From: Pseudomonas hamedanensis
GTDB lineage: Bacteria; Pseudomonadota; Gammaproteobacteria; Pseudomonadales; Pseudomonadaceae
Direction of reading: 5' to 3'
Length of the DNA: 64,000 nt
NCBI RefSeq assembly: GCF_014268595.2
Contig: NZ_CP077091.1
Coordinates: 890,501 to 954,500 of the forward strand
Positions 1-64,000 of the stretch are shown here, piece by piece. The translations under genes were made by a program, and so were the position numbers. The notes beneath the pieces are model-generated. The model was not told where the DNA came from. It was given only the letters and a program-made list of their open reading frames with translations, and made no database searches. Every line of letters starts with the position of its first letter. Position 1 is the first letter of the stretch.

Positions 1-284
1 TCGGCCAGCAATGAGCAGTAGTAACCCTGGCCGAGGTATTTGTAATTGCGGCAGAGGTTGATGACTTGGGTACGGTGAGGAAAATCATCACTGTGTTCAA
101 GGTAGTCCTGAGCGAGCATCAGGCTCTCGCTGGGTAAGTAATCGGCCCAGTCGTCCTTCCGCTCCACGAGGATCAGCAGTCGACTCCCTGAGTGTTTGAG
201 ACTGGGAGGTTCCTCGCTGAGGGAGATTGTCGAATGCTCGGTTTTGTCTAATACTTCGTTCACGTTGGCTTGCACCGCTGACAT
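1..284 (-). CDS. RimK-family ATP-grasp ligase, N-terminal part (cut by window edge)
   Basis: Reading the minus strand from an ATG at 284 gives an open frame to base 1, about 94 residues, starting MSAVQANVNEVLDK and containing RLLILVERKDDW and YKYLGQGYYCSLL. This resembles the N-terminal pre-ATP-grasp segment of the RimK-like proteins that Pseudomonas carries beside a GNAT/peptidase-C39 gene. Members of that family are predicted to join glutamate or another amino acid to a protein or peptide, but the substrate here is unknown. The gene is divergent from the GNAT/C39 gene with a 94-base gap that must hold both promoters. The ATP-binding part lies outside the window. The identification rests on recalled family resemblance plus context. 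Confidence 0.7.
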   Translation of the reverse strand, partial: MSAVQANVNEVLDKTEHSTISLSEEPPSLKHSGSRLLILVERKDDWADYLPSESLMLAQDYLEHSDDFPHRTQVINLCRNYKYLGQGYYCSLLA

Positions 285-378
285 GAGTAATGGATCCCTG
301 TTGAAGAAGACGCCGCTTCAATAAATCACGGGCTTCTCGGCCTGTCCCGGTTCGTTACTCAAAAATTACGGTGTTGCC

Positions 379-1473
379 ATGTCTTTTGATTTTCGCTTTG
401 CATCGATGGACGATATCGACGATCTGGTCGAATTGGAGCAGGAATGTTTCACGCTTGACCGATTGAATCAGCGCAACTTCAGTTGGATGCTCAGTCGAGC
501 CAATGCATCTCTGATCGTCGCCACCTCGGGCGAAAAACTGGCCGGATATGCCTTGGTGCTTTTTCACCGAGGCACTTCGCTTGGACGCTTGTATTCCATT
601 GCCGTCAGCCCCGCATGGCGAGGGAATAACCTTGGCCAGCGTCTGCTGGATGAAGCCCAGGCCTGCGCGTTAGCGCGCAATTGCGCATGGCTGCGGCTGG
701 AGGTGCGCGCTGATAACCCCGCCGCCATTCGGCTCTACGAAGCAAATGGGTTCCATCGATTCGCAATCGTCGAGAACTACTACGAAGATCACGCTGAGGC
801 GTTGCGCTACGAGAAACGCATCCTGTGTGATGCTCCAACACCCGCACGCCAGGTGCCCTATTACCAGCAGACCACCGATTTCACGTGCGGCGCTGCGTGT
901 CTGCTAATGGCCATGGCAGCGATCGACGTGAGCCGTCCCATGAGTCGCTCGGAGGAGATTCAACTCTGGCGCGAGGCGACCACCGTTTTCATGACGGCAG
1001 GGCACGGTGGCTGCAGCCCCCGAGGAATGGCATTGGCGGCATGGCGACGAGGTTATGACGTGCGTCTGGAAGTCAGTCATTCGGGCTCGCTTTTTCTGCA
1101 CGGCGTACGTAGCCCGCAGAAGAAGTCCATCATGAAGCTGGTGGAGGAAGGGTTTGCCCAAGACTTGGCTGAAACAAGTGTTAAACAGGTTCTCGCCTCT
1201 TCTCTGGACGTCGGCGCTGCATTGAAAGCCGGCTTCAGGCCAGTGGTGCTGATCAGCAGCTATCGATTCACCCGATTGAAAGCCCCGCACTGGGTGATCA
1301 TTACAGGCTGCGACGATGAGTTCGTGTACCTGCATGACCCAGATATTGACCATAGCAAGCTGAAACGCAGCCTGGACTGCCAGCACTTGCCGGTTAGCCA
1401 TGAAGAATTCCTTCGCATGACGGTGTTTGGTATTCAGCGCGTTCGTGCCGCCGTAATGCTGCGCGCACGCTGA
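379..1473 (+). CDS. GNAT acetyltransferase fused to a peptidase-C39-like domain
   Basis: A 364-residue two-domain protein. Residues 1-150 are a RimI-like GNAT fold with the acetyl-CoA loop around VSPAWRGNNLGQRLL (77-90) and the NPAAIRLYEANGF element (113-125). Residues 157-360 look like a C39-type papain-like peptidase: Cys170 in TTDFTCGAACL, His304 in APHWVIITG, and Asp320 in VYLHDPD form a plausible triad. C39 peptidases usually cut double-glycine leaders, but without an ABC transporter domain this one would act in the cytosol. The divergent RimK-like ligase suggests a shared role in modifying a peptide or protein terminus; this is inference. No signal peptide is visible. Confidence 0.85.
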   Translation: MSFDFRFASMDDIDDLVELEQECFTLDRLNQRNFSWMLSRANASLIVATSGEKLAGYALVLFHRGTSLGRLYSIAVSPAWRGNNLGQRLLDEAQACALARNCAWLRLEVRADNPAAIRLYEANGFHRFAIVENYYEDHAEALRYEKRILCDAPTPARQVPYYQQTTDFTCGAACLLMAMAAIDVSRPMSRSEEIQLWREATTVFMTAGHGGCSPRGMALAAWRRGYDVRLEVSHSGSLFLHGVRSPQKKSIMKLVEEGFAQDLAETSVKQVLASSLDVGAALKAGFRPVVLISSYRFTRLKAPHWVIITGCDDEFVYLHDPDIDHSKLKRSLDCQHLPVSHEEFLRMTVFGIQRVRAAVMLRAR

Positions 1474-1619
1474 ACCTTCGTAAGCGCTCACCTGTCGGAA
1501 CAAAAAAGCGGGTCGCTAAATGGGATCGCACGAAATAGGTGGCATACCGGAATGTTTCAGAAGGTGCCCGCAGTTTCGACATTTTCATAGGCGGCACAGT
1601 TACCAGCAGGGACGTTCCG

Positions 1620-2639
1620 ATGCAGCAAGACAGCTCTGTGGACCAAATCATTGTGATCGGTGCTTCCAGCGGTGGATTAGAGGCGTTGCGAACATTGCTT
1701 GAACAGCTTCCAGCCGACCTGGACGCTTCGGTTTTTATAACGATGCACATAGGCGACCAACCGAGTTTGCTGCCACGTCTTCTTGCTACGGCGACCTCCC
1801 TGGATGTCGACTTCGCCTTGTCCGGAGAAAAAATAAAGAGCGGTCGTATTTATGTTGCACCACCGGATCGACACCTACTGATCAAACGCGGAACGATACG
1901 GCTGGTCCGGAGCGCTAAAGAAAACCATTCTCGCCCTGCAATTGATCCCATGTTCCGATCCGCTGCCATCAGCTACGGGGACAGAACTACAGGAGTGATC
2001 CTCACGGGTGAGCTTGATGATGGGGTCGTCGGCCTTCAGGCGATCAAGGCTTACGGAGGCATGGCGTTTGCTCAAGATCCAAAGACAGCTGAAGCTCCCT
2101 CCATGCCTGCGAGCGCTCTCCGTCATGTTGCGGTGGATGTTTGCTTGCCGCTGGGCGAACTGGGCAATGCTCTGGGGCGAACTATCCAGCAGCGCGCTAC
2201 CGAAGCTCCGCCAGCCCGGACGCTTAATCGCATCGAACCGTATGCTACTGAACACGACCTTACTGAAGATCTAAGTTCAGGTGGAGCATATGCTTTAGAC
2301 GCGATAGGTAAGGTCTCAGGATTGTCTTGCCCAGAATGCGGAGGCTCATTATGGGAGCTGGGAGCTTCGCCCCCGCGCTTTCGTTGCCACACTGGGCATG
2401 GCTATACCTCCACCGCATTATTACAAGCACAAAGCGAAACGATTGAGGAGGCTTTATGGGTTGCAATTCGGGCAATGCACGAAAAACAGTTACTGCTAGG
2501 TAGACAGATTCAAAATGGCAGAGATTCCGGGCGAACCAGCGCAGTACAAGAGTACGAACTCGTAAGGGAGGGGCTTGAAAGCCACAAGGAGACGCTTCGA
2601 GTTTTGGTGACGAAGCTACGCCCTGTTTCAGGCTCGTGA
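1620..2639 (+). CDS. Orphan CheB-type protein-glutamate methylesterase with C-terminal Cys/His motif
   Basis: With the ATG at 1620 the product has 339 residues. Residues 8-195 match the CheB catalytic domain: Ser16 in IGASSGG, His43 in TMHIGDQ, and Asp135 in LTGELDDG fit the Ser-His-Asp triad. There is no N-terminal receiver domain, so it is not a standard two-domain chemotaxis CheB. After a linker comes a short Cys/His cluster (CPECGG then RFRCHTGHGY, about 233-258) that could bind zinc, then a helical tail. The frame stays open to an ATG at 1539, but the extra 27 residues look non-conserved and the 1620 start begins just before the family core. No receptor or CheR lies nearby. Such CheBs often deamidate or demethylate receptors or act in stress signalling; the target is unknown. 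Confidence 0.85.
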   Translation: MQQDSSVDQIIVIGASSGGLEALRTLLEQLPADLDASVFITMHIGDQPSLLPRLLATATSLDVDFALSGEKIKSGRIYVAPPDRHLLIKRGTIRLVRSAKENHSRPAIDPMFRSAAISYGDRTTGVILTGELDDGVVGLQAIKAYGGMAFAQDPKTAEAPSMPASALRHVAVDVCLPLGELGNALGRTIQQRATEAPPARTLNRIEPYATEHDLTEDLSSGGAYALDAIGKVSGLSCPECGGSLWELGASPPRFRCHTGHGYTSTALLQAQSETIEEALWVAIRAMHEKQLLLGRQIQNGRDSGRTSAVQEYELVREGLESHKETLRVLVTKLRPVSGS

Positions 2640-3062
2640 TCCAGGCGCCCCCATGTCGAGTCTGCACACGATGTTGCTACAAACTGAACGTTTGGCATCC
2701 ATTGACTCATTTCAGGCGACCAAGTCGTGGGCCGCGCAACACTGGTCTCCCGGGTACACCGGACGTCTGAACTCGAAACACATTCCTGGAGCCAGCCAAC
2801 CAATTTGCCCACCCACTTCGGTGATGAGACTGGCAGTGAGAAGGCCATGGGCAATGGGCGCCGCGAACCGGCGAGTGCAAAACGGCGGCGCAAGGCGTCA
2901 CGTCCGACCATCTTCGGATAAACGGCCTATTCTTGAACTTTCGGTCTCCATACGGTGTAGTTCAACGAGGAAAATACCCGCGGGCGGTGGTCCGCGCGGG
3001 CGAGGGGCTGCTGCGGATAGCAGGCACGCGGTGCCCTGCGAAAACAGAGAAAGTTAGTCAGG
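2640..3062. other. Intergenic stretch with no convincing gene
   Basis: This gap lies between the end of the CheB-like gene and the convergent hypothetical gene on the minus strand. Open frames on both strands are short and overlapping, with no family resemblance and no good ribosome-binding site. It marks the left border of the lower-GC accessory stretch. No clear intrinsic terminator was seen. Confidence 0.5.
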
Positions 3063-3752
3063 TCAAGGGCTTGGGTCCGATGAGTTGTTGTCAGGACTAC
3101 GTGGCTGGATCTGAAATGCTCTTGCCTGTGCGGCCCAAGAAAATAGATCGTTGTATGTAAGAAACGTTTGCTCCTCGATGCCATCCGTGTAGCTGTAGCC
3201 AAACAGTTTAAGCCCGATCTTGTCGTCTTTTATCGCATCACTCGGCTGCATGAGCAGCCACCTCAGATAACGTGAAAAATTTTCGGCGGTGAGACCTATG
3301 CTTTTGATATTTTTTCTGAGGTAGCCTTCTGCTTCGTGGTGCTGACCTTCTGATGAGAGATCCTTCACGGCATCGCAGGAGGCGAGAACCTCTCTGCAAC
3401 AAACAAGAGACCGGTAGACTCCCATTTCGCATCGCAGGTTTGATAAACGTTGTTTGACGCCCCAGGCCACGAAGTGGGCCTGATCATGCAGGGCTTTGAA
3501 GTTTGTGCTTGTTCTCAGTCGAGCACAGAGGGTGCAGGCCGACTGCTTCACGGATTCGCTTTTCAACGTGTGTTTTGCAGATTTGAACTCGATGAGAAAG
3601 AAGTGCTCCCCGACGGCGAAAAACTCATCCGCATTCAGTTTCCTGTCGGCTGCATTGACCGGCGCATTCATGTCAACCTGCCCCATCGATTGACAAGCCG
3701 AGCGCAGGTTCTTCCTGAAGCGCTCGATTACGCTGTCTTCAACGCCTTCCAT
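3063..3752 (-). CDS. Hypothetical protein with a PD-(D/E)XK-like motif
   Basis: A 229-residue soluble protein not recognised as a named family. Residues 40-60 read NADEFFAVGEHFFLIEFKSAK in two pieces: Asp42, then a hydrophobic strand ending in Glu55-Phe-Lys57. This D-x12-E-x-K spacing is what the core of PD-(D/E)XK nucleases looks like, so a nuclease fold is possible but not shown. Several Cys residues (SACTLCARL; VCCREVLASC) follow. The C-terminal third is helical with LRWLLMQPSD. Its lower GC, its unknown family and the neighbouring broken NERD gene point to an acquired or decaying segment. There is no operon partner in the same direction within 60 bases. Confidence 0.6.
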   Translation of the reverse strand: MEGVEDSVIERFRKNLRSACQSMGQVDMNAPVNAADRKLNADEFFAVGEHFFLIEFKSAKHTLKSESVKQSACTLCARLRTSTNFKALHDQAHFVAWGVKQRLSNLRCEMGVYRSLVCCREVLASCDAVKDLSSEGQHHEAEGYLRKNIKSIGLTAENFSRYLRWLLMQPSDAIKDDKIGLKLFGYSYTDGIEEQTFLTYNDLFSWAAQARAFQIQPRSPDNNSSDPSP

Positions 3753-3817
3753 TCATAACTCCTGATCAAGGTAAAGTGCAAATCTACGTTCTCAACCGCT
3801 TGGCAACAGCATTTGCA

Positions 3818-4099
3818 TCAACTGTTGTAATAGAGATCGATTCTTCGTTGATTCTTTTTTCGTCTGCAACAGAATTTCCTAACGCCGTATTCGCCGCTCT
3901 TCACTTCAAGCACGAGCAGCCCTTTTTTCGGATGGCCGATGAAAAAATCGATCTCTCCAGACGGCTTTGCTTGAGGGGCAACCTTGTTCACAGCTGAGCA
4001 GAGCCAAGGAAGGCTATGGATGACAACGTAGTCGTCCGGTAGCTCCGTTTTGAAGCTGGTGTAGAAATCTCGTTCACCCTTGCTGTTAGTGTCGCAAGG
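3818..4099 (-). pseudogene. NERD-domain (nuclease-related) gene remnant
   Basis: On the minus strand the frame from 4099 down to a TGA at 3818-3820 encodes a recognisable NERD core without any start codon: SKGERDFYTSFKTELPDDY, VVIHSLPWL, then GEIDFFIGHPKKGLLVLEVKSGE, with the family's conserved E/D-x...-E-x-K pattern. An in-frame TGA at 4100-4102 closes the 5' side, so the N-terminus is gone. After EVKSGEYG the sequence turns into a basic run (KFCCRRKKNQRR) unlike the family and then stops, which suggests a frameshift and loss of the C-terminal part. NERD domains occur in nuclease-like proteins often fused to helicase or kinase domains. This copy is very likely non-functional. Confidence 0.75.
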
Positions 4100-4120
4100 T
4101 CACGGGATTGGATAGGGTAA

Positions 4121-4798
4121 TTAGGGTTCTTCGCGAACCTGCATCCAGTCGAAAAAATCTTCGGATGCAAAGCCGACGCTGCAGTTGGCGTCGAACCGCT
4201 CGTTGATTCTTATAAGAGTCATCCGCTGAGCTTCTTGTGGTGAGGTTGGGAAGAAAGCTCCACCAGGTTCGCTGTGCATGAAGAAATCGCCGAGCTTGGC
4301 TCCGCAGTTTTCGCAGTGATTCATCAGGTAACGGCTGCCTACCGTTTTGCTGTAGGCCTGCTTGAACTTGTTGGTGAAGTGATGGATCTGCTTCGTGACC
4401 AAGGGAGAGAGGCTGGCGATGTTGGAGACTGTTCCGCGATACCCATGGCACTTCCATTCGCCGAGGTTGCTTGTGAGCGCGAAATCTTCGTCCTCATCCT
4501 CGTAGTAATCGAACTCTTCGTGTTGCTCGGGCAGCTTGAATGAAAACACGCGGGTCAAATTAGAGCAGCCCCAGCAGTCGGATACGGACTCCATGACGTA
4601 GTAATACGGTGCTCTTACACAAAATTCAGGTCCGTGCTCCAAGTCTGCGTGTTCTGTTACGGGCAGCCATTGAGCCAAGGGGGCGATGTCGACCCCCTCG
4701 GGGATGTACCAAGTCTTCAGGCTTGGGTCCCATCTGGCACCGAGTGATTTCGCTTCATCTTTTTCTGAGAAGGGGACTTTCAGGTCAATCCTTGCCAT
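4121..4798 (-). CDS. DUF5710-domain protein
   Basis: A 225-residue protein. Its first 35 residues (DLKVPFSEKDEAKSLGARWD then KTWYIPEG) match the DUF5710 signature, a short module found in plasmid- and mobile-element-linked proteins and thought to bind nucleic acid or DNA-processing partners. Pairs of cysteines (CWGC near 95-98, CENCG near 160-164) could hold a zinc ion. The middle has a strongly acidic patch (EEFDYYEDEDED). It starts at an ATG at 4798 and is followed on the same strand by the NERD remnant. It lies 54 bases downstream of hxsA, so it might be read through from the Hxs operon. Function is unknown. Confidence 0.75.
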   Translation of the reverse strand: MARIDLKVPFSEKDEAKSLGARWDPSLKTWYIPEGVDIAPLAQWLPVTEHADLEHGPEFCVRAPYYYVMESVSDCWGCSNLTRVFSFKLPEQHEEFDYYEDEDEDFALTSNLGEWKCHGYRGTVSNIASLSPLVTKQIHHFTNKFKQAYSKTVGSRYLMNHCENCGAKLGDFFMHSEPGGAFFPTSPQEAQRMTLIRINERFDANCSVGFASEDFFDWMQVREEP

Positions 4799-4852
4799 TT
4801 CTGTATCCGTACGTATTGCTCATTAGTAAGCGCAGCTTTAGCCTAAATCGAC

Positions 4853-5461
4853 TTATGGAATCTTGATACCCAACGCATTCAGCGATGGCGTATCCATCCG
4901 GCCATTCACGGTCAGCCCACTGTCCATCTGAAAGGCCATCAAAGCACCACGTGTCGCTTTGCCCATCACACCATCAATGGTGCCTTGGTAATACTGGCGG
5001 ACCATGAGCGCCGTCTGCACACGGGTGACCAAGTTGCTTTTCTGTTCATTGGTCGCGCGGCTTTTTGAAGTGCTTGAACTTGTCCCGCTGGTAGTGCCAG
5101 ACGACTGATAAAGGCTGTTGCCACTTGAGGTGCTGCTCGAAGCACTCGGCGCGCTGTAGCTTCGGGTGCTGGTAGCGGGTGGGCTGTAGTAGCGAGGTGC
5201 GCTATAGCCACCCGAGCCGCTGTAATGAGAACTGTGCGAACTGTGGGACCGGTGAGAACTGTGCGAGCGATGTGCCGCATAGATATTGACGGTGTCTGGC
5301 GCATTGAGCGTATCGGCAAATACTGGGGGCTGTAGCTTGTCGTTGGGTTGCCAGTTCGCATCGGCGAGCGACAGATGGCCCGCCTGTGCCAGGGTAGTAC
5401 CAGCCATTGGCAGCAAGCTGATCCCACTGATCAGGACTTTCCAGCGGTCGAGCAATTTCAA
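4853..5461 (-). CDS. hxsA: His-Xaa-Ser repeat protein HxsA
   Basis: A 202-residue secreted protein and the presumed substrate of the Hxs maturation enzymes. Residues 1-27 form a Sec signal peptide ending near LAQA-G. Residues 64-81 are six back-to-back His-Xaa-Ser triplets (HRS HSS HRS HSS HSS HYS). A low-complexity Ser/Tyr/Thr/Gly region runs to about 135 and includes YSAPRYYSPP. Residues 138-200 are a peptidoglycan-binding-1-like domain (YYQGTIDGVMGKATRGAL, then LTVNGRMD). So the product is probably periplasmic or wall-associated, displaying a modified repeat. It is last in hxsD-B-C-A, and its ATG overlaps the hxsC stop by four bases (ATGA), implying translational coupling. The chemistry done on the repeat is not known to me. 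Confidence 0.9.
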   Translation of the reverse strand: MKLLDRWKVLISGISLLPMAGTTLAQAGHLSLADANWQPNDKLQPPVFADTLNAPDTVNIYAAHRSHSSHRSHSSHSSHYSGSGGYSAPRYYSPPATSTRSYSAPSASSSTSSGNSLYQSSGTTSGTSSSTSKSRATNEQKSNLVTRVQTALMVRQYYQGTIDGVMGKATRGALMAFQMDSGLTVNGRMDTPSLNALGIKIP

Positions 5462-6693
5462 TGTGCACTCCTTGCATAGGCGCTAAAGGCCTCGGTCGAT
5501 AGTAGTTGTACGCCGCGGCTCTGCCAGCGGTCAGTATGGGATTTGAAGAAGCCAGAGCAATGTTCGACGGCAGCGCATTGCTGGCAGGTATCGATGAACA
5601 GGTTCTTCCAGTCCGAGATGCTCTGGCGGGCGAAACGCGAGAGGTGGGCGGGGATGAGGCACAGGGGCAAGTTATAGATCGAAACCGGCACTCCGCGGTT
5701 GAACAGGAAATACACGGCCTGGCTCAACGACTCCTGATAGTCCAGCGGGTCAATCCACAGTTCTTCGTAGTTCTTCCTGGCCAGGCCGGTACTTTCGATA
5801 CCCATTAGCGCAACATGCCGCACGAAGGGCAGGTTCCTGAACACGTAGTGGGCGAGCTCTGGCAAACGTGGCGTGGTCAGGCGATTGAGTACCACGCGTA
5901 TCTCGATGATCTGGTTGGCGCGCGCCAGGTTGTAAAGACCTTGCAGCGTTTCGCTGAACGCGCCTGGAGCCTGCACCACATGGTCATGGTCTTCGGCATT
6001 GTCGGCATACAGCGGGATGCCCCAGCTCAACTGAGGGTGGCCGATGGCAGAGAGCGCTGCGATCCAGCTCGGGTCTTGGAACAGACGCCCGTTGCTGAGC
6101 ACATGAATGGATTTCTGCGGCAAAACGGCTTTGCACTTGGCCAGGATTTCGAGCAGGCCGTCGCGATAAAGCGTGGGTTCTCCGCCGCTGATTCCCAGAT
6201 TTTCCTCGCCCGGGTCCATCAGGTCGATCAGCCGTAGGTTCTCCTCGATGTGCCAACGGTCATCGATATCTTTGGGCGGCTGCGAGCACATCAGGCAGAG
6301 GCTGTTGCAACGATCAGTCATGAACAGCAGGTTGCTATCTGAGCCTCGTCGATAGAGCACTCGCACCATCGCGTTCTCTGGTGTGATGGCAATGACATCT
6401 CCGGGCTGCACGACATCCGCATCTTTAGGCGTGTGCAGGTGTGGCCGCGCGCTGTCGAAGTCGCCGATCAATGGCTCCGGGATCAGGAATCCACCTACTG
6501 GTAATGAGAGCAGATGCGGGCTCCGTAGCCGTTCTTCGTTTGGCAGCCAAAGCAGCAGGTCACCGAATTCAGCGCTTCCCCCACAAACAGCCAGGCCTTG
6601 TTCGATGAACTCATCTAGAGTAATGACCTTCAGCAGTTTCGGCTCATTCAGGTGATGGATTTCGAAGTGGGTCTCTTTGCGAAGCATCGCCAT
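5458..6693 (-). CDS. hxsC: His-Xaa-Ser system radical SAM maturase HxsC
   Basis: A 411-residue radical S-adenosylmethionine enzyme. The cluster-binding motif is Cys129-x3-Cys133-x2-Cys136 in DRCNSLCLMCSQPP, followed by the SAM-binding ISGGEPTLY element near residue 168. The first 125 residues form an N-terminal region typical of HxsC rather than of general radical SAM proteins. A Cys-rich tail (DTCQQCAAVEHCSG) may bind an auxiliary Fe-S cluster. Its start overlaps the hxsB stop and its end overlaps hxsA, so the three are translated as a unit. In the His-Xaa-Ser system it is predicted to modify the HxsA repeats; no reaction can be read from the sequence. Confidence 0.88.
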   Translation of the reverse strand: MAMLRKETHFEIHHLNEPKLLKVITLDEFIEQGLAVCGGSAEFGDLLLWLPNEERLRSPHLLSLPVGGFLIPEPLIGDFDSARPHLHTPKDADVVQPGDVIAITPENAMVRVLYRRGSDSNLLFMTDRCNSLCLMCSQPPKDIDDRWHIEENLRLIDLMDPGEENLGISGGEPTLYRDGLLEILAKCKAVLPQKSIHVLSNGRLFQDPSWIAALSAIGHPQLSWGIPLYADNAEDHDHVVQAPGAFSETLQGLYNLARANQIIEIRVVLNRLTTPRLPELAHYVFRNLPFVRHVALMGIESTGLARKNYEELWIDPLDYQESLSQAVYFLFNRGVPVSIYNLPLCLIPAHLSRFARQSISDWKNLFIDTCQQCAAVEHCSGFFKSHTDRWQSRGVQLLSTEAFSAYARSAH

Positions 6694-8195
6694 CAGCCCC
6701 TATAACCCGGAAACCGGACATCGTTGTAAGAGCGCCTGTTCAACCAAGCCAGCAGTACCCTCTGCACGTTGTCGTCGCCATCGCAAAGCAGGCCGAAAAG
6801 ATGCTTCAGCAGCCCCATGTTCTTCTCGCAGAAGCTGCTGAACACTCGGTGTCCGATCGGGTCACCTTGGCGGGCATAGTGTTCGACGGGGTCAGCACCA
6901 CAGTACGGGACAAGTGCGCAGTCGGAGCAGCCCGGCAGCGCCTCTGCTACACCACTGGCGAGCAACGCATTCATAACGGGCGATGCGAGTAATTCAGACA
7001 AAGGTTGCTGCACGGTGCCGAGCCTCAAGCCGTCTTCACCCATCTCCAGCAACATTCGGGCTTCGTCCGAGGGATAGACGTAACCGTCATAGTTGTAAAC
7101 CAGCGCCGCAGTGCCTGCGCCAGCAGGGGAGCGCAGGTCTACATAGCCGGAGGAGAAGGGTGTCAGGATATTCTTCAGCAACAGGCTCGTATAACTCTCT
7201 GAGAGGTATACGCCCTGTTGGTTGACATGCAGCAAATAGGCCAGTGCCCTCTTGTAGAAGGCAAGGTATCGCTCAATAGGGTAATCAAGTCGATGGGCAC
7301 TCTTGGTGGCAAACCCATAAGGGCTCAGAGGCCGAAGCGAGATGCTGGAGAAGCCCTGGTTTACATACTCATCGATGATCGCTTCAGGTTGTTCGAGGCT
7401 TCTTGAAGTCAGCGTGGTCAGCGCGGAAACTGCATCATGGCCAAGGCGCTCACGGACCCACTGGATGCCTTTTACAGTGCGTTCGTAGGAGTCTCGTGAC
7501 GGGGTAGGGCGGTTGGCATTGTGCAAGGGCGCCGGCCCATCGAGCGAGGTTGAAAACTGGATGCGATTTTGTTCTGCGAAGTCGAGTATTTCCTCCGTCA
7601 GGTGGTGTAGCGTGGTGGTGATGACGAACTGGATATCCCGTTGTTCGACCACGTTCCGGTCAACGACCCATTCGACAATCTGGCGGACGCGCTCGAAGGC
7701 TAGAAGCGGCTCGCCACCCTGAAACTCCACAGTCAGGGCGGGAGCGTTCGATTCGAACAGGCGATCGACCGCCGCCTGTGCATCCGCTTCCGACAGGTCG
7801 TGGCCGGCTCCTCCCAGAGGGGCCCGCGACACCTGGCAGTACTGGCAGGTGTGGTTGCAGCGCAATGTAACCACGAACAAGTGCAGTGCAGGGCCCTGGA
7901 AGAGGAAGTCCTTGCGGCTGCGATACTGCGCGGCCATTTCCGGGAACGGGTCGTGGCGGCCTGGTTCGTAGATGAAGTGGCGGGCCAGCAGGTCCTTGTA
8001 AAAAGGCGTACTTGCTTGAACGTCGAAGTAACTGAGGGCTCGTAATTGCGCGTCGTTCACGTGCATGTACTCACCGGTATCGGAGGTGAGCAGGATGTCA
8101 CGGTGATGTCCCGTGTTCATGCGCATGAATCGAAAAGGCAGCAAGCGGTAGTGCTTGGCGTCTGTCGCGATCAGTGTCACTGCGAAATCCCACAT
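6693..8195 (-). CDS. hxsB: His-Xaa-Ser system radical SAM maturase HxsB
   Basis: A 500-residue radical SAM enzyme with Cys113-x3-Cys117-x2-Cys120 in LRCNHTCQYCQV and a FQGGEPLLAF SAM-binding element near 159. The C-terminal region has a SPASM-type cluster set (GCSDCALVPYCGADPVEHY and a later SSFCEKN), as in enzymes that modify ribosomally made peptides such as the anSME and quinohemoprotein maturases. It overlaps hxsD by 19 bases at its start and hxsC at its end. Having two different radical SAM proteins in one operon is the hallmark of the Hxs system. The predicted target is the HxsA repeat. Confidence 0.88.
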   Translation of the reverse strand: MWDFAVTLIATDAKHYRLLPFRFMRMNTGHHRDILLTSDTGEYMHVNDAQLRALSYFDVQASTPFYKDLLARHFIYEPGRHDPFPEMAAQYRSRKDFLFQGPALHLFVVTLRCNHTCQYCQVSRAPLGGAGHDLSEADAQAAVDRLFESNAPALTVEFQGGEPLLAFERVRQIVEWVVDRNVVEQRDIQFVITTTLHHLTEEILDFAEQNRIQFSTSLDGPAPLHNANRPTPSRDSYERTVKGIQWVRERLGHDAVSALTTLTSRSLEQPEAIIDEYVNQGFSSISLRPLSPYGFATKSAHRLDYPIERYLAFYKRALAYLLHVNQQGVYLSESYTSLLLKNILTPFSSGYVDLRSPAGAGTAALVYNYDGYVYPSDEARMLLEMGEDGLRLGTVQQPLSELLASPVMNALLASGVAEALPGCSDCALVPYCGADPVEHYARQGDPIGHRVFSSFCEKNMGLLKHLFGLLCDGDDNVQRVLLAWLNRRSYNDVRFPGYRG

Positions 8196-8476
8196 CCAGC
8201 GAGCGCGGCTCGAGCCAGGACTTCGCGCAACCCTGCTGTTTCGCGGTTGATATGGTCGCGTAGGGCGAAGTCGTTCAGATGCTGGAGGATCAGCGAGTGA
8301 GCCTGCTCCGGGGAAAGCGTTAGCCTTGCTTCAGCGGGGTGGGCCGTGAGGCTTATCTGATTGGCTTCAATACCGACTTGGATCGCGACAGTGTCGGCCA
8401 GGGAGTAAGCGGCGCGTTGCACCACGCTGAGCGGGTAGGCTGCGCTGTCGAGTTTCAGCGTGACTGGCCATGTCAT
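8177..8476 (-). CDS. hxsD: His-Xaa-Ser system protein HxsD
   Basis: A 99-residue small soluble protein opening the Hxs operon. It is made of an N-terminal beta-rich part (VTLKLDSAAYPLSVVQRAAY) and a helical C-terminus (LILQHLNDFALRDHINRET), matching the compact HxsD type by size, position and the LxLdxxxYpxxvvqrAaY pattern. By analogy with small partner proteins in other radical SAM peptide systems it may present the substrate to the maturases; this is inference. It overlaps hxsB by 19 bases. The operon promoter should lie in the following 345-base gap. Confidence 0.8.
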   Translation of the reverse strand: MTWPVTLKLDSAAYPLSVVQRAAYSLADTVAIQVGIEANQISLTAHPAEARLTLSPEQAHSLILQHLNDFALRDHINRETAGLREVLARAALAGCGISQ

Positions 8477-8821
8477 CGGAAGCGGTCCTTCAAATCCGTT
8501 GGGAACGTGTGGATTTTGCCGGTTGCCGAGGCATTATGCCATCATAATTTTTTACTTTTGCACGCATTTGTCCAGCGTGGTGGGTGATGGGCTCACTACG
8601 GCTCGGCCATTGATACGGGGTAGGGCCGAGGGTTCATATCTCCCTCAGTGCATCCATCCTCATCAATAGCCCACTTGGCCTAAGGCTGGGGGCATCCTTT
8701 TCAAACCATCCAAAGCATGCCCTCAAATGTGCCCCCAAGTAGCAATCCACTGGAAGTGAATGGAGCTCCATGGTTTGTTGAAAGTCAGAAATGATCAGAT
8801 AAACAGCCCATCCGGCGACGC
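8477..8821. other. Intergenic region upstream of hxsD
   Basis: This gap separates hxsD from the 3' end of the LysR gene, which reads in the same direction. It should carry the Hxs operon promoter: the minus strand has an AT-rich patch at about 8535-8565 with TATGAT and CATAAT as possible -10 boxes, but no convincing -35 at the right spacing. The part nearer the LysR gene holds no gene that I can support. Confidence 0.35.
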
Positions 8822-9736
8822 CTAAAGACTCTCAGGGTCGCCGAAAAACATCTGAATCCGCGACCGCAACCAACGCTCGCCCGGATCGTTATCCTGCGAG
8901 CCGCGCCATGCCATGTGCAGTTCGAAGGTGCGCGTGGGCAGCGGTGGATCCTCGGCGCGCAGACCGCCAGCCGCGGTCAGGGCTTCTGCTGTGTAATCCG
9001 GGACAGTCGCGACGATGTCTGTGCCCGCCAGCAGTGTCCCCAACCCGTTGAACTGTGGCACCGCCAGCACGACGTGCCGTTTGCGTCCGAGCTTTTCCAG
9101 TTCTTCATCGACAAAACCACTGAGATCGCCGGCGAAGGACACCAGTGCATGCGGCCGGGCGCAGTAGTCGTCCAGGCTCAAGGGGCCGGGGACGGTGTCG
9201 GCGCGCAGCAGTTTCGGGGCGCTGCGGCGCAAGACTTTGCGTTTGGCGTTGGCCGGCAGGTCGGTGGTGTAGCTGACGCCGATGGAGATCTCGCCGGAGG
9301 CCAGCAGGCCCGGCATCAATATGTAATTGACCCGCCGCACGACGAGGACGATGCCCGGCGCTTCGGCGCGCAGACGTTTGAGCAGCATCGGCAGCAAGGC
9401 GAACTCGACGTCATCGGACAGGCCGATGCGGAACACCGAGGTGCTGGTCGCCGGATCGAAATCCGCGGCGCGGCTGACCGCGGTGGAAATCGAATCGAGG
9501 GCAGGCGAGAGCAGGGCGAAGATTTCCACCGCACGGGCGGACGGTTCCATACTCCGGCCGGTGCGCACGAACAGCGGATCATCGAACAGGCTGCGCAGGC
9601 GAGAAAGCGCCGCGCTGATGGCCGGTTGACCGAGGAAGAGCTTTTCCGCGGCCCGAGTCACACTGCGTTCGTGCATCAATGTTTCGAACACGATCAGCAG
9701 GTTCAGGTCGACACGACGCAGGTCATTACGATTCAT
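8822..9736 (-). CDS. LysR-family transcriptional regulator
   Basis: With the ATG at 9736 the protein has 304 residues beginning MNRNDLRRVDLNLL, the usual opening of this family; an in-frame ATG at 9799 would add 21 atypical residues. Residues 8-67 are the winged helix-turn-helix (RAAEKLFLGQPAISAALSRL), and 90-300 the periplasmic-binding-like effector domain. AGGACT upstream is a fair ribosome-binding site. The gene is divergent from the oxidoreductase at 10007, so it probably controls that gene and itself through the shared 270-base region. The effector is unknown. Confidence 0.9.
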   Translation of the reverse strand: MNRNDLRRVDLNLLIVFETLMHERSVTRAAEKLFLGQPAISAALSRLRSLFDDPLFVRTGRSMEPSARAVEIFALLSPALDSISTAVSRAADFDPATSTSVFRIGLSDDVEFALLPMLLKRLRAEAPGIVLVVRRVNYILMPGLLASGEISIGVSYTTDLPANAKRKVLRRSAPKLLRADTVPGPLSLDDYCARPHALVSFAGDLSGFVDEELEKLGRKRHVVLAVPQFNGLGTLLAGTDIVATVPDYTAEALTAAGGLRAEDPPLPTRTFELHMAWRGSQDNDPGERWLRSRIQMFFGDPESL

Positions 9737-9925
9737 CTGGAGTCCTGGCAGAGTCATCAAGCTTGACGAGAGCGGCCATATGAGAACAATGGCCGGCATG
9801 AATCTTACGGGGAAAGGCTGGTACTCTGCACCGGAAAATTCAGCTTTACCGAGACGGCGACCACAGTTTTTTCAGCGTTTGTGCCCGTGCCGCTTCTGCT
9901 GCGGAATCAATGACAGGCATGTCGA

Positions 9926-9935
9926 CTATTAATAG
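9926..9935. promoter_or_regulatory. Possible regulator-binding palindrome in a divergent promoter
   Basis: CTATTAATAG is a perfect 10-base palindrome between the LysR gene and the oxidoreductase, 71 bases before the latter's start. It has the AT-rich dyad look of a LysR site, though it lacks a clear T-N11-A frame. Assignment is by position only. Confidence 0.3.
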
Positions 9936-10006
9936 CCACTGATGGTCTTGGGTCAAAAGCCCAGATAGAGTTCATGGCATTAGAGGTTACTTTGACGAGG
10001 TTTGCG

Positions 10007-11029
10007 ATGTCCCGCACGATCCGTTTTCACAAGTTTGGTCCGGCCGAGGTGCTCAAATGCGAAGAGCATGCGGCCGCTCAGCCAGGTCCTGGCGAAGTGC
10101 AGGTGCGTGTCGAGGCGATCGGCATCAGCTGGTACGACACCTTATGGCGTCAGAACCTGGCCTCGTCACAGGCACGGCTGCCTTCGGGCCTGGGTCATGA
10201 AATGGCGGGGGTGGTCACTGCCGTCGGCGCCGATGTCGAAGACCTCAGCGTCGGTGACAAAGTCGCCAGTTTCCCGGCCGAAAGCCCGAACGACTATCCG
10301 GTTTACGGCGAGTCGATCGTGTTGCCGCGTACCGCGCTGACCCGTTACCCGGATGTACTCAGCCCGATCGAAGCCAGCGTGCATTACACGCCGCTGTTGA
10401 TCGCCTACTTTGCCTACGCCGATCTGGCGCGGGTAAAGCCCGGGCAGTTTGCCCTGGTCACCGACGCGAGTCATTGCGCCGGCCCCTCGTTTGTCCAGTT
10501 GGGCAAGGCGCTGGGCGTGCGGGTCATTGCCGCGACCAAAACAGCGGAGGAGCGCGAGTATCTGCTATCCCTCGGCGCGGAAAAGGTGATTGTCACCGAG
10601 GAAGAAGATCTGTTGATGCGCATCAACAAGATCACCGACAACCGTGGCGTCGATGTAGTCTTCGATGGCCTTGGCGGCCCGCAGATGTCATTGCTTGGCG
10701 ATGTTCTCGCACCGCGCGGCAGCCTCGTCTTGTACGGCCTGCAGGGTGGTAACCAGACGCCATTCCCGGCGTGTGCAGCGTTCCAGAAGAACATCCAGTT
10801 CTTTGTGCACTGCATCGGCAACTTCACTGGCAAGCCGGAACTGGGCATCACTCAGGATCACGTCGCCCTGCAACGTGCCCTGCGCGACATCAACCAGTTG
10901 ACCGCTGATCGTGTGTTGCTGCCGCTCAAGACTCGCGTGTTCGCATTCAACGAGTTCGTCGAAGCTCACCGCTACATGGACGAATGCCCTTGCCGCGAGC
11001 GGGTTGCCCTTCAAGTCGAACCGGCGTAA
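10007..11029 (+). CDS. Zinc-type alcohol dehydrogenase / quinone oxidoreductase (MDR superfamily)
   Basis: A 340-residue medium-chain dehydrogenase/reductase starting MSRTIRFHKFGPAEVL. The N-terminal GroES-like part has GHEMAGVVTAVGADVEDL, and the central Rossmann part has LVTDASHCAGPSFVQLGKALG, SLGAEKVIV and VFDGLGGPQMSLLG. The structural-zinc cysteine cluster of true alcohol dehydrogenases is absent, so an NADPH-dependent quinone or enal reductase is more likely than alcohol oxidation. The ATG at 10007 follows GAGG; an in-frame ATG at 9974 would add 11 residues. It is divergent from the LysR regulator and closed by a strong terminator at 11041. Confidence 0.85.
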   Translation: MSRTIRFHKFGPAEVLKCEEHAAAQPGPGEVQVRVEAIGISWYDTLWRQNLASSQARLPSGLGHEMAGVVTAVGADVEDLSVGDKVASFPAESPNDYPVYGESIVLPRTALTRYPDVLSPIEASVHYTPLLIAYFAYADLARVKPGQFALVTDASHCAGPSFVQLGKALGVRVIAATKTAEEREYLLSLGAEKVIVTEEEDLLMRINKITDNRGVDVVFDGLGGPQMSLLGDVLAPRGSLVLYGLQGGNQTPFPACAAFQKNIQFFVHCIGNFTGKPELGITQDHVALQRALRDINQLTADRVLLPLKTRVFAFNEFVEAHRYMDECPCRERVALQVEPA

Positions 11030-11040
11030 CGCCGGCTACC

Positions 11041-11067
11041 AGAGTCCGTGGCCCCACGGACTCTTTT
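11041..11067 (+). terminator. Intrinsic terminator after the oxidoreductase
   Basis: AGAGTCCGTGG and CCACGGACTCT form a perfect 11-bp stem closed by CC and followed by TTTT, 11 bases after the stop codon. Confidence 0.85.
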
Positions 11068-11577
11068 GCGTTTATGCCGCGTTGAAATACACACCTCTCT
11101 GATCCGGGATTTTCTCGCCGCTCAGCAACTGAGCTGGTTTTTCCTGTTGATCTGTATCTACTAATCACAATGTAAGCCCTGATAATTGAGTGATTACTTT
11201 CATCTCAAGGAATGAGCCATGGCTGTGCATTCAATTTGTCTCCGGCAATATCAAACGGCTAGCGTTATTCGCTTTGTCAGGTTCTGTTTAATTGCTGTAG
11301 GCATATTCCGAAACTGCTTCTCTTTTTCTTGTACTCATTTGGTGTCGGACCTTGTCGGAAGTTTCCTAGGATATTTTCGCGATATAAAAAAACCTTAAAA
11401 AACAAATAGATAGAGCTGCGAGATGGCTGATTTTCGGGCTTTTCTGCGCTCAAGTGTTTCAAGTGACTACAACTTTGTAAGTGTTAGCATTTGGGCGTCT
11501 ATTACTTATTGATGAATTGCCATGCAGCAGAGACTCCAGTCCGCATGGCGTGAAATTTCGATTCCGGGTAAATACTG
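11068..11577. other. AT-rich intergenic region before the unknown 487-residue protein gene
   Basis: About 510 bases with markedly lower GC than the surroundings, especially 11270-11470. It contains a weak hairpin with a T run (GCTCAG/CTGAGC, then TTTTT, 11120-11142) and one small open frame reported separately. Promoters for the gene at 11578 are expected here. No RNA gene was recognised. Confidence 0.4.
11219..11398 (+). CDS. Possible small basic protein, 59 residues
   Basis: An ATG at 11219 preceded by AAGGA at good spacing opens a 59-codon frame (MAVHSICLRQYQTASVIRF onward) ending in TAA at 11396-11398. It is rich in Phe, Cys and Arg and contains a short hydrophobic stretch (RFCLIAVGIF). 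No family was recognised. The AT-rich sequence makes a chance frame quite possible; the ribosome-binding site is the only positive sign. Confidence 0.25.
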   Translation: MAVHSICLRQYQTASVIRFVRFCLIAVGIFRNCFSFSCTHLVSDLVGSFLGYFRDIKKP

Positions 11578-13041
11578 ATGAGCACGATCCATGATCAGGC
11601 AATGAACTATGTCTATCAGCAAGTGTTACAACGCTTGCTGGGTTTCTTCTCGCGCGCAGAACGCACTGCATTGCAGTTATTGATCCAGCGCCTGGTCGCA
11701 GCGGCTGGCGGCATGGATAACATCGGGCATTTCAAGGTGCTGGTGAATCAGTCCGGGTCTCGCGACAGCTGCTACACGCTGGCCTTGCTTCGGGCGGCGC
11801 AGTTGAGTATCGCTGGGCGTGCCCCGGCGACCTTCCAGCTGCGCGTGGCAACGCTACGCTGGAATGGCGAACGTCCCGCGGCCTTGCAGAACATGCACCG
11901 CAGCTACAGCGCGCTGTTCCTTTACGACGATCCTCGGGTCGAGTTGCTGATGGTGGACCACTGCGAGGTTTTGCCGTTCGACCATCGTGCGCCCATCAGC
12001 GAGGCGGGGCGCGAGTCCAGCCGCATCAATCTGATGCTGGTCGGCCATTGCCGCAACTGGATTGAAACGCTGGAACTATGGGATGACGCTTACCTGGCAA
12101 CGGCCGATTATTACGGCCAGATCGCCCGTTGGAATAACGGCGTCGATGCCATGGTCAGTACCGAATCGACAGCCAGCCAGCAGCACTTTCTCGACGGTTT
12201 GAATCGTGCAGTACAGCGGGTAGGGCTGGCCGGTCCGCTGCCGGATGGCGCCGGATTCGACATGCTGTTCGCGCTGCTCGACGGGTTGGGTAATGACTTT
12301 TACCGTGGGTTCAATATCGAGGAAGAACGTGCGCAATGGCGTCCCGAAGGCCAATTTGAAACCTGCCGGCGTGCCCACTTCATCGACATCAACGACATGA
12401 TCGTCGGCGGGCCTGAGGAGCGCTGGCCGCTGCTTGGCGATTTTCTCGAGTTCGATGCCGATGACCTGACGCTTTACCCCTGTGACGAGCCCTTCGCGGA
12501 CCCGTTGGTTTCGGCGCATTTGCGCGGGTTGCATGCACAGTTCATCGAGGGGCGGACGTATCAGGCGGGCGTCAGTGATTACCTCGAGGCGCGGCTGGTC
12601 AGGATGCGTAAGGAGTCGGTGCCCGAGCCGGTTTGCGAGCAGTTGCTGGCAAGCCTTGGCAATGTTCAGCCATCTGACCCTTTGCACGCGGCAGAAAGTT
12701 ATCTGTTGAAGAGCTTCGATCTTAATGAAGTGCAGCTGACGTGCCTGCTGTTCGCGCCGTTCATCGATGCTGGTGCCGGTCTTGAACGGTTCCTGCGCAA
12801 TTGCCATCCGGGAATGCTGGTCGCCATGCCGGACCTGCACCGTGCAATGCAGGGCTTGCAGGCGCCGGAGCAAGTTCTGAAGTGGATGACCGACGTCAGC
12901 GGATTGCCGACCGTCTTGATCGAACGTCTCTATGCAATGGGGCCGGTGCAAATCTCGGCCGTGCGCGAAAGTGCCTCACGCGATGGTTGCCAGAGCGGGA
13001 CGGGGACTGTGCCGGCAGTCGAACGGTCGACGGAAAGCTGA
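11578..13041 (+). CDS. Hypothetical protein, 487 residues, paired with a MocR regulator
   Basis: A long, clearly coding protein that I do not recognise. No signal peptide or membrane segment is visible. The N-terminal 60 residues are helical (QQVLQRLLGFFSRAERTALQ); the rest is rich in Asp, Glu, Trp and aromatic residues, for example WIETLELWDDAYLATADYYG and FLEFDADDLTLYPCDEPF, suggesting a globular all-alpha or mixed fold. The start at 11578 sits at the first ATG after the AT-rich leader. The stop lies 49 bases before the GTG of the MocR-type regulator on the same strand, so the two are probably co-transcribed. No function is proposed. Confidence 0.8.
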   Translation: MSTIHDQAMNYVYQQVLQRLLGFFSRAERTALQLLIQRLVAAAGGMDNIGHFKVLVNQSGSRDSCYTLALLRAAQLSIAGRAPATFQLRVATLRWNGERPAALQNMHRSYSALFLYDDPRVELLMVDHCEVLPFDHRAPISEAGRESSRINLMLVGHCRNWIETLELWDDAYLATADYYGQIARWNNGVDAMVSTESTASQQHFLDGLNRAVQRVGLAGPLPDGAGFDMLFALLDGLGNDFYRGFNIEEERAQWRPEGQFETCRRAHFIDINDMIVGGPEERWPLLGDFLEFDADDLTLYPCDEPFADPLVSAHLRGLHAQFIEGRTYQAGVSDYLEARLVRMRKESVPEPVCEQLLASLGNVQPSDPLHAAESYLLKSFDLNEVQLTCLLFAPFIDAGAGLERFLRNCHPGMLVAMPDLHRAMQGLQAPEQVLKWMTDVSGLPTVLIERLYAMGPVQISAVRESASRDGCQSGTGTVPAVERSTES

Positions 13042-13090
13042 GTGTGAGCCAATTGTCAGGACTTGCGTCGGTGTTTACGGAACCGGCGTT

Positions 13091-14491
13091 GTGAAAGCGC
13101 CGCGGGAAAATGACTTCGTTTATCAGGCGGTCTACCGGTATCTGACGATGCTGATTGAAGAAGCGGGGAGTCATGCGCCGGTGCGCATGCCTTCATTGCG
13201 GCAATTGGCAGACCGGTTGAATGTGTCGATCTCGACCGTGCAGTACGCGTACTCCTTGCTGGAAAAAGAGGGCCGGGTGTACTCAATCGCCAAGTCGGGC
13301 TATTACGCGCCAGCGCTGTTGGCGACAGACACGCCCGACAGTGGCAGTGATCTGCTCGAAACCGTGTACGTCAACGCCCGCCGCCCGGGGATGTGTGTGT
13401 TGAGCGCCGACGAGCCGGCTTCGCTGCAACCTTTGGATAGCCCGTTATTGACGCTTGAGCGAGAACTCTTGCGTCAGTATCCAAGACAATTGCAAACGAT
13501 CGCGCAGCCCTGCGGCGAGCTGGAATTGCGCACGGTGTTGGCCGCACGCTATACCACCTCGACGGCGAATTGCTGGTATGCCGATGACGTTTACGTTGGC
13601 GCCGACCTGCGTGGCGTACTGGAAATCCTGATCTCGGTACTGCAATTGCGTCAGGCGACTGTGGTGGTGGAGTCGCCTTGCGACTGGGTAATCCTGCGCC
13701 TGCTGGATGCGGCCGAAGTGCGGGTCATCGAGCTGCCCGTGCTGGCCGAGGGTGCGCTGGATCTGACGGCGCTGGAGGGCTTGCTCAAACGTGAACCGGT
13801 CAAGCTGGTTCTGTTGTCATCCGCGCTGAGCATGCCTCAGGGCAATCTGTTATCTGCGGCCAACTGCCAGGCTATCGCCCATCTGCTGGGCTGCCACGGC
13901 ACTTGGGTGCTGGAGAACGATTGTTATAGCGAACTCGACGAATCGGGCAGCGGCCAGCGTCTGCGTGACTGGCTTGATCCTGATCGCCTGCTGGTGTTTT
14001 CCACATTCGAGAAATTCATGGGTGCCGAGGCGCCGTTCGGTTTTGTGCTATCGCGCCACTGGCGCAGCGAGCTGCAGCGACATTTTCTGCTGCGTGCGTT
14101 TCGTCTGTCGCCGATCCGCCAAAAAGCCATTGCCAGACTGCTGGGAAGCGGACGGCTGGATCAACATCTGGCCGTCCTGCGGCGAATGCTCAAGGAACGT
14201 CGCACGCAGTTGATCCAGTTATTGCGCGAGCGCCTGGTGGACGCGCTGCACATGGTCGAACCGCAGGGTGGGGCGACCGTCTGGGTGGGTTCGTTACGTC
14301 CGGTGGACATGGAACGTGTGTTTCATCGTCTGCTCAGGCAGCAGATCATCGTTGCGCCGGGAGCGCTGTTCAGTCTCGAGGGTTTGCACAGCGATTACCT
14401 GCGTTTGAGCTCGCTGGGGCATGGCGAGCGCGATCTGGGCACTGTCATCGGCTTGCTGGGCGATGCCTTGCGCTTGTCCCAGCGTGGATAA
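13091..14491 (+). CDS. MocR-type regulator (GntR winged helix plus aminotransferase-like domain)
   Basis: The most plausible start is GTG at 13091 (MKAPRENDFVYQAVYRYLTM), preceded by GGAA; the open frame upstream overlaps the previous gene. It has 466 residues. The first 75 are a GntR winged helix with SLRQLADRLNVSISTVQYAYSLLE. The rest is a fold-type-I aminotransferase-like domain: ENDCYSEL fits the Asp/Tyr cofactor motif, and Lys in FSTFEKFMG sits where the PLP-binding lysine is expected, although the usual SKT.xPGLR context is altered. It probably binds pyridoxal phosphate or a derivative and regulates the adjacent unknown gene; this is inference. Confidence 0.88.
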   Translation: MKAPRENDFVYQAVYRYLTMLIEEAGSHAPVRMPSLRQLADRLNVSISTVQYAYSLLEKEGRVYSIAKSGYYAPALLATDTPDSGSDLLETVYVNARRPGMCVLSADEPASLQPLDSPLLTLERELLRQYPRQLQTIAQPCGELELRTVLAARYTTSTANCWYADDVYVGADLRGVLEILISVLQLRQATVVVESPCDWVILRLLDAAEVRVIELPVLAEGALDLTALEGLLKREPVKLVLLSSALSMPQGNLLSAANCQAIAHLLGCHGTWVLENDCYSELDESGSGQRLRDWLDPDRLLVFSTFEKFMGAEAPFGFVLSRHWRSELQRHFLLRAFRLSPIRQKAIARLLGSGRLDQHLAVLRRMLKERRTQLIQLLRERLVDALHMVEPQGGATVWVGSLRPVDMERVFHRLLRQQIIVAPGALFSLEGLHSDYLRLSSLGHGERDLGTVIGLLGDALRLSQRG

Positions 14492-14597
14492 CGTTAAAAA
14501 ACATCGGACGCACTTCGGAAACATCCCATCGCCCCGCGGTCAAACTGCCAGTAAACTGCGCTGTATTTCCTGAACCACTCGATTTCAGAGGTTTTGC

Positions 14598-16244
14598 ATG
14601 ACACTCAGTCCTTTTGCGGGCAAACCGGCACCGGCAGATTTGTTGGTCGACATCCCGCGACTGGTTACGGCCTATTACACCGGCCAGCCTGATGCATCGG
14701 TTTCCACCCAGCGTGTGGCGTTCGGTACATCCGGCCACCGGGGCAGCTCCTTCGACTTGAGTTTCAATGAATGGCACGTGCTGGCCATCAGCCAGGCGAT
14801 TTGCCTGTACCGCGAAGCCCAGGGCATCACCGGTCCGCTGTTCGTCGGTATCGACACGCACGCACTGTCGACCCCGGCCGGGGCGAGCGCGCTGGAAGTG
14901 CTTGCCGCCAACGGTGTCACAGTGATGATTGCCGAAGGCGATGAGTACACGCCAACGCCGGCTATCTCCCACGCCATTCTTTGCTATAACCGTGGCCGTA
15001 CCTCGGGTCTGGCTGACGGTATCGTCATTACACCGTCGCACAACCCGCCACAAAGCGGTGGCTATAAATACAACCCGACCAATGGCGGTCCGGCTGATAC
15101 GCACATCACCAAGTGGATCGAAGCCAAGGCCAACGAATTGCTCGCCAACAAACTGGCGGGTGTAAAGCGCATCAGTTACGAGCAGGCACTCAGGGCCAAC
15201 ACCACCCATCGTCACGATTACCTGAACACCTACGTTGCCGACCTGATCAACGTCATCGATTTCGACGCCATCCGTGACGCCAAACTGCGTCTGGGCGTCG
15301 ATCCGCTGGGCGGAGCAGGGGTGCGCTACTGGTCCGCCATTGCCGAGCACTATCGTCTTGATCTTGATGTGGTGAACAAAGAAGTCGATTCGACGTTTCG
15401 TTTCATGACCGTCGACTGGGACGGGCAGATCCGCATGGACCCGTCGTCCAGCCATGCCATGCAAGGTCTGATCGGCCTCAAAGAGCGTTTCGACGTCGCG
15501 TTCGCTTGCGACCCTGACCACGATCGCCATGGCATCGTTACGCCATCCGGTGGCTTGCTCGCGCCGAACAATTACCTGGCCGTGTCCATTGATTATCTGT
15601 TCCAGAACCGTGAGCAATGGCGCGCCGATGCGGCGGTGGGTAAAACCGTGGTCAGCAGTGGCCTGATCGATCGCGTTGCCAAGCGTCTGGGGCGTCGCCT
15701 GTACGAGGTGCCGGTCGGCTTCAAGTGGTTCGCTGACGGTCTGTTTGACGGTTCGCTCGGTTTTGGTGGGGAAGAGAGCGCCGGCGCATCGTTCCTGCGC
15801 AAGGACGGCGGTGTCTGGAGTACCGACAAGGACGGTCTGATTCCGGCCTTGCTCGCCGCCGAAATGACCGCGCGTACCGGTCGCGATCCAAGCCAGGCTT
15901 ACCGCGCGCTGACCGATGAACTGGGCGAGCCGTTCTCGGTTCGCGTCGACGCCAAGGCCAACCCACAGCAGAAAGCCCTGCTGAGCAAGCTGTCGCCCGA
16001 GCAGGTGACCTCGACCGAGCTGGCCGGTGAGCCGATCCAGCGCATTCTCAGTCACGCGCCGGGCAACGATCAGGCCATCGGAGGCCTGAAGGTGATGACT
16101 GAAAACGGCTGGTTCGCGGCGCGTCCATCGGGTACCGAGGACATCTACAAGATCTACGCCGAAAGCTTCGTCGGTGAGGACCACCTCAAGCAATTGGTGG
16201 CAGAAGCGCAAACACTGGTGGATGGCGCCATTTCCGGCCAGTGA
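14598..16244 (+). CDS. pgm: Phosphoglucomutase (alpha-D-glucose phosphate-specific)
   Basis: A 548-residue enzyme interconverting glucose 1-phosphate and glucose 6-phosphate, feeding glycogen, trehalose and cell-surface sugar synthesis. The phosphorylated serine is Ser147 in [11 protein letters not shown]; the metal loop is [11 protein letters not shown]; the C-terminal phosphate-binding loop is [12 protein letters not shown]. Length matches the E. coli Pgm type. It starts at ATG 14598 about 107 bases after the MocR gene and is closed by a terminator shared with the convergent pirin gene, so it appears monocistronic. Confidence 0.95.
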
Positions 16245-16252
16245 CAGCACAA

Positions 16253-16286
16253 AAAAAAGGGGCGATCTCAAGGTCGCCCCTTTTTT
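16253..16286. terminator. Bidirectional terminator between pgm and the pirin gene
   Basis: GGGGCGA and TCGCCCC pair around an 8-base loop, flanked by an A run on the left and a T run on the right. It can therefore end transcription from both convergent genes. Confidence 0.9.
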
Positions 16287-16295
16287 GCCTGCGTT

Positions 16296-16991
16296 TTACG
16301 CCAGATCCACCAGCACGATTTCGCTGTCCTCGATGGCCGTGACTGTCAGCACCTGCTCATGGGTCACCGCCACGCCATCGCGCGCCTGAGCGCGTAAACC
16401 GTTGACGTCGATCACGCCGGTCGCCGGAACCAGGTAGGCGCGACGACCTTCATCGAGCCGATACTCTGCGGTTTCGCCAGCCTTGACGTTGGCCGCGACC
16501 AAACGAGCATTGGCGCGAATGCGCAGGCTTTGATCGTCGCCAGCCTTGCCGCTGGCGAGTGTCACGAAGCCTTCACGCTGCCCCTTGGGGAAAGGTTTCG
16601 CGCCCCATGACGGCGGTGCGCCGGTTTCGGTAGGAAGAATCCAGATCTGGAAGATTTTCGTGTGCTTGTCTTCCAGGTTGTATTCGCTGTGAGCGATGCC
16701 GGTGCCAGCGCTCATCACTTGCACGTCGCCCGCTTCGGTTCGGCCTTTGTTGCCCAGGTTGTCCTGATGGGTAATCGCACCTTCGCGGACATAGGTGATG
16801 ATTTCCATGTCGCGGTGCGGATGCTGAGGGAAGCCAGTGCCGGGGGCAATGATGTCGTCGTTCCACACCCGCAGGTTGCCCCAACTCATGCGGTTCGGGT
16901 CGTAGTACTCAGCGAAAGAAAAGTGGTGGTGGGCATCCAGCCAGCCGTGATGGGCACCGCCCAGGGAGTTGAAAGGTCTGAGTTCCAGCAT
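16296..16991 (-). CDS. Pirin-family protein
   Basis: A 231-residue bicupin. The metal ligands of pirins are all present: His57 and His59 in FPQHPHRDME, His101 and Glu103 in GIAHSEYN. The opening HHHFSFAEYYDP is also typical. Bacterial pirins of this type can show quercetin 2,3-dioxygenase activity or act as metal-dependent sensors, and the natural substrate is unclear. The C-terminal cupin is the shorter, metal-free half. It is convergent with pgm. Confidence 0.92.
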   Translation of the reverse strand: MLELRPFNSLGGAHHGWLDAHHHFSFAEYYDPNRMSWGNLRVWNDDIIAPGTGFPQHPHRDMEIITYVREGAITHQDNLGNKGRTEAGDVQVMSAGTGIAHSEYNLEDKHTKIFQIWILPTETGAPPSWGAKPFPKGQREGFVTLASGKAGDDQSLRIRANARLVAANVKAGETAEYRLDEGRRAYLVPATGVIDVNGLRAQARDGVAVTHEQVLTVTAIEDSEIVLVDLA

Positions 16992-17249
16992 CTTCGTCGC
17001 CTCGAAAAGTTCGCCATGGGCTGTGTCCCATGGTTGATGGAGGCGATCATCTATCAGTTAATCATCGATAAAAAGCGTAAAAACTGCGGCATGATGATCC
17101 GGTTTTTTGATCAGTTGGGCGCTGGTAATGGTCTTATCTCACCTTCACTTCGTCACCTAAACCAATGACCCGTAAGCATTTCGCTAGAACTTGCCGGCGA
17201 ATACAGACACCATAGCCGCCAACAGCCTCAGACACTGGAGCCCGTCAGC

Positions 17250-19736
17250 GTGGCGCAACACACCCCCGAACTGCCCCCCGAACTGCCCCCCGAACTTCGT
17301 CCACTGGCCGAGATGCCTTGGTTCAAGCGTCTGGCCGCACGCTTCTTCGGCCACGGACTGACCCGTCTGCGCGCCCAGCACCGTGCGTCCTGGCTGCACG
17401 GCCAGGCGGATGGGTTTCGCAGCGGTCACACGGCGGGCGTCGAGTACGGTTTCAAGGAGGGTAAGCTCGAGGGGCTGGAAGAGGGGCGTCAGGTCCTGTT
17501 GATCCGCGACAGCCGCAGCACCGAACATCGGCCGCCCAGTGTTGATAACCATTTGTTCGACGACTGGCGCCTGCCGCTGACGGCTGAACTGAAAAAACGC
17601 ATGAAAGCGGATGTCGGCCGTTTGCTGCCCGGACACGCTCAGCCCAGCGCCGCGCAATGGAAGATGATTTTCAGCGACACGCCGTCGACTTCCGTGGTGG
17701 CCGGCGCGGGTGCCGGTAAGTCGACCACGCTGGTGTTGCGCATTCTGCTGCTGAGTCATTACCTGGGTTTTGAGCTGGATTCGATGACCGTGGTCACCTT
17801 CACCCGCGAGTCGCGCAAGGACTTCATCGATAAACTGATTGAAGTGTTTGCGCTTTGGGGATTGACGTTGAGCCTCAGGCAGGCGCGGGAGCTGGTGCGC
17901 ACGTTCCATTCGCGGATTTTGCCCATGGTGCGCAGCTTGCCGGGATTCGAGCGTTTGCAGGCTTTCGAAAATCTCAGCCAGCGTTCGCTCGCAGGTGAGG
18001 AAGAGGCGGACAGCAATCCGTTCGACCTGCGTATCAACGATGCTCAGCGCCAGCAACTCAATGCCTGTTACCACCGTTTATTCACCGAGGACGAGCGGTT
18101 TCGTCAGTTGATTCAGCCGCTGTCGCGTGCCGGTTTGCAGCTCAAGGAGCTGGAGCGTGACCATCCTGATGTGCAGAAGCGCATGGCCGTCACCGAACTG
18201 GCGTCCAGGCGCGATGAGGAACTGTGCGACGCGATCGAGGACCTCTGGTTTCGCGCGGGCGCCTGGCCGATCAAAGGCATCGAGCCGAATAGGCAGACGT
18301 TCGACATCAATGGCTCGACCTTCCACTGCCATGGTTACATCCCCAGTCTGGACGCTTGGGTGGTGCTGGGTTTCGATCCCCGGGAAAACCCGCAGGTCTG
18401 CCGACCCAACGCCAAGCTTAGCCTGCGTGCAGAGTGGGCGGTCAAGCGCACCCTGTTTCAAGCTTTCTGCCGTAAGCCTTTGATTTGGTTAGATAGCTAC
18501 GAGTCTTCTCGCCGGGTTCTGGCGACCCTGGCCGGTGATGCCAGTGCGGGTCCCGGCTTCGATTACAAGGTCAAGGGAGAACTGGCCTCGGCGCCATTGC
18601 TCGACTGTTTCGTCGCGGCCGCAGGCTTTATCGAGAATCTGGGCCTGGACGTGCCGGATGCCGTCGGGCGCATGAGCTTCGCCAAGGATGATCCGGACCG
18701 ATTTTTCTTTGAGGCACTGAGTCTGTTCTGGCGGGCGTTCGAAGACCACCTGCTGGACCAGAAACCTCCTGTGATGACTTACAACCGCATGTTTGCGCTG
18801 TTCAGCGAGCATTCGTCGGAGAATCTCAAGCTGCTCAGCGACGAACTGCTCAGGCCTTTGTCGCACCTGATGATCGACGAATTTCAAGACGTTTCACCAC
18901 AAATCGTCTCCTGGATCCGCGCCAGCCTCAGCGAAATCCGCAGCCGCGGCCCGGCCATGCACGTCGGCCGCGGTGCGCAACGCTCGTCGCTGCTGTGCGT
19001 GGGGGACGACTGGCAATCCATTTATGGCTGGCGCGGCAGTTCGCCGAGTTACTTCATGGAATTCAACAAAGAGTTCCCGTCGCCGAGCACCACCCGAGTG
19101 ATGCTCAGCGACAATTACCGCAGCCACCAGTACATCATCGACGCTGCCGAACACATCGTCCGTGCAGCACCGGCGATCGCGGGCAAGAAAGCCAAGGCCA
19201 GCGGTGAGCCGAAGACGCCGCACCCGGTCAATGTGTTGGAGCGCGATGATCAGGCCATGGGCCAGCGCCTCGCCGAGCATTACCGGCAGGGTCATTCAAT
19301 CTTGATGCTTTATCGAAAAAGCAGCGATAAGTTATTGATACAAGAACATATTCAGCCTGTAATTAATGTCGATTCGAGCTTGCCGTACGAAGCCCGACGG
19401 CTCAAACAACTCACTTATCACAGCGCAAAAGGCCTACAGGCCGATGCCGTGTTTCTGCTTGGCGATTGCCAGCACCTGACCAGCTCACCTTACAAAAATC
19501 AGGTTTACCGCATGGCCGGCCTGGGCAAGAACGGCGAAAGCGAACCCTACGACAGCGCGCAAAAGGACGAAATCCTGCGCCTGGCCTATGTCGGCATCAC
19601 TCGGGCGGTGAGCCATTGCTACTGGTACGTCGATCCTCAGGAAGCACCCGCGGCCAACATGCCGCGTGCGTCTGATCGGGTGGCGAGGGGCAAGCCGTTT
19701 TTTGCCGACCAGCGACCTGAAAAGAAAATCGGCTGA
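17250..19736 (+). CDS. UvrD/Rep-like superfamily 1 DNA helicase
   Basis: An 828-residue SF1A helicase with a GTG start at 17250 preceded by GGAG. Motifs: Walker A AGAGAGKST with Lys157, QDVSP within DEFQDVSP (motif II), GDDWQSIYGWRG (motif III), LTYHSAKGLQAD (motif V) and YVGITRAV (motif VI). It carries about 130 extra residues before the Q-motif region, starting with a PPEL repeat. An insertion at about 340-420 has a nuclease-like look (DLWFRAGAWPIKGIE, then FHCHGYIPSLDAWVVLGF) but no complete catalytic triad that I can prove. Role in repair or replication-fork processing is inferred from family. It stands alone and ends in a terminator. Confidence 0.9.
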   Translation: MAQHTPELPPELPPELRPLAEMPWFKRLAARFFGHGLTRLRAQHRASWLHGQADGFRSGHTAGVEYGFKEGKLEGLEEGRQVLLIRDSRSTEHRPPSVDNHLFDDWRLPLTAELKKRMKADVGRLLPGHAQPSAAQWKMIFSDTPSTSVVAGAGAGKSTTLVLRILLLSHYLGFELDSMTVVTFTRESRKDFIDKLIEVFALWGLTLSLRQARELVRTFHSRILPMVRSLPGFERLQAFENLSQRSLAGEEEADSNPFDLRINDAQRQQLNACYHRLFTEDERFRQLIQPLSRAGLQLKELERDHPDVQKRMAVTELASRRDEELCDAIEDLWFRAGAWPIKGIEPNRQTFDINGSTFHCHGYIPSLDAWVVLGFDPRENPQVCRPNAKLSLRAEWAVKRTLFQAFCRKPLIWLDSYESSRRVLATLAGDASAGPGFDYKVKGELASAPLLDCFVAAAGFIENLGLDVPDAVGRMSFAKDDPDRFFFEALSLFWRAFEDHLLDQKPPVMTYNRMFALFSEHSSENLKLLSDELLRPLSHLMIDEFQDVSPQIVSWIRASLSEIRSRGPAMHVGRGAQRSSLLCVGDDWQSIYGWRGSSPSYFMEFNKEFPSPSTTRVMLSDNYRSHQYIIDAAEHIVRAAPAIAGKKAKASGEPKTPHPVNVLERDDQAMGQRLAEHYRQGHSILMLYRKSSDKLLIQEHIQPVINVDSSLPYEARRLKQLTYHSAKGLQADAVFLLGDCQHLTSSPYKNQVYRMAGLGKNGESEPYDSAQKDEILRLAYVGITRAVSHCYWYVDPQEAPAANMPRASDRVARGKPFFADQRPEKKIG

Positions 19737-19742
19737 ACGACA

Positions 19743-19772
19743 AAGCCCCGGCTTTTGGGCTCGGGGCTTTTT
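19743..19772 (+). terminator. Intrinsic terminator after the helicase
   Basis: AAGCCCCG pairs with CGGGGCTT over an 11-base loop and is followed by TTT, starting 7 bases after the stop codon. Confidence 0.85.
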
Positions 19773-19880
19773 GCATTGGAGCTTGGGCGGCGTTGGAGCG
19801 CGGGTATCGGGATTGGGTGTGTTCAGTCATGGATGAGGCGGCTGTCAAACCGCTATCGCGAGCACTTACTCTCACAAACA

Positions 19881-19906
19881 AAAAGCCCGCATCGCTGCGG
19901 GCTTTT
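19881..19906 (-). terminator. Intrinsic terminator after the DUF1652 gene
   Basis: AAAAGCCCGC and GCGGGCTTTT form a 10-bp perfect inverted repeat around ATCGCT, 18 bases past the stop of the minus-strand gene. It is symmetrical and could act in both directions. Confidence 0.85.
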
Positions 19907-19923
19907 CAAATTAAATCAATAGC

Positions 19924-20196
19924 TTACGCGTAGCTCTTGAATAATTCCGGAGGAGTAAAAGCCTCCAGCTCAGCCTCGATGGCCTCAATGATCAGCTCGA
20001 CATCCGCCGCATTCATTACCGTGGCACAAGGAATGCCCGCGATTGCAATCAAGGTTTCGCCGCTCTTTCGATCGAACAAACGAGCCACCAGGCTGCCAGG
20101 CGCATCCATCGTGGCCTCAAACCCCATGGGATGAAAATGCCAGCGCATCAGCTGGCAGGCATTGGGAAACGTGACTTTGCTAAACCCTTTGTTCAT
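19924..20196 (-). CDS. DUF1652-type small protein
   Basis: A 90-residue protein resembling the DUF1652 family common in Pseudomonas: an N-terminal helix (FPNACQLMRWHFHPMGFEA), a GSLVARLFDRKSGETL beta segment, and a C-terminal acidic helix (ELIIEAIEAELEAF). No function is established for this family. It is monocistronic, ended by the 19881 terminator. The match is by pattern, not by search. Confidence 0.65.
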   Translation of the reverse strand: MNKGFSKVTFPNACQLMRWHFHPMGFEATMDAPGSLVARLFDRKSGETLIAIAGIPCATVMNAADVELIIEAIEAELEAFTPPELFKSYA

Positions 20197-20458
20197 GTGT
20201 TGCCCGCCTTCTTCATCGAGCGCTTCCGTTTGCTCATGTTAGGAGGGAAGAGCCTTCATTGGCTCAACCGGTGACAGGTATTAAAAGTAGCATCCGTATG
20301 TGAAAAAGCTGTGAGTTTTTTCAGTCCGTTTGGCGATTGCACTGATTTTTTTGATGTAGGTCACGTCACCTTCATTAATCGCCAAAATGCCACTACGGTT
20401 TTTTCATTGAAGCCGGCGGCGATCTTGGGCAAGCTCGGTTCTTTTCGCCGAGCCTCCT

Positions 20459-21274
20459 ATGCATGCCGACGACGACGGCCCAGAACAGACCCAGGCCACG
20501 GCCGCCACGGTCATGCGCTACCATTTGAGCTGGAAGCACCGGGACCTGGACAGCGTCATGGCGCTCTACCATCCGGCCATCCAGTACAACGATTTCTTTC
20601 AGAATCGCGTGTTGGGCCTTGATGAGTTGCGCGAGTACGTGCGTGTCAGCATGCCGCGAGAATCCGACGAACTGCTGGAGCACTGCGACCGCATTCGTGT
20701 GGATGGCAACACTGCGTTCATTCAATACGAAGTCACCCTGCGCGGTGGTGAAGGGTTGGTGTCGTTCCGTTCCAGCGAGGCGATTACGGTCAGGGACGGG
20801 CTGATCTGGCGGGTCAATGAATATGCATCGTTGCTGCGCGCCCAGGCCAGCGGCACGGCGCCGGCGAGCCAGCGTCCGGCGGTGAGTCGTCTGGGCCTGT
20901 CGCCACGGCAGTTAAGCTTCATGGCGCAAGACCTGCAGCAATACTTTGAGCAACAACAACCCTACCTCGACCCCGAGCTTGACCTGCAACGGGTGGCGAA
21001 GGAGTGCGGGTATAGCCGTAATCAGATCTCGTATCTGCTCAATCAAGTGCTGGGCCAAAGCTTCTATCGCTACGTCAATCAGGCGCGCTTGCAGCATTTA
21101 TTGCGCTCGCTGGACAGCGCCACATTGCCGGTGCGCATCGATGAGCTGGCGTTCGCCGCTGGCTTCAACTCGCTGTCGGCGTTTTACAGTTGTTTCCGCC
21201 AACACACCGGGCAGTCGCCAAAGGCTTACGCCAAACAAATTTCTTTGCGGACACGCGCGCAAGACATCGGCTAA
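20459..21274 (+). CDS. AraC-family regulator with NTF2/SnoaL-like sensor domain
   Basis: A 271-residue protein. Residues 10-125 look like a SnoaL/NTF2-like barrel (WKHRDLDSVMALYHPAIQYND; VRDGLIWRVNEYASLL). Residues 165-262 form an AraC double helix-turn-helix (LQRVAKECGYSRNQISYLLN; IDELAFAAGFNSLSAFYSCF). It lies 52 bases upstream of an FAD amine-oxidase-like gene, a cupin gene and a PotF-like binding protein on the same strand, and probably regulates them in response to an amine ligand. That link is inference from position. Confidence 0.87.
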   Translation: MHADDDGPEQTQATAATVMRYHLSWKHRDLDSVMALYHPAIQYNDFFQNRVLGLDELREYVRVSMPRESDELLEHCDRIRVDGNTAFIQYEVTLRGGEGLVSFRSSEAITVRDGLIWRVNEYASLLRAQASGTAPASQRPAVSRLGLSPRQLSFMAQDLQQYFEQQQPYLDPELDLQRVAKECGYSRNQISYLLNQVLGQSFYRYVNQARLQHLLRSLDSATLPVRIDELAFAAGFNSLSAFYSCFRQHTGQSPKAYAKQISLRTRAQDIG

Positions 21275-21326
21275 CGCCCGCCGCTAGGATCGACGTCATC
21301 GAAAGTTCTCAGTGGCGGAGTCTTGC

Positions 21327-22733
21327 ATGCCGGCGTGGCGCACTATCAGTTTGTGGATGGACCAACTCGATGAGCCGCTGATCGCGCGTCCGGCGCTTGA
21401 GCAGGATCTGGACGTCGACGTGGCGATCATCGGTGCCGGTTACACCGGGCTGTGGACCGCCTATTACCTCAAGCAACACGCTCCCGGGCTGGATATCGCC
21501 ATCATCGAAGCGCAAACCGCCGGTTTCGGCGCGTCCGGGCGCAATGGCGGCTGGCTGATGGGCAATCTGCTCGGCGAAGATCGCTTGCTGGCCGGGTTGT
21601 CGTCAGAGCAGCGTCGAGCGTCGTTCGATCTGCTGCACAGCATTCCCGATGAGGTGGAAATCGTCGTCGAAAAAGAAGGGATCGATTGCGATTATCGCAA
21701 GGGCGGGGTGCTTTATTGCGCGGCGCGCTATCCAGAGCAGGAGACAGCTCTGCGCGACTATCTGAGCAAGCTGTACGGCCAAGGCCTGACCGAGGACGAT
21801 TATCGTTGGCTCAGCCCGGAGCAACTGGTGCAACAGATTCGCGTGGCGAAACCCTATGGCGGCATTTTTGCGCCGCACGTTGCGACGATTCAGCCGGCAA
21901 AACTGGTGCGGGGGCTGGCACGCACCGTGCAGGCCATGGGCGTGAAAATATACGAAAACAGCCCGGTCACCCATTGGCAATCGGGCCATTTGCGCACCGC
22001 CAAGGCAAGCGTGCGCAGCCGCTGGATCGTGCCAGCCGTCGAAGGCTATTCGGTGACGCTGCCGCCATTGGGTCGTTACCAGTTGCCGGTGCAAAGCCTG
22101 ATTGTCGCCACAGAGCCCTTATCTGCCGCGACCTGGGACGAAATCGGCCTGAGTCGCGGCCAGGCCTTCAGCGAGTTCAGCCGCCAGGTTACCTACGGTC
22201 AGCGCAGCGCCGACAATCGTTTGGTGTTCGGGGCGCGCGGCGGCTATCAGTTCGCCGGCCGCTTGCGCCACAACTTTGATTTGGCTCGCGATGAAGTCGA
22301 CCTGCGCCGCTACCTGTTCGGTGAGCTGTTCCCGCAACTGAAAAACGTGCGGATTACTCACGCCTGGGGCGGCAACCTCGGCATGTCCCGACATTTCCGA
22401 CCGCACATGCTCTGCGATCGCGCCGCAGGTATTGCGCTGTCCGGCGGTTACGGCGGCGAGGGCGTTGGCGCCAGCAATCTGGGCGGGCGCACCCTGGCCG
22501 ATCTGATCCTTGAGCGCGAGACCGAACTGACGCAACAACCGTGGGTGCTGCCGGACGGCGGTATTCAAGCCTTGCGCGCGTGGGAGCCGGAGCCGTGCCG
22601 CTGGCTTGGCTACAACGCAATCATCAAAAGCTTCGTGCACGAGGACCGGACCCTGGCCAATCCGGCGACGCCACCCTGGCGGCGCAAACTGGCCAGCCGC
22701 GTCGCCGGGTTCATGGAAGGTTTCATGCACTGA
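21327..22733 (+). CDS. FAD-dependent oxidoreductase, gamma-glutamylputrescine oxidase-like (DAO family)
   Basis: A 468-residue flavoenzyme starting MPAWRTISLWMDQL at 21327; an ATG at 21312 would add five residues. The FAD-binding dinucleotide motif is VAIIGAGYTGLWTAYYL, followed by GASGRNGGWLMG, both characteristic of the PuuB/OrdL branch of D-amino acid oxidase-like proteins. The C-terminal RITHAWGGNLGMS and LSGGYGGEGVGASNLGGR complete the fold. It likely oxidises an N-alkylated amino compound such as a polyamine derivative. It sits between the AraC regulator and a cupin gene in one probable operon. Confidence 0.87.
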   Translation: MPAWRTISLWMDQLDEPLIARPALEQDLDVDVAIIGAGYTGLWTAYYLKQHAPGLDIAIIEAQTAGFGASGRNGGWLMGNLLGEDRLLAGLSSEQRRASFDLLHSIPDEVEIVVEKEGIDCDYRKGGVLYCAARYPEQETALRDYLSKLYGQGLTEDDYRWLSPEQLVQQIRVAKPYGGIFAPHVATIQPAKLVRGLARTVQAMGVKIYENSPVTHWQSGHLRTAKASVRSRWIVPAVEGYSVTLPPLGRYQLPVQSLIVATEPLSAATWDEIGLSRGQAFSEFSRQVTYGQRSADNRLVFGARGGYQFAGRLRHNFDLARDEVDLRRYLFGELFPQLKNVRITHAWGGNLGMSRHFRPHMLCDRAAGIALSGGYGGEGVGASNLGGRTLADLILERETELTQQPWVLPDGGIQALRAWEPEPCRWLGYNAIIKSFVHEDRTLANPATPPWRRKLASRVAGFMEGFMH

Positions 22734-22765
22734 ACGTCGTCCCCCTCAAAAAACAGGTCATGCCC

Positions 22766-23110
22766 ATGAGCATCACGCAATTCAAGCACACCGCGACATT
22801 GTCGCTCGATCAATCCGCCCCGGTGGCCGTGCCGCTGGGCGAGCCGGTCGCTATCGCTTCGAGCATCAGCGTGGAGCGCGACGACGGCGTCGAAACCGGC
22901 GTCTGGGAGTGCACGCCAGGGCGCTGGCGTCGGCAGATCACCGCGCAGGAGTTCTGCCATTTCATTGCCGGGCGCTGCACGTTTACCCCGGACGGCGGTG
23001 GCGAAACCCTGCACATACAAGGCGGCGACGCACTGATGTTGCCAGCCAACACGCTCGGCACCTGGGATATCCAGGAAACCGTGCGCAAGAGCTACGTGCT
23101 GATTTTCTGA
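22766..23110 (+). CDS. Small cupin-domain protein (Cupin_3/DUF861 type)
   Basis: A 114-residue single-domain cupin. CAGG at 22754-22757 is better placed for the ATG at 22766 (MSITQFKHTATLS) than for the ATG at 22760. Residues 40-110 give the cupin barrel: WECTPGRWRRQI, EFCHFIAGRCTFTPD, GGDALMLPANTLGTW. The family often accompanies amine and amino acid catabolic genes, and its reaction here is unknown. It lies 32 bases after the FAD oxidase and before the PotF-like gene. Confidence 0.82.
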   Translation: MSITQFKHTATLSLDQSAPVAVPLGEPVAIASSISVERDDGVETGVWECTPGRWRRQITAQEFCHFIAGRCTFTPDGGGETLHIQGGDALMLPANTLGTWDIQETVRKSYVLIF

Positions 23111-23164
23111 TTGCTTGATCTTTGATTGCCTGCCAACAAAAAAAGCCCATACAGGAATCGCCCC

Positions 23165-24250
23165 ATGATCCAGAAAACCCTCGCATTGGTGCCGCTGTTG
23201 CTGGCCGCTTCCGTCAGTCATGCGGCCGAGACGGTCAAGGTCTACAACTGGTCCGACTACATCGCGCCAGACACGACAAAAAACTTCACCAAGGAAACCG
23301 CGATCGGCGTCACCTATGACGTTTACGACAGCAACGAAACCCTCGACGGCAAGCTGATGACCGGCAAATCCGGTTACGACGTGGTGTTTCCCTCCAACCA
23401 CTTCATGGCGCGACAGATTGAGGGCGGGGCACTGAAGACACTCGACAAAAGCCAACTGCCCAACTGGAAAAATCTTAATCCGGTGCTGCTCAAAGCGTTG
23501 CAAACCAACGACCCGAACAACGAACACGGCTTTCCGTACCTGTGGGGCAGCACCGGCATCGGTTACAACATTGCCAAGGTCAAAGCGGTACTGGGCGAAG
23601 ATGCGCCGGTGGATTCGTGGGACTTGATCTTCAAGCCCGAATACATGGAAAAGCTCCAGAAGTGCGGTGTGGCGATTCTCGATAACGGCCCGGAGTTGCT
23701 TCCGGCGGCGCTCAACTACCTTGGCCTGCCACATCACAGCAAGAATCCCGAGGACTACAAAAAAGCCGAAGCGCTGCTGATGAAAGTGCGGCCCTATGTC
23801 AGTTATTTTCATTCCTCGAAATACACCAGTGACCTGGCCAACGGCGATATCTGCGTCGCGGTCGGCTTCTCCGGCGACATCCTGCAAGCGGAGAATCGCG
23901 CCAAAGAGGCGAAGAACGGTGTCGACATCGGTTATGCGATTCCCAGAGAAGGCGCGGCGATCTGGTTCGACATGGTCGCCATGCCCGCCGACGCGCCGGA
24001 CGAGAAGGCCGGTTACGCTTTCATGAATTACCTGCTGCGTCCCGACGTCATGGCCGCCATCAGCAACCACGTGCACTACGCCAACGGCAACGAACAGGCC
24101 GACAGCCTGATCGACCCGGCGATCAGAAACGACACCAAGGTTTATCCGAGTCCGGAGATGATGGGCAAGCTGTTTGCACTGGAAGCGATGCCGTTGAACA
24201 TTGACCGGATTCGTACGCGGGTGTGGAACAAGATTCGTACGGGTAGCTGA
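23165..24250 (+). CDS. Polyamine-type ABC transporter substrate-binding protein (PotF-like)
   Basis: A 361-residue periplasmic protein. AGGA eight bases upstream picks the ATG at 23165 (MIQKTLALVPLLLAASVSHA), which begins with a Sec signal peptide cleaved near SHA-AETV. The mature start VKVYNWSDYIAPDT is the signature of spermidine/putrescine-binding proteins, and VVFPSNHFMARQ and YLWGSTGIGYNIAKV are also PotF-like. No permease or ATPase gene follows, so it must share a transporter encoded elsewhere or act as a sensor. It is last in the AraC-oxidase-cupin set. Confidence 0.9.
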   Translation: MIQKTLALVPLLLAASVSHAAETVKVYNWSDYIAPDTTKNFTKETAIGVTYDVYDSNETLDGKLMTGKSGYDVVFPSNHFMARQIEGGALKTLDKSQLPNWKNLNPVLLKALQTNDPNNEHGFPYLWGSTGIGYNIAKVKAVLGEDAPVDSWDLIFKPEYMEKLQKCGVAILDNGPELLPAALNYLGLPHHSKNPEDYKKAEALLMKVRPYVSYFHSSKYTSDLANGDICVAVGFSGDILQAENRAKEAKNGVDIGYAIPREGAAIWFDMVAMPADAPDEKAGYAFMNYLLRPDVMAAISNHVHYANGNEQADSLIDPAIRNDTKVYPSPEMMGKLFALEAMPLNIDRIRTRVWNKIRTGS

Positions 24251-24272
24251 GTTTTTTCGGGCAAAAGCAAAA

Positions 24273-24432
24273 CCTTCGGGAGCTAGCCCCCCTGCCACAG
24301 CTTCGGTGTGTGCCGCATTATCGCTGACCACTGGAAAACCAATGTGGGAGGGGGCTTGCTCCCGAAAGCGGTGGGCCAGCGAACACAGTTATCGACTGAC
24401 AGGCCGCCTTCGCGAGCAAGCCCGCTCCCACA
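24273..24432. repeat. REP palindrome pair downstream of the PotF-like gene
   Basis: Two opposed Pseudomonas REP units, TGTGGGAGGGGGCTTGCTCCCG (24343 onward) and CTTCGCGAGCAAGCCCGCTCCCACA (to 24432), form an imperfect long inverted repeat. A third degenerate half (CCTTCGGGAGCTAGCCCCCC) begins at 24273. They probably act as a transcript end or mRNA-stabilising structure. Confidence 0.8.
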
Positions 24433-24709
24433 GGGGGAGCGGAAGACCTGATATTAGTTGATGCCAGAGTGCTGGCACTGCCATGCCAAAATGAGACTTT
24501 GCTAACAAAACCAAACTCACCGATATTTAATATTTAAATAGAAAATCGTCAGACAATTTCCAATCTTCCCGCAACTAAAAACAATATTCCCTCCCCGCGC
24601 GCTTTGTTTACGGCAGTTTCCTGATACAGCCAAATTGGATCGCAAAAAAATCCTTTACGACAGATTTCAAATTGTGTCAGGTTCGTTACGCCTTCATTGG
24701 GCGAGTGAT

Positions 24710-24735
24710 AGGACGATCTCGCCAAAGATCGTCCT
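24710..24735 (+). promoter_or_regulatory. Perfect 10-bp hairpin in the aprA leader
   Basis: AGGACGATCT and AGATCGTCCT pair perfectly around the loop CGCCAA, ending 43 bases before the aprA ATG. No T run follows, so it is not a simple terminator. It could stabilise the mRNA, be a protein-binding site, or hold GGA for an Rsm protein. Confidence 0.6.
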
Positions 24736-24763
24736 GTCGGACAAAAACTGTTCCATTGCTAAA

Positions 24764-24771
24764 CAAGGAAG
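24764..24771 (+). promoter_or_regulatory. aprA ribosome-binding site matching the RsmA/RsmE core
   Basis: CAAGGAAG, 7 bases before the aprA ATG, matches the CANGGANG core recognised by RsmA/CsrA-type repressors. Exoprotease genes of fluorescent pseudomonads are known Gac/Rsm targets, so translational repression at this site is likely but not proven. Confidence 0.5.
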
Positions 24772-24778
24772 TGTGTTT

Positions 24779-26224
24779 ATGTCGAAAGTTAAAACCAACG
24801 CTGTTGATTCCGCCGAACAGGCTTTCCAGCTGGCCGCCTTCAGCTCGGCGTACAACCAGATCAATAGCTTCAGCCATCAGTACGATCGTGGCGGCAACCT
24901 CACGGTCAACGGCAAACCTTCGTACTCCGTCGACCAGGCAGCTACGCAATTGCTGCGCGACGGCGCTGCCTACCAGGACAAGGACGGCAGCGGCAAGATC
25001 GAACTGACCTACACGTTCCTGACGTCGGCATCGTCCAGCACGATGAACAAACACGGGATCAGCGGGTTCAGCCAGTTCAGCGCGCAGCAACAAGCCCAGG
25101 CCAAGCTCGCCATGCAATCCTGGGCGGATGTGGCCAACGTGACCTTCACCGAGAAAGCCTCGGGTGGTGACGGCCACATGACCTTCGGTAACTACAGCGG
25201 TGGCCAGGACGGTGCCGCAGCGTTCGCCTATCTGCCAGGCACGGGCGCCGGTTATGACGGCACCTCGTGGTACCTGATCAACAGCGGCTACACGCAAAAC
25301 AAGAACCCGGACCTGAACAACTACGGCCGTCAGACCCTGACTCACGAGATCGGCCACAGCCTGGGCCTGGCCCATCCCGGGGACTACAACGCCGGCAATG
25401 GCAACCCGACCTACAACGATGCGTCCTACGGGCAAGACACCCGCGGCTACAGCATCATGAGTTACTGGAGCGAGAGCAACACCAACCAGAACTTCAGCAA
25501 GGGCGGCGTCGAAGCCTACGCGTCCGGTCCGTTGATGGATGACATTGCTGCGATCCAGAAACTCTACGGTGCCAACACCACCACCCGTACCGGTGACTCC
25601 ACCTACGGTTTCAACTCCAACACCGGTCGCGATTTCCTTAGCGCCTCGTCGTCGAGCGACAAAGTGGTGTTCTCGGTGTGGGATGCCGGCGGCAAGGACA
25701 CCCTGGATTTTTCCGGTTTTACCCAAAACCAGAAAATCAACCTCAATGACGCCTCGTTCTCCGACGTTGGCGGCATGGTGGGTAACGTGTCCATCGCCAA
25801 GGGCGCGATCATCGAGAATGCCATCGGCGGTTCCGGCAGCGATTTGCTGATCGGTAACAGCATTGCCAACGAGCTCAAGGGCGGTGCCGGCAACGACATC
25901 CTCTTTGGCGCCGGCGGTGCCGACAAGCTGTGGGGCGGGGCGGGTTCGGACACGTTTGTGTTTGCGGCGAGTTCCGATTCCAAACCGGGTGCGATCGATC
26001 AGATCCTCGATTTCGTCAGCGGTCTGGACAAAATCGACCTGACCGGCATCACCAACGGTGCCGGCCTGCACTTCGTCAGCAGCTTCACCGGTGCGGCCGG
26101 CGATGCGGTGTTGACTTCGTCGGGCGGCAACAGCCTCTTGTCGGTGGACTTCACCGGGCATGGCGTGGCTGACTTCGCTGTCAGCACGGTTGGCCAGGCA
26201 GCGTACAGCGACATCGTGGCGTGA
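24779..26224 (+). CDS. aprA: Extracellular alkaline metalloprotease (serralysin, AprA/AprX)
   Basis: A 481-residue serralysin starting [10 protein letters not shown] with AAGGAAG upstream. The zinc site is [12 protein letters not shown] (His189, Glu190, His193, His199), and the Met-turn is SIMSYW with Met227 and Tyr229. RTX calcium-binding nonapeptides lie at about 340-395 ([24 protein letters not shown]), followed by the serralysin C-terminal domain ending SDIVA, which serves as the uncleaved type I secretion signal. There is no N-terminal signal peptide. It is exported by AprDEF, encoded downstream, and held inactive by AprI in the periplasm. It degrades casein and other host or food proteins and opens the secreted-hydrolase locus. 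Confidence 0.97.
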
Positions 26225-26316
26225 TGTGAACGGGAAAGCGGCGCTTGATGCGTCGCTTTCTTTGCTTGCATCGGTACGCGCTGTACGCAACGCTACAGGC
26301 TGGAGCGAATTTTCTT

Positions 26317-26745
26317 ATGGTCAATAAAGCTTTTACCTACAGGGCAGCGGCGTGGCTTTGTGCGGCGTTCCTTGTGATTTCAGGAGAAACAGGTATGGCC
26401 AGCAGCCTCAGGCTCGAAGAACCTTCAGTGTTTGCCGGAAAGTGGCTGGCAACGCTGTCCACCACACGTGATGACCCCAAGGCGCAAAAGCTGCAAGACA
26501 AGCCCTCGAATACCTGTGAGGTTGAACTGCTTGCCAACCAGACTTTGGGTCAAGGAACCAATTGTCTGGGCGCATGGCTGGAGCAGGCGCCGATTGGCTG
26601 GTTTGCTGACCCCGACGGCTTATCCATGACCGGCAACGAAGGCTCAAGAATCCAGTTCTTCAGCCGACAACGTGATGGGTATTATCTGGCGACTTTGCAG
26701 TCCGGCCTTGTCGTGACGCTGGAGCGTGTAGCACCCGACAAATGA
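26317..26745 (+). CDS. aprI: Serralysin inhibitor AprI (Inh)
   Basis: The product from ATG 26317 has 142 residues with a Sec signal peptide (WLCAAFLVISGETGMA-SS). The mature part (SSLRLEEPSVFAGKWL, one Cys pair in NTCEVELL and GTNCLGAW) fits the small beta-barrel inhibitor that blocks the AprA zinc site with its N-terminus, preventing periplasmic self-damage. The frame is open 24 codons further upstream but lacks a signal there. It lies 92 bases after aprA, as in related loci, and 200 bases before aprD. Confidence 0.92.
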   Translation: MVNKAFTYRAAAWLCAAFLVISGETGMASSLRLEEPSVFAGKWLATLSTTRDDPKAQKLQDKPSNTCEVELLANQTLGQGTNCLGAWLEQAPIGWFADPDGLSMTGNEGSRIQFFSRQRDGYYLATLQSGLVVTLERVAPDK

Positions 26746-26945
26746 TCGAGGTTGCCAATCAAGTTGGATATAAGGATTCACCCACTGGTTATAAAAAGAT
26801 TTTTGAGGACAACTGCACTGCATTGAGCAGCGCTAGTTGTTATGAAAGTGTAAGCGGCCCCTCGCGAAACAGTGTTGACGCATGGCTCGCTTGATTAATT
26901 GAAGTCCCGTCAGCGCATGGCGAGCAATAATTCCAGGAAGAACCA

Positions 26946-28721
26946 ATGAAGATGGCGAAGGCCCCAGCCACCGCTCCGTTAATCAAGGCACTGGGTGACT
27001 ATAAGAGCATCCTGATCAGCGTCGGTTGTTTCACCGCGCTGATTAACGTGCTGATGCTGGTGCCCTCCATTTATATGCTTCAGGTCTACGACCGAGTGCT
27101 GTCATCGCAGAACGAAACCACCCTGGCGATGCTGTCGCTGATGGTTGTCGGTTTCTTCGCCTTCATCGGTCTGCTGGAAGTGATCCGCAGTTTTATCGTC
27201 ATCCGCATTGGCAGTCAGCTGGAGCGCCGCTTCAACCTGCGCGTCTATCAGGCTGCGTTCGAACGCAATCTGTTCAAAGGCGAAGGCAACGCCGGGCAAT
27301 CGCTGGGCGACTTGACTCACATTCGCCAGTTCGTCACCGGGCCGGCGCTGTTTGCCTTCTTCGATGCGCCGTGGTTTCCGGTCTATCTGTTTGTGATTTA
27401 CCTGTTCAACGTCTGGCTGGGTGTACTTGCTACGGCGGGGGCGCTGCTGTTGATCGCACTCGCGTGCCTGAATGAATTCATGACGAAAAAACCGCTGGGC
27501 GACGCCGCCGGTTTTTCCCAGAAGTCCAGCCAGTTGGCCACCAGCCACTTGCACAACGCCGAAACCATTCAAGCCATGGGCATGCTCGGCTCGTTGCGCA
27601 AACGCTGGTTCCAGGTGCATTCGCGCTTCCTCGGTTTGCAGAACCAGGCCAGCGACACCGGCGCGGTGATCAGCTCGCTGAGCAAGACCCTGCGTCTGTG
27701 CCTGCAATCGCTGGTGCTGGGACTCGGTGCATTGTTGGTGATCAAGGGCGATATGACCGCCGGGATGATGATCGCCGGTTCCATTCTGATGGGGCGCGTG
27801 TTGAGCCCGATCGATCAATTGATCGCCGTGTGGAAACAGTGGAGCGGGGCGAAACTGGCGTACCGCCGTCTCGATGCGCTGTTGCAGGCATTCCCGCCGA
27901 GCGACGAGGCCATGGCGCTGCCGCCGCCGAAAGGCCAGATCACGTTCGAACAGGTCAGCGCCGGGCCGCCGGGGCAACGGACAGCGACCCTGCACATGGT
28001 CAATTTCAATCTGGGCGCCGGTGAAGTGTTGGGCGTGCTGGGCGCTTCGGGCTCCGGCAAATCGACGCTGGCGCGGGTGCTGGTGGGTGTGTGGCCGACC
28101 CTCGGCGGCACGGTGCGTCTGGACGGCGCCGACATTCACCGTTGGAACCGCGATCAACTTGGCCCCTACATCGGTTATCTGCCTCAGGACATCGAGCTGT
28201 TCAGCGGCAGCATTGCCGAGAACATCGCCCGTTTCAGCGACGCCGACCCGCAAAAGGTTGTCGCCGCCGCGCAGCAGGCAGGCGTTCACGAGATGATTCT
28301 GCGCCTGCCACAAGGCTACGACACGCAACTGGGCGAGGACGGCAGCGGCTTGTCCGGCGGCCAGAAACAACGGGTGGCCCTGGCCCGCGCTCTGTACGGC
28401 AACCCGAGCCTGGTGGTGCTGGACGAACCCAACTCCAACCTCGACACCGTCGGTGAAGCGGCACTGGCCAGTGCCATTGCGCAACTCAAGGCGCAAGGCA
28501 CCACCGTCGTACTGGTGACGCATCGCTCCTCGGTGCTGGCCCAGGCCGACAAGCTGCTGGTCCTCAATGACGGCCGTTTGCAGGCGTTCGGTCCGAGCCA
28601 GGACGTGCTCAAAGCACTCTCCGGTCAGCAGGAACAACCCCGTGAAAAAGCTGCACCAGCGCCGGGCGGGCTCAGCATGAGTCGGCAGTATCAGCCCACG
28701 ACAAGGAATTCGGGTGTATGA
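26946..28721 (+). CDS. aprD: Type I secretion ABC transporter AprD
   Basis: A 591-residue inner-membrane permease fused to an ATPase. Residues 20-300 contain the membrane helices (ILISVGCFTALINVLMLVPS; GVLATAGALLLIALAC). The ATPase has Walker A GASGSGKSTL, signature LSGGQKQRVALARAL, Walker B LVVLDEPNSNLD and H-loop VTHR. It energises export of AprA and probably of the two RTX lipases. AGGAAG precedes the start. Its stop overlaps the aprE start by four bases (ATGA). Confidence 0.96.
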   Translation: MKMAKAPATAPLIKALGDYKSILISVGCFTALINVLMLVPSIYMLQVYDRVLSSQNETTLAMLSLMVVGFFAFIGLLEVIRSFIVIRIGSQLERRFNLRVYQAAFERNLFKGEGNAGQSLGDLTHIRQFVTGPALFAFFDAPWFPVYLFVIYLFNVWLGVLATAGALLLIALACLNEFMTKKPLGDAAGFSQKSSQLATSHLHNAETIQAMGMLGSLRKRWFQVHSRFLGLQNQASDTGAVISSLSKTLRLCLQSLVLGLGALLVIKGDMTAGMMIAGSILMGRVLSPIDQLIAVWKQWSGAKLAYRRLDALLQAFPPSDEAMALPPPKGQITFEQVSAGPPGQRTATLHMVNFNLGAGEVLGVLGASGSGKSTLARVLVGVWPTLGGTVRLDGADIHRWNRDQLGPYIGYLPQDIELFSGSIAENIARFSDADPQKVVAAAQQAGVHEMILRLPQGYDTQLGEDGSGLSGGQKQRVALARALYGNPSLVVLDEPNSNLDTVGEAALASAIAQLKAQGTTVVLVTHRSSVLAQADKLLVLNDGRLQAFGPSQDVLKALSGQQEQPREKAAPAPGGLSMSRQYQPTTRNSGV

Positions 28722-30067
28722 GCAGCGCCAGCATGAACACTGAAAACGAAGCGAACATGGAACACGCCTACCTCACCGAACGCCCGGAACGCGATGCGAA
28801 ATTCTTCGCGCGCCTGGGCTGGATCCTGGCCATCGTCGGTGCCGGCAGCTTCTTCACCTGGGCCGCGCTGGCACCGCTCGATCAAGGCATTCCCGTGCAG
28901 GGCACCGTCGTGGTGTCGGGCAAGCGCAAAGCCGTGCAATCGATGAGCAGCGGCGTGGTCAGCCGGATTCTGGTGCGCGAAGGCGAGATCGTGAAACAGG
29001 GCCAGCCGCTGTTTCGTCTCGACCAGACCCAGGTCGCTGCCGACGTGCAATCGCTGCAAGCGCAATACCGCATGGCCTGGGCCAGCCTCGCGCGCTGGCA
29101 GGCGGAGCGCGACAACCTCAAGCAAGTGACCTTTCCCGCCGAGTTGAGCAACGACCCGGACCCGCGCCTGGCGCTGGTGCTTGAAGGCCAGCGCCAACTG
29201 TTCAGCAGCCGTCGCGAAGCGTTCTCTCGTGAGCAAGCCGCGCTGCGCGCCAATATCGAAGGCGCCACCGCACAACTGGCGGGGATGCGCCGCGCCCGCA
29301 GTGACCTCAATGCCCAGGCCAGTTCCTTGCAGCAACAACTGAGCAACCTGCAACCGCTGGCCGACAACGGCTACATCCCGCGCAACCGCTTGATGGACTA
29401 CCAGCGACAACTGTCGCAAGTGCAACAGCAACTGGCAGAGAACACCGGCGAAAGCGGGCGTGTGGAGCAGGGCATTCTCGAGTCGCGCCTGAAGTTGCAA
29501 CAGCACAGCGAGGAATACCAGAAGGAAGTCCGCACGCAACTGGCCGACGCGCAACTGAAAAGCGTCACCCTGTCCGAGCAACTGACATCCGCCGGTTTCG
29601 ACCTGCAACACAGCGAGATTCTCGCCACTGCCGATGGCATCGCGGTCAACCTCGGCGTCCACACCGAAGGCGCCGTGGTGCGTCAGGGCGAAACCCTGCT
29701 GGAAATCGTGCCGCAAGGCACCACCCTGGAAGTGGAAGGGCATCTGCCGATCAACCTGATCGACAAGGTCGGCACGCATTTGCCCGTGGACATTCTGTTT
29801 ACCGCCTTCAACCAAAGCAAAACGCCGCGTGTACCCGGCGAAGTCAGCCTGATTTCCGCCGACCAGATGGTCGACGAGAAAACCGGCGTGCCGTACTACG
29901 TGTTGCGCAGCAGCGTCAGCGATCAGGCCATGGAAAAACTCAACGGCCTGGTGATCAAGCCCGGCATGCCTGCGGAAATGTTCGTGCGCACCGGCGAGCG
30001 TTCACTCCTCAACTACCTGTTCAAACCGCTGCTCGATCGAGCCGGTTCCGCGTTGACCGAGGAATAA
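28718..30067 (+). CDS. aprE: Type I secretion membrane-fusion protein AprE
   Basis: A 449-residue HlyD-family adaptor. One N-terminal membrane segment (WILAIVGAGSFFTWAALAPL, about 38-57) is followed by a lipoyl/barrel part (GIPVQGTVVVSGKRKAVQ), a long coiled coil (100-270, many Gln/Leu/Ala heptads) and a C-terminal beta domain (EGAVVRQGETLLEIVPQGT). It bridges AprD and AprF across the periplasm. It is translationally coupled to aprD and two bases from aprF. Confidence 0.96.
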   Translation: MSSASMNTENEANMEHAYLTERPERDAKFFARLGWILAIVGAGSFFTWAALAPLDQGIPVQGTVVVSGKRKAVQSMSSGVVSRILVREGEIVKQGQPLFRLDQTQVAADVQSLQAQYRMAWASLARWQAERDNLKQVTFPAELSNDPDPRLALVLEGQRQLFSSRREAFSREQAALRANIEGATAQLAGMRRARSDLNAQASSLQQQLSNLQPLADNGYIPRNRLMDYQRQLSQVQQQLAENTGESGRVEQGILESRLKLQQHSEEYQKEVRTQLADAQLKSVTLSEQLTSAGFDLQHSEILATADGIAVNLGVHTEGAVVRQGETLLEIVPQGTTLEVEGHLPINLIDKVGTHLPVDILFTAFNQSKTPRVPGEVSLISADQMVDEKTGVPYYVLRSSVSDQAMEKLNGLVIKPGMPAEMFVRTGERSLLNYLFKPLLDRAGSALTEE

Positions 30068-30069
30068 GG

Positions 30070-31440
30070 ATGTTCGGCTGTATGAATAAGCTCTCAATGC
30101 TGGGGGCAGCGATGATGCTGCTTGCAAGCCACTCGGCAGTCGCGGCGATGGGGCCGTTCGAGATCTACGAACAGGCGCTGCGCAATGACCCGGTGTTCCT
30201 TGGCGCGATCAAGGAGCGTGATGCCGGTCTTGAAAACCGCGCCATCGGCCGCGCCGGACTGTTGCCCAGAATTGGCTACACCTACAACAAGGGGCGCAAC
30301 TCTTCGAAAGCCACGTCCCTTGATGAGCGCGCGCGCAACCGTACCGACGAGCGCAACTACAACAGTTATGGCTCGGCGCTGACGGTGCAGCAACCGCTGC
30401 TCGACTATGAGGCTTACGCTGCGTATCGCAAGGGCGTGGCGCAGTCGCTGTTTGCCGATGAAGCGTTTCGCGGCAAGAGTCAGGAGCTGCTGGTGCGGGT
30501 GCTCGATAACTACACCAAGGCGCTTTTTGCCCAGGACCAGATCGACATTGCCCAGGCCAAAAAGAAGGCCTACGAACAGCAGTTCCAGCAGAACGAACAC
30601 ATGTTCAAGCAAGGCGAGGGCACACGTACCGATATTCTCGAAGCCGAGTCACGTTATGAACTGGCGACTGCCGAGGAAATCGAGGCGCGCAACGAACAGG
30701 ACGCGGCCCTGCGCGAGCTGGGGGCGCTGGTCGGCGTGCCGGCCGTGGACATCGGCGATCTGGCACCGCTCGGTCCGCAATTCCAGACCTTCACCTTGCA
30801 GCCAGCCAACTTCGAAACCTGGCACGAGCTGGCGATCAGCAACAACCCGAACCTGGCTTCGCAGCGCCAAGCGGTTGAAGTGGCTCGCTATGAGGTCGAG
30901 CGTAACCGCGCCGGGCACCTGCCGAAAATCAACGCCTACGCCTCGATGCGCGATAACGAGTCGGAGAGCGGCAACACATACAACCAGCGCTATGAAACCA
31001 ACACCATCGGCCTGGAAGTCAGCGTGCCGCTGTACGCCGGTGGCGGGGTGTCGGCCTCAACCCGTCAGGCCAGCCGCACCATGGAGCAGGCGGAATACGA
31101 ACTCGACGGCAAGACCCGCGAAACCCTGATCGAATTGCGCCGCCAGTTCAGCGCCTGCCTGTCCGGGGTCAGCAAATTGCGCGCCTATCAAAAGGCGTTG
31201 AAGTCGGCTGAAGCGCTGGTGGTCTCGACGAAGCAGAGCATTCTGGGCGGTGAGCGGACCAATCTCGACGCGTTGAACGCTGAGCAGCAGCTGTTCACCA
31301 CTCGCCGGGATCTGGCCCAGGCGCGCTACGACTATTTAATGGCCTGGACCAAATTGCATTACTACGCCGGGACCTTGAACGAGCAGGACCTGGCGCGGGT
31401 GGATGAGGCTTTTATGGTCGCTCAGCAGCCCTCTCCCTAA
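30070..31440 (+). CDS. aprF: Type I secretion outer-membrane channel AprF (TolC family)
   Basis: A 456-residue TolC-like protein with a signal peptide (LGAAMMLLASHSAVAA) and the two repeated outer-membrane-efflux domains, e.g. YEQALRNDPVFLGAIKERDA and the second-half ISNNPNLASQRQAVEVARYE. A start at the internal ATG 30082 (MNKLSMLG) would also give a good signal. It completes AprDEF. The gap to prtA is only 57 bases and shows no terminator, so the autotransporter genes may share the transcript. Confidence 0.95.
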   Translation: MFGCMNKLSMLGAAMMLLASHSAVAAMGPFEIYEQALRNDPVFLGAIKERDAGLENRAIGRAGLLPRIGYTYNKGRNSSKATSLDERARNRTDERNYNSYGSALTVQQPLLDYEAYAAYRKGVAQSLFADEAFRGKSQELLVRVLDNYTKALFAQDQIDIAQAKKKAYEQQFQQNEHMFKQGEGTRTDILEAESRYELATAEEIEARNEQDAALRELGALVGVPAVDIGDLAPLGPQFQTFTLQPANFETWHELAISNNPNLASQRQAVEVARYEVERNRAGHLPKINAYASMRDNESESGNTYNQRYETNTIGLEVSVPLYAGGGVSASTRQASRTMEQAEYELDGKTRETLIELRRQFSACLSGVSKLRAYQKALKSAEALVVSTKQSILGGERTNLDALNAEQQLFTTRRDLAQARYDYLMAWTKLHYYAGTLNEQDLARVDEAFMVAQQPSP

Positions 31441-31497
31441 GCCTCTCCCGAGGAACACGCAACACCGCAAAAAGACCCGATAAAACAAAAAAAGCGA

Positions 31498-34446
31498 GTG
31501 ATGAACATGGACGTACGCATCAAGCCGATCCCGGTCGGCACCCTGTTGCTTGTGATTTGTGCTACCTCGGCTCAGGCGCAGTATCTTGAGTCCGGCCAGC
31601 CCGGCGCCCCGGCCAGTTGGCGCAGCGCCGAATTCCTCCGGGACTGGGGCCTGGGCCGGATGCAGGCCGAGCAAGCGTATGCCGCCGGCATCACCGGCAA
31701 AGGCGTGAAAATCGGCGCTCTCGATTCAGGCTTCGATGCGGCCCACCCCGAGTTCGCTACGGATCGCTATCACCCGGTACTCGCCAGCGGCCGTTACGTC
31801 GACGGTACGCTGTTCAACGTTAACGGCACCCTAAACCCCAACAACGATTCCCACGGCACCCACGTGGTCGGCACCATGGGCGCTTCCCGTGATGGCAGCG
31901 GCATGCACGGTGTTGCCTACAACGCGCAGATTTTCGTTGGCAACACCAACAAGAACGACAGTTTTCTGTTCGGTCCCAATCCCGATCCGCGCTATTTCAA
32001 AGCGGTGTACGACGCCCTGGCCGACGCTGGCGTACGAGCGATCAACAACAGCTGGGGCAGTCAGCCGCCGGACGTCAGCTACCGCACGTTGGCGGACTTG
32101 CACGCCGCCTATGCCCAGCACTGGAACAAGGGCACTTGGCTCGACGCGGCGGCCGACGTTTCGCGCCGGGGCGTGATCAACGTCTTCAGCGCCGGCAACA
32201 GCGGCTACCCAAATGCCAGCGTGCGTTCGGCACTGCCGTATTTTCAGCCGGATCTGGAAGGGCACTGGCTGGCCGTGTCGGGCCTGGACCAAAGCAATCA
32301 GCAGAAGTACAACCAGTGCGGCATCGCCAAGTACTGGTGCATCAGCACACCGGGCGCGAAGATCGACAGCACTATTCCCGGCGGCGGTTATGCGATCAAG
32401 TCCGGCACCTCGATGTCCGCGCCGCATGCGACCGGCGCGTTGGCGCTGGTGATGGAACGCTATCCGTACATGAGCAATCAGCAGGCGCTGGAGGTGCTGT
32501 TGACCACCGCCACACAGCTTGACGGTTCGCTGACAGAGGCGCCGACCGAGCGAGTCGGTTGGGGCGTGGCCAACTTGAACCGGGCGATGCGCGGCCCGGG
32601 GCAACTGCTTGGCGCCTTCGACGCCAATCTGGCCGCCGGCCAGCGCGATGTCTGGAGCAACGACATCTCCGACACCGCGCTGCTCCAGCGTCAGCGCGAA
32701 GACGCCGCTGAACACAGCGCCTGGCAGCAAACCCTGCAAGACAAGGGCTGGCAGAACGGCGTTCCAGTCGGCGCCAGTCAGCAGGAGCAGACCGATTACG
32801 CGGTCGGCACGGCCCGCGATGCCGCAGCGGCGAATCGCGTGTATCAGGGCAGCCTGATCAAGTCCGGTGGCGGCCAACTGGTGCTTGCCGGCAACAATAC
32901 CTATCGCGGCCCGACCACCGTCAATGGCGGCCTGCTGACGGTCAATGGTTCGCTGGCCTCAGCCGTTACCGTGAACGCCAACGGCACGCTTGGCGGGTCC
33001 GGGCGCATCGCAACGTTGCTGGCCAATAACGGCGCTCGCGTGGCGCCGGGCAATTCCATCGGCACCCTGAACGTGGCGGGCGATGTCACCTTCGCGCCTG
33101 GCTCGACCTACGCCGTGGAACTGTCGCCCACCGCCAGCGACCGCCTTGTGGCCGGCGGCAGTGCCAGCGTCAGCGGGGCCACGGTCAGCCTGGCGCTGGA
33201 GAACAGCCCGACACTGCTCAGCACCCGCGAGGTGCAAAGTCTGCTCGGCACGCAGTACCACATTTTGCAGGCGGCCGATGGCATTCAGGGCCGCTTCGTT
33301 GCGGTGCTGCCGGACTACCTGTTTATCGGCGGCCGTCTCGACTACGCCGCCACCGCTATTCAACTGAATATCGAGCGCAATTCGAACAGTTTCGCCAGTG
33401 TCGGTCTGACGCCGAATCAGCGCTCGGTTGCGGCCGCCGCCGAGGGCTTGGGCGCTGGCAATCCAGTCTATGAAAGCCTGCTGCGTTCGCCGACAGTGGC
33501 CACTGCGCAACAGGCTTTCCAGCAATTGAGCGGCGAAATCTATCCGGCCCTCGGATCGATGCTGATCAATGACAGTCGTCAGGTGCGCGACGCCGTTGGC
33601 GAGCGTCTGCAGCAGCCTGCGGCGGCGCAGAACAATGGCTGGATCAAAGCCCTTGGCGCTTGGGGGCGCACCGATTCGGGTAACGACACGGCGGGCTACA
33701 ACACCTCGATTGGCGGCTTGCTGGCCGGCGTCGACGGCGCGCTCGACGAGCAGACCCGCGTCGGTCTGGTCACCGGTTACAGCGACAGTTCGCTAAGCAT
33801 GGGTTCGGGCACGCATTCCTCGGCGAAGGTCGACAGCTACCACCTCGGAGCCTACGCCGGTCATGCCATCGGCGCCTGGCGCTTGAGCACTGGCGCGGCG
33901 TACAGCTGGCATCGCGGCGATGTGAAACGTGAACTGCAATACGGCGATGTCAGTGCCAGGCAGAAAGCCAAAGTCGATGCGGCAACCACCCAGGTCTTCG
34001 GTGAAGCGGCGTATCGACTCAACGTGCTGGAGCCGTTCGCCAACCTCACCTATGTGCATCTGGACACCGAAGGCTTTCGGGAGAAGGGCGATGGCGCAGC
34101 GCTGAAAAGTTCTGGCGATCAGCGTGACGCGGTGCTCAGCACCCTCGGCGTGCGAGCGCTCAAGACGATCAACCTGACGAACCGGCAGTCGCTGGATGTC
34201 AGCGGCCACGTCGGCTGGCAGCACAGCCTGACGGATATCGAATCGCAGCAGCACCTGCGCTTTGCCAGCGGCGGCGCGCCGTATGCAGTCGAAAGCTCGG
34301 CCCTGGTGCGCGATGCCGCACTGGTCGGCGTGCAGGCCAGTCTGGCGTTGAGCAAAGACGTGCGGGTCAACCTCGACTACAACGGCCAGTTGGCGAGCCG
34401 CGAGAAGCTGCACGGCGTTGGTTTGAGCTTGAACTGGCAGTTCTGA
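31498..34446 (+). CDS. prtA: Autotransporter subtilisin-like serine protease PrtA
   Basis: A 982-residue type V secreted protease. A signal peptide ends near SAQA-Q (about residue 27). The S8 catalytic domain (50-370) has Asp76 in GALDSG, His119 in DSHGTHVVG and Ser305 in SGTSMSAPH. A short passenger stem contains the autotransporter-associated repeat (GGQLVLAGNNTYRGPTTV; then VAPGNSIGTLNVAGDVTF). The last 280 residues form the beta-barrel, ending in the aromatic SLNWQF. It is paralogous to PrtB next door and corresponds to prtA of the aprX-lipA locus in P. fluorescens B52. It does not need AprDEF. It is likely cell-surface or released. Confidence 0.9.
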   Translation: MMNMDVRIKPIPVGTLLLVICATSAQAQYLESGQPGAPASWRSAEFLRDWGLGRMQAEQAYAAGITGKGVKIGALDSGFDAAHPEFATDRYHPVLASGRYVDGTLFNVNGTLNPNNDSHGTHVVGTMGASRDGSGMHGVAYNAQIFVGNTNKNDSFLFGPNPDPRYFKAVYDALADAGVRAINNSWGSQPPDVSYRTLADLHAAYAQHWNKGTWLDAAADVSRRGVINVFSAGNSGYPNASVRSALPYFQPDLEGHWLAVSGLDQSNQQKYNQCGIAKYWCISTPGAKIDSTIPGGGYAIKSGTSMSAPHATGALALVMERYPYMSNQQALEVLLTTATQLDGSLTEAPTERVGWGVANLNRAMRGPGQLLGAFDANLAAGQRDVWSNDISDTALLQRQREDAAEHSAWQQTLQDKGWQNGVPVGASQQEQTDYAVGTARDAAAANRVYQGSLIKSGGGQLVLAGNNTYRGPTTVNGGLLTVNGSLASAVTVNANGTLGGSGRIATLLANNGARVAPGNSIGTLNVAGDVTFAPGSTYAVELSPTASDRLVAGGSASVSGATVSLALENSPTLLSTREVQSLLGTQYHILQAADGIQGRFVAVLPDYLFIGGRLDYAATAIQLNIERNSNSFASVGLTPNQRSVAAAAEGLGAGNPVYESLLRSPTVATAQQAFQQLSGEIYPALGSMLINDSRQVRDAVGERLQQPAAAQNNGWIKALGAWGRTDSGNDTAGYNTSIGGLLAGVDGALDEQTRVGLVTGYSDSSLSMGSGTHSSAKVDSYHLGAYAGHAIGAWRLSTGAAYSWHRGDVKRELQYGDVSARQKAKVDAATTQVFGEAAYRLNVLEPFANLTYVHLDTEGFREKGDGAALKSSGDQRDAVLSTLGVRALKTINLTNRQSLDVSGHVGWQHSLTDIESQQHLRFASGGAPYAVESSALVRDAALVGVQASLALSKDVRVNLDYNGQLASREKLHGVGLSLNWQF

Positions 34447-34451
34447 CCGCT

Positions 34452-34573
34452 TGTGGCGAGGGGATTTATCCCCGTTGGGCTGCGAAGCGGCCCCCAGCAA
34501 TCTTTCCTGCCAACCGTACACACAGGTTTTGCGACTGCTGCGCAGTCGAGCGGGGATGAATCCCCTCGCCACA
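34452..34573. repeat. Inverted REP-like pair between prtA and prtB
   Basis: TGTGGCGAGGGGATTTATCC at the left and GGGGATGAATCCCCTCGCCACA at the right form a long inverted repeat enclosing about 80 bases. It may fold in the mRNA and set different levels of prtA and prtB. Confidence 0.75.
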
Positions 34574-34671
34574 GGTGCGGTGTGTCATTGGCTACAGCGG
34601 ACAAAGGTGCCTCTCGCCACAGCTATTGAAGCAATCGGATTTTTCGCAACAACACTAAGGAAGGTCGCTGG

Positions 34672-37600
34672 ATGAAAAACAACAATACCCCCGCGCAAAC
34701 GGGCGGCTGCTTTGCCCTGAAAACCCTGACGCTGGCGATGCTGTGTGCCAGCGCCATGGCGCAAGCCGCACCGTATGTCGAAAATGGCCGCACGGGTGAT
34801 CCGTCGAGTTGGCGCAGCAGCGAGTTTCAGGCCGACTGGGGCCTGGGAGCGATTGGCGCCGATCATGCCTACGCCGCCGGCTACACCGGCAAGGGTGTGA
34901 AACTGGGGATCTTCGATCAGCCGGTATACGCCGCGCACCCGGAATTCTCCGGCGCGAATAAAGTCGTCACTCTGGTCACAAGCGGCATCCGCGAATACAC
35001 CGACCCGTACATCCCGGTGAAGGCCGGCGATGCGTTCCTTTATGACGGTTCGCCCTCGGTCGGCTCCAACGGCAAGCTTGGGGCACACGGCACTCACGTC
35101 GGCGGTATCGCCGCGGGCAGTCGTGACGGTGGGGTGATGCACGGCGTCGCGTTCGGTGCGCAGATCATCAGTGCCGATAACGGCGACCCAGGCCCGGAGG
35201 ACGGCATCGTCCGTGGCAACGACGGCGCGGTGTACAAGGCCGGTTGGGACGCGCTGATCGCCAGCGGTGCGCGGATCATCAACAACAGTTGGGGGATCGG
35301 CATCACTGATCGCTTCGACCTCGGCGGCCGTGATCCGGCGTACCCACACTTTACCGTCAACGATGCGCAGGTGCAGTTCAACGAGATTCGCACGCTGCTC
35401 GGCACCAAACCCGGTGGCGCCTATGACGGCGCGATAGCTGCTGCGCGCAGCGGCATCGTGACCATCTTCGCCGCCGGCAACGACTACAACCTCAACAACC
35501 CGGATGCCATCGCCGGCCTCGGTTACTTCGTGCCGGACATCGCGCCGAACTGGATCACCGTGGCGGCCCTGCAAAAGAATCCGGATCTGGCCAGCGCCAA
35601 TCCGTACATCATGAGTACGTTCTCCTCGCGTTGCGGCTATACGGCGAGTTTCTGCGTCTCGGCACCGGGCACTAAAATCTACAGCGCGATCATCGAAGGC
35701 ACCAACGCCGACAACCTGACCACCAGCTACGCCAACTACAACGGCACCTCCATGGCCGCGCCGCATGTGGCCGGTTCCATGGCAGTGCTGATGGAGCGTT
35801 TCCCGTACATGACCGGCGATCAGGTCGCCACGGTCTTGCGAACCACCGCCACCGACCTCGGCGCACCGGGCATCGACGCCTTGTACGGCTGGGGCATGAT
35901 CAACCTGCGCAAGGGCATCGACGGCCCGTCGATGTTCGTCACCGAGCAGGACATTCCCGAGGAGTTCAGGATTCAGGGCGCCTACGGCTCCGGGCAGTTT
36001 GTCGCCGATCTGCCGGGTATCGGCGCGATAATCGATCAAGGCAAACCGACTGAACGCGTGTGCACCGACATTACCTGCGGCCTCGACACCTGGCGCAACG
36101 ACATTGCCGGCCACGGCGGCCTGACCAAGCAAGGCATCGGCACGCTGGTGCTGACCGGCAACAACAGCTACAGCGGCCCGACCCTGATCAATCAGGGCCG
36201 CCTGGCCGTCAACGGTTCGCTGCAATCGGCGGTCACGGTCAATGACGGCGGCATCCTCGGTGGCAACGGTCGCATCGGCGCGCTGGCAGTGAACCGCGGC
36301 GGTACGGTGGCGCCGGGTAACTCGATCGGCACTCTGAACGTGGCTGGCGACGTCACCTTCGCGCCGGGTTCGACCTACGCCGTAGAGTTGTCGCCAACCA
36401 GCAGCGACCAGATCAATGCAACCGGCAAAGCGGTGATCGAGGGCGCCACGGTGAGCATGGCGCTGGAAAACAGTCCGACCTTGCTCAGCACCGGCGAAGT
36501 GCAAAGCCTGCTCGGCACGCGCTACAACATCCTGCAAGCGGCCGGCGGCATTGAAGGGCGCTTCGGCCAGGTGTTGCCGGATTATGCATTCCTCGGTGGC
36601 ACGCTGGACTATTCGGCTGACGGCATCCAGCTGGCGGTGGGGCGTAACGCCGCCTCGTTCGCCAGCGTCGGCCTGACGCCGAATCAGCGTGCGGTCGGTG
36701 CCGCTGCCGAGCGCCTGGGTGCGGGCAACGCGTTGTTCGAAAGCCTGTTGCTGTCGCCCAACGCGGCGTCGGCGCAACAAGCCTTTCAACAGTTGTCCGG
36801 CGAGATCCACCCGGCCATCGGCACGCTGCTGATCAACGACAGCCGCTACCTGCGCGAGGCCGTCGGTGAGCGCCTGCGTGAGCGCGATCTGTTCAATGCC
36901 GACGCGCCCACCGACGCGGGCAGCAATGCCTGGGTCAAGGTGCTGGGTTCCTGGGGAGAGAGCGACGGCGGGCATAAGAACGCCGACTCCAACAGCTCCA
37001 TCGGCGGCCTGCTGGCCGGTGTCGATGGCTTGATTGCTGAAGATACGCGGCTGGGTTTCGTCACCGGTTACAGCGACAGCTCATTGAGCATGGGCAGCGG
37101 CACGCATTCCTCGGCGTCAGTCGACAGCTACCACTTGGGCGCGTATCTGGGCCATGAAATCGATGCCCTGCGCCTGACCGTCGGCGGCGCCTACAGCTGG
37201 CACCGCATCGACGTGAAGCGTGACCTGCAGATCGGCGATGTCGGCAGCAAACAGAAAACCAAGCGTGACGCGACCACGGCGCAGTTGTTCACCGAAGCCG
37301 CTTACGATCTGGGCCTGCAACCGATGAACCTCGAACCGTTCGCCAACCTGTCCTACGTGCACCTCAACACCGACAGCTTCACCGAAAAGGGTGATGCCGC
37401 GGCGCTGAAGGGCGGTGAAGACAATCGCGATGTGGTGCTCTCGACCCTGGGTGTTCGGGCCAAACGCAGCTTCGCCCTGTCGGATCAACATCAGCTGGAA
37501 CTGGGCGCCAGTCTCGGCTGGCAGCACAACCTGAGCGACGTCGATGCCGACAGTCATTTGGCCTTCGCCAACGGCAACAGCGCATTCACTGTGCAAAGCG

Positions 37601-37749
37601 TGTCGATGGACCGCGATGCCGCGGTGGTTGGCGTGCGTGCCGGCCTGGCGTTGAACCGCGATGTGCGGGTCAACCTGGATTACAACGGGCTGATCGGTTC
37701 GAATGAGAAGGACCACGGCGTGGGTCTGACCCTCGACTGGCAGTTCTGA
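34672..37749 (+). CDS. prtB: Autotransporter subtilisin-like serine protease PrtB
   Basis: A 1025-residue paralogue of PrtA with AAGGAAGG upstream of the ATG. The signal peptide ends near AQAA-P (about 33). Catalytic residues are Asp82 in GIFDQPV, His139 in GAHGTHVGG and Ser360 in NGTSMAAPH. The protease domain is longer than in PrtA through insertions around 105-135 and 215-250. From about residue 490 onward the stem and barrel closely match PrtA, including APGNSIGTLNVAGDVTFAP and VTGYSDSSLSMGSGTHSSA, and it ends TLDWQF. The near-identical stems with more diverged protease domains suggest duplication followed by specificity change. Confidence 0.9.
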   Translation: MKNNNTPAQTGGCFALKTLTLAMLCASAMAQAAPYVENGRTGDPSSWRSSEFQADWGLGAIGADHAYAAGYTGKGVKLGIFDQPVYAAHPEFSGANKVVTLVTSGIREYTDPYIPVKAGDAFLYDGSPSVGSNGKLGAHGTHVGGIAAGSRDGGVMHGVAFGAQIISADNGDPGPEDGIVRGNDGAVYKAGWDALIASGARIINNSWGIGITDRFDLGGRDPAYPHFTVNDAQVQFNEIRTLLGTKPGGAYDGAIAAARSGIVTIFAAGNDYNLNNPDAIAGLGYFVPDIAPNWITVAALQKNPDLASANPYIMSTFSSRCGYTASFCVSAPGTKIYSAIIEGTNADNLTTSYANYNGTSMAAPHVAGSMAVLMERFPYMTGDQVATVLRTTATDLGAPGIDALYGWGMINLRKGIDGPSMFVTEQDIPEEFRIQGAYGSGQFVADLPGIGAIIDQGKPTERVCTDITCGLDTWRNDIAGHGGLTKQGIGTLVLTGNNSYSGPTLINQGRLAVNGSLQSAVTVNDGGILGGNGRIGALAVNRGGTVAPGNSIGTLNVAGDVTFAPGSTYAVELSPTSSDQINATGKAVIEGATVSMALENSPTLLSTGEVQSLLGTRYNILQAAGGIEGRFGQVLPDYAFLGGTLDYSADGIQLAVGRNAASFASVGLTPNQRAVGAAAERLGAGNALFESLLLSPNAASAQQAFQQLSGEIHPAIGTLLINDSRYLREAVGERLRERDLFNADAPTDAGSNAWVKVLGSWGESDGGHKNADSNSSIGGLLAGVDGLIAEDTRLGFVTGYSDSSLSMGSGTHSSASVDSYHLGAYLGHEIDALRLTVGGAYSWHRIDVKRDLQIGDVGSKQKTKRDATTAQLFTEAAYDLGLQPMNLEPFANLSYVHLNTDSFTEKGDAAALKGGEDNRDVVLSTLGVRAKRSFALSDQHQLELGASLGWQHNLSDVDADSHLAFANGNSAFTVQSVSMDRDAAVVGVRAGLALNRDVRVNLDYNGLIGSNEKDHGVGLTLDWQF

Positions 37750-37806
37750 CGCGTGACCGGCAGCTCTTGCCGAGCTGCCGGTTTTGAAGAAAAGGGAGCG
37801 CAGCAC

Positions 37807-39495
37807 ATGGGATTGTTCGATTACAAAAACGCCGATGGCAAAGGGGTGTACAGCGATGCCATCGCGCTGACGCTGTATGCCTACACGCCAACGGGCAAGC
37901 CTTTGCCCTCTACCGCATGGGCGCCGGTCACCGCGACGGCGCTGGGCTATCAGGGCAAGGTCGGGCCGCAGGGCACGTTCTTTGGTGAGCAGGAAGGCTT
38001 TACCAGCGCCGAGGCAGAAGTGCTCGGCAAATACGACGCCGCTGGCAAATTGATCGGCCTCGGCATTGCCTTCCGCGGCACCGGCGGGCTGGGTTACAGC
38101 GACACTTTCGGCGACCTGAAAAACAATCTGCTGGCAGCGGTGGGGCCGTCGGATTACGCGAGCAATTACGCGAAAAACGCGTTCGACAACCTGCTCAAGG
38201 CTGTCGCCGCCTTCGCGGTTGCCAACGGCATTGCCGCCAGGGACGTGCTGATCAGTGGCCACAGCCTCGGCGGGCTCGGGGTCAACAGCGTCGCCGAGTT
38301 GAGCGCGGACAACTGGGGCGGTTTCTTCAGGGACGCCCATTACATCGCGTTCGCCTCGCCGACCCAGAGCAGCACGGGCAGCAATGTGTTGAACATCGGT
38401 TTCGAGAACGATCCGGTGTTTCGCGTACTCGACGGCACTACGTTCAGCACCGCGTCGCTGGGCAAGCACGACAAGCCGCACGACTCGACCACCGACAACC
38501 TCGTCAACTTCACCGACAACTATGCTTCCACCGCGCAGAACCTGGTGCCATTCAGCATCGCCAATCCGCTGAACTGGTCAGCGCACAGTTCGCTGGGCTA
38601 TGCGGACGGTTTGAACAGGGTGATCGATTCGAAGTTCTACGACCTCACCAGCAAGGACTCGACGATCATCGTCTCCAATCTGGAAGAGGCATCCCGAGGC
38701 AAAACCTGGGTCGAGGATCTCGGTCGCAGCGGCGAGCCGCACACCGGCAGCACCTTCATTATCGGCACCGACAGCAGTGACTGGCTCAAGGGCGGGGCGG
38801 GTAATGATTTCCTGGAGGGGCGTGCCGGCGATGACCGGTTCCGTGATGATGGCGGCTTCAACATCCTCCTCGGCGGCCAGGGCCACAACACTTTCGAGCT
38901 GCAAAAACCGCTGCAGAATTTCAGCTTCGCCAACGACGGTGACGGTACGCTGTACGTGCGCGACGCCTACGGTGGCATCAGCCTGACCCGCGACATCGGC
39001 GCACTGGTCAGCAAGGAATCGGGTTCATGGTGGGGCAGCAAAGAGATCACCTGGGGCATCACCGGCAAAGGTTTGAGCAACGGCAGCGAACTCACCCCCT
39101 ACAGCCACTCACTCAATGGCGATGGCTACGGCAATGCCTTGCACGCGAGCGCCGACGGTGACTGGCTGTTCGGCCTCGGTGGCGATGACCAACTGATCAG
39201 CGACAAGGGCCAGGTGACGTTCGTTGGCGGCGCCGGCAACGACGTGATGACGGCAACGGGCGGCAACAACACCTTTCTGTTCAGCGGCGCGTTCGGTTTT
39301 GACGCGATCAACGGCTATCAGGGCAGCGACAAACTGGTGTTCATGGGCGTCGAAGGCGCGGGGCAGGGCTACGACTACAAACAGCACGCGGCGCAGTCCG
39401 GCGGCGATACCGTGCTGAAGATTGGCGATTATGCCGTGACCCTGATCGGGGTCGGAGTGGCTAATCTGTCGGACTCAAGTTTCATGTTCGCCTGA
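37807..39495 (+). CDS. RTX lipase paralogue lacking the first lid insertion
   Basis: A 562-residue family I.3-type lipase starting MGLFDYKNADGKGV, with GGGAG upstream. The triad is Ser153 in ISGHSLGG, Asp202 in FENDPVF and His260 in WSAHSS, aligned with Ser207, Asp255 and His313 of the neighbouring LipA. It is about 55 residues shorter because the LipA segment 31-90, which holds the first lid, is replaced here by a short stretch (TPTGKPLPSTAWAP). RTX repeats at about 325-365 and 445-480 (GGAGNDFL, GGAGNDVM) bind calcium; the end DSSFMFA is a type I secretion signal. There is no N-terminal signal peptide. Export by AprDEF is expected. A phospholipase or esterase preference is possible because of the missing lid. 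Confidence 0.88.
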   Translation: MGLFDYKNADGKGVYSDAIALTLYAYTPTGKPLPSTAWAPVTATALGYQGKVGPQGTFFGEQEGFTSAEAEVLGKYDAAGKLIGLGIAFRGTGGLGYSDTFGDLKNNLLAAVGPSDYASNYAKNAFDNLLKAVAAFAVANGIAARDVLISGHSLGGLGVNSVAELSADNWGGFFRDAHYIAFASPTQSSTGSNVLNIGFENDPVFRVLDGTTFSTASLGKHDKPHDSTTDNLVNFTDNYASTAQNLVPFSIANPLNWSAHSSLGYADGLNRVIDSKFYDLTSKDSTIIVSNLEEASRGKTWVEDLGRSGEPHTGSTFIIGTDSSDWLKGGAGNDFLEGRAGDDRFRDDGGFNILLGGQGHNTFELQKPLQNFSFANDGDGTLYVRDAYGGISLTRDIGALVSKESGSWWGSKEITWGITGKGLSNGSELTPYSHSLNGDGYGNALHASADGDWLFGLGGDDQLISDKGQVTFVGGAGNDVMTATGGNNTFLFSGAFGFDAINGYQGSDKLVFMGVEGAGQGYDYKQHAAQSGGDTVLKIGDYAVTLIGVGVANLSDSSFMFA

Positions 39496-39502
39496 TAACC
39501 CA

Positions 39503-39591
39503 TGTAGGAGTGAGCCTGCTCGCGATAGCGGTGTCACAGCTGCGGATGTTTCAACTGACAGACCGCTATCGCGAGCAGGCTCACTCCTACA
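39503..39591. repeat. Perfect 30-bp inverted REP pair between the two lipase genes
   Basis: TGTAGGAGTGAGCCTGCTCG begins a 30-base arm (39503-39532) whose exact reverse complement occupies 39562-39591, separated by 29 bases. It starts 8 bases after the lipase stop and could end or stabilise the upstream transcript. Confidence 0.9.
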
Positions 39592-39695
39592 AGGGGTGAT
39601 GTGCAAGAAGTTGTGAAATGCTCCGGGGCGTCCCCGTGGGGCGCTCTGGCTGTGAGCTATCTCTGACAATTCCAACAACAAGAGAGGCAATGGCA

Positions 39696-41549
39696 ATGGG
39701 TGTGTATGACTACAAAAACTACGGTACAGCCGAGTCACAGGCATTGTTCAGCGATGCCATGGCGATCACGCTGTATTCCTACCACAATCTCGATAACGGC
39801 TTTGCCGCCGGTTATCAGGACAACGGCTTCGGCCTCGGCCTGCCGGCGACGCTAGTCACCGCGCTGATTGGCGGCACGGATTCGCAGGGTGTCATTCCCG
39901 GTATCCCGTGGAATCCCGACTCGGAAAAACTTGCCCTGGAGGCGGTGAAACAGGCCGGCTGGACACCGATCACCGCAGCGCAACTGGGTTACGACGGCAA
40001 GACCGACGCCCGCGGAACCTTTTTCGGCGAGAAGCCCGGCTACACCAGCGCGCAAGTGGAAATCCTCGGCAAGTACGACGCGCAGGGGCATCTGACGGAG
40101 CTGGGCATTGCGTTTCGTGGCACCAGCGGCCCGCGTGAAATCCTCATTGGCGACTCGATTGGTGACGTGATCAACGACCTGCTCGCCGCGTTCGGCCCGG
40201 CGGATTATGCGAAGAATTATGTCGGCGAAGCCTTTGGCAATCTGCTCAGCGACGTCGTCGCGTTCGCCCAGGCCAACGGCCTGACCGGCAAGGACGTGCT
40301 GGTCAGCGGCCACAGCCTCGGCGGCCTGGCGGTCAACAGCATGGCCGATCTGAGCAGCGACAAGTGGGGCGGATTTTTTGCCGAGTCCAATTACATCGCC
40401 TACGCCTCACCCACCCAGAGCAGCACCGACAAGGTGCTTAACATCGGCTACGAAAACGACCCGGTGTTCCGCGCCCTCGACGGCTCGACGTTCACCGGCG
40501 CTTCGGTCGGCGTGCACGATGCGCCGCACGCCTCGACCGCCGACAACATCGTCAGCTTCAACGATCACTACGCTTCGAATGCCTGGAACGTGCTGCCGTA
40601 CTCGATCCTCAATATCCCGACGTGGATTTCACACCTGCCGACCGGCTACGGCGACGGCATGACCCGCGTGCTGGAGTCGGCGTTCTATGACCTGACCAGC
40701 CGCGACTCGACGATCATCGTCGCCAACCTGTCCGACCCGGCGCGGGCCAACACCTGGGTGCAAGACCTCAACCGCAATGCCGAGACCCACAAGGGCAGCA
40801 CCTTTATCATCGGCAGCGACGCCAACGATCTGATTCAGGGCGGTAGCGGCAGCGACTATCTGGAGGGGCGCGCCGGCAACGACAGCTTCCGTGACGGCGG
40901 TGGTTACAACGTCATCCTCGGCGGGCAGGGCAGCAACACGCTGGATTTGCAGCAGACGGTGAAGAACTTCGACTTTGCCAACGACGGCGCCGGCACCCTG
41001 TATATCCGCGATGCCAACGGCGGGATCAGCATCACCCGTGACATCGGCAGCATCGTCACCCAGGAACCCGGTTTCCTCTGGGGCGTGTTCAAGGACGATG
41101 TGGTGCACAGCGTCACAGCCAGCGGTTTGAAATCCGGCACCAGCCTCACCGCCTACGAGTCGAGCAGCAAAGGCAGCGCTGGCGCCGATACCCTCAAGGC
41201 CCATGCCGGCGGTGACTGGTTATTCGGTCTTGCTGGCAACGATCATTTGATCGGCGGCGCAGGCAATGACGTGTTTGTCGGCGGCGCCGGGAACGATCTG
41301 CTGGAATCGGGGGGCGGCGCGGATACCTTCCTGTTCAATGGTGCGTTCGGCCAGGACCGGGTGGTTGGCTATACGGCCAACGACAAACTGGTATTTCTGG
41401 GCGTGCAGGGTGTGTTGCCGGGAGATGATTTTCGCGCACACGCCTCCAGCGCAGGGCAGGATACGCTGCTGACATTCGGGGCGGATTCGGTGACCTTGGT
41501 GGGGGTGTCGCTGGGGAGTTTGAGTGCTGACGGGATTGTTATCGCCTGA
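39696..41549 (+). CDS. lipA: Extracellular RTX lipase LipA (family I.3; TliA/PML type)
   Basis: A 617-residue lipase, the standard length. AGAGAGG eight bases upstream selects ATG 39696, giving the known N-terminus MGVYDYKN; an ATG at 39690 is too close. The triad is Ser207 in VSGHSLGG, Asp255 in YENDPVF and His313 in WISHLP, at the same numbers as the structurally known Pseudomonas sp. MIS38 lipase. The full lid 1 region (GFAAGYQDNGFGLGLPATLV onward) is present. RTX repeats lie at about 375-400 and 515-550 (GGSGSDYL, GGAGNDVF, GGAGNDLL); the C-terminus ADGIVIA is the secretion signal for AprDEF. It hydrolyses triglycerides, and related proteins degrade polyester polyurethane. Confidence 0.96.
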   Translation: MGVYDYKNYGTAESQALFSDAMAITLYSYHNLDNGFAAGYQDNGFGLGLPATLVTALIGGTDSQGVIPGIPWNPDSEKLALEAVKQAGWTPITAAQLGYDGKTDARGTFFGEKPGYTSAQVEILGKYDAQGHLTELGIAFRGTSGPREILIGDSIGDVINDLLAAFGPADYAKNYVGEAFGNLLSDVVAFAQANGLTGKDVLVSGHSLGGLAVNSMADLSSDKWGGFFAESNYIAYASPTQSSTDKVLNIGYENDPVFRALDGSTFTGASVGVHDAPHASTADNIVSFNDHYASNAWNVLPYSILNIPTWISHLPTGYGDGMTRVLESAFYDLTSRDSTIIVANLSDPARANTWVQDLNRNAETHKGSTFIIGSDANDLIQGGSGSDYLEGRAGNDSFRDGGGYNVILGGQGSNTLDLQQTVKNFDFANDGAGTLYIRDANGGISITRDIGSIVTQEPGFLWGVFKDDVVHSVTASGLKSGTSLTAYESSSKGSAGADTLKAHAGGDWLFGLAGNDHLIGGAGNDVFVGGAGNDLLESGGGADTFLFNGAFGQDRVVGYTANDKLVFLGVQGVLPGDDFRAHASSAGQDTLLTFGADSVTLVGVSLGSLSADGIVIA

Positions 41550-41560
41550 TCCATACCCCT

Positions 41561-41653
41561 GTGGCGAGGGAGCTTGCTCCCGCTTGAGTGCGCAGCGCTC
41601 ACCCTTATTTTCGGTCCGCTGCGCGCCCCAGCGGGAGCAAGCTCCCTCGCCAC
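41561..41653. repeat. Inverted REP pair after lipA
   Basis: GTGGCGAGGGAGCTTGCTCC and GGAGCAAGCTCCCTCGCCAC are exact complements (24-base arms with the adjacent CGCT/AGCG), 12 bases after the lipA stop. They probably close the secreted-hydrolase locus. Confidence 0.88.
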
Positions 41654-41784
41654 GACAGGTATCAAAAGTGACTCGATAGCCACTCCGTGACTCCAAACCC
41701 TGCAAAAACAGGAAAAGCGGCCTAAAGCCAGCACGTGTACACACGTTCTACAGCTAGCCGCCCATGAGCACAGGAGATTCAAAC

Positions 41785-42159
41785 GTGAAAGGTTTCAAGG
41801 GGTCTGTGGGTTTCATTGCATGGGTGCTGAGTTCGGCCAGTGTCTGGGCCGATCTGCCTCAAAGCTCGATACTCAGCCGCTACGGCATCACCACTGATCA
41901 GCTGCCGGCGCCGGCGGCAACCGAACCGGTGGAGCCGGTCGAAGAGAAGAGCCGTTTTCAGATTCAGCCGGAACAGCCGTTCATGACGATTCGCCTGGGC
42001 GACGGCAAGGTGCCGCAAACCACTGGCAATCTGAGCATCGACCGCATGGTGCAGCAGGATCTGGAGCGTTGCCAACGTTTGCAGGGGGAATTGGTGAAGC
42101 GGGGCGGGAGTTACCTGTCTTGCGACGGCAGCATTCCCGGAATGCCGACTTTCGAATGA
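41785..42159 (+). CDS. Small exported hypothetical protein
   Basis: A 124-residue protein read from GTG 41785, which is preceded by AGGAG at good distance and begins a signal peptide (MKGFKGSVGFIAWVLSSASVWA); the in-frame ATG at 41764 has no ribosome-binding site. The mature part has a Pro/Glu-rich stretch (PAPAATEPVEPVEEK) and a C-terminal helix (MVQQDLERCQRLQGELVKRGG) with two Cys. No family was recognised. It lies after the hydrolase locus but beyond its REP pair, so a link to secretion is unproven. Confidence 0.65.
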   Translation: MKGFKGSVGFIAWVLSSASVWADLPQSSILSRYGITTDQLPAPAATEPVEPVEEKSRFQIQPEQPFMTIRLGDGKVPQTTGNLSIDRMVQQDLERCQRLQGELVKRGGSYLSCDGSIPGMPTFE

Positions 42160-42172
42160 CGAAACGATCACT

Positions 42173-42204
42173 GTAGGTGCTGCCGAAGGTTCGGCAGCTT
42201 CTAC
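42173..42204. terminator. Strong hairpin between convergent genes
   Basis: GCTGCCGAA and TTCGGCAGC pair around GG, with GTAG/CTAC adding to the stem ends. It stands between the exported protein gene and the convergent lipoprotein gene. It is a common Pseudomonas end-of-transcript palindrome and has no long T run. Confidence 0.6.
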
Positions 42205-42222
42205 GGGGAAGACCGCGACGTG

Positions 42223-42447
42223 TCAGTCTTCCTTGCGAACGGTCGCAACTTCGTCTGCGCGAACCTTGACCTTGGCGCCGGAAATGTCCTCGAACTCGTA
42301 GAAACCATCCTCAGTCTTGGTCTTCGGCATGTCCTCGGTCAGGTATTGGGTGCCGTTCTGCAACGTGACCACTGTTTGCGTCGAGCAACCGCCCAGGGCC
42401 AGCAGGGCCGTTACTGCCAAGGGGATGCCCAGTGCCTTGATTTTCAT
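42223..42447 (-). CDS. YgdI/YgdR-type small lipoprotein
   Basis: A 74-residue lipoprotein from ATG 42447, which is preceded by GAGGTGG; the longer open frame upstream is not coding. The signal peptide ends in a lipobox LALGGC-S, so Cys is lipidated. The mature domain (VVTLQNGTQYLTEDMPKTK; ISGAKVKVRADEVATVRK) fits the SH3-like DUF903 fold of YgdI/YgdR. Role unknown; it probably sits in the cell envelope. Confidence 0.88.
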   Translation of the reverse strand: MKIKALGIPLAVTALLALGGCSTQTVVTLQNGTQYLTEDMPKTKTEDGFYEFEDISGAKVKVRADEVATVRKED

Positions 42448-42637
42448 ACCCACCTCTGATTCCTCATCACGTAATGCCGAGCATTGTCGGCCTCTAACGC
42501 GGTTGGTGCCACTACGCCGGGAAAAGTTCGATGGCTCAGTTAAAAAATGCCGCTGATCCTTTTCCGTTTGCACCCGGCGGGGCAGAACTGGTATCTGTAC
42601 GCATAACCAGTATTCGCCCGCATGGCCCTGAATTTCC

Positions 42638-44290
42638 GTGACTGCCAATCCCCTCGAAGACCCGTTCTATTACCTCAACAACTTCCGGCAAGTGCTTGAC
42701 TGGCTTGAACTTCGTTATGCCGATGTGCTGAGCGAAACCGAGCACGGGTTCATCCGCGACTTCAAAGCCTTGCCCTTGGCTGCACAGGGTTTGCTGGTGC
42801 GGCTGGTCATGCGCAAGGGCGTGCATTTTCGCGCGAGCAAACTCAATTATGACGAGATCGGTGATATCGAGCAGGCCGCGCAGCCGCTGCTTGATCACGG
42901 CTGGCTCGACGCGCAGGCGTCACTGTCCATGGTCGACTTGTTCGATGTGTTGCTCAAGGCCGAGATTCTGCAAGCATTCGGCCCTTTCATCGACCAGCCC
43001 AAGGGGCGCAAGGACGATTGGCTGCCGCTGCTGGCCGAGCAGTTTGCCGACGCCCGACGCCTGTGCGACTGGGCGCCGCTGCTCGACGATCGGCTGTTCA
43101 GCCTGACGATCATGGACCTGTGCGATCGCTTGCGGCTGATGTTCTTCGGCAACCTGTATCAGGACTGGTCGGAGTTCGTGCTGGCCGACCTTGGCATCTT
43201 TATCTACGAAAAAGTTGAATTCTGCAGCGAATCCCGCGGGCTGCGCAGCCGGGCAGACGTTGACGCCTGCCTGTTTCTGCACCAGTGCCAACTGCGTTTC
43301 GAGGCGGGCGAACCGCTGCAAGCCATCGCCGAGCAGGTCAGCGCGCTGCACTTCGACAATCCGTGGCTGCAACGCCGTCGGGACAAGGTGCTGTTCCAGA
43401 TCGGCCAGTACGCCGAGCGCATCGGCGAGCTTGCCTTCGCGCTGAGCGTCTACCGCGAAAGCGCCTGTCCCGGCGCGCGGTTGCGCATGATCCGCGTTCT
43501 GGAGCGTTGCGCCGAATACCCGTTGGCGCTGGAACTCGCCACGCTGGCTGAACAGGCGCCGGAAAGTGCCGCCGAGCAACAGGGCCTGCAGCGCATAGTG
43601 CCGCGATTGCGGCGCAAACTCGGCGGACCACCGCTGAAACGGGTCAAGGCCAGACCGGTCGAGCGCCTGGACCTGCAACTGCCGCGCAGCGACCCGGCAT
43701 TGTCGGTTGAGTTTTATGTGCAGGCGCACCTGCATGACGACGACGGCCCGGTGCATTACGTGGAAAACAGCCTGATCAATGCACTGTTCGGCCTGCTGTG
43801 CTGGCCGGCGATCTTCGCGCCGCTGCCGGGGGCGTTCTTTCACCCGTTCCAGCGCGGCCCGGTTGACCTGTTGAACGAAGACTTCCAGCAACGCCGCGCC
43901 GAGCTGTTCGAGGCGTGCCTGGCCGAACTTGACGACGGCCGTTATGCCGAGACCATTCGCGCCCGGTTTGTCAGCAAATGGGGCATACAGTCTCCGTTCG
44001 TGTTCTGGGGCGCCTTGCATGAAGACCTGCTGGAGCAGGCGCTGGCCTGCCTGCCGGCCGAACACCTCAAGCACTGGTTCAGGCGTCTGCTGCTCGACAT
44101 CAAGGCCAACCGTGCCGGCATGCCTGACCTGATCCAGTTCTGGCCGCAGCACAAGACCTACCGGATGATCGAAGTCAAAGGCCCCGGCGACCGCTTGCAG
44201 GACAACCAACTGCGCTGGCTGGAATTCTGTCACGCGCATCAGATGCCGGTCGCGGTGTGTTACGTGCAATGGCTGGAGCAGAGCGCTTGA
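42638..44290 (+). CDS. FAN1-like VRR-NUC domain nuclease
   Basis: A 550-residue structure-specific nuclease with GTG start (MTANPLEDPFYYLNNFRQVL). The C-terminal VRR-NUC domain contains GMPDLIQFW (Pro496, Asp497), then MIEVKGPGDRLQDNQ (Glu512, Lys514), the metal-binding D...E-x-K core. Upstream there is a helical region with tetratricopeptide-like repeats and an N-terminal SAP-like/HTH part. The P. aeruginosa homologue cuts 5' flaps and unhooks interstrand crosslinks. The stop overlaps the start of a Rad3-like helicase (TTGA), so the pair is probably made together for crosslink repair. Confidence 0.92.
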   Translation: MTANPLEDPFYYLNNFRQVLDWLELRYADVLSETEHGFIRDFKALPLAAQGLLVRLVMRKGVHFRASKLNYDEIGDIEQAAQPLLDHGWLDAQASLSMVDLFDVLLKAEILQAFGPFIDQPKGRKDDWLPLLAEQFADARRLCDWAPLLDDRLFSLTIMDLCDRLRLMFFGNLYQDWSEFVLADLGIFIYEKVEFCSESRGLRSRADVDACLFLHQCQLRFEAGEPLQAIAEQVSALHFDNPWLQRRRDKVLFQIGQYAERIGELAFALSVYRESACPGARLRMIRVLERCAEYPLALELATLAEQAPESAAEQQGLQRIVPRLRRKLGGPPLKRVKARPVERLDLQLPRSDPALSVEFYVQAHLHDDDGPVHYVENSLINALFGLLCWPAIFAPLPGAFFHPFQRGPVDLLNEDFQQRRAELFEACLAELDDGRYAETIRARFVSKWGIQSPFVFWGALHEDLLEQALACLPAEHLKHWFRRLLLDIKANRAGMPDLIQFWPQHKTYRMIEVKGPGDRLQDNQLRWLEFCHAHQMPVAVCYVQWLEQSA

Positions 44291-46605
44291 GCTACAGCGT
44301 TGCAGTGCGCGCGTTGTGTGAGTTCACCGCCAAGACCGGTGACCTCGACCTGCGCTTCACCCCGTCGCCGACAGCGCTGGAAGGCATTGTCGGCCATCGC
44401 ACCGTGGCCGCGCGGCGCAGCGCGCACTACCAGAGCGAAGTGGCGCTGGAAGGCGAGTTCCGCCAGTTGAAAGTCAAGGGCAGGGCGGACGGCTACGATC
44501 CGGCGCAAAACTGCCTGGAAGAAGTCAAAACCTACCGTGGCGATTTGAGCAAGCAACCGGCCAATCACCGCCAGTTGCACTGGGCGCAGGCGAAGATCTA
44601 CGGCTGGTTGATGTGCGGCAAGCTGGGTCTTGAGCAGATCAACCTGGCGCTGGTGTACTTCGACATCGTCAGCGAAAAGGAGACGTGCCTGATCGAGGCG
44701 TACAGCGCTGAGGCGCTCAAAACGTTTTTCGAACAGCAATGCGCGCTGTTCCTGCACTGGGCCGAACAGGAAATGGCCCATCGTCAGGCGCGCAATCTGG
44801 CAGCGCAGCAACTGGCATTTCCTCATGCCGACTTTCGTCCGGGCCAGCGGCATCTGGCCGAGTCGGTGTTCAAGGCGGTCAGCACCGGTCGCTGCCTGAT
44901 GGCCCAGGCCCCGACCGGAATCGGCAAAACCCTCGGCACGCTGTTTCCCATGCTCAAGGCGCTGGCACCGCAGCAGCTGGACAAGGTGTTCTTTCTCACG
45001 GCCAAGACGCCGGGGCGCAAGCTGGCACTCGATGCCAGTCAGGTGTTGTTCGCCCAATCGCCGGCCTTGCCGTTGCGGGTTCTGGAAATGGTCGCGCGGG
45101 ACAAGGCTTGCGAGCATCCGGACAAAGCCTGTCACGGCGAATCCTGCCCGCTGGCGCAGGGTTTTTACGACCGCTTGCCCGCCGCCCGTGAAGCCGCGGC
45201 CCGGGTCAACCTGCTGGATCAGGCGGCGATGCGTGAAGTCGCCGCGCAGCACGCGGTGTGCCCGTATTACCTGAGCCAGGAAATGGCCCGCTGGGCTGAC
45301 GTGGTGGTCGCCGACTACAACTATTACTTCGATTTCAGTGCGCTGCTGTTCGGCCTGGCGCAGCTCAATCAATGGAAAGTCGCGGTGTTGGCCGACGAGG
45401 CGCACAACCTGGTTGAGCGCGGCCGGCAAATGTACAGCGCCAGCCTTGATCAGTTCACCCTCGCCAGCGTGCGTAAAACCGCACCCGCAGCGCTGAAAAA
45501 AGCCCTGCAACGGATCAACCGCGAATGGAACGCCCTGCATGCCCCGCAACTGGCGGCGTATCAGGCGTACGACAAGCCCCCGGAAAAACTGCTGCAAGCG
45601 ATTGCCCTGGCCTGCGGCGCGATCGGCGATTACCTCAATGAGCATCCGCAGGGTCTGGACAGCGGACTACAGAATTTCTATTTCGACTTGCTGCAGTTTG
45701 CCCGTGTCGCGGAGTTGTATGACGCGCATTACCTGTTCGACATCAGCAAACGCGACCTCGACCGCCCGCGTCCGATGTCGCAACTGTGTTTGCGTAACGT
45801 GGTGCCGGCGGCGTTCATCGGGCCACGATTGAAAGCGGCGCGCAGCAGCGTGCTGTTCTCGGCGACGCTCAGTCCGCGTGATTATTACGCCGATCTGCTC
45901 GGCACCCCGGGCGATACGGTGTGGATCGACGTCGAATCGCCCTTTGCCGCCGAGCAGTTGCAGGTCCGCATCGTCAGCCAGATCTCGACCCGTTTCAATC
46001 ACCGTCAGGCCTCGCTGGAACCCATCGTCGAACTGATTGCACGCCAGTTCGCTGAGCGCCCGGGTAATTATCTGGCGTTTTTCAGCAGCTTCGATTACGT
46101 GCAGCAAGTGGCGACCTTGCTGGCTGAGCGCCATCCCCGGATTCCCTTGTGGCAACAGTCGCGGGGCATGGCCGAAGGGGCGCGACAAGCCTTCCTCGAC
46201 CAGTTCACCGCGGACAGCCAAGGCGTCGGTTTTGCTGTGCTGGGTGGCGCGTTCGGCGAAGGCATCGATTTGCCCGGCGCCCGGTTGATCGGCGCATTCA
46301 TTGCCACCCTCGGGCTGGCGCAGCTCAATCCGGTCAACGAACAACTGAAGCGGCGCATGGCGGCGATCTTCGGTGCCGGTTATGACTACACCTACCTGTA
46401 TCCGGGGGTGCAGAAAGTCGTACAGGCCGCCGGCCGGGTGATTCGCACCCGTGAAGATCGGGGTGTGGTGGTACTGATTGACGACCGCTTTGCCGAATCC
46501 CGGGTCCAGCAGCTGTTACCGCGCTGGTGGGCGCTCAAAAACGACCCGGTGGCTGTCCAATTCGACGCAATGACGCATACTTCAGCACATGACACTGTGC
46601 GGTGA
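44287..46605 (+). CDS. Rad3/DinG-like Fe-S helicase with RecB/Cas4-like N-terminal domain
   Basis: The start taken is TTG at 44287 (LSYSVAVRALCEFTAKT), with GGAG upstream and a TTGA overlap with the previous stop; an ATG at 44257 would add ten residues. It has 772 residues. N-terminal nuclease-like pattern: Asp68 in GRADGY, Glu79-Val-Lys81, and QAKIYGWLM (Gln101, Tyr105), as in RecB/Cas4 nucleases. The helicase follows: Walker A APTGIGKT (Lys214), iron-sulphur Cys275, Cys282, Cys287 and Cys325, DEAH at 370-373, and VQAAGRVIRTREDRGVVVLIDDR (split by length) as motif VI. It should unwind DNA 5'-3'. Its partner is the FAN1-like nuclease. Confidence 0.9.
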   Translation: MSYSVAVRALCEFTAKTGDLDLRFTPSPTALEGIVGHRTVAARRSAHYQSEVALEGEFRQLKVKGRADGYDPAQNCLEEVKTYRGDLSKQPANHRQLHWAQAKIYGWLMCGKLGLEQINLALVYFDIVSEKETCLIEAYSAEALKTFFEQQCALFLHWAEQEMAHRQARNLAAQQLAFPHADFRPGQRHLAESVFKAVSTGRCLMAQAPTGIGKTLGTLFPMLKALAPQQLDKVFFLTAKTPGRKLALDASQVLFAQSPALPLRVLEMVARDKACEHPDKACHGESCPLAQGFYDRLPAAREAAARVNLLDQAAMREVAAQHAVCPYYLSQEMARWADVVVADYNYYFDFSALLFGLAQLNQWKVAVLADEAHNLVERGRQMYSASLDQFTLASVRKTAPAALKKALQRINREWNALHAPQLAAYQAYDKPPEKLLQAIALACGAIGDYLNEHPQGLDSGLQNFYFDLLQFARVAELYDAHYLFDISKRDLDRPRPMSQLCLRNVVPAAFIGPRLKAARSSVLFSATLSPRDYYADLLGTPGDTVWIDVESPFAAEQLQVRIVSQISTRFNHRQASLEPIVELIARQFAERPGNYLAFFSSFDYVQQVATLLAERHPRIPLWQQSRGMAEGARQAFLDQFTADSQGVGFAVLGGAFGEGIDLPGARLIGAFIATLGLAQLNPVNEQLKRRMAAIFGAGYDYTYLYPGVQKVVQAAGRVIRTREDRGVVVLIDDRFAESRVQQLLPRWWALKNDPVAVQFDAMTHTSAHDTVR

Positions 46606-48551
46606 AAGTGATGAGTGAACACAACAGGACGGCTGCGATCGAGGAGCGGCGTTTCAGGCTGCTGATCGATGCGGTTGTCGACTACGCGATCTACATGATC
46701 GACCCGGATGGCATCATCACCAGTTGGAACTCCGGCGCCAAGCGGTTCAAGGGTTACGAGAAAAACGAAATCCTTGGCGAGCATTTCTCGCGGTTCTACA
46801 CCCCTGACGACCGTGCTGCAGGCCTGCCGCAACAGGCGCTCGACACCGCGATCAACGAAGGACGCTTTGAAGGCGAAGGCTGGCGGGTACGCAAGGACGG
46901 CACGCATTTCTGGTCGCACGTGGTGATCGATCCGATCATCGACACCAATGGCCAGTTGCTGGGTTTCGCCAAGATCACCCGCGACCTGACCGACCGCAAG
47001 ATGGCCGAGGAAACCCTCAAGCAAAGCGAACAGCAGTTTCGCCTGCTGGTGCAGGGCGTTACGGATTACGCGATCTACATGCTCAGCCCCGAGGGGCGCG
47101 TCAGCAACTGGAACCAGGGCGCCCAGCGGATCAAGGGCTATCTGCCGGAAGAAATCATCGGTCAGCATTTTTCAATCTTCTACACCCCGGAAGACCGCGA
47201 TAACGGCGAGCCGCAGCGGGCGCTGGAAATCGCCACCCGCGAGGGGCGCTTCGAAAACCGAAGCTGGCGGATGCGCAAGGACGGCACGCGTTTCCTGGCC
47301 CACGTGGTGGTCGATGCGATTCGCGGTGACACGGGCACGCTGCTGGGTTTTGCCAAGATCACCCGTGACGTGACCGAGGCCCACGAAGCGCAGGTGGCGC
47401 TGGAGAAAACCCGCGAAGCGTTGTTCCAGGCGCAGAAGATGCAGGCTATCGGACAGCTCAGCGGCGGCATCGCCCATGACTTCAACAACCTGCTGACGGT
47501 GATTCTCGGCAACCTGGAAATCGTCCAGAAGCGCGTGGGTGACGACGCCAGGATCGGTCGCCTCCTGGAGAATGCCACTCAAGGTGCCTTGCGCGGCGTA
47601 TCGCTGACCCAGCGCATGCTGGCGTTCGCCCGCCGCCAGGAACTCAAGACCGAGTCGGTCGATATCCCGCAACTGGTGCAAGGTATCACCGGGCTGCTGC
47701 GCAGCTCGCTGGGACCGGGAATCCGCATCGAGACGCGGTTTCCCGAGGGGCTGGAACCGGTACTCGCCGACAACAATCAATTGGAACTGGCGTTGCTCAA
47801 CCTGGCCACCAACGCCCGCGATGCCATGCCAGAAGGTGGCTGCGTGATCATCGCTGCGCAACCGCAAGTGGTGCTTGAACAAAGCCATGCGACGCTGGCG
47901 GCGGGGCGTTATGTCTGCCTGAGTCTGACCGATGATGGCGAGGGCATGGACGCTAGCACCTTGTCCTCGGCCAGGGACCCGTTTTTCACCACCAAGGGCT
48001 TGGGCAAAGGCACCGGGCTGGGGCTGTCGATGGTGCATGGCTTTATCGAACAGTTGGGCGGGCGTTTCGTCCTCAAAAGTGAAAAAGGCCACGGCACCAC
48101 CGCTGAACTGTGGATTCCGGTGGCCGGCGAGGGCGCGCCAAGCCGGTCACAGAGCCGGTCTGCCGAGCCAATCACGGTGCCAAGGCTCAGCGTACTGGTG
48201 GTGGACGACGACTCTCTGGTGCTCACCAGCACCAGTCTGTTGCTGGAGGACCTCGGCCATCGGGTGGTCAGTGCTACCTCGGGCAATCAGGCCCTGAAGC
48301 TGTTCGATGCGGGCGAAGTCATCGACCTGATGATCACCGACATGGCCATGCCGCACATGAGCGGTGCGCAACTGGCGCATGCCGTGCGTTTGCTCAAGCC
48401 GGACCTGCCGATCATTCTCGCCACCGGTTATGCCGAACGCCTGGAAGGGTTCGCCGCGCAACTGCCACGACTGCCCAAGCCATTCACGCAGATGAACCTG
48501 GTCGAAATCATCGCCCGGTCGATGAAAAGGGACACTGGTCGATCCGGCTGA
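46602..48551 (+). CDS. PAS-PAS hybrid sensor histidine kinase
   Basis: A 649-residue soluble kinase. GTG at 46602 overlaps the helicase stop by four bases; ATG 46611 is the alternative. Two PAS domains (about 18-130 and 140-255) share the pattern DYAIYM...W..GA.R.KGY, with a PAC tail FAKITRDLTDR. The dimerisation/phosphoacceptor site is SGGIAHDFNNLL. The ATPase has NLATNARDAM, DDGEGMD and GKGTGLGLSM. A receiver domain at about 528-645 has Asp in LMITDMAMPH and Lys in RLPKPFT. No transmembrane segment is seen. The signal is unknown; PAS domains could bind haem, flavin or a small ligand. Coupling to a DNA repair helicase is unusual. Confidence 0.92.
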   Translation: MKVMSEHNRTAAIEERRFRLLIDAVVDYAIYMIDPDGIITSWNSGAKRFKGYEKNEILGEHFSRFYTPDDRAAGLPQQALDTAINEGRFEGEGWRVRKDGTHFWSHVVIDPIIDTNGQLLGFAKITRDLTDRKMAEETLKQSEQQFRLLVQGVTDYAIYMLSPEGRVSNWNQGAQRIKGYLPEEIIGQHFSIFYTPEDRDNGEPQRALEIATREGRFENRSWRMRKDGTRFLAHVVVDAIRGDTGTLLGFAKITRDVTEAHEAQVALEKTREALFQAQKMQAIGQLSGGIAHDFNNLLTVILGNLEIVQKRVGDDARIGRLLENATQGALRGVSLTQRMLAFARRQELKTESVDIPQLVQGITGLLRSSLGPGIRIETRFPEGLEPVLADNNQLELALLNLATNARDAMPEGGCVIIAAQPQVVLEQSHATLAAGRYVCLSLTDDGEGMDASTLSSARDPFFTTKGLGKGTGLGLSMVHGFIEQLGGRFVLKSEKGHGTTAELWIPVAGEGAPSRSQSRSAEPITVPRLSVLVVDDDSLVLTSTSLLLEDLGHRVVSATSGNQALKLFDAGEVIDLMITDMAMPHMSGAQLAHAVRLLKPDLPIILATGYAERLEGFAAQLPRLPKPFTQMNLVEIIARSMKRDTGRSG

Positions 48552-48607
48552 ACTTGTCGGAATACGCAGCCTTCCAATGGTCTTTATTCATCTGGAGGGC
48601 GCGTCTT

Positions 48608-49138
48608 TTGCCTCGCATACTGACTCAGTCGACCGCTGAAGAAACCCTGACCGAACATAACGCCAAGATGTTCGGCTCGCCCAAGGAACGGCTGGATTTC
48701 TATCGCCGGGAAATCCAGTACGAGACCAGCATCCTCGCCAATCGCACCGACGCCTATCTGGCGGCGCAGTCGTTTCTGGTGATCGCCTTCGCCTCGTGCA
48801 TGGCTAACCTCAATCCGGAATGGGGCAAGATGTTCACCCTGGTGGTGCCGCCGTTTCTGGCGTTGCTCGGCGTGCTCAGTTCGCTCAACGCCTGGCCGGG
48901 GATTCGCGCGGCGTACGACATCATTGACCACTGGCATTTCAAGCAAAGCCAATTGCTGCACAGTGAACCGGTGATGGGCCTGGCCTATGACGAGTCGCCG
49001 CTGTTCAGCGAGATGGAATCGAGCCACAAGGGCTATCGCAAGTCGCTGCTGTTTTCGGTGCGCACGCCGTGGATCTTTGCCACGTTCTGGGTTTTGTTGG
49101 GCGTTTATGCGGTGTTTATTCAGGTGACCAATCCATGA
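48608..49138 (+). CDS. Two-helix membrane protein of unknown function
   Basis: A 177-residue protein. GGAGG nine bases before TTG 48608 is the best start; an ATG at 48668 would remove 20 residues. The soluble N-terminus (FGSPKERLDFYRREIQYETS) precedes two membrane segments (MFTLVVPPFLALLGVLSSL, about 78-96, and WIFATFWVLLGVYAVFI near the end). Between them is a conserved-looking loop (HWHFKQSQLLHSEPVMG). It resembles small octameric RipA-type membrane proteins in layout only; I am not sure of that assignment. It lies 56 bases after the hybrid kinase, on the same strand. Confidence 0.65.
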   Translation: MPRILTQSTAEETLTEHNAKMFGSPKERLDFYRREIQYETSILANRTDAYLAAQSFLVIAFASCMANLNPEWGKMFTLVVPPFLALLGVLSSLNAWPGIRAAYDIIDHWHFKQSQLLHSEPVMGLAYDESPLFSEMESSHKGYRKSLLFSVRTPWIFATFWVLLGVYAVFIQVTNP

Positions 49139-49194
49139 GGTGGATGGGCCGACGAGTCGCTTGCGCTGAATTGGTGGTGGGGCGGGATGTCTCC

Positions 49195-49232
49195 TCACCC
49201 CAGCCCTCTGGCGAAAGAGAGCGCTGGGGTGA
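49195..49232. repeat. Inverted repeat between convergent genes
   Basis: TCACCCCAGC and GCTGGGGTGA pair over an 18-base loop. It stands between the membrane protein gene and the convergent 109-residue gene, so it may act as a two-way transcript end, though there is no T run. Confidence 0.6.
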
Positions 49233-49243
49233 TGAGTCTTGGA

Positions 49244-49573
49244 TTACGCCGTCTCAAGCTCACGTCGCGTTTGCACGGCATTCTGCACCGCCGCTGGAAT
49301 GGGCGGGAAATCTTCGTTCAAGACATACAAATGGTCGATCGCGTCTTCAAACTTCGCATCGGCTTTCTTGCGCAAGGCTCGGTATTGCTCGAATCGCTCG
49401 AAGTCCGTCGGGGTCGTTTCAAGCAGTTCGTTCGCCGCTTTGTTCAGCGCGTGGGCTTCTTCGAACAGTTGGCGGTTGCGTTCCAGAGCCAGCGCTCTGC
49501 AAGCCTTGATTTGCGCAGGAGTCGAGCATTCGTTCATGACCGTGACCTTAATGTTGTCGAGGTTCCTTTTCAT
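49244..49573 (-). CDS. Hypothetical helical protein, 109 residues
   Basis: A small soluble protein, mostly helical and rich in Glu, Ala, Lys and Arg (AQIKACRALALERNRQLFEE; RFEQYRALRKKADAKFED). No signal peptide or membrane segment. It may start at the first ATG (MKRNLDNI) or at MNECSTP twelve codons later. No family recognised. It stands 148 bases downstream of the antiporter gene on the same strand. Confidence 0.65.
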   Translation of the reverse strand: MKRNLDNIKVTVMNECSTPAQIKACRALALERNRQLFEEAHALNKAANELLETTPTDFERFEQYRALRKKADAKFEDAIDHLYVLNEDFPPIPAAVQNAVQTRRELETA

Positions 49574-49721
49574 AGGCAGCGTGCCGCAGGGGAACCGAAC
49601 CTGCCGGGCCGCGCCGGGTGATTGGCGCGGTTAATGTTGTGACCCGCGCTCGGGGCTGGCTGATCCATTTTTTTGCAGAAAAAAATTCGATTATTTCCAA
49701 CGATTTGAAGCGCTTGAAAAA

Positions 49722-51065
49722 TCAGCTTTTTCGTTTCTTCAACTGCTCGTACCGCGCAAGCATTGGCTGCGTACTCACGCCGTGCAGGAGAATGCTCAGG
49801 GCCAGCACGGATAAGGTGATGTCGGTGCACACCGTCGCCACCTCGGCGCTCAAGCCGTGGTTCAAGGCAAAAAACAGATAAAACAGACTGCCGATGCCGC
49901 GAATGCCAAACCAGCCGATCAGCCCGCGTTGGGGCCAACTGAGCAAGCTGCCCCAAGGCATCACGGCCACGCTCAGCGGACGAATCAGACAAAACAGTAC
50001 CGCGCCAATCCACAACGCTCGCCAATCCCAATGGGCAATCAGTACGACGCCGAGCAGGGTGACCAGAAACACTTCCATCGCTCGCTCGACCAGGCTGCCG
50101 AAGGCGAGCATGTCGCCCATCATGATGCCGGCGGCCACCTGGCTGTCCTGCAGTTGCGCGGTATCGCCATGCACCGCGTCCTGCGGTTCGACGTTCTGAT
50201 GGCCAACCACGGGTTGCACCAGCTGCTCGGCCGGTGGTTGGGTGACGCCGGTGGATTTGACTTCCTCCTGGCGTAAGCCGAGGCCTGCGGCGAACACTGA
50301 GAGAAATCCGTAGCCGCCTATTGCATCCGCAGCCACGTAAGCCAGTGCAATTAACGCCAGCGTGAGGTAGTCATTTGGCCCCAGTGTGCTGTCCTCATTG
50401 TGAATCCGCAGTGACAGGGCGATGCGGCCGATGCCACGGCCCATCCAGTAACCGGTCAGCAGACCCGCCGGCACGGCCCACAACAGGCTGCGCAACACCC
50501 AGTCCTGCCATTCACCGGGGCTGCCATCGCCGTGCAACAACAGCAGGCCGAGAATTACAAAAGGGAACGCAACGCCGTCGTTGAGTCCAGCCTCTCCGGA
50601 AAGGCCGAAACGCACGCTGTCGACGTCCTGCGCATCGTTGACCTGCACCAGCGCGGCGAGGACCGGATCGGTCGGTGCGAGAATCGCGCCGATGAGCAAT
50701 GACGGCCCCCACGGCAATTGCAGGCCCCAATGCAGCAGCAGGCACACGCCGATGATCGTCAGCAGCATGACCGGCCCGGCGAGGCCGAAAGCGATGCACC
50801 AGGTTTTGTTGCGCAGCGGCAGGCGCAATTTCAATCCGCAGACAAACAGCGAAAAGAGCACCGCGACTTCAGTCAGGTGCTCCATCCATAGCGAAGCGTT
50901 TTCCAGCGACAGTTTCAGCAGGTTCAGGCCACTGGGGCCGATAACGATGCCTAGCAGCAGGCACACCGCTGACGTTGTGACCGGCAGCCAGCGCAGCCAC
51001 GAAGAGGTCAGGGCCAGGGTCAGCAGCACGCCGCCGAGCACCGCGACCCATACGCTGAAGTTCAT
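49722..51065 (-). CDS. Cation/proton antiporter (CPA1, NhaP-like)
   Basis: A 447-residue inner-membrane transporter with about 12 helices. The transport motif GAILAPTDPVLAALVQV contains the Thr-Asp-Pro unit of the CPA1 family, and SGEAGLNDGVAFPFVILG holds the second essential Asp (NDG). It exchanges Na+ or K+ for H+. The second half has a loop with Gln/Val/Glu-rich sequence (VKSTGVTQPPAEQLVQPVVG) not typical of the core. Ends with a basic tail (RYEQLKKRKS). Confidence 0.92.
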   Translation of the reverse strand: MNFSVWVAVLGGVLLTLALTSSWLRWLPVTTSAVCLLLGIVIGPSGLNLLKLSLENASLWMEHLTEVAVLFSLFVCGLKLRLPLRNKTWCIAFGLAGPVMLLTIIGVCLLLHWGLQLPWGPSLLIGAILAPTDPVLAALVQVNDAQDVDSVRFGLSGEAGLNDGVAFPFVILGLLLLHGDGSPGEWQDWVLRSLLWAVPAGLLTGYWMGRGIGRIALSLRIHNEDSTLGPNDYLTLALIALAYVAADAIGGYGFLSVFAAGLGLRQEEVKSTGVTQPPAEQLVQPVVGHQNVEPQDAVHGDTAQLQDSQVAAGIMMGDMLAFGSLVERAMEVFLVTLLGVVLIAHWDWRALWIGAVLFCLIRPLSVAVMPWGSLLSWPQRGLIGWFGIRGIGSLFYLFFALNHGLSAEVATVCTDITLSVLALSILLHGVSTQPMLARYEQLKKRKS

Positions 51066-51107
51066 CTTCGGGCACCGCCACGTGTCGTCAGGCGCAAACG
51101 CACCGGA

Positions 51108-51719
51108 TCAACCCGCATGGGTGCGCAAATACTCAGGCGTGAGCACGTTGAACCACAGCAGGATCATCGACACCAGGATTGTCACCAGCACCAGCAGACC
51201 GACGCCCCAGACACTCGCCGAGTACAACAGGCCTTGCTCCCGGCGTTCATGCATGAACGTCGGCAGACCGACGAACAACAGGAACGTCGAATACACCGAT
51301 GCCGCCCCCAGCACCAGAATGGCCAGCCAGCGGCTTGGGTAAAGGCCGGCGATTCCGGCGATGAAAAAAGGCGTCACGGTGTAGGCGGCAAAGCCGATGC
51401 ACTGATTTGGCGTCGGGCGGGTATCGAAGGAGCGCGACATCCAGCGGATGAAACCGCCCATCAACGCCACGCCGATAACTATGGTCAGGTACAGCAAAAC
51501 GCACAACTGAACAGCGCTCGCGGCGCTCAGCTTGACCGTCTCACCCGCGGCGAGGCTCCAGCCGACATAGGTGGTGCCGACGAACAGGCAGACAGCAGGA
51601 ATCAGCGCCAGGACCAGCAAATGCGCAAGATAGTGGCGCGGATGAGCCTCTTCTTCGCGGCGGATATCGGTCCAGGCGAAATTGGGTTGGGTGAAGAGTT
51701 TGACGATCGGTGCGGACAT
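51108..51719 (-). CDS. Yip1-family inner-membrane protein
   Basis: AAGGAGATC precedes the ATG at 51719, giving 203 residues (MSAPIVKLFTQPNFAWTDIR); the longer frame to 51776 lacks a ribosome-binding site. About five membrane helices include LVLALIPAVCLFVGTTY and LCVLLYLTIVIGVALMG. The N-terminal LF.P...W..I pattern and the FAAYTVTPFFIAGIAGLYP segment match the Yip1 domain. Its bacterial function is unknown. Same strand as, and 42 bases downstream gap from, the antiporter gene. Confidence 0.85.
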   Translation of the reverse strand: MSAPIVKLFTQPNFAWTDIRREEEAHPRHYLAHLLVLALIPAVCLFVGTTYVGWSLAAGETVKLSAASAVQLCVLLYLTIVIGVALMGGFIRWMSRSFDTRPTPNQCIGFAAYTVTPFFIAGIAGLYPSRWLAILVLGAASVYSTFLLFVGLPTFMHERREQGLLYSASVWGVGLLVLVTILVSMILLWFNVLTPEYLRTHAG

Positions 51720-51806
51720 GACGATCTCCTTTTCCTGACGGCCCGTTGGGCGCTTACAGGTATGGAGAGGCGTCATGCCGCTGGGTTCAGTTTTTCTTGA
51801 ACACGG

Positions 51807-52664
51807 TTACAGCATCGGTTTGCCGCCGGTCACGCCGTAGCGCTGGCCGGTGATGTAACTGGCTTGATCCGACGCCAGCAGCACGTAGATCGGCGCGACT
51901 TCCACCGGCTGGCCGGGGCGGCCGAGTGGCGTGTTGCCACCGAAGTTCTGCACTTCTTCCTCGGGCATGGTCGAGACGATCAACGGCGTCCAGATCGGTC
52001 CGGGTGCCACGCTGTTCACGCGGATTTCCTTAGGCCCGAGCATCTGCGCCAGGCCACCGGTGAAGTTGGCGATGGCGCCTTTGGTGGTGGCGTAGGCGAG
52101 CAGGGTGGGTTTGGGCATGTCCGAATTGACCGAACTGGTGTTGATGATCGATGAACCGGGACGCATGTGTTTGATCGCCGCCTGGCACAAGCGGAAGATC
52201 GCGGTGATGTTGACGTCGAAGGTCATCACCCATTCGTCATCGGGGATGTCTTCGAAGTTCTCGTGGGTCATCTGGAACGCTGCGTTGTTCACTAGCACGT
52301 CAATACGCCCGAAGCGTTCAACGGTCTTGTCGACCAGCGCCTGGCAATGGGCTTTTTCGGCGATATCGCCAGGCAGCAATAGGCATTGACGCCCGGCCTG
52401 TTCAACCCAGCGTGCGGTTTCCTGGGCGTCTTCGTGTTCGTTGAGGTAGGCGACGGCGACGTCGGCGCCCTCACGGGCAAAGGCAATCGCCACCGCGCGG
52501 CCGATGCCGCTGTCAGCGCCGGTGATCAGGGCGATCTTGCCGCTCAGTCGCCCGGAGCCAACGTAGCTTTGCTCGCCGCAGTCGGGGTACGGTTCCATTT
52601 TACGCTGCGAGCCGGGCACCGGTTGGGCTTGTTGGGGGAAGGGTGGTTTTGGATAGTCAGTCAT
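51807..52664 (-). CDS. Short-chain dehydrogenase/reductase (YghA-like)
   Basis: A 285-residue SDR of the extended YghA/general stress 39 type, with the Pro/Gln-rich opening (PKPPFPQQAQPVPGSQRKME) that this subgroup shares. NAD(P) motif ITGADSGIGRAVAIAFA; catalytic Ser in NTSSVNS, Tyr and Lys in LAYATTKGA. The end YITGQRYGVTGGKPML is typical. It oxidises or reduces an unknown alcohol or aldehyde; stress-related expression is known for relatives. Monocistronic, with the REP array upstream. Confidence 0.92.
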   Translation of the reverse strand: MTDYPKPPFPQQAQPVPGSQRKMEPYPDCGEQSYVGSGRLSGKIALITGADSGIGRAVAIAFAREGADVAVAYLNEHEDAQETARWVEQAGRQCLLLPGDIAEKAHCQALVDKTVERFGRIDVLVNNAAFQMTHENFEDIPDDEWVMTFDVNITAIFRLCQAAIKHMRPGSSIINTSSVNSDMPKPTLLAYATTKGAIANFTGGLAQMLGPKEIRVNSVAPGPIWTPLIVSTMPEEEVQNFGGNTPLGRPGQPVEVAPIYVLLASDQASYITGQRYGVTGGKPML

Positions 52665-52772
52665 CGCGGGTCTCCTGATTTCAAGGCCAGTGTTCGGGGT
52701 TGACCCGATGGCTTTGCCTTGAGTTCGATCGGATTTGCAGCGGATTTAGTTCGCGGAGATCGCATCCAAATG

Positions 52773-53266
52773 TGGGAGCGAGCCCCCTCCCACAATTGGT
52801 TTTGTGGCGGGCAGTAATAACTCTGGTGTACTCCAAACCTGTGGGAGCGGGCTTGCTCGCGAAGGCGCCGGGTCAGTGACATCAATGCTGACTGGCCCAC
52901 CACCTTCGGGAGCAAGCCCCCTCCCACAATTGGTCTTGTGGTGGGCAGTAATAACTCTGGTGTACCTAAACCTGTGGGAGCGGGCTTGCTCGCGAAGGCG
53001 CCGGGTCAGTGACATCAATGCTGACTGGCCCACCACCTTCGGGAGCAAGCCCCCTCCCACAATTGGTTTTGTGGCGGTCAGTAATAACTCTGGTGTACCC
53101 AAACCTGTGGGAGCGGGCTTGCTCCCGAAGGCGCCGGGTCAGTGACATCAATGCTGACTGGCCCGCCACCTTCGGGAGCAAGCTCCCTCCCACAATTGGT
53201 TTTGTGGTGGTCAGTAATAACTCTGGTGTACCTGAACCTGTGGGAGCGGGCTTGCTCGCGAAGGCA
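52773..53266. repeat. Tandem array of 133-bp units each holding an inverted REP pair
   Basis: Three full units start at 52841, 52974 and 53107 with exactly 133-base spacing, flanked by a partial unit on the left (from 52773) and on the right (to about 53266). Each has GTGGGAGCGGGCTTGCTCGCG facing GGGAGCAAGCCCCCTCCCAC, then a shared spacer with AGTAATAACTCTGGTGTACC. A few bases differ between units. It fills the gap between the SDR and zapE-like genes and leaves no room for a gene; frames across it are artefacts of the repetition. Confidence 0.92.
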
Positions 53267-53347
53267 ATTGATCGGTTTGGAAACCTTGGCTGACCCACCG
53301 CTTTCGTGCAGCGCCGCTCGTGTCGCGGTCATGGCATACTGCCGCGC

Positions 53348-54466
53348 ATGAATTTCGACTCCCCCCTGAGTGCTTGGCAACACGCGGTCCAACATAAGGG
53401 CTTCATCCAGGATGAAGCTCAGGAACACGCGGTCTGGGCGCTGCAAAAATGCCATGAAGCCTTGCACAGCGGTGCCCGCTCCGTCAGCGGTGTGTACTTG
53501 TGGGGCCCGGTCGGACGCGGCAAGACCTGGCTGATGGATCAGTTCTATCAGAGCCTGCGCGTGCCCGCCCGGCGCCAGCACTTTCACCACTTCATGGGGT
53601 GGGTGCATCAGCGCTCGTTTCAACTGACCGGCATCGCTGATCCCTTGCGGGCATTGGCGCGCGAATTGGCCGCAGAGGTCCGCGTGCTGTGCTTCGATGA
53701 GCTGTTCGTCAACGATATTGGCGACGCGATTATTCTCGGGCGCCTGTTTCAGGTCATGTTCGACGAAGGCGTAGTGGTGGTCTGTACCTCCAACCTGCCG
53801 CCGGACGATCTGTATGCCGATGGCTTCAACCGCGACCGGTTTACCCCCGCGATTGCCGCGATCAAGGCGCACATGCAAGTGGTCGCAGTGAACGGCGCCG
53901 AGGATCACCGCCTGCATCCGGGCGCCATTGAACGGCGTTATTTTGTCGGTGCGGCCGGATCACCGAGCGCATTGTCCGAGGTGTTCAACGTACTGAATGC
54001 CGGGCAACCGGCCGCTGCCGAGTCCGTTGCCGTGGGTCACCGAGTGCTCAATGTGGTGCGGGCCAGCCAAACCGTGCTGTGGTGCCGTTACGCTGATCTG
54101 TGCGAGCAACCGTTCGCCGCGATGGACTTCATCGCGCTGTGCGACCGCTACCGGGCTATTCTGTTGAGCGAAGTGCCGAACCTGAGTGCGCGCAAGCGCG
54201 AGGGGCGCATTGCTCGCGGCACCGAAGATGGCGCCGTACGGGTGATCGCAGGTGATCGCGAACTGCCGCAGTTGTCGGTGCACGACGATGGCGTACGTCG
54301 ATTCATCGCACTGGTGGACGAGTGCTACGACCGTAAAGTGCCGTTGTACATCGAGGCACAGGTGCCGATGGATGCGCTGTACACCGAGGGTTATCTGCAG
54401 TTCCCGTTCCGCCGCACCCTCAGCCGTCTACAAGAGATGCAACTGCAGCGTTTCGCCGAAGCTTGA
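53348..54466 (+). CDS. zapE: ZapE/AFG1-family ATPase
   Basis: A 372-residue AAA-type ATPase from ATG 53348 (MNFDSPLSAWQHAV). Walker A WGPVGRGKTWLMDQF, Walker B RVLCFDELFVNDI and sensor-1 region VVCTSNLPPDDLYADG are all AFG1/ZapE-like, as is the central RYFVG and the C-terminal SVHDDGVRRFIALVDECYDRKV. The family includes ZapE, a regulator of the division ring, and mitochondrial AFG1. A frame extends 14 codons upstream but starts within the repeat-adjacent region. Pseudomonads often have a main zapE near the cytochrome bc1 genes, so this may be a second copy; not checked. Confidence 0.88.
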   Translation: MNFDSPLSAWQHAVQHKGFIQDEAQEHAVWALQKCHEALHSGARSVSGVYLWGPVGRGKTWLMDQFYQSLRVPARRQHFHHFMGWVHQRSFQLTGIADPLRALARELAAEVRVLCFDELFVNDIGDAIILGRLFQVMFDEGVVVVCTSNLPPDDLYADGFNRDRFTPAIAAIKAHMQVVAVNGAEDHRLHPGAIERRYFVGAAGSPSALSEVFNVLNAGQPAAAESVAVGHRVLNVVRASQTVLWCRYADLCEQPFAAMDFIALCDRYRAILLSEVPNLSARKREGRIARGTEDGAVRVIAGDRELPQLSVHDDGVRRFIALVDECYDRKVPLYIEAQVPMDALYTEGYLQFPFRRTLSRLQEMQLQRFAEA

Positions 54467-54485
54467 ACATGGAGAGGGCGCCGAC

Positions 54486-55067
54486 ATGAGCCAACCGCTG
54501 TCCCATCATTTGCTGACCATGGCCTATCAAAATGCCTGGGCCAATCATCGTCTGGCCAAGGCCTGGATCCAGCTCGACGCCGCTGAACTGGCGGCGCCAC
54601 GGGTGAGCTTCTTTCCAGGCATCCGCCTGACGCTCAACCACATTCTCACCTGCGACTGGTTTTACGTCGATGCGCTGGAGCGAGAGCTGCGCGGTGACGA
54701 GCCGCACCCGGACTGCTACGTGTTCTTCAATCAGGACGAGCCATTTACCGAAGCCGCCTCGTTGCGCGACGAGCAGGCCCGCGTCGACCGACGGTTGATC
54801 GCTTATTGCGAACAACTGCGCGATGCCGAGCTGACGCGAATCGTCACCATTGCGCGCGACGCACCGCAACATGACAGTCGTCTGCGTCTGCTGTCGCATC
54901 TGTTCGAGCATCAGATCCATCATCGGGGTCAGGTCCATGCGATGCTCAGCGGGACGTCGATCGAACCACCGCAACTGGATGAATTTTTCTGTGCCGGCGA
55001 AAGCGCACTGCGCGCCGAAGACTTTGCCGAACTGGGCTGGACCGAGGAACTGATCTGGGGACATTGA
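54486..55067 (+). CDS. DinB-family (YfiT-like) protein
   Basis: A 193-residue four-helix-bundle protein with GGAGAGG before ATG 54486. Metal-binding His candidates are in TLNHILTCDWFYVD (His near 52) and LFEHQIHHRGQVHAML (His near 138 and 142), fitting the three-His DinB site. The family includes thiol-dependent transferases and hydrolases, and the substrate is unknown. It follows the ZapE-like gene by 19 bases and is probably co-transcribed. Confidence 0.88.
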   Translation: MSQPLSHHLLTMAYQNAWANHRLAKAWIQLDAAELAAPRVSFFPGIRLTLNHILTCDWFYVDALERELRGDEPHPDCYVFFNQDEPFTEAASLRDEQARVDRRLIAYCEQLRDAELTRIVTIARDAPQHDSRLRLLSHLFEHQIHHRGQVHAMLSGTSIEPPQLDEFFCAGESALRAEDFAELGWTEELIWGH

Positions 55068-55216
55068 TAAAGCAAAAGAGCGCAGCGGCCCCACGCAGCT
55101 GCTGCCGAAGGCTGGGATCTTTCTATTTTCCAATTGTGGCCCGGTCCGCACTCGCGCTAAGGTCGGCCAGCCTTTCAGTTCGCACTTTGCGTGCCGGGGC
55201 GATTGTTTGTTCGGGG

Positions 55217-55720
55217 ATGGAAATGGATTCCGCAGAAATTCTTGTGCTTCAGGCCAGCTACACCAATCCGTTACACGCCGAGGCCATCGGTATCGTGCTC
55301 AATCATTATGCAGAAGACCCCATGGGCGGCGGACACCCGATCGCCCCGGAGCTGTTGCAACGCCTGCCCGAAGAACTTGCGCGGCGGCCCTATGCTTTCA
55401 GCGTGCTGGCGTTTGTCGGGGGCGAGCCGGCCGGTCTGGTGAACTGTTTCGAGGGCTTTTCAACCTTTGCCTGCAAACCGCTGGTCAATGTCCACGATGT
55501 CGCGGTGGTCGGCAAATTCCGCGGCCTCGGCCTGAGCCAGAAAATGCTGTGCAAGGTCGAGGACATCGCTCGTCAGCGCGGTTGCTGCAAGATCACCCTG
55601 GAAGTCCTCGCAGGCAACGCCGTGGCACAAGGCGCTTACCGCAAATTCGGTTTCGCCCCGGGGATGTTCAATCCCGATCATGGGCAGATGCTGTTCTGGA
55701 TCAAGAACCTGCAGGCATAA
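55217..55720 (+). CDS. GNAT-family N-acetyltransferase
   Basis: A 167-residue acetyltransferase (MEMDSAEILVLQASYTNPLH). Acetyl-CoA loop: VGKFRGLGLSQKMLCKVED; preceding strand VNVHDVAV; C-terminal GNAVAQGAYRKFGFAPG. The ATG at 55223 (MDSAEILV) is the alternative start, better spaced from GGGGA. Substrate unknown. It has its own upstream region of about 150 bases and is followed by a palindrome. Confidence 0.9.
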   Translation: MEMDSAEILVLQASYTNPLHAEAIGIVLNHYAEDPMGGGHPIAPELLQRLPEELARRPYAFSVLAFVGGEPAGLVNCFEGFSTFACKPLVNVHDVAVVGKFRGLGLSQKMLCKVEDIARQRGCCKITLEVLAGNAVAQGAYRKFGFAPGMFNPDHGQMLFWIKNLQA

Positions 55721-55724
55721 AAAA

Positions 55725-55743
55725 GGCGCCCGAAACGGGCGCC
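55725..55743 (-). terminator. Terminator hairpin between convergent genes
   Basis: GGCGCCCG and CGGGCGCC form a perfect 8-bp stem with AAA loop. On the minus strand it is followed by a T run (complement of the A run at 55719-55724), so it mainly ends the small minus-strand gene and may also serve the GNAT gene. Confidence 0.82.
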
Positions 55744-55802
55744 AACTGTCTACTTCCAGGCCAGAGCGAAGCCATGGAAGGTCCATCGGTGATGCACAAC
55801 AT

Positions 55803-56012
55803 TCAGTCGCGATAAGACTCGGTGACTTGCGCGGTCTGGTCGGCGGGAACGCGGATTTCTTTTGCGTCAGCGTCGGCCTTCTGTGCGCTTTGCGCGTGCT
55901 GGACCGGGAAGTTGTCGTAGTAGTAACGCATGCGCTCGGCGCCGCCCTCGGCGAAAACGCTCGAAGAGACGAGGGCGAGCAGTGCAGCGAACATTGCGGT
56001 AGTGATTTTCAT
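55803..56012 (-). CDS. Small secreted hypothetical protein
   Basis: A 69-residue protein with a clear Sec signal peptide (MKITTAMFAALLALVSSSVFA-EGG). The mature 48 residues are polar (ERMRYYYDNFPVQHAQSAQK; then DADAKEIRVPADQ). Good ribosome-binding site AGTAGGAGGCACC upstream on the minus strand. No family recognised, but such small Pseudomonas exported proteins are common. Closed by the 55725 terminator. Confidence 0.75.
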   Translation of the reverse strand: MKITTAMFAALLALVSSSVFAEGGAERMRYYYDNFPVQHAQSAQKADADAKEIRVPADQTAQVTESYRD

Positions 56013-56225
56013 GGTGCCTCCTACTGAACAAGTGGGAGTCGTTCATCCATGAAGCAGACCTCGAAGATGAGTGTGGTTCGGCGGCATTAAGTTGGTGTTA
56101 AGGGCTTGGTCGACAGGTTCGGTTGCCTTGTCTTCGATCCAGGGAAATTGCGTTTATACGAAGATGAGAGGGCGCAGGGTTTCAAAGGTGGGGGATTACT
56201 GGCATTCGAGCAGGCTTCTGGAAAT

Positions 56226-56250
56226 AAAAAGGGGCCGGTCAAGGCCCCTT
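56226..56250 (-). terminator. Intrinsic terminator of the phosphoethanolamine transferase gene
   Basis: GGGGCC and GGCCCC pair around six bases; on the minus strand the stem is followed by TTTTT. It lies just past the stop codon at 56255. Confidence 0.85.
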
Positions 56251-56254
56251 CGGT

Positions 56255-58003
56255 TTACTGCTTTGCCGCCTCTGCGACGGTGTCTCCAGGCTTCTTCGGC
56301 TTCATCAAACTGAAATCAATCAACGCGCGCTGCTGGGTCTGGTACGGATCACCAATCAGCAACGGGCGAACCTTGAAGCTGTCGCTGACCAGGCTCTTGC
56401 TGCGGTCGAGTTCGTCGAAGCTCAGGCCGGCCATGTCGGCCCAGGTGTGGATCAGGTGCGAGCTGCTGTACGGTCGCTCCAGGTCGGCGGCGAAGTTCCA
56501 GTCGTGGGTTTCCTTCCACTTCGGCGATGCCCAGGCCATGAACGGAATGGTGTACATCGGCGCAGTCGGTTTGTTTTCGTTGCGGCCCAGGGTTTTGTGG
56601 CCGACCGAGTCGAACACGTCTTCACCGTGGTCCGAGAGGTACAGCAGGAAGCCGTTCGGATCAGATTTGGCGTAATCCTTGATCAGGCTCGACACGACAA
56701 AGTCGTTGTACAGCACGGCGTTGTCATAGCTGTTGTAGGTCGGCACCTGGTCGTCCCGCACGCCCGCCGGTACGCCCTGGCGATCCTGGAACATGTCGAA
56801 CGTCGGCGGATAGCGGTACTGGTAGCTCATGTGCGTGCCAAGCAAATGCACGACGATCAGCTTGCGCGGCGCCGCGTCAGCCAGAGCCTTGTTGAACGGC
56901 TCGATGACGTCGCCATCGTATTGCGCGGCGTTCTGGTTGCGGTTGTTGTTCAGGTACACCTGCTCGTCGGCCTGTTCGGAGAAGGTCGTGAGCATGGTGT
57001 TGCGCTTGGTCATGGTCTGCTGGTTGGTGATCCAGAACGTTTTGTACCCGGCCTGTTTCATTACGCTGACCAGCGACGGAGTCGTCAGGTACAGGTCCGG
57101 ATGCTCTTCGTCAGCGAAGGTCAGCACCTGCTGCAACGCCTCGATGGTATACGGGCGAGGGGTGACGACGTTGTTGAACACCGCCAGTTGGTCCTTGAGC
57201 TTGTCCAGTTCCGGCGTGGTGTTGCGCTGATAGCCGTAGAGGCTCATGCGCTGACGGTTGGTCGATTCGCCGATGACCAGCACCAGCGTCGCCGGCTGAT
57301 TGGCGGAGGCGTCCTTGAGGTTTTTCAGCGGAGGGATCTTGCTCACGTTGTGCAGCATGCCCTGCATGTCGGCGAGGGTTTCCTGATAACGGTGATACGC
57401 CACGACCATCTGCCAAGGCACGGCCGGCTCGATACGGGTTTCGAATTTTTCGAAGCCCTGGGCGAAAGAGCCCATGCGCATTGTCTGTTTGACCAGTGGG
57501 TAGCCGATCACCGCGATCAGAATCGCCATCGCCGCAACGAAGGCGCGGCCACGCGGCATGTACACCGGGCGCAGACGAGTCCACAGGAAGTAAGCGAATG
57601 CGGTATGCGCGAGGAACGCCGGAACCATCCACCAGGCAAAGTACTGGGTCATGTACTCGCCAGCTTCAGAGATGTTCGATTCGAACATGATGAAGATGAC
57701 GCTCTGGGAGAACTCCTGCTCATAGATGAAGAAATAGCCAAGGCTGGCCATCGAGCAGGCCCATAGCACCACGCCGATCAGGGCGGCGAGCAAGCGGGTG
57801 TGTCTGGGGAAAAGCAACATCGGCGCCAGCCAGATCGCGCTCATGACAAACGCCTGGCGGAAACCGGTGAAGCCGGAAGTGCCGGTCAACTGAATCAACA
57901 GTTGGGTGATACCGGAGAAGTACCAGAAAAATACGAACAGCCAGAGAAAACCAGCCCAGTCGAAACCTGTCGCAGTCGTTTTGCTGCGTTTGAACAATGC
58001 CAT
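56255..58003 (-). CDS. cptA: Phosphoethanolamine transferase, CptA/EptC type
   Basis: A 582-residue inner-membrane enzyme of the sulfatase/alkaline-phosphatase fold. Five N-terminal helices (about 15-190, e.g. FLWLFVFFWYFSGITQLLIQ). The periplasmic catalytic domain begins with LVIGESTNRQRMSLYGYQRN, where the Thr in ESTNR is the nucleophile that carries phosphoethanolamine; GTHMSYQYRYP and LSDHGEDVF hold metal ligands. Relatives decorate the core of lipopolysaccharide and affect resistance to cationic peptides. Assignment to the CptA branch rather than the lipid A EptA branch is from sequence pattern only. Confidence 0.88.
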   Translation of the reverse strand: MALFKRSKTTATGFDWAGFLWLFVFFWYFSGITQLLIQLTGTSGFTGFRQAFVMSAIWLAPMLLFPRHTRLLAALIGVVLWACSMASLGYFFIYEQEFSQSVIFIMFESNISEAGEYMTQYFAWWMVPAFLAHTAFAYFLWTRLRPVYMPRGRAFVAAMAILIAVIGYPLVKQTMRMGSFAQGFEKFETRIEPAVPWQMVVAYHRYQETLADMQGMLHNVSKIPPLKNLKDASANQPATLVLVIGESTNRQRMSLYGYQRNTTPELDKLKDQLAVFNNVVTPRPYTIEALQQVLTFADEEHPDLYLTTPSLVSVMKQAGYKTFWITNQQTMTKRNTMLTTFSEQADEQVYLNNNRNQNAAQYDGDVIEPFNKALADAAPRKLIVVHLLGTHMSYQYRYPPTFDMFQDRQGVPAGVRDDQVPTYNSYDNAVLYNDFVVSSLIKDYAKSDPNGFLLYLSDHGEDVFDSVGHKTLGRNENKPTAPMYTIPFMAWASPKWKETHDWNFAADLERPYSSSHLIHTWADMAGLSFDELDRSKSLVSDSFKVRPLLIGDPYQTQQRALIDFSLMKPKKPGDTVAEAAKQ

Positions 58004-58210
58004 TCAGCACTCCAGCTCAGTCATCAAACCACCGCCGGAACGCATCCATGACACCGACGAACAAAAGCCGTACGCGCAGGTACGGCCAGAATGGGGGCGG
58101 AGTATCCCCAAGCGAATGTGAAAGTTTCGTTAATCGGCGCCATGCAACCGCCGCAAGCGCAGGGTGGAACAGGTCGGGAACGACGATGGCCGCTCCCGAA
58201 GCAGGCGGGA

Positions 58211-58393
58211 TCAGGCGTTGGGCGCGCGCAGCACAACCGGGCGGGGTTGGGGCTGGGCGTCTTGAGTCAATGCGCGCAGCTGCGCCAACTCGTGTTTCAA
58301 CTGATCGCGCTCGTCTTTCAACTGACGCAATTCATCGCGACGGATCGTGACGTAGAGGGTTTGTGGCGGCATTGCTGTGTGTACTGTGCCCAT
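58211..58393 (-). CDS. Small coiled-coil hypothetical protein
   Basis: A 60-residue protein (MGTVHTAMPPQTLYVTIRRDE). The middle ELRQLKDERDQLKHELAQLR is a clear heptad coiled coil of about three turns; the tail is Pro/Gln-rich (DAQPQPRPVVLRAPNA). It reads AGGTGAGC before the ATG. No family known to me; regular codon use and a good start support a real gene. Confidence 0.6.
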   Translation of the reverse strand: MGTVHTAMPPQTLYVTIRRDELRQLKDERDQLKHELAQLRALTQDAQPQPRPVVLRAPNA

Positions 58394-58668
58394 TGCTCAC
58401 CTCGCAAATGGCGTGCATCAACTGTAAGTCGCCCTCGCTTTCGAGGTGCGTGACTTACTATCGGCGCCAATTTTGATTTCTTTTGCCTGTGAATGGAACT
58501 TTTTTATTTTTCATGGTCGGTGTGTCTTCGGCACGATTCGAGGCGTTATCAGTCTGGATCGGGCACAATGCCCGGAAACTTCATCGCAACGCTCTGGACT
58601 AACCTCCATCAACCGCGTTGGGCTATAACCAATGACACACATTTATTTGTAGTAAGGAGCATCAGCAC

Positions 58669-59649
58669 ATGCAACTCGGGATTATTGGACTGGGCCGCAT
58701 GGGCGGTAATATTGCGCGGCGCCTGATGCTCAACGGTCACACCACCGTTGTTTACGACCGCAATACCGCTTTCATCGACACCCTGGCCGCCGAGGGCGCC
58801 ATGGGCGTCGCCGACCTGCCGGCCCTGGTGGCCGGTCTGGACAAGCCACGCGCCGTCTGGGTCATGCTGCCGGCCGGTGCGCCGACCGAAGAGACCATCG
58901 ACACCCTGAGCAATCTGCTTGAAGCCGGCGACACCATCATCGACGGCGGCAACACCAATTATAAAGATGACATCCGCCGGGCCAAGACTTTGGGCGAGAA
59001 GGGCCTTCACTACATCGACGTCGGCACTTCCGGCGGCGTCTGGGGCCTGGAGCGCGGCTACTGCATGATGATCGGTGGCGACGCCGAGACGGTTAAGCGT
59101 CTTGACCCACTGTTCGCCGCTCTGGCACCGGGCATGGGCGACATCCCGCGTACCAGGGATCGCAAATCCGACGACCACCGCGCCGAACACGGCTACATCC
59201 ACGCAGGTCCCGCCGGCGCCGGGCACTTCGTCAAGATGATCCATAACGGCATCGAGTACGGCATGATGGCCGCGTTCGCCGAAGGCTTCGACATCCTCAA
59301 GACCAAATCCAGCGAGCGCCTGCCGGAAGATCAGCGTTTCGACCTGAACGTGGCCGACATTGCCGAGGTCTGGCGTCGCGGCAGCGTGGTGTCCTCGTGG
59401 CTGCTCGACCTGACCGCCGATGCGCTGGCCAGCGACCCGAAACTCGACGGTTTCTCCGGCTCCGTAGCGGACAGCGGCGAAGGCCAATGGACCATCGAGG
59501 CGGCCATGGAGCAAGCGGTGCCGGTGCCGGTGCTGTCCAACTCGCTGTTCTCGCGCTACCGCTCGCGCGGCCAGGGCACCTTCGGCGACAAGATCCTGTC
59601 CGCACAGCGTTTCGGCTTCGGCGGCCACGTGGAGACAGCCAAGAAATGA
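58669..59649 (+). CDS. gnd: 6-phosphogluconate dehydrogenase, short form, decarboxylating
   Basis: A 326-residue enzyme oxidising 6-phosphogluconate to ribulose 5-phosphate and CO2. TAAGGAG precedes the start. NAD(P) motif [28 protein letters not shown]; catalytic Lys in [14 protein letters not shown]. It belongs to the short GndA/YqeC-like class (about 300-330 residues) rather than the 470-residue class, and such forms often prefer NAD. The start of zwf overlaps its stop (ATGA), so both are made from one message. Confidence 0.93.
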
Positions 59650-61169
59650 CCCATACGATCCGCAGAAAATCCAAGGCAGAACCCGCACCACCGACCACGC
59701 TGTTTCTGTTCGGTGCCCACGGCGACCTGGTCAAGCGCTTGCTGATGCCGGCGCTGTACAACCTCAGTCGCGACGGCCTGCTGGACGATAATCTGCGGAT
59801 CGTCGGCGTCGACCACAACGCAATTACCGATGACGCCTTTGCGCAGAAGCTCGAGGATTTCATCCGCAGCGAAGTGGCGGCGAAGGTCGGCAAGGGCGAT
59901 CAGATGCTTGATCCGGCCTTGTGGGCCAAGCTCGCCAAAGGCATCAGCTACGTCCAGGGCGACTTTCTGGACGACAGCACTTATTCAGCGCTGGCGGCGA
60001 AAATCGCCGCCAGCGGTACCGGCAATGCGGTGTTCTACCTGGCCACCGCGCCACGTTTCTTCAGCGAAGTAGTGCGCCGACTCGGCAGCGCCGGTTTGCT
60101 CGAAGAAACCCCCGAAGCGTTCAGAAGGGTGGTAATCGAGAAGCCGTTCGGCTCCGACCTGCAGACCGCTGAAGCCTTGAACGCTTGCCTGCTCAAGGTG
60201 ATGACGGAAAAGCAGATCTACCGGATCGACCATTACCTGGGCAAGGAAACCGTGCAGAACATCCTCGTCAGTCGGTTTTCCAACAGCCTGTTCGAAGCTT
60301 TCTGGAACAACCATTACATCGACCACGTGCAGATCACTGCCGCCGAAACCGTCGGCGTCGAAACCCGTGGCAGCTTTTATGAACACACCGGTGCCTTGCG
60401 GGACATGGTGCCCAATCACTTGTTTCAGTTGCTGGCGATGGTCGCCATGGAACCGCCAGCGGCGTTCGGCGCCGATGCGGTGCGCGGCGAGAAGGCCAAG
60501 GTCGTGGGGGCGATTCGTCCCTGGACCGTCGAGGAGGCCCGCGCCAACTCGGTTCGCGGCCAGTACAGCGCCGGTGAACGCGACGGCCAGCCATTGAACG
60601 GCTACCGCGAAGAACCCAATGTTTCGCCCGACAGCACCACGGAAACCTACGTCGCACTGAAAGTGATGATCGACAACTGGCGCTGGGTCGGCGTGCCGTT
60701 CTACCTGCGCACCGGCAAACGCATGAGCGTGCGCGACACCGAAATCGTCATCTGCTTCAAACCGGCGCCTTACGCGCAGTTCCGCGACACCGAAGTGGAT
60801 GAATTGCAGCCGACCTACCTGCGCATCCAGATTCAGCCCAACGAAGGCATGTGGTTCGACTTGCTGGCGAAACGACCCGGGCCGACGTTGAACATGGCCA
60901 ATATCGAGCTGGGCTTCGCCTACAAGGATTTCTTTGAGATGCAGCCGTCCACCGGCTACGAAACGCTGATTTATGACTGCCTGACCGGCGATCAGACACT
61001 GTTCCAGCGCGCCGACAACATCGAGAATGGCTGGCGCGCGGTGCAGCCGTTTCTCGATGCCTGGCAGGAGGATGCAAGCGTCGAGACGTACGCAGCGGGT
61101 GAAGATGGCCCCAAAGCGGCTGAAGATCTTTTGACTCGCGATGGCCGCGTCTGGCATGGCCTGGGATGA
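59646..61169 (+). CDS. zwf: Glucose-6-phosphate 1-dehydrogenase
   Basis: A 507-residue enzyme starting the oxidative pentose phosphate and Entner-Doudoroff routes by oxidising glucose 6-phosphate. Coenzyme motif [18 protein letters not shown] differs from the common GASGDL by His. Substrate/active site [13 protein letters not shown]; then RNPQ-like region [16 protein letters not shown]. It overlaps gnd at its start and the HAD gene at its end (both ATGA). Pseudomonads carry several zwf copies with differing cofactor preference, and this copy with short gnd may form a separate set. Confidence 0.94.
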
Positions 61170-61975
61170 GCAAACCGATCCGTTTTCTACTGAGTGACAT
61201 GGACGGCACGCTGTTGCTGCCCGATCACACGCTGAGTCAGCGCACCATTGACGCGGTGCGATCGCTGCGCGAGGCGGGCGTGTTGTTCAGCCTCGCAACC
61301 GGACGCCCCCCGCGCGCCATGTTGCAGCAGATCGAGGCCTTGGGCGTTGATCTGCCGACCGCGGCGTTCAACGGTGGCACTATCGTCAATCCCGACGGCA
61401 CTTTGCTGGCCGCGCATTATTTACCGGCGACAACGGCGCTGATCGCACTGGCGCAATTTGCCGATCAGCCGGATGTCGAGATTTGGGTCTTCAGTGGCGG
61501 CGACTGGTTGCTCAAGGATCCGCACGGGCCGATGGTGCCCCGCGAGCAGCACGGTCTGGGCTACCCGCCGGTAGTGGTGGAAAGCTTCGAACCGTATCTG
61601 GACCGCATCGACAAGATCGTCGCCACCAGTAACAACACCGAACTGTTGATCGAACTGGAAGCGCAACTGCTGCCGAAGGTCAACGGCATGGCACAAGTGT
61701 CGCGTTCACAACCGGTGTATCTCGATGTCACTGCACTGGAGGCCAATAAAGGCACCGCACTGACGACCATTGCCGATTACCTCGGCGTGCCGCTGGAGCA
61801 AACGGCTGCAATCGGCGACGGCGGCAACGACCCGGCGATGTTCAAATGCGCCGGCCTGTCGATCGCCATGGGCCAGGCGGAGGAGGCGGTGAAACGTCAG
61901 GCTGATGTCGTCACCGCGCCAAACACCGAAGACGGCGTGGCCCAGGCGATCGAGCAATACATCCTCCCGCGCTGA
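61166..61975 (+). CDS. Cof-type HAD-IIB sugar phosphatase
   Basis: A 269-residue HAD hydrolase. Motif I LLSDMDGTLLLPDH (Asp nucleophile and acid), motif II SLATGRPP (the SxATGR of the Cof type), motif III Lys near 190 in ALEANKGTALT, motif IV GDGGNDPAMF. Such proteins remove phosphate from sugar phosphates. Its four-base overlap with zwf suggests it processes or detoxifies a pentose phosphate intermediate; this is inference. No terminator except a REP pair follows. Confidence 0.9.
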   Translation: MSKPIRFLLSDMDGTLLLPDHTLSQRTIDAVRSLREAGVLFSLATGRPPRAMLQQIEALGVDLPTAAFNGGTIVNPDGTLLAAHYLPATTALIALAQFADQPDVEIWVFSGGDWLLKDPHGPMVPREQHGLGYPPVVVESFEPYLDRIDKIVATSNNTELLIELEAQLLPKVNGMAQVSRSQPVYLDVTALEANKGTALTTIADYLGVPLEQTAAIGDGGNDPAMFKCAGLSIAMGQAEEAVKRQADVVTAPNTEDGVAQAIEQYILPR

Positions 61976-61993
61976 TCCAGCACAAAACCCAAC

Positions 61994-62083
61994 TGTAGGA
62001 GCGAGCCTGCTCGCGAATGCGGTGTGTCATTCAACGGTTGGGTTGCCTGACACTGCCCCTTCGCGAGCAGGCTCACTCCTACA
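61994..62083. repeat. Inverted REP pair between the HAD phosphatase gene and nhaB
   Basis: TGTAGGAGCGAGCCTGCTCG (61994 onward) and CGAGCAGGCTCACTCCTACA (to 62083) form near-perfect arms of 24 bases around a 42-base centre. It stands between convergent genes and probably ends both transcripts. Confidence 0.88.
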
Positions 62084-62101
62084 TGGGATTTGTGGTGTCT
62101 G

Positions 62102-63604
62102 TCAGAGCCAATAACTCACGGCATACCAGCCGAGCAGGCCCATGACCACGGTATAGGGCAGCGCCATCCACACCATTCGCCCGTACGACAAGCGCACCAG
62201 CGGTGCAATCGCCGAGGTCAGCAGGAACAGGAACGCGGCCTGACCATTAGGCGTCGCCACACTCGGCAGATTGGTGCCGGTGTTGATCGCAATCGCCAGC
62301 GTCTCGAAATGCTCGCGGCTCATGTGGCCGGCGAGGAAGGCCTGTTTGACTTCGGTGATGTAGATCGTCGCGACAAACACATTGTCGCTGATCGCCGAGA
62401 GCAACCCGTTGGCAATAAACAGCATGCCCGGCTGCTGGTCCACCGGCAGGGCAAGCACCCACTGAATCAGCGGGGCAAACAGTTGTTGATCGTGAATCAC
62501 CGCGACCACGGCAAAAAACACCACCAACAGCGCGGTAAACGGCATCGCATCCTTGAACGCAGTGCCCAGGCGATGCTCATCGGTGATCCCGGTAAACGCG
62601 GTGATCAACACAATCACCATCAACCCGATCAGGCCGACTTCAGCGATATGAAAGGCCAGGCAACCGATCAAAATCAGCGCCGCCGCACCTTGCACCAGCA
62701 ATGCTGCAGTCTGACGCGTCGTGCGCTCGGCGTTGTCTTCGGCGGCGTAGTTCGCCAACACGGTGCGCACGTTATCCGGTAAAAGCGTGCCGTAACCGAA
62801 CCAGCGCAGCTTTTCCAGCAGCACGCACGTCACCAGACCCGCCGCCAGAACCGGTAGGGAGACCGGCGCGACTTTCTGGAAAAATTCGCCGAAATGCCAG
62901 CCCATCTCGTGACCGATCAACAGGTTCTGCGGCTCGCCCACCAGCGTGCACACGCCGCCGAGCGCTGTACCGACCGCGCCGTGCATCAACAGGCTGCGCA
63001 GGAAAGCGCGAAATTGGTTCAGGTCATCGTGATGCAGCGTGGGCAGGTGCTGGTCGTCGCTGAACTCGCTGTCCTGGCGTGGATCGTTGCCCGAAGCCAC
63101 GCGGTGGTACACCGAATAAAACCCCACCGCCGCGCTGATGATCACGGCAGTCACGGTCAGGGCATCGAGGAATGCCGAGAGAAACGCCGACAAAAAGCAG
63201 AACAGCAGCGACAGAATTGCTTTCGAACGCACGCCCAACAACAGGCGCGAGAATAGAAAGAGCAGCAGATCTTTCATGAAGTAGATGCCGGCGACCATGA
63301 ACATCAGCAGCAGAATCACCGGGAAGTTATGCAGCAACTCGTCATAGAGTGCCTGCGGCGTAGTCATCTTCAGCAGTAGCGCTTCGACCAGCAGCAAACC
63401 GCCGGGCATCAGCGGGTAGCACTTGAGCGCCATGGCCAGGGTGAAGATGAATTCGATCACCAACAACCAGCCCGCTACGACCGGGCCTACGGTGAACAGC
63501 ACCAGCGCGTTGATAATCAGGAAACCGATGATTGTCGCCTTGTACCAGCGCGGCGACTGCCCGAGAAAGTTGTGCGCGAACGCCTGGGCCATTGATCCGG
63601 ACAT
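62102..63604 (-). CDS. nhaB: Na+/H+ antiporter NhaB
   Basis: A 500-residue inner-membrane antiporter, the family's usual length, with about 12 helices. The N-terminus ([20 protein letters not shown]), [20 protein letters not shown] with the conserved Asp in the membrane, [21 protein letters not shown] and [20 protein letters not shown] are NhaB hallmarks. It expels Na+ in exchange for H+. AAGGAG precedes the start. Monocistronic. Confidence 0.95.
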
Positions 63605-63873
63605 CGGTTGCTCCTTGTTTTATTGAAGGGCGCAAGTTGCCGGATGTGACGGGCAAGTTCAAGTGGGGCGTGGGTTTTGTCTCAATCACCCATGGGGCGA
63701 CGCTGTTCCGTCCGCCTTGCGAACGATCAAGTTTTGCGTGCATGGCAAGAAATTTTGACCTTGGCGCTCCAGTATTCGTCCGAATGTGCTGATCAACTAA
63801 AGCGCCTACTGTCAGAACAACAGGTACGAGGCTAATCCACGCGAACGGTGAGACGCTGTCACCGTCTGTTCGC
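63605..63873. other. Intergenic region upstream of nhaB
   Basis: It lies between nhaB and the stop of the delta-60 repeat gene, both on the minus strand, so it should contain the nhaB promoter. No gene, terminator or regulatory element could be supported here. Confidence 0.4.
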
Positions 63874-64000
63874 CTAGCGATTGAGATACCGCGCCACCAT
63901 CGCCCGGTAGTTGCCGTCCAGCGAATACCCGCCCACCACAATGGCTCCGTCCACTTGCAGCGCCAGTGAGTTGGCGGTGTCCAGGCTTCTCCCCAGGCGG
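63874..64000 (-). CDS. Delta-60 repeat protein, C-terminal end (cut by window edge)
   Basis: The minus strand from 64000 to a TAG at 63874-63876 reads RLGRSLDTANSLALQ, VDGAIVVGGYSLDGNYRAMVARYLNR then stop. The D-G-x-I-V-V-G-G-Y...ARY pattern is that of a delta-60 repeat, a beta-propeller-like unit in large secreted or surface proteins. Only the last 41 residues are visible, so localisation and size are unknown. Confidence 0.65.
   Translation of the reverse strand, partial: RLGRSLDTANSLALQVDGAIVVGGYSLDGNYRAMVARYLNR

Follow-up and report, generated by a model that had tools for sequence, protein, structure and literature searches.

A Pseudomonas Hxs locus with a cysteine-free His-Xaa-Ser array, a maturase lacking AuxI ligands and a possible cyclophane chemistry

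Hxs systems, defined by sequence more than ten years ago, occur commonly in genomes. The system was described by Haft and Basu in 2011 (as represented in the consulted part of PMC9062424 and in the NCBIfam models). In the literature searched, no product and no product chemistry were found, and the relevant papers merely mention Hxs. This agrees with the first-pass annotation of the DNA studied here, which had called the chemistry not established. The sequences suggest a specific chemical reaction for this chemically unsolved four-gene system.

The triceptide systems MscB, HaaB, ScaB, YhhB and OscB share a three-residue aromatic-x-acceptor motif with Hxs, and their enzymes, like HxsB, are radical SAM proteins with an extended C-terminal domain (sections of the review PMC11002830 on these systems). 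According to the same sections, MscB links Phe C4 to Ser C-beta, HaaB and ScaB link His C2 to Ala C-beta, and YhhB links His C2 to Arg C-beta, so that there is a precedent each for His and for Ser. The SPASM/Twitch enzymes anSME, CteB and SkfB resemble HxsB in the radical SAM core and in a portion of the C-terminal cluster motif (PMC5715301, PMC6231123 and PMC5682303, in the parts that define these motifs).

The window, i.e. the whole 64-kb stretch of DNA that was analysed, contains four ORFs on the minus strand, all at the coordinates first annotated. They are hxsD (8177..8476; a small partner protein of 99 aa), hxsB (6693..8195; a radical SAM maturase of 500 aa with a SPASM-like C-terminal region that, by cysteine census, is without AuxI ligands), hxsC (5458..6693; a second radical SAM maturase of 411 aa) and hxsA (4853..5461; a substrate of 202 aa with a TTG start and AAGGAG upstream). 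The family-model check proposed for HxsA-D was run with the curated NCBIfam cut-offs as the threshold for assignment. All four models scored above cut-off within one cluster: TIGR03976 for HxsD (73.1 bits, cut-off 50), TIGR03978 for HxsB (569 bits, cut-off 370), TIGR03977 for HxsC (386.5 bits, cut-off 267.9) and TIGR03979 for HxsA (255.3 bits, cut-off 121.65). With these four matches the Hxs assignment holds, and the locus is virtually certain to be an Hxs system. The TIGR03978 and TIGR03977 matches also bear out the claim of two different radical SAM enzymes.

Within its family, which comparative genomics had already revealed, the locus is ordinary. It has the same four NCBIfam families and repeat substrate as the system of Haft and Basu, with no difference in kind. 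New here are the loss of AuxI in HxsB, the array statistics and the behaviour of the cassette in Pseudomonas. We examined 121 hxsB loci, 17 of which were the same locus fetched twice; by profile, hxsC was found in 119, hxsA in 119 and hxsD in 114 of them. The gene order D-B-C-A was the commonest among the loci examined. At least 570 relatives were confirmed by tblastn, not all of which are necessarily HxsB. The genes in the window do overlap, but the annotated range of 4–19 bases does not fit: the overlaps are 19 bases for hxsD/hxsB, 1 base for hxsB/hxsC and 4 bases for hxsC/hxsA. A layout for co-expression of the four genes is retained. The promoter scan gave one site (shuffle mean: 2.1) and the terminator scan two sites (shuffle mean: 3.5), in both cases fewer than in shuffled sequence.

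HxsA begins with a signal-like segment, followed by the (HxS)6 array of 18 residues, a linker rich in Ser, Tyr and Pro, and finally a peptidoglycan-binding domain. The N-terminal segment is Sec-type signal-like as judged by eye (5384..5461, minus strand; about residues 1–26). The C-terminal domain is PG_binding_1 (4871..5035, minus strand; residues 143–197; PF01471 at 44.1 bits, cut-off 23). The array reads HRS-HSS-HRS-HSS-HSS-HYS (5219..5272, minus strand; residues 64–81). The annotated repeat substrate is thus present, with six consecutive HxS triplets. None of 100,000 residue shuffles of HxsA contained six consecutive triplets, and only four contained three or more. Moreover, no other (HxS)3 or longer stretch occurs in the six-frame translation of the window.

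Among 61 distinct array cores, 306 of 308 spacings were 3, i.e. the arrays are near-strict (HxS)n, although the arrays were picked by the H.S pattern and His and Ser are fixed there by construction, in the spacing and codon analyses alike. The repeat unit contains no Cys in these cores, and in 56 of the 61 Cys is absent from 20 residues before the array through to the protein end. All 12 His and Ser sites showed synonymous codon variation (35 distinct array DNAs); given this variety, slippage is unlikely to be the sole origin of the array.

The array is probably the modified site. It is the feature that long and short substrates have in common. The hxsA gene lies upstream of hxsB in 12 of the 119 loci with hxsA, and in 10 of these 12 the ORF is only 94–119 aa long. 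The statement that the product would be much larger than usual is right for the 202-aa HxsA, but these shorter ORFs limit its reach. The peptidoglycan-binding domain was also present in five of five other long HxsA tested and absent from five of five short ones. Y[S/T]xP-like stretches recur downstream of the array in many long HxsA. They would suit enzymes that modify another site, such as the Tyr-Ser/Pro linker, with the array as a metal-binding or recognition segment; we consider this very unlikely, since short HxsA2-type substrates with the same maturases stop at the array or a few residues further on and have no linker.

The candidate chemistry is narrowed by the array statistics, by the absence of Cys and by the loss of the AuxI ligands. 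The best non-Hxs NCBIfam match to HxsB is the PapB family of ranthipeptide maturases (99.9 bits, cut-off 340). The products of PapB are thioethers with Cys, as the family name implies. HxS repeats differ in having no Cys, an argument against thioether formation within the repeat, and sactipeptide or ranthipeptide chemistry there was set aside.

From the gene set, the array, the domains and the cysteine sets, which are sequence-level results, we infer all chemistry, export and function of the Hxs product. The mechanism that we favour over its rivals, though at somewhat below even chance, is that each His-x-Ser triplet becomes a three-residue His C2–Ser C-beta cyclophane before export. HxsA would be made with its signal-like segment, array, linker and peptidoglycan-binding domain, and HxsB and HxsC, aided by HxsD, would work on the array in the cytoplasm. 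At least one maturase, for which we propose HxsB, would abstract a hydrogen, in each triplet, from C-beta of the Ser. This carbon would then be bonded to C2 of the His that lies two residues before it, so that the array would become a series of three-residue cyclophanes. HxsC may alter the same array in a second way or provide a missing redox step. The modified HxsA would be exported and then retained by peptidoglycan; there its lined-up imidazoles could serve to bind metal or to make a surface segment stiffer.

In favour of the cyclophane, (HxS)n has the aromatic-x-acceptor three-residue motif of triceptide substrates, and the i/i+2 His-Ser spacing is near-strict (see above). The published links to His C2 and to Ser C-beta are in its favour as well, and HxsB does match the YhhB model, at 4.9e-19, if far under that model's cut-off (68.5 bits, cut-off 445). 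The differences from triceptide systems are that HxsB is not nearest by score, has no AuxI ligands and is accompanied by a second maturase, and that the substrate carries a wall-binding domain. HxsB scored lower with YhhB than with the PapB thioether family (68.5 versus 99.9 bits), and this counts against a cyclophane. It was also under cut-off for other named cyclophane-forming families: GrrM/OscB (61.2 bits, cut-off 310), AmcB (46.1 bits, cut-off 425) and FxsB (45.8 bits, cut-off 370). A further point against it is that no triplet in the arrays found begins with another aromatic residue, although the pattern search would miss them where they stand at the end of an array; by contrast, a single triceptide enzyme may accept several aromatic residues (PMC11002830, in the part consulted). 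Separately, the cyclophane reading gives no explanation for two maturases.

The annotated CxxxCxxC motif of HxsB was found at residues 113–120 (7836..7859, minus strand) and is invariant in 118 of 118 aligned HxsB. The extra Cys cluster C423, C426, C432 and C456 (6828..6929, minus strand) is invariant in the same 118. It is of the AuxII type and aligns with Cys317/320/326/348 of anSMEcpe (ligand numbering as given in the portion of PMC5682303 seen). The AuxI positions are different: Cys occupies column 358 in only 2 of 52 non-redundant HxsB, column 376 is Ser in 49 and Ala in 3, and column 436 is Pro in all 52. Unlike HxsB, the chosen control enzymes have retained the AuxI Cys in 10 of 10 cases. 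The seven-Cys SPASM motif CX9-15GX4C...CX2CX5CX3C...C, which covers AuxI and AuxII, is absent from HxsB. Twitch enzymes keep a single AuxI-kind cluster without CX2CX5CX3C, whereas HxsB has kept CX2CX5C with C456 as an AuxII quartet and no longer has the ligands of AuxI (definitions from the relevant parts of PMC5715301, PMC6231123 and PMC5682303). Judged by its sequence, HxsB is neither SPASM nor Twitch by the published definitions. An enzyme with AuxII and without AuxI would be a probe of what these clusters do.

Cyclophane closure requires removal of an electron. With no AuxI in HxsB, the electron would leave by another route, and the missing ligands are a point against the cyclophane. In a PDB profile search with HxsB, CteB was the best match (1.5e-23) and anSME the second (1.1e-21). 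The latter would fit oxidation of the triplet Ser to a formylglycine- or aminomalonate-like residue, as by anaerobic sulfatase maturases, with His merely positioning Ser. We regard this as unlikely: HxsB has lost the ligands of AuxI, the cluster proposed to take up the electron when anSME oxidises its substrate (PMC5715301, as far as consulted), and His repeats as regularly as Ser in the pattern-based arrays.

Epimerisation or another redox-neutral change of the array would fit the loss of AuxI. The same search weakly matched YydG (8ai6, E 8.9e-4), which we take to be a peptide epimerase. The mechanism of YydG uses a thiol hydrogen donor. From residue 121 to residue 422, HxsB has no conserved Cys outside the cluster sets, and in HxsC only 37 of 55 non-redundant sequences keep C187, so that a conserved thiol donor is lacking and such a change is distinctly unlikely.

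HxsC carries the annotated CxxxCxxC at residues 129–136 (6286..6309, minus strand; 54 of 55 non-redundant HxsC). It has one auxiliary-cluster Cys set, C345, C370, C373 and C379 (5557..5661, minus strand; 55 of 55), the extra cluster noted before. On these residues (C345, CX2CX5C), HxsC may be closer to Twitch than HxsB is. The auxiliary-cluster Cys sets of the two maturases differ, and 119 of the 121 hxsB loci also have hxsC. This would agree with different jobs on the array, in which one enzyme links His to Ser (C-C or N-C), its partner makes an unrelated change and neither alone yields the product. We find this doubtful, though not far-fetched, as co-occurrence does not prove two reactions and both enzymes could form one complex. 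A broader version of the cyclophane reading is improbable in our view: HxsB would stand for a third type among radical SAM enzymes with auxiliary clusters (AuxII kept, AuxI lost), HxsC would take the AuxI role with its single cluster, and the pair would convert a wall-anchored protein segment into successive His-Ser cyclophanes. The resulting surface structure would be poly-imidazole in nature and encoded by a horizontally spread cassette.

For HxsD, profile searches of Pfam and PDB did not turn up a convincing relative; the best PDB match, 2dg7, was weak (E 0.0079; 0.0018 with a smaller alignment). An RRE was expected in HxsD or the HxsB N-terminus, and neither hhalign nor the PDB profiles supported one. 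Against a narrow Pseudomonas PqqD profile, hhalign gave a probability of 0.3% for the HxsB N-terminus and 0.2% for HxsD, and the best PDB profile match to the former was a homeobox chain (E 0.56).

Of the 61 loci compared, 35 (25 of them distinct) have the cassette next to one LysR gene. Compared with the window, hxsB of the LysR-side loci is 90–99% identical and LysR only 79–86%, which suggests that the hxs cassette has probably been transferred horizontally. The junction, i.e. the LysR gene 3' end with adjacent intergenic DNA (8640..8851, no strand assigned), has a second copy in some other strains. A second junction repeat was sought in the window, with only chance-level matches of 17 and 21 bases, and in the genome itself, where one match and no further copy was found. 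No conserved fifth gene emerged: of the ORF clusters within 5 kb, none was shared by more than 5 of the 52 non-redundant loci, and the larger ones reflect Pseudomonas synteny.

All four genes of the operon, which lie on the minus strand of the window, exceeded their curated NCBIfam cut-offs: hxsD (8177–8476), hxsB (6693–8195), hxsC (5458–6693) and hxsA (4853–5461). This confirms the four-gene Hxs assignment of the first-pass annotation. The genes overlap as had been claimed there, but the range of 4–19 bases was slightly wrong: the measured overlaps are 19, 1 and 4 bases. The start codon of hxsA is TTG, preceded by AAGGAG. A gene for a DUF5710 protein is located downstream of hxsA (4121–4798); it was 93–95% identical in 4 of 61 compared loci, two of these four being one strain. 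The genome comprises 6,045,338 bases.

A profile search of 298 genomes from the genus gave HxsB above the cut-off in 38 and some match (E up to 0.001) in 279. As all 14 control genomes also gave matches, all of them under the cut-off, only HxsB matches over the cut-off were counted. Across 398 genomes of the phylum, HxsD passed the cut-off in six and reached E up to 0.001 in 11, the window's genome included in both counts. A GTDB genome scan yielded at least 593 pattern stretches and at least 570 confirmed relatives, among which there may be other radical SAM families; the best 80 of these relatives were retained. The named organisms with the closest HxsB relatives belong to Pseudomonas. The loci with hxsB studied (n=121) were the window, 40 further loci and these 80, with 17 of the 40 duplicating a locus of the 80.

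By profile, hxsC and hxsA were each present in 119 of the 121 loci and hxsD in 114. Locus L141 (Pseudomonas syringae pv. cilantro) carried hxsD, hxsB and a fragment of hxsC, without hxsA; locus L153 had hxsD and hxsB but lacked hxsA, and no hxsC was found there within 5 kb. Two of the seven hxsD-negative loci (L058 and L059) have a small ORF at the hxsD position. The other five (L154, L156, L158, L159 and L161), from Caulobacter (two), Phenylobacterium, Roseomonas and Brevundimonas, contained hxsB-hxsC-hxsA and no convincing hxsD candidate. In two Pseudomonas loci, L060 (the same locus as L115) and L101, hxsB was apparently interrupted, with the other three genes present. At least two genomes had two hxs loci each (L054 and L059; L155 and L157). 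In the former, G059, one locus had a short upstream substrate and the other a long downstream substrate. Locus L147, whose 5.4-kb contig is labelled Paenibacillus, encodes an HxsB 53% identical to that of the window, as do the gammaproteobacterial entries next to it in the list, and may be a contamination.

The HxsB alignment comprised 118 sequences (52 at <90% identity); L060, L101 and L115 were left out (<470 aa). C113, C117, C120, C423, C426, C432 and C456 were present in 118 of 118, and P357, D377, E378 and P436 were also invariant. Between residues 121 and 422 there was no conserved Cys column, with a maximum of 4 of 52 in the listed columns 330–421. In anSMEcpe, the AuxI ligands are Cys255, 261, 276 and 330, and the AuxII ligands are Cys317, 320, 326 and 348 (PMC5682303, PMC5715301). 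Judged by alignment to anSMEcpe and these published numbers, HxsB is an enzyme in which the putative AuxII ligands are retained and the AuxI ligands are lost. The AuxI cysteines were kept in 10 of 10 hand-picked non-Hxs matches of the HxsB profile from genus genomes. A Cys at HxsB position 358 occurred in 2 of 52 sequences, both of which retained S376 and P436. By published definitions, PMC5715301 among them, SPASM is a seven-Cys motif and Twitch is without CX2CX5CX3C. HxsB therefore fits neither class: it lacks the AuxI part of the SPASM motif and, unlike Twitch, keeps the AuxII cysteines.

Among 55 non-redundant HxsC sequences, C129/133/136 were found in 54, and C345, C370, C373 and C379 in all; a single auxiliary cluster is predicted. 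In HxsD, D69 and R73 were invariant (51 aligned sequences), and profile searches of Pfam and PDB gave no recognised relative.

Among 119 loci, hxsA was downstream of hxsC in 107 and upstream of hxsB in 12. Ten of the 12 upstream products were 94–119 aa long, and the other two were 206 and 242 aa (longest ORFs). PG_binding_1 was detected in all five further downstream HxsA tested and in none of five upstream short ones. Since arrays were found by the H.S pattern, His and Ser are fixed by construction in spacing and codon counts alike: the 308 successive spacings measured 3 in 306 cases and 6 in two (61 distinct array cores), and each of the 12 codons for His or Ser varied synonymously (35 distinct array DNAs, 59 loci). 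The middle residue in the 61 cores was S (177), R (108), Y (46), A (29), T (3), H (3), V (2) or G (1). The L059 array has one natural interruption, HSY. Cys was absent from the repeat in all 61 cores; from 20 residues before the array to the protein end, 5 of 61 HxsA had two Cys.

Our best single proposal is that His C2 would be linked to Ser C-beta within each HxS triplet as a three-residue cyclophane. The i/i+2 spacing and the lack of Cys are consistent with this, and both Ser and His have precedents as cyclophane partners (excerpt of PMC11002830). Against it stand the AuxI ligands missing from HxsB and the fact that known cyclophane formers are not its top-scoring matches. Modified HxsA may bind metal, a suggestion prompted by one precedent of a His-crosslinked peptide that binds copper (excerpt of PMC10206099). 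In the literature searched, Hxs appeared only in passing mentions (excerpts of PMC9062424, PMC8446631 and PMC6537148), with no match for the Hxs TIGR accessions or for hxs with radical SAM and RiPP; the cyclophane idea or the AuxI loss may be in print beyond it.

Among 61 loci compared, 35 (25 distinct without duplicates) also had a flanking LysR gene matching that of the window, with identities to the window of 90–99% for hxsB, 79–86% for LysR and 73–86% for the next gene. No such LysR match was present in the DNA compared for 26 of 61, meaning that the cassette is also located elsewhere or that the flank was too short. LysR DNA had a match in 199 of 199 genus genomes; the weaker of these matches may be paralogues. 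In 10 of 11 chosen LysR loci with no hxs alongside, similarity to the window stopped at the 3' end of LysR (8817–8828); in the eleventh it stopped at 8656. Synteny resumed 4.3–5.4 kb left of the window on its chromosome in seven of the 11; the other four had no resumed match in the DNA compared there. At the LysR 3' end (LysR at 8822–9799, junction at 8640–8851), hxs modules and other cargo start, and the LysR-end segment is repeated in some strains: a second nearby copy was found in 14 of 49 loci carrying it (nine distinct without duplicates). This 3' end looks like an insertion hotspot, and repeated horizontal acquisition of the cassette there is the simplest reading.

A gene for a GNAT + DUF3335 (peptidase C39-like) protein adjoins an ORF that appeared RimK/ATP-grasp-like by eye (379–1473 of the window; 18704–19954 of locus L215), and such a pairing is known.
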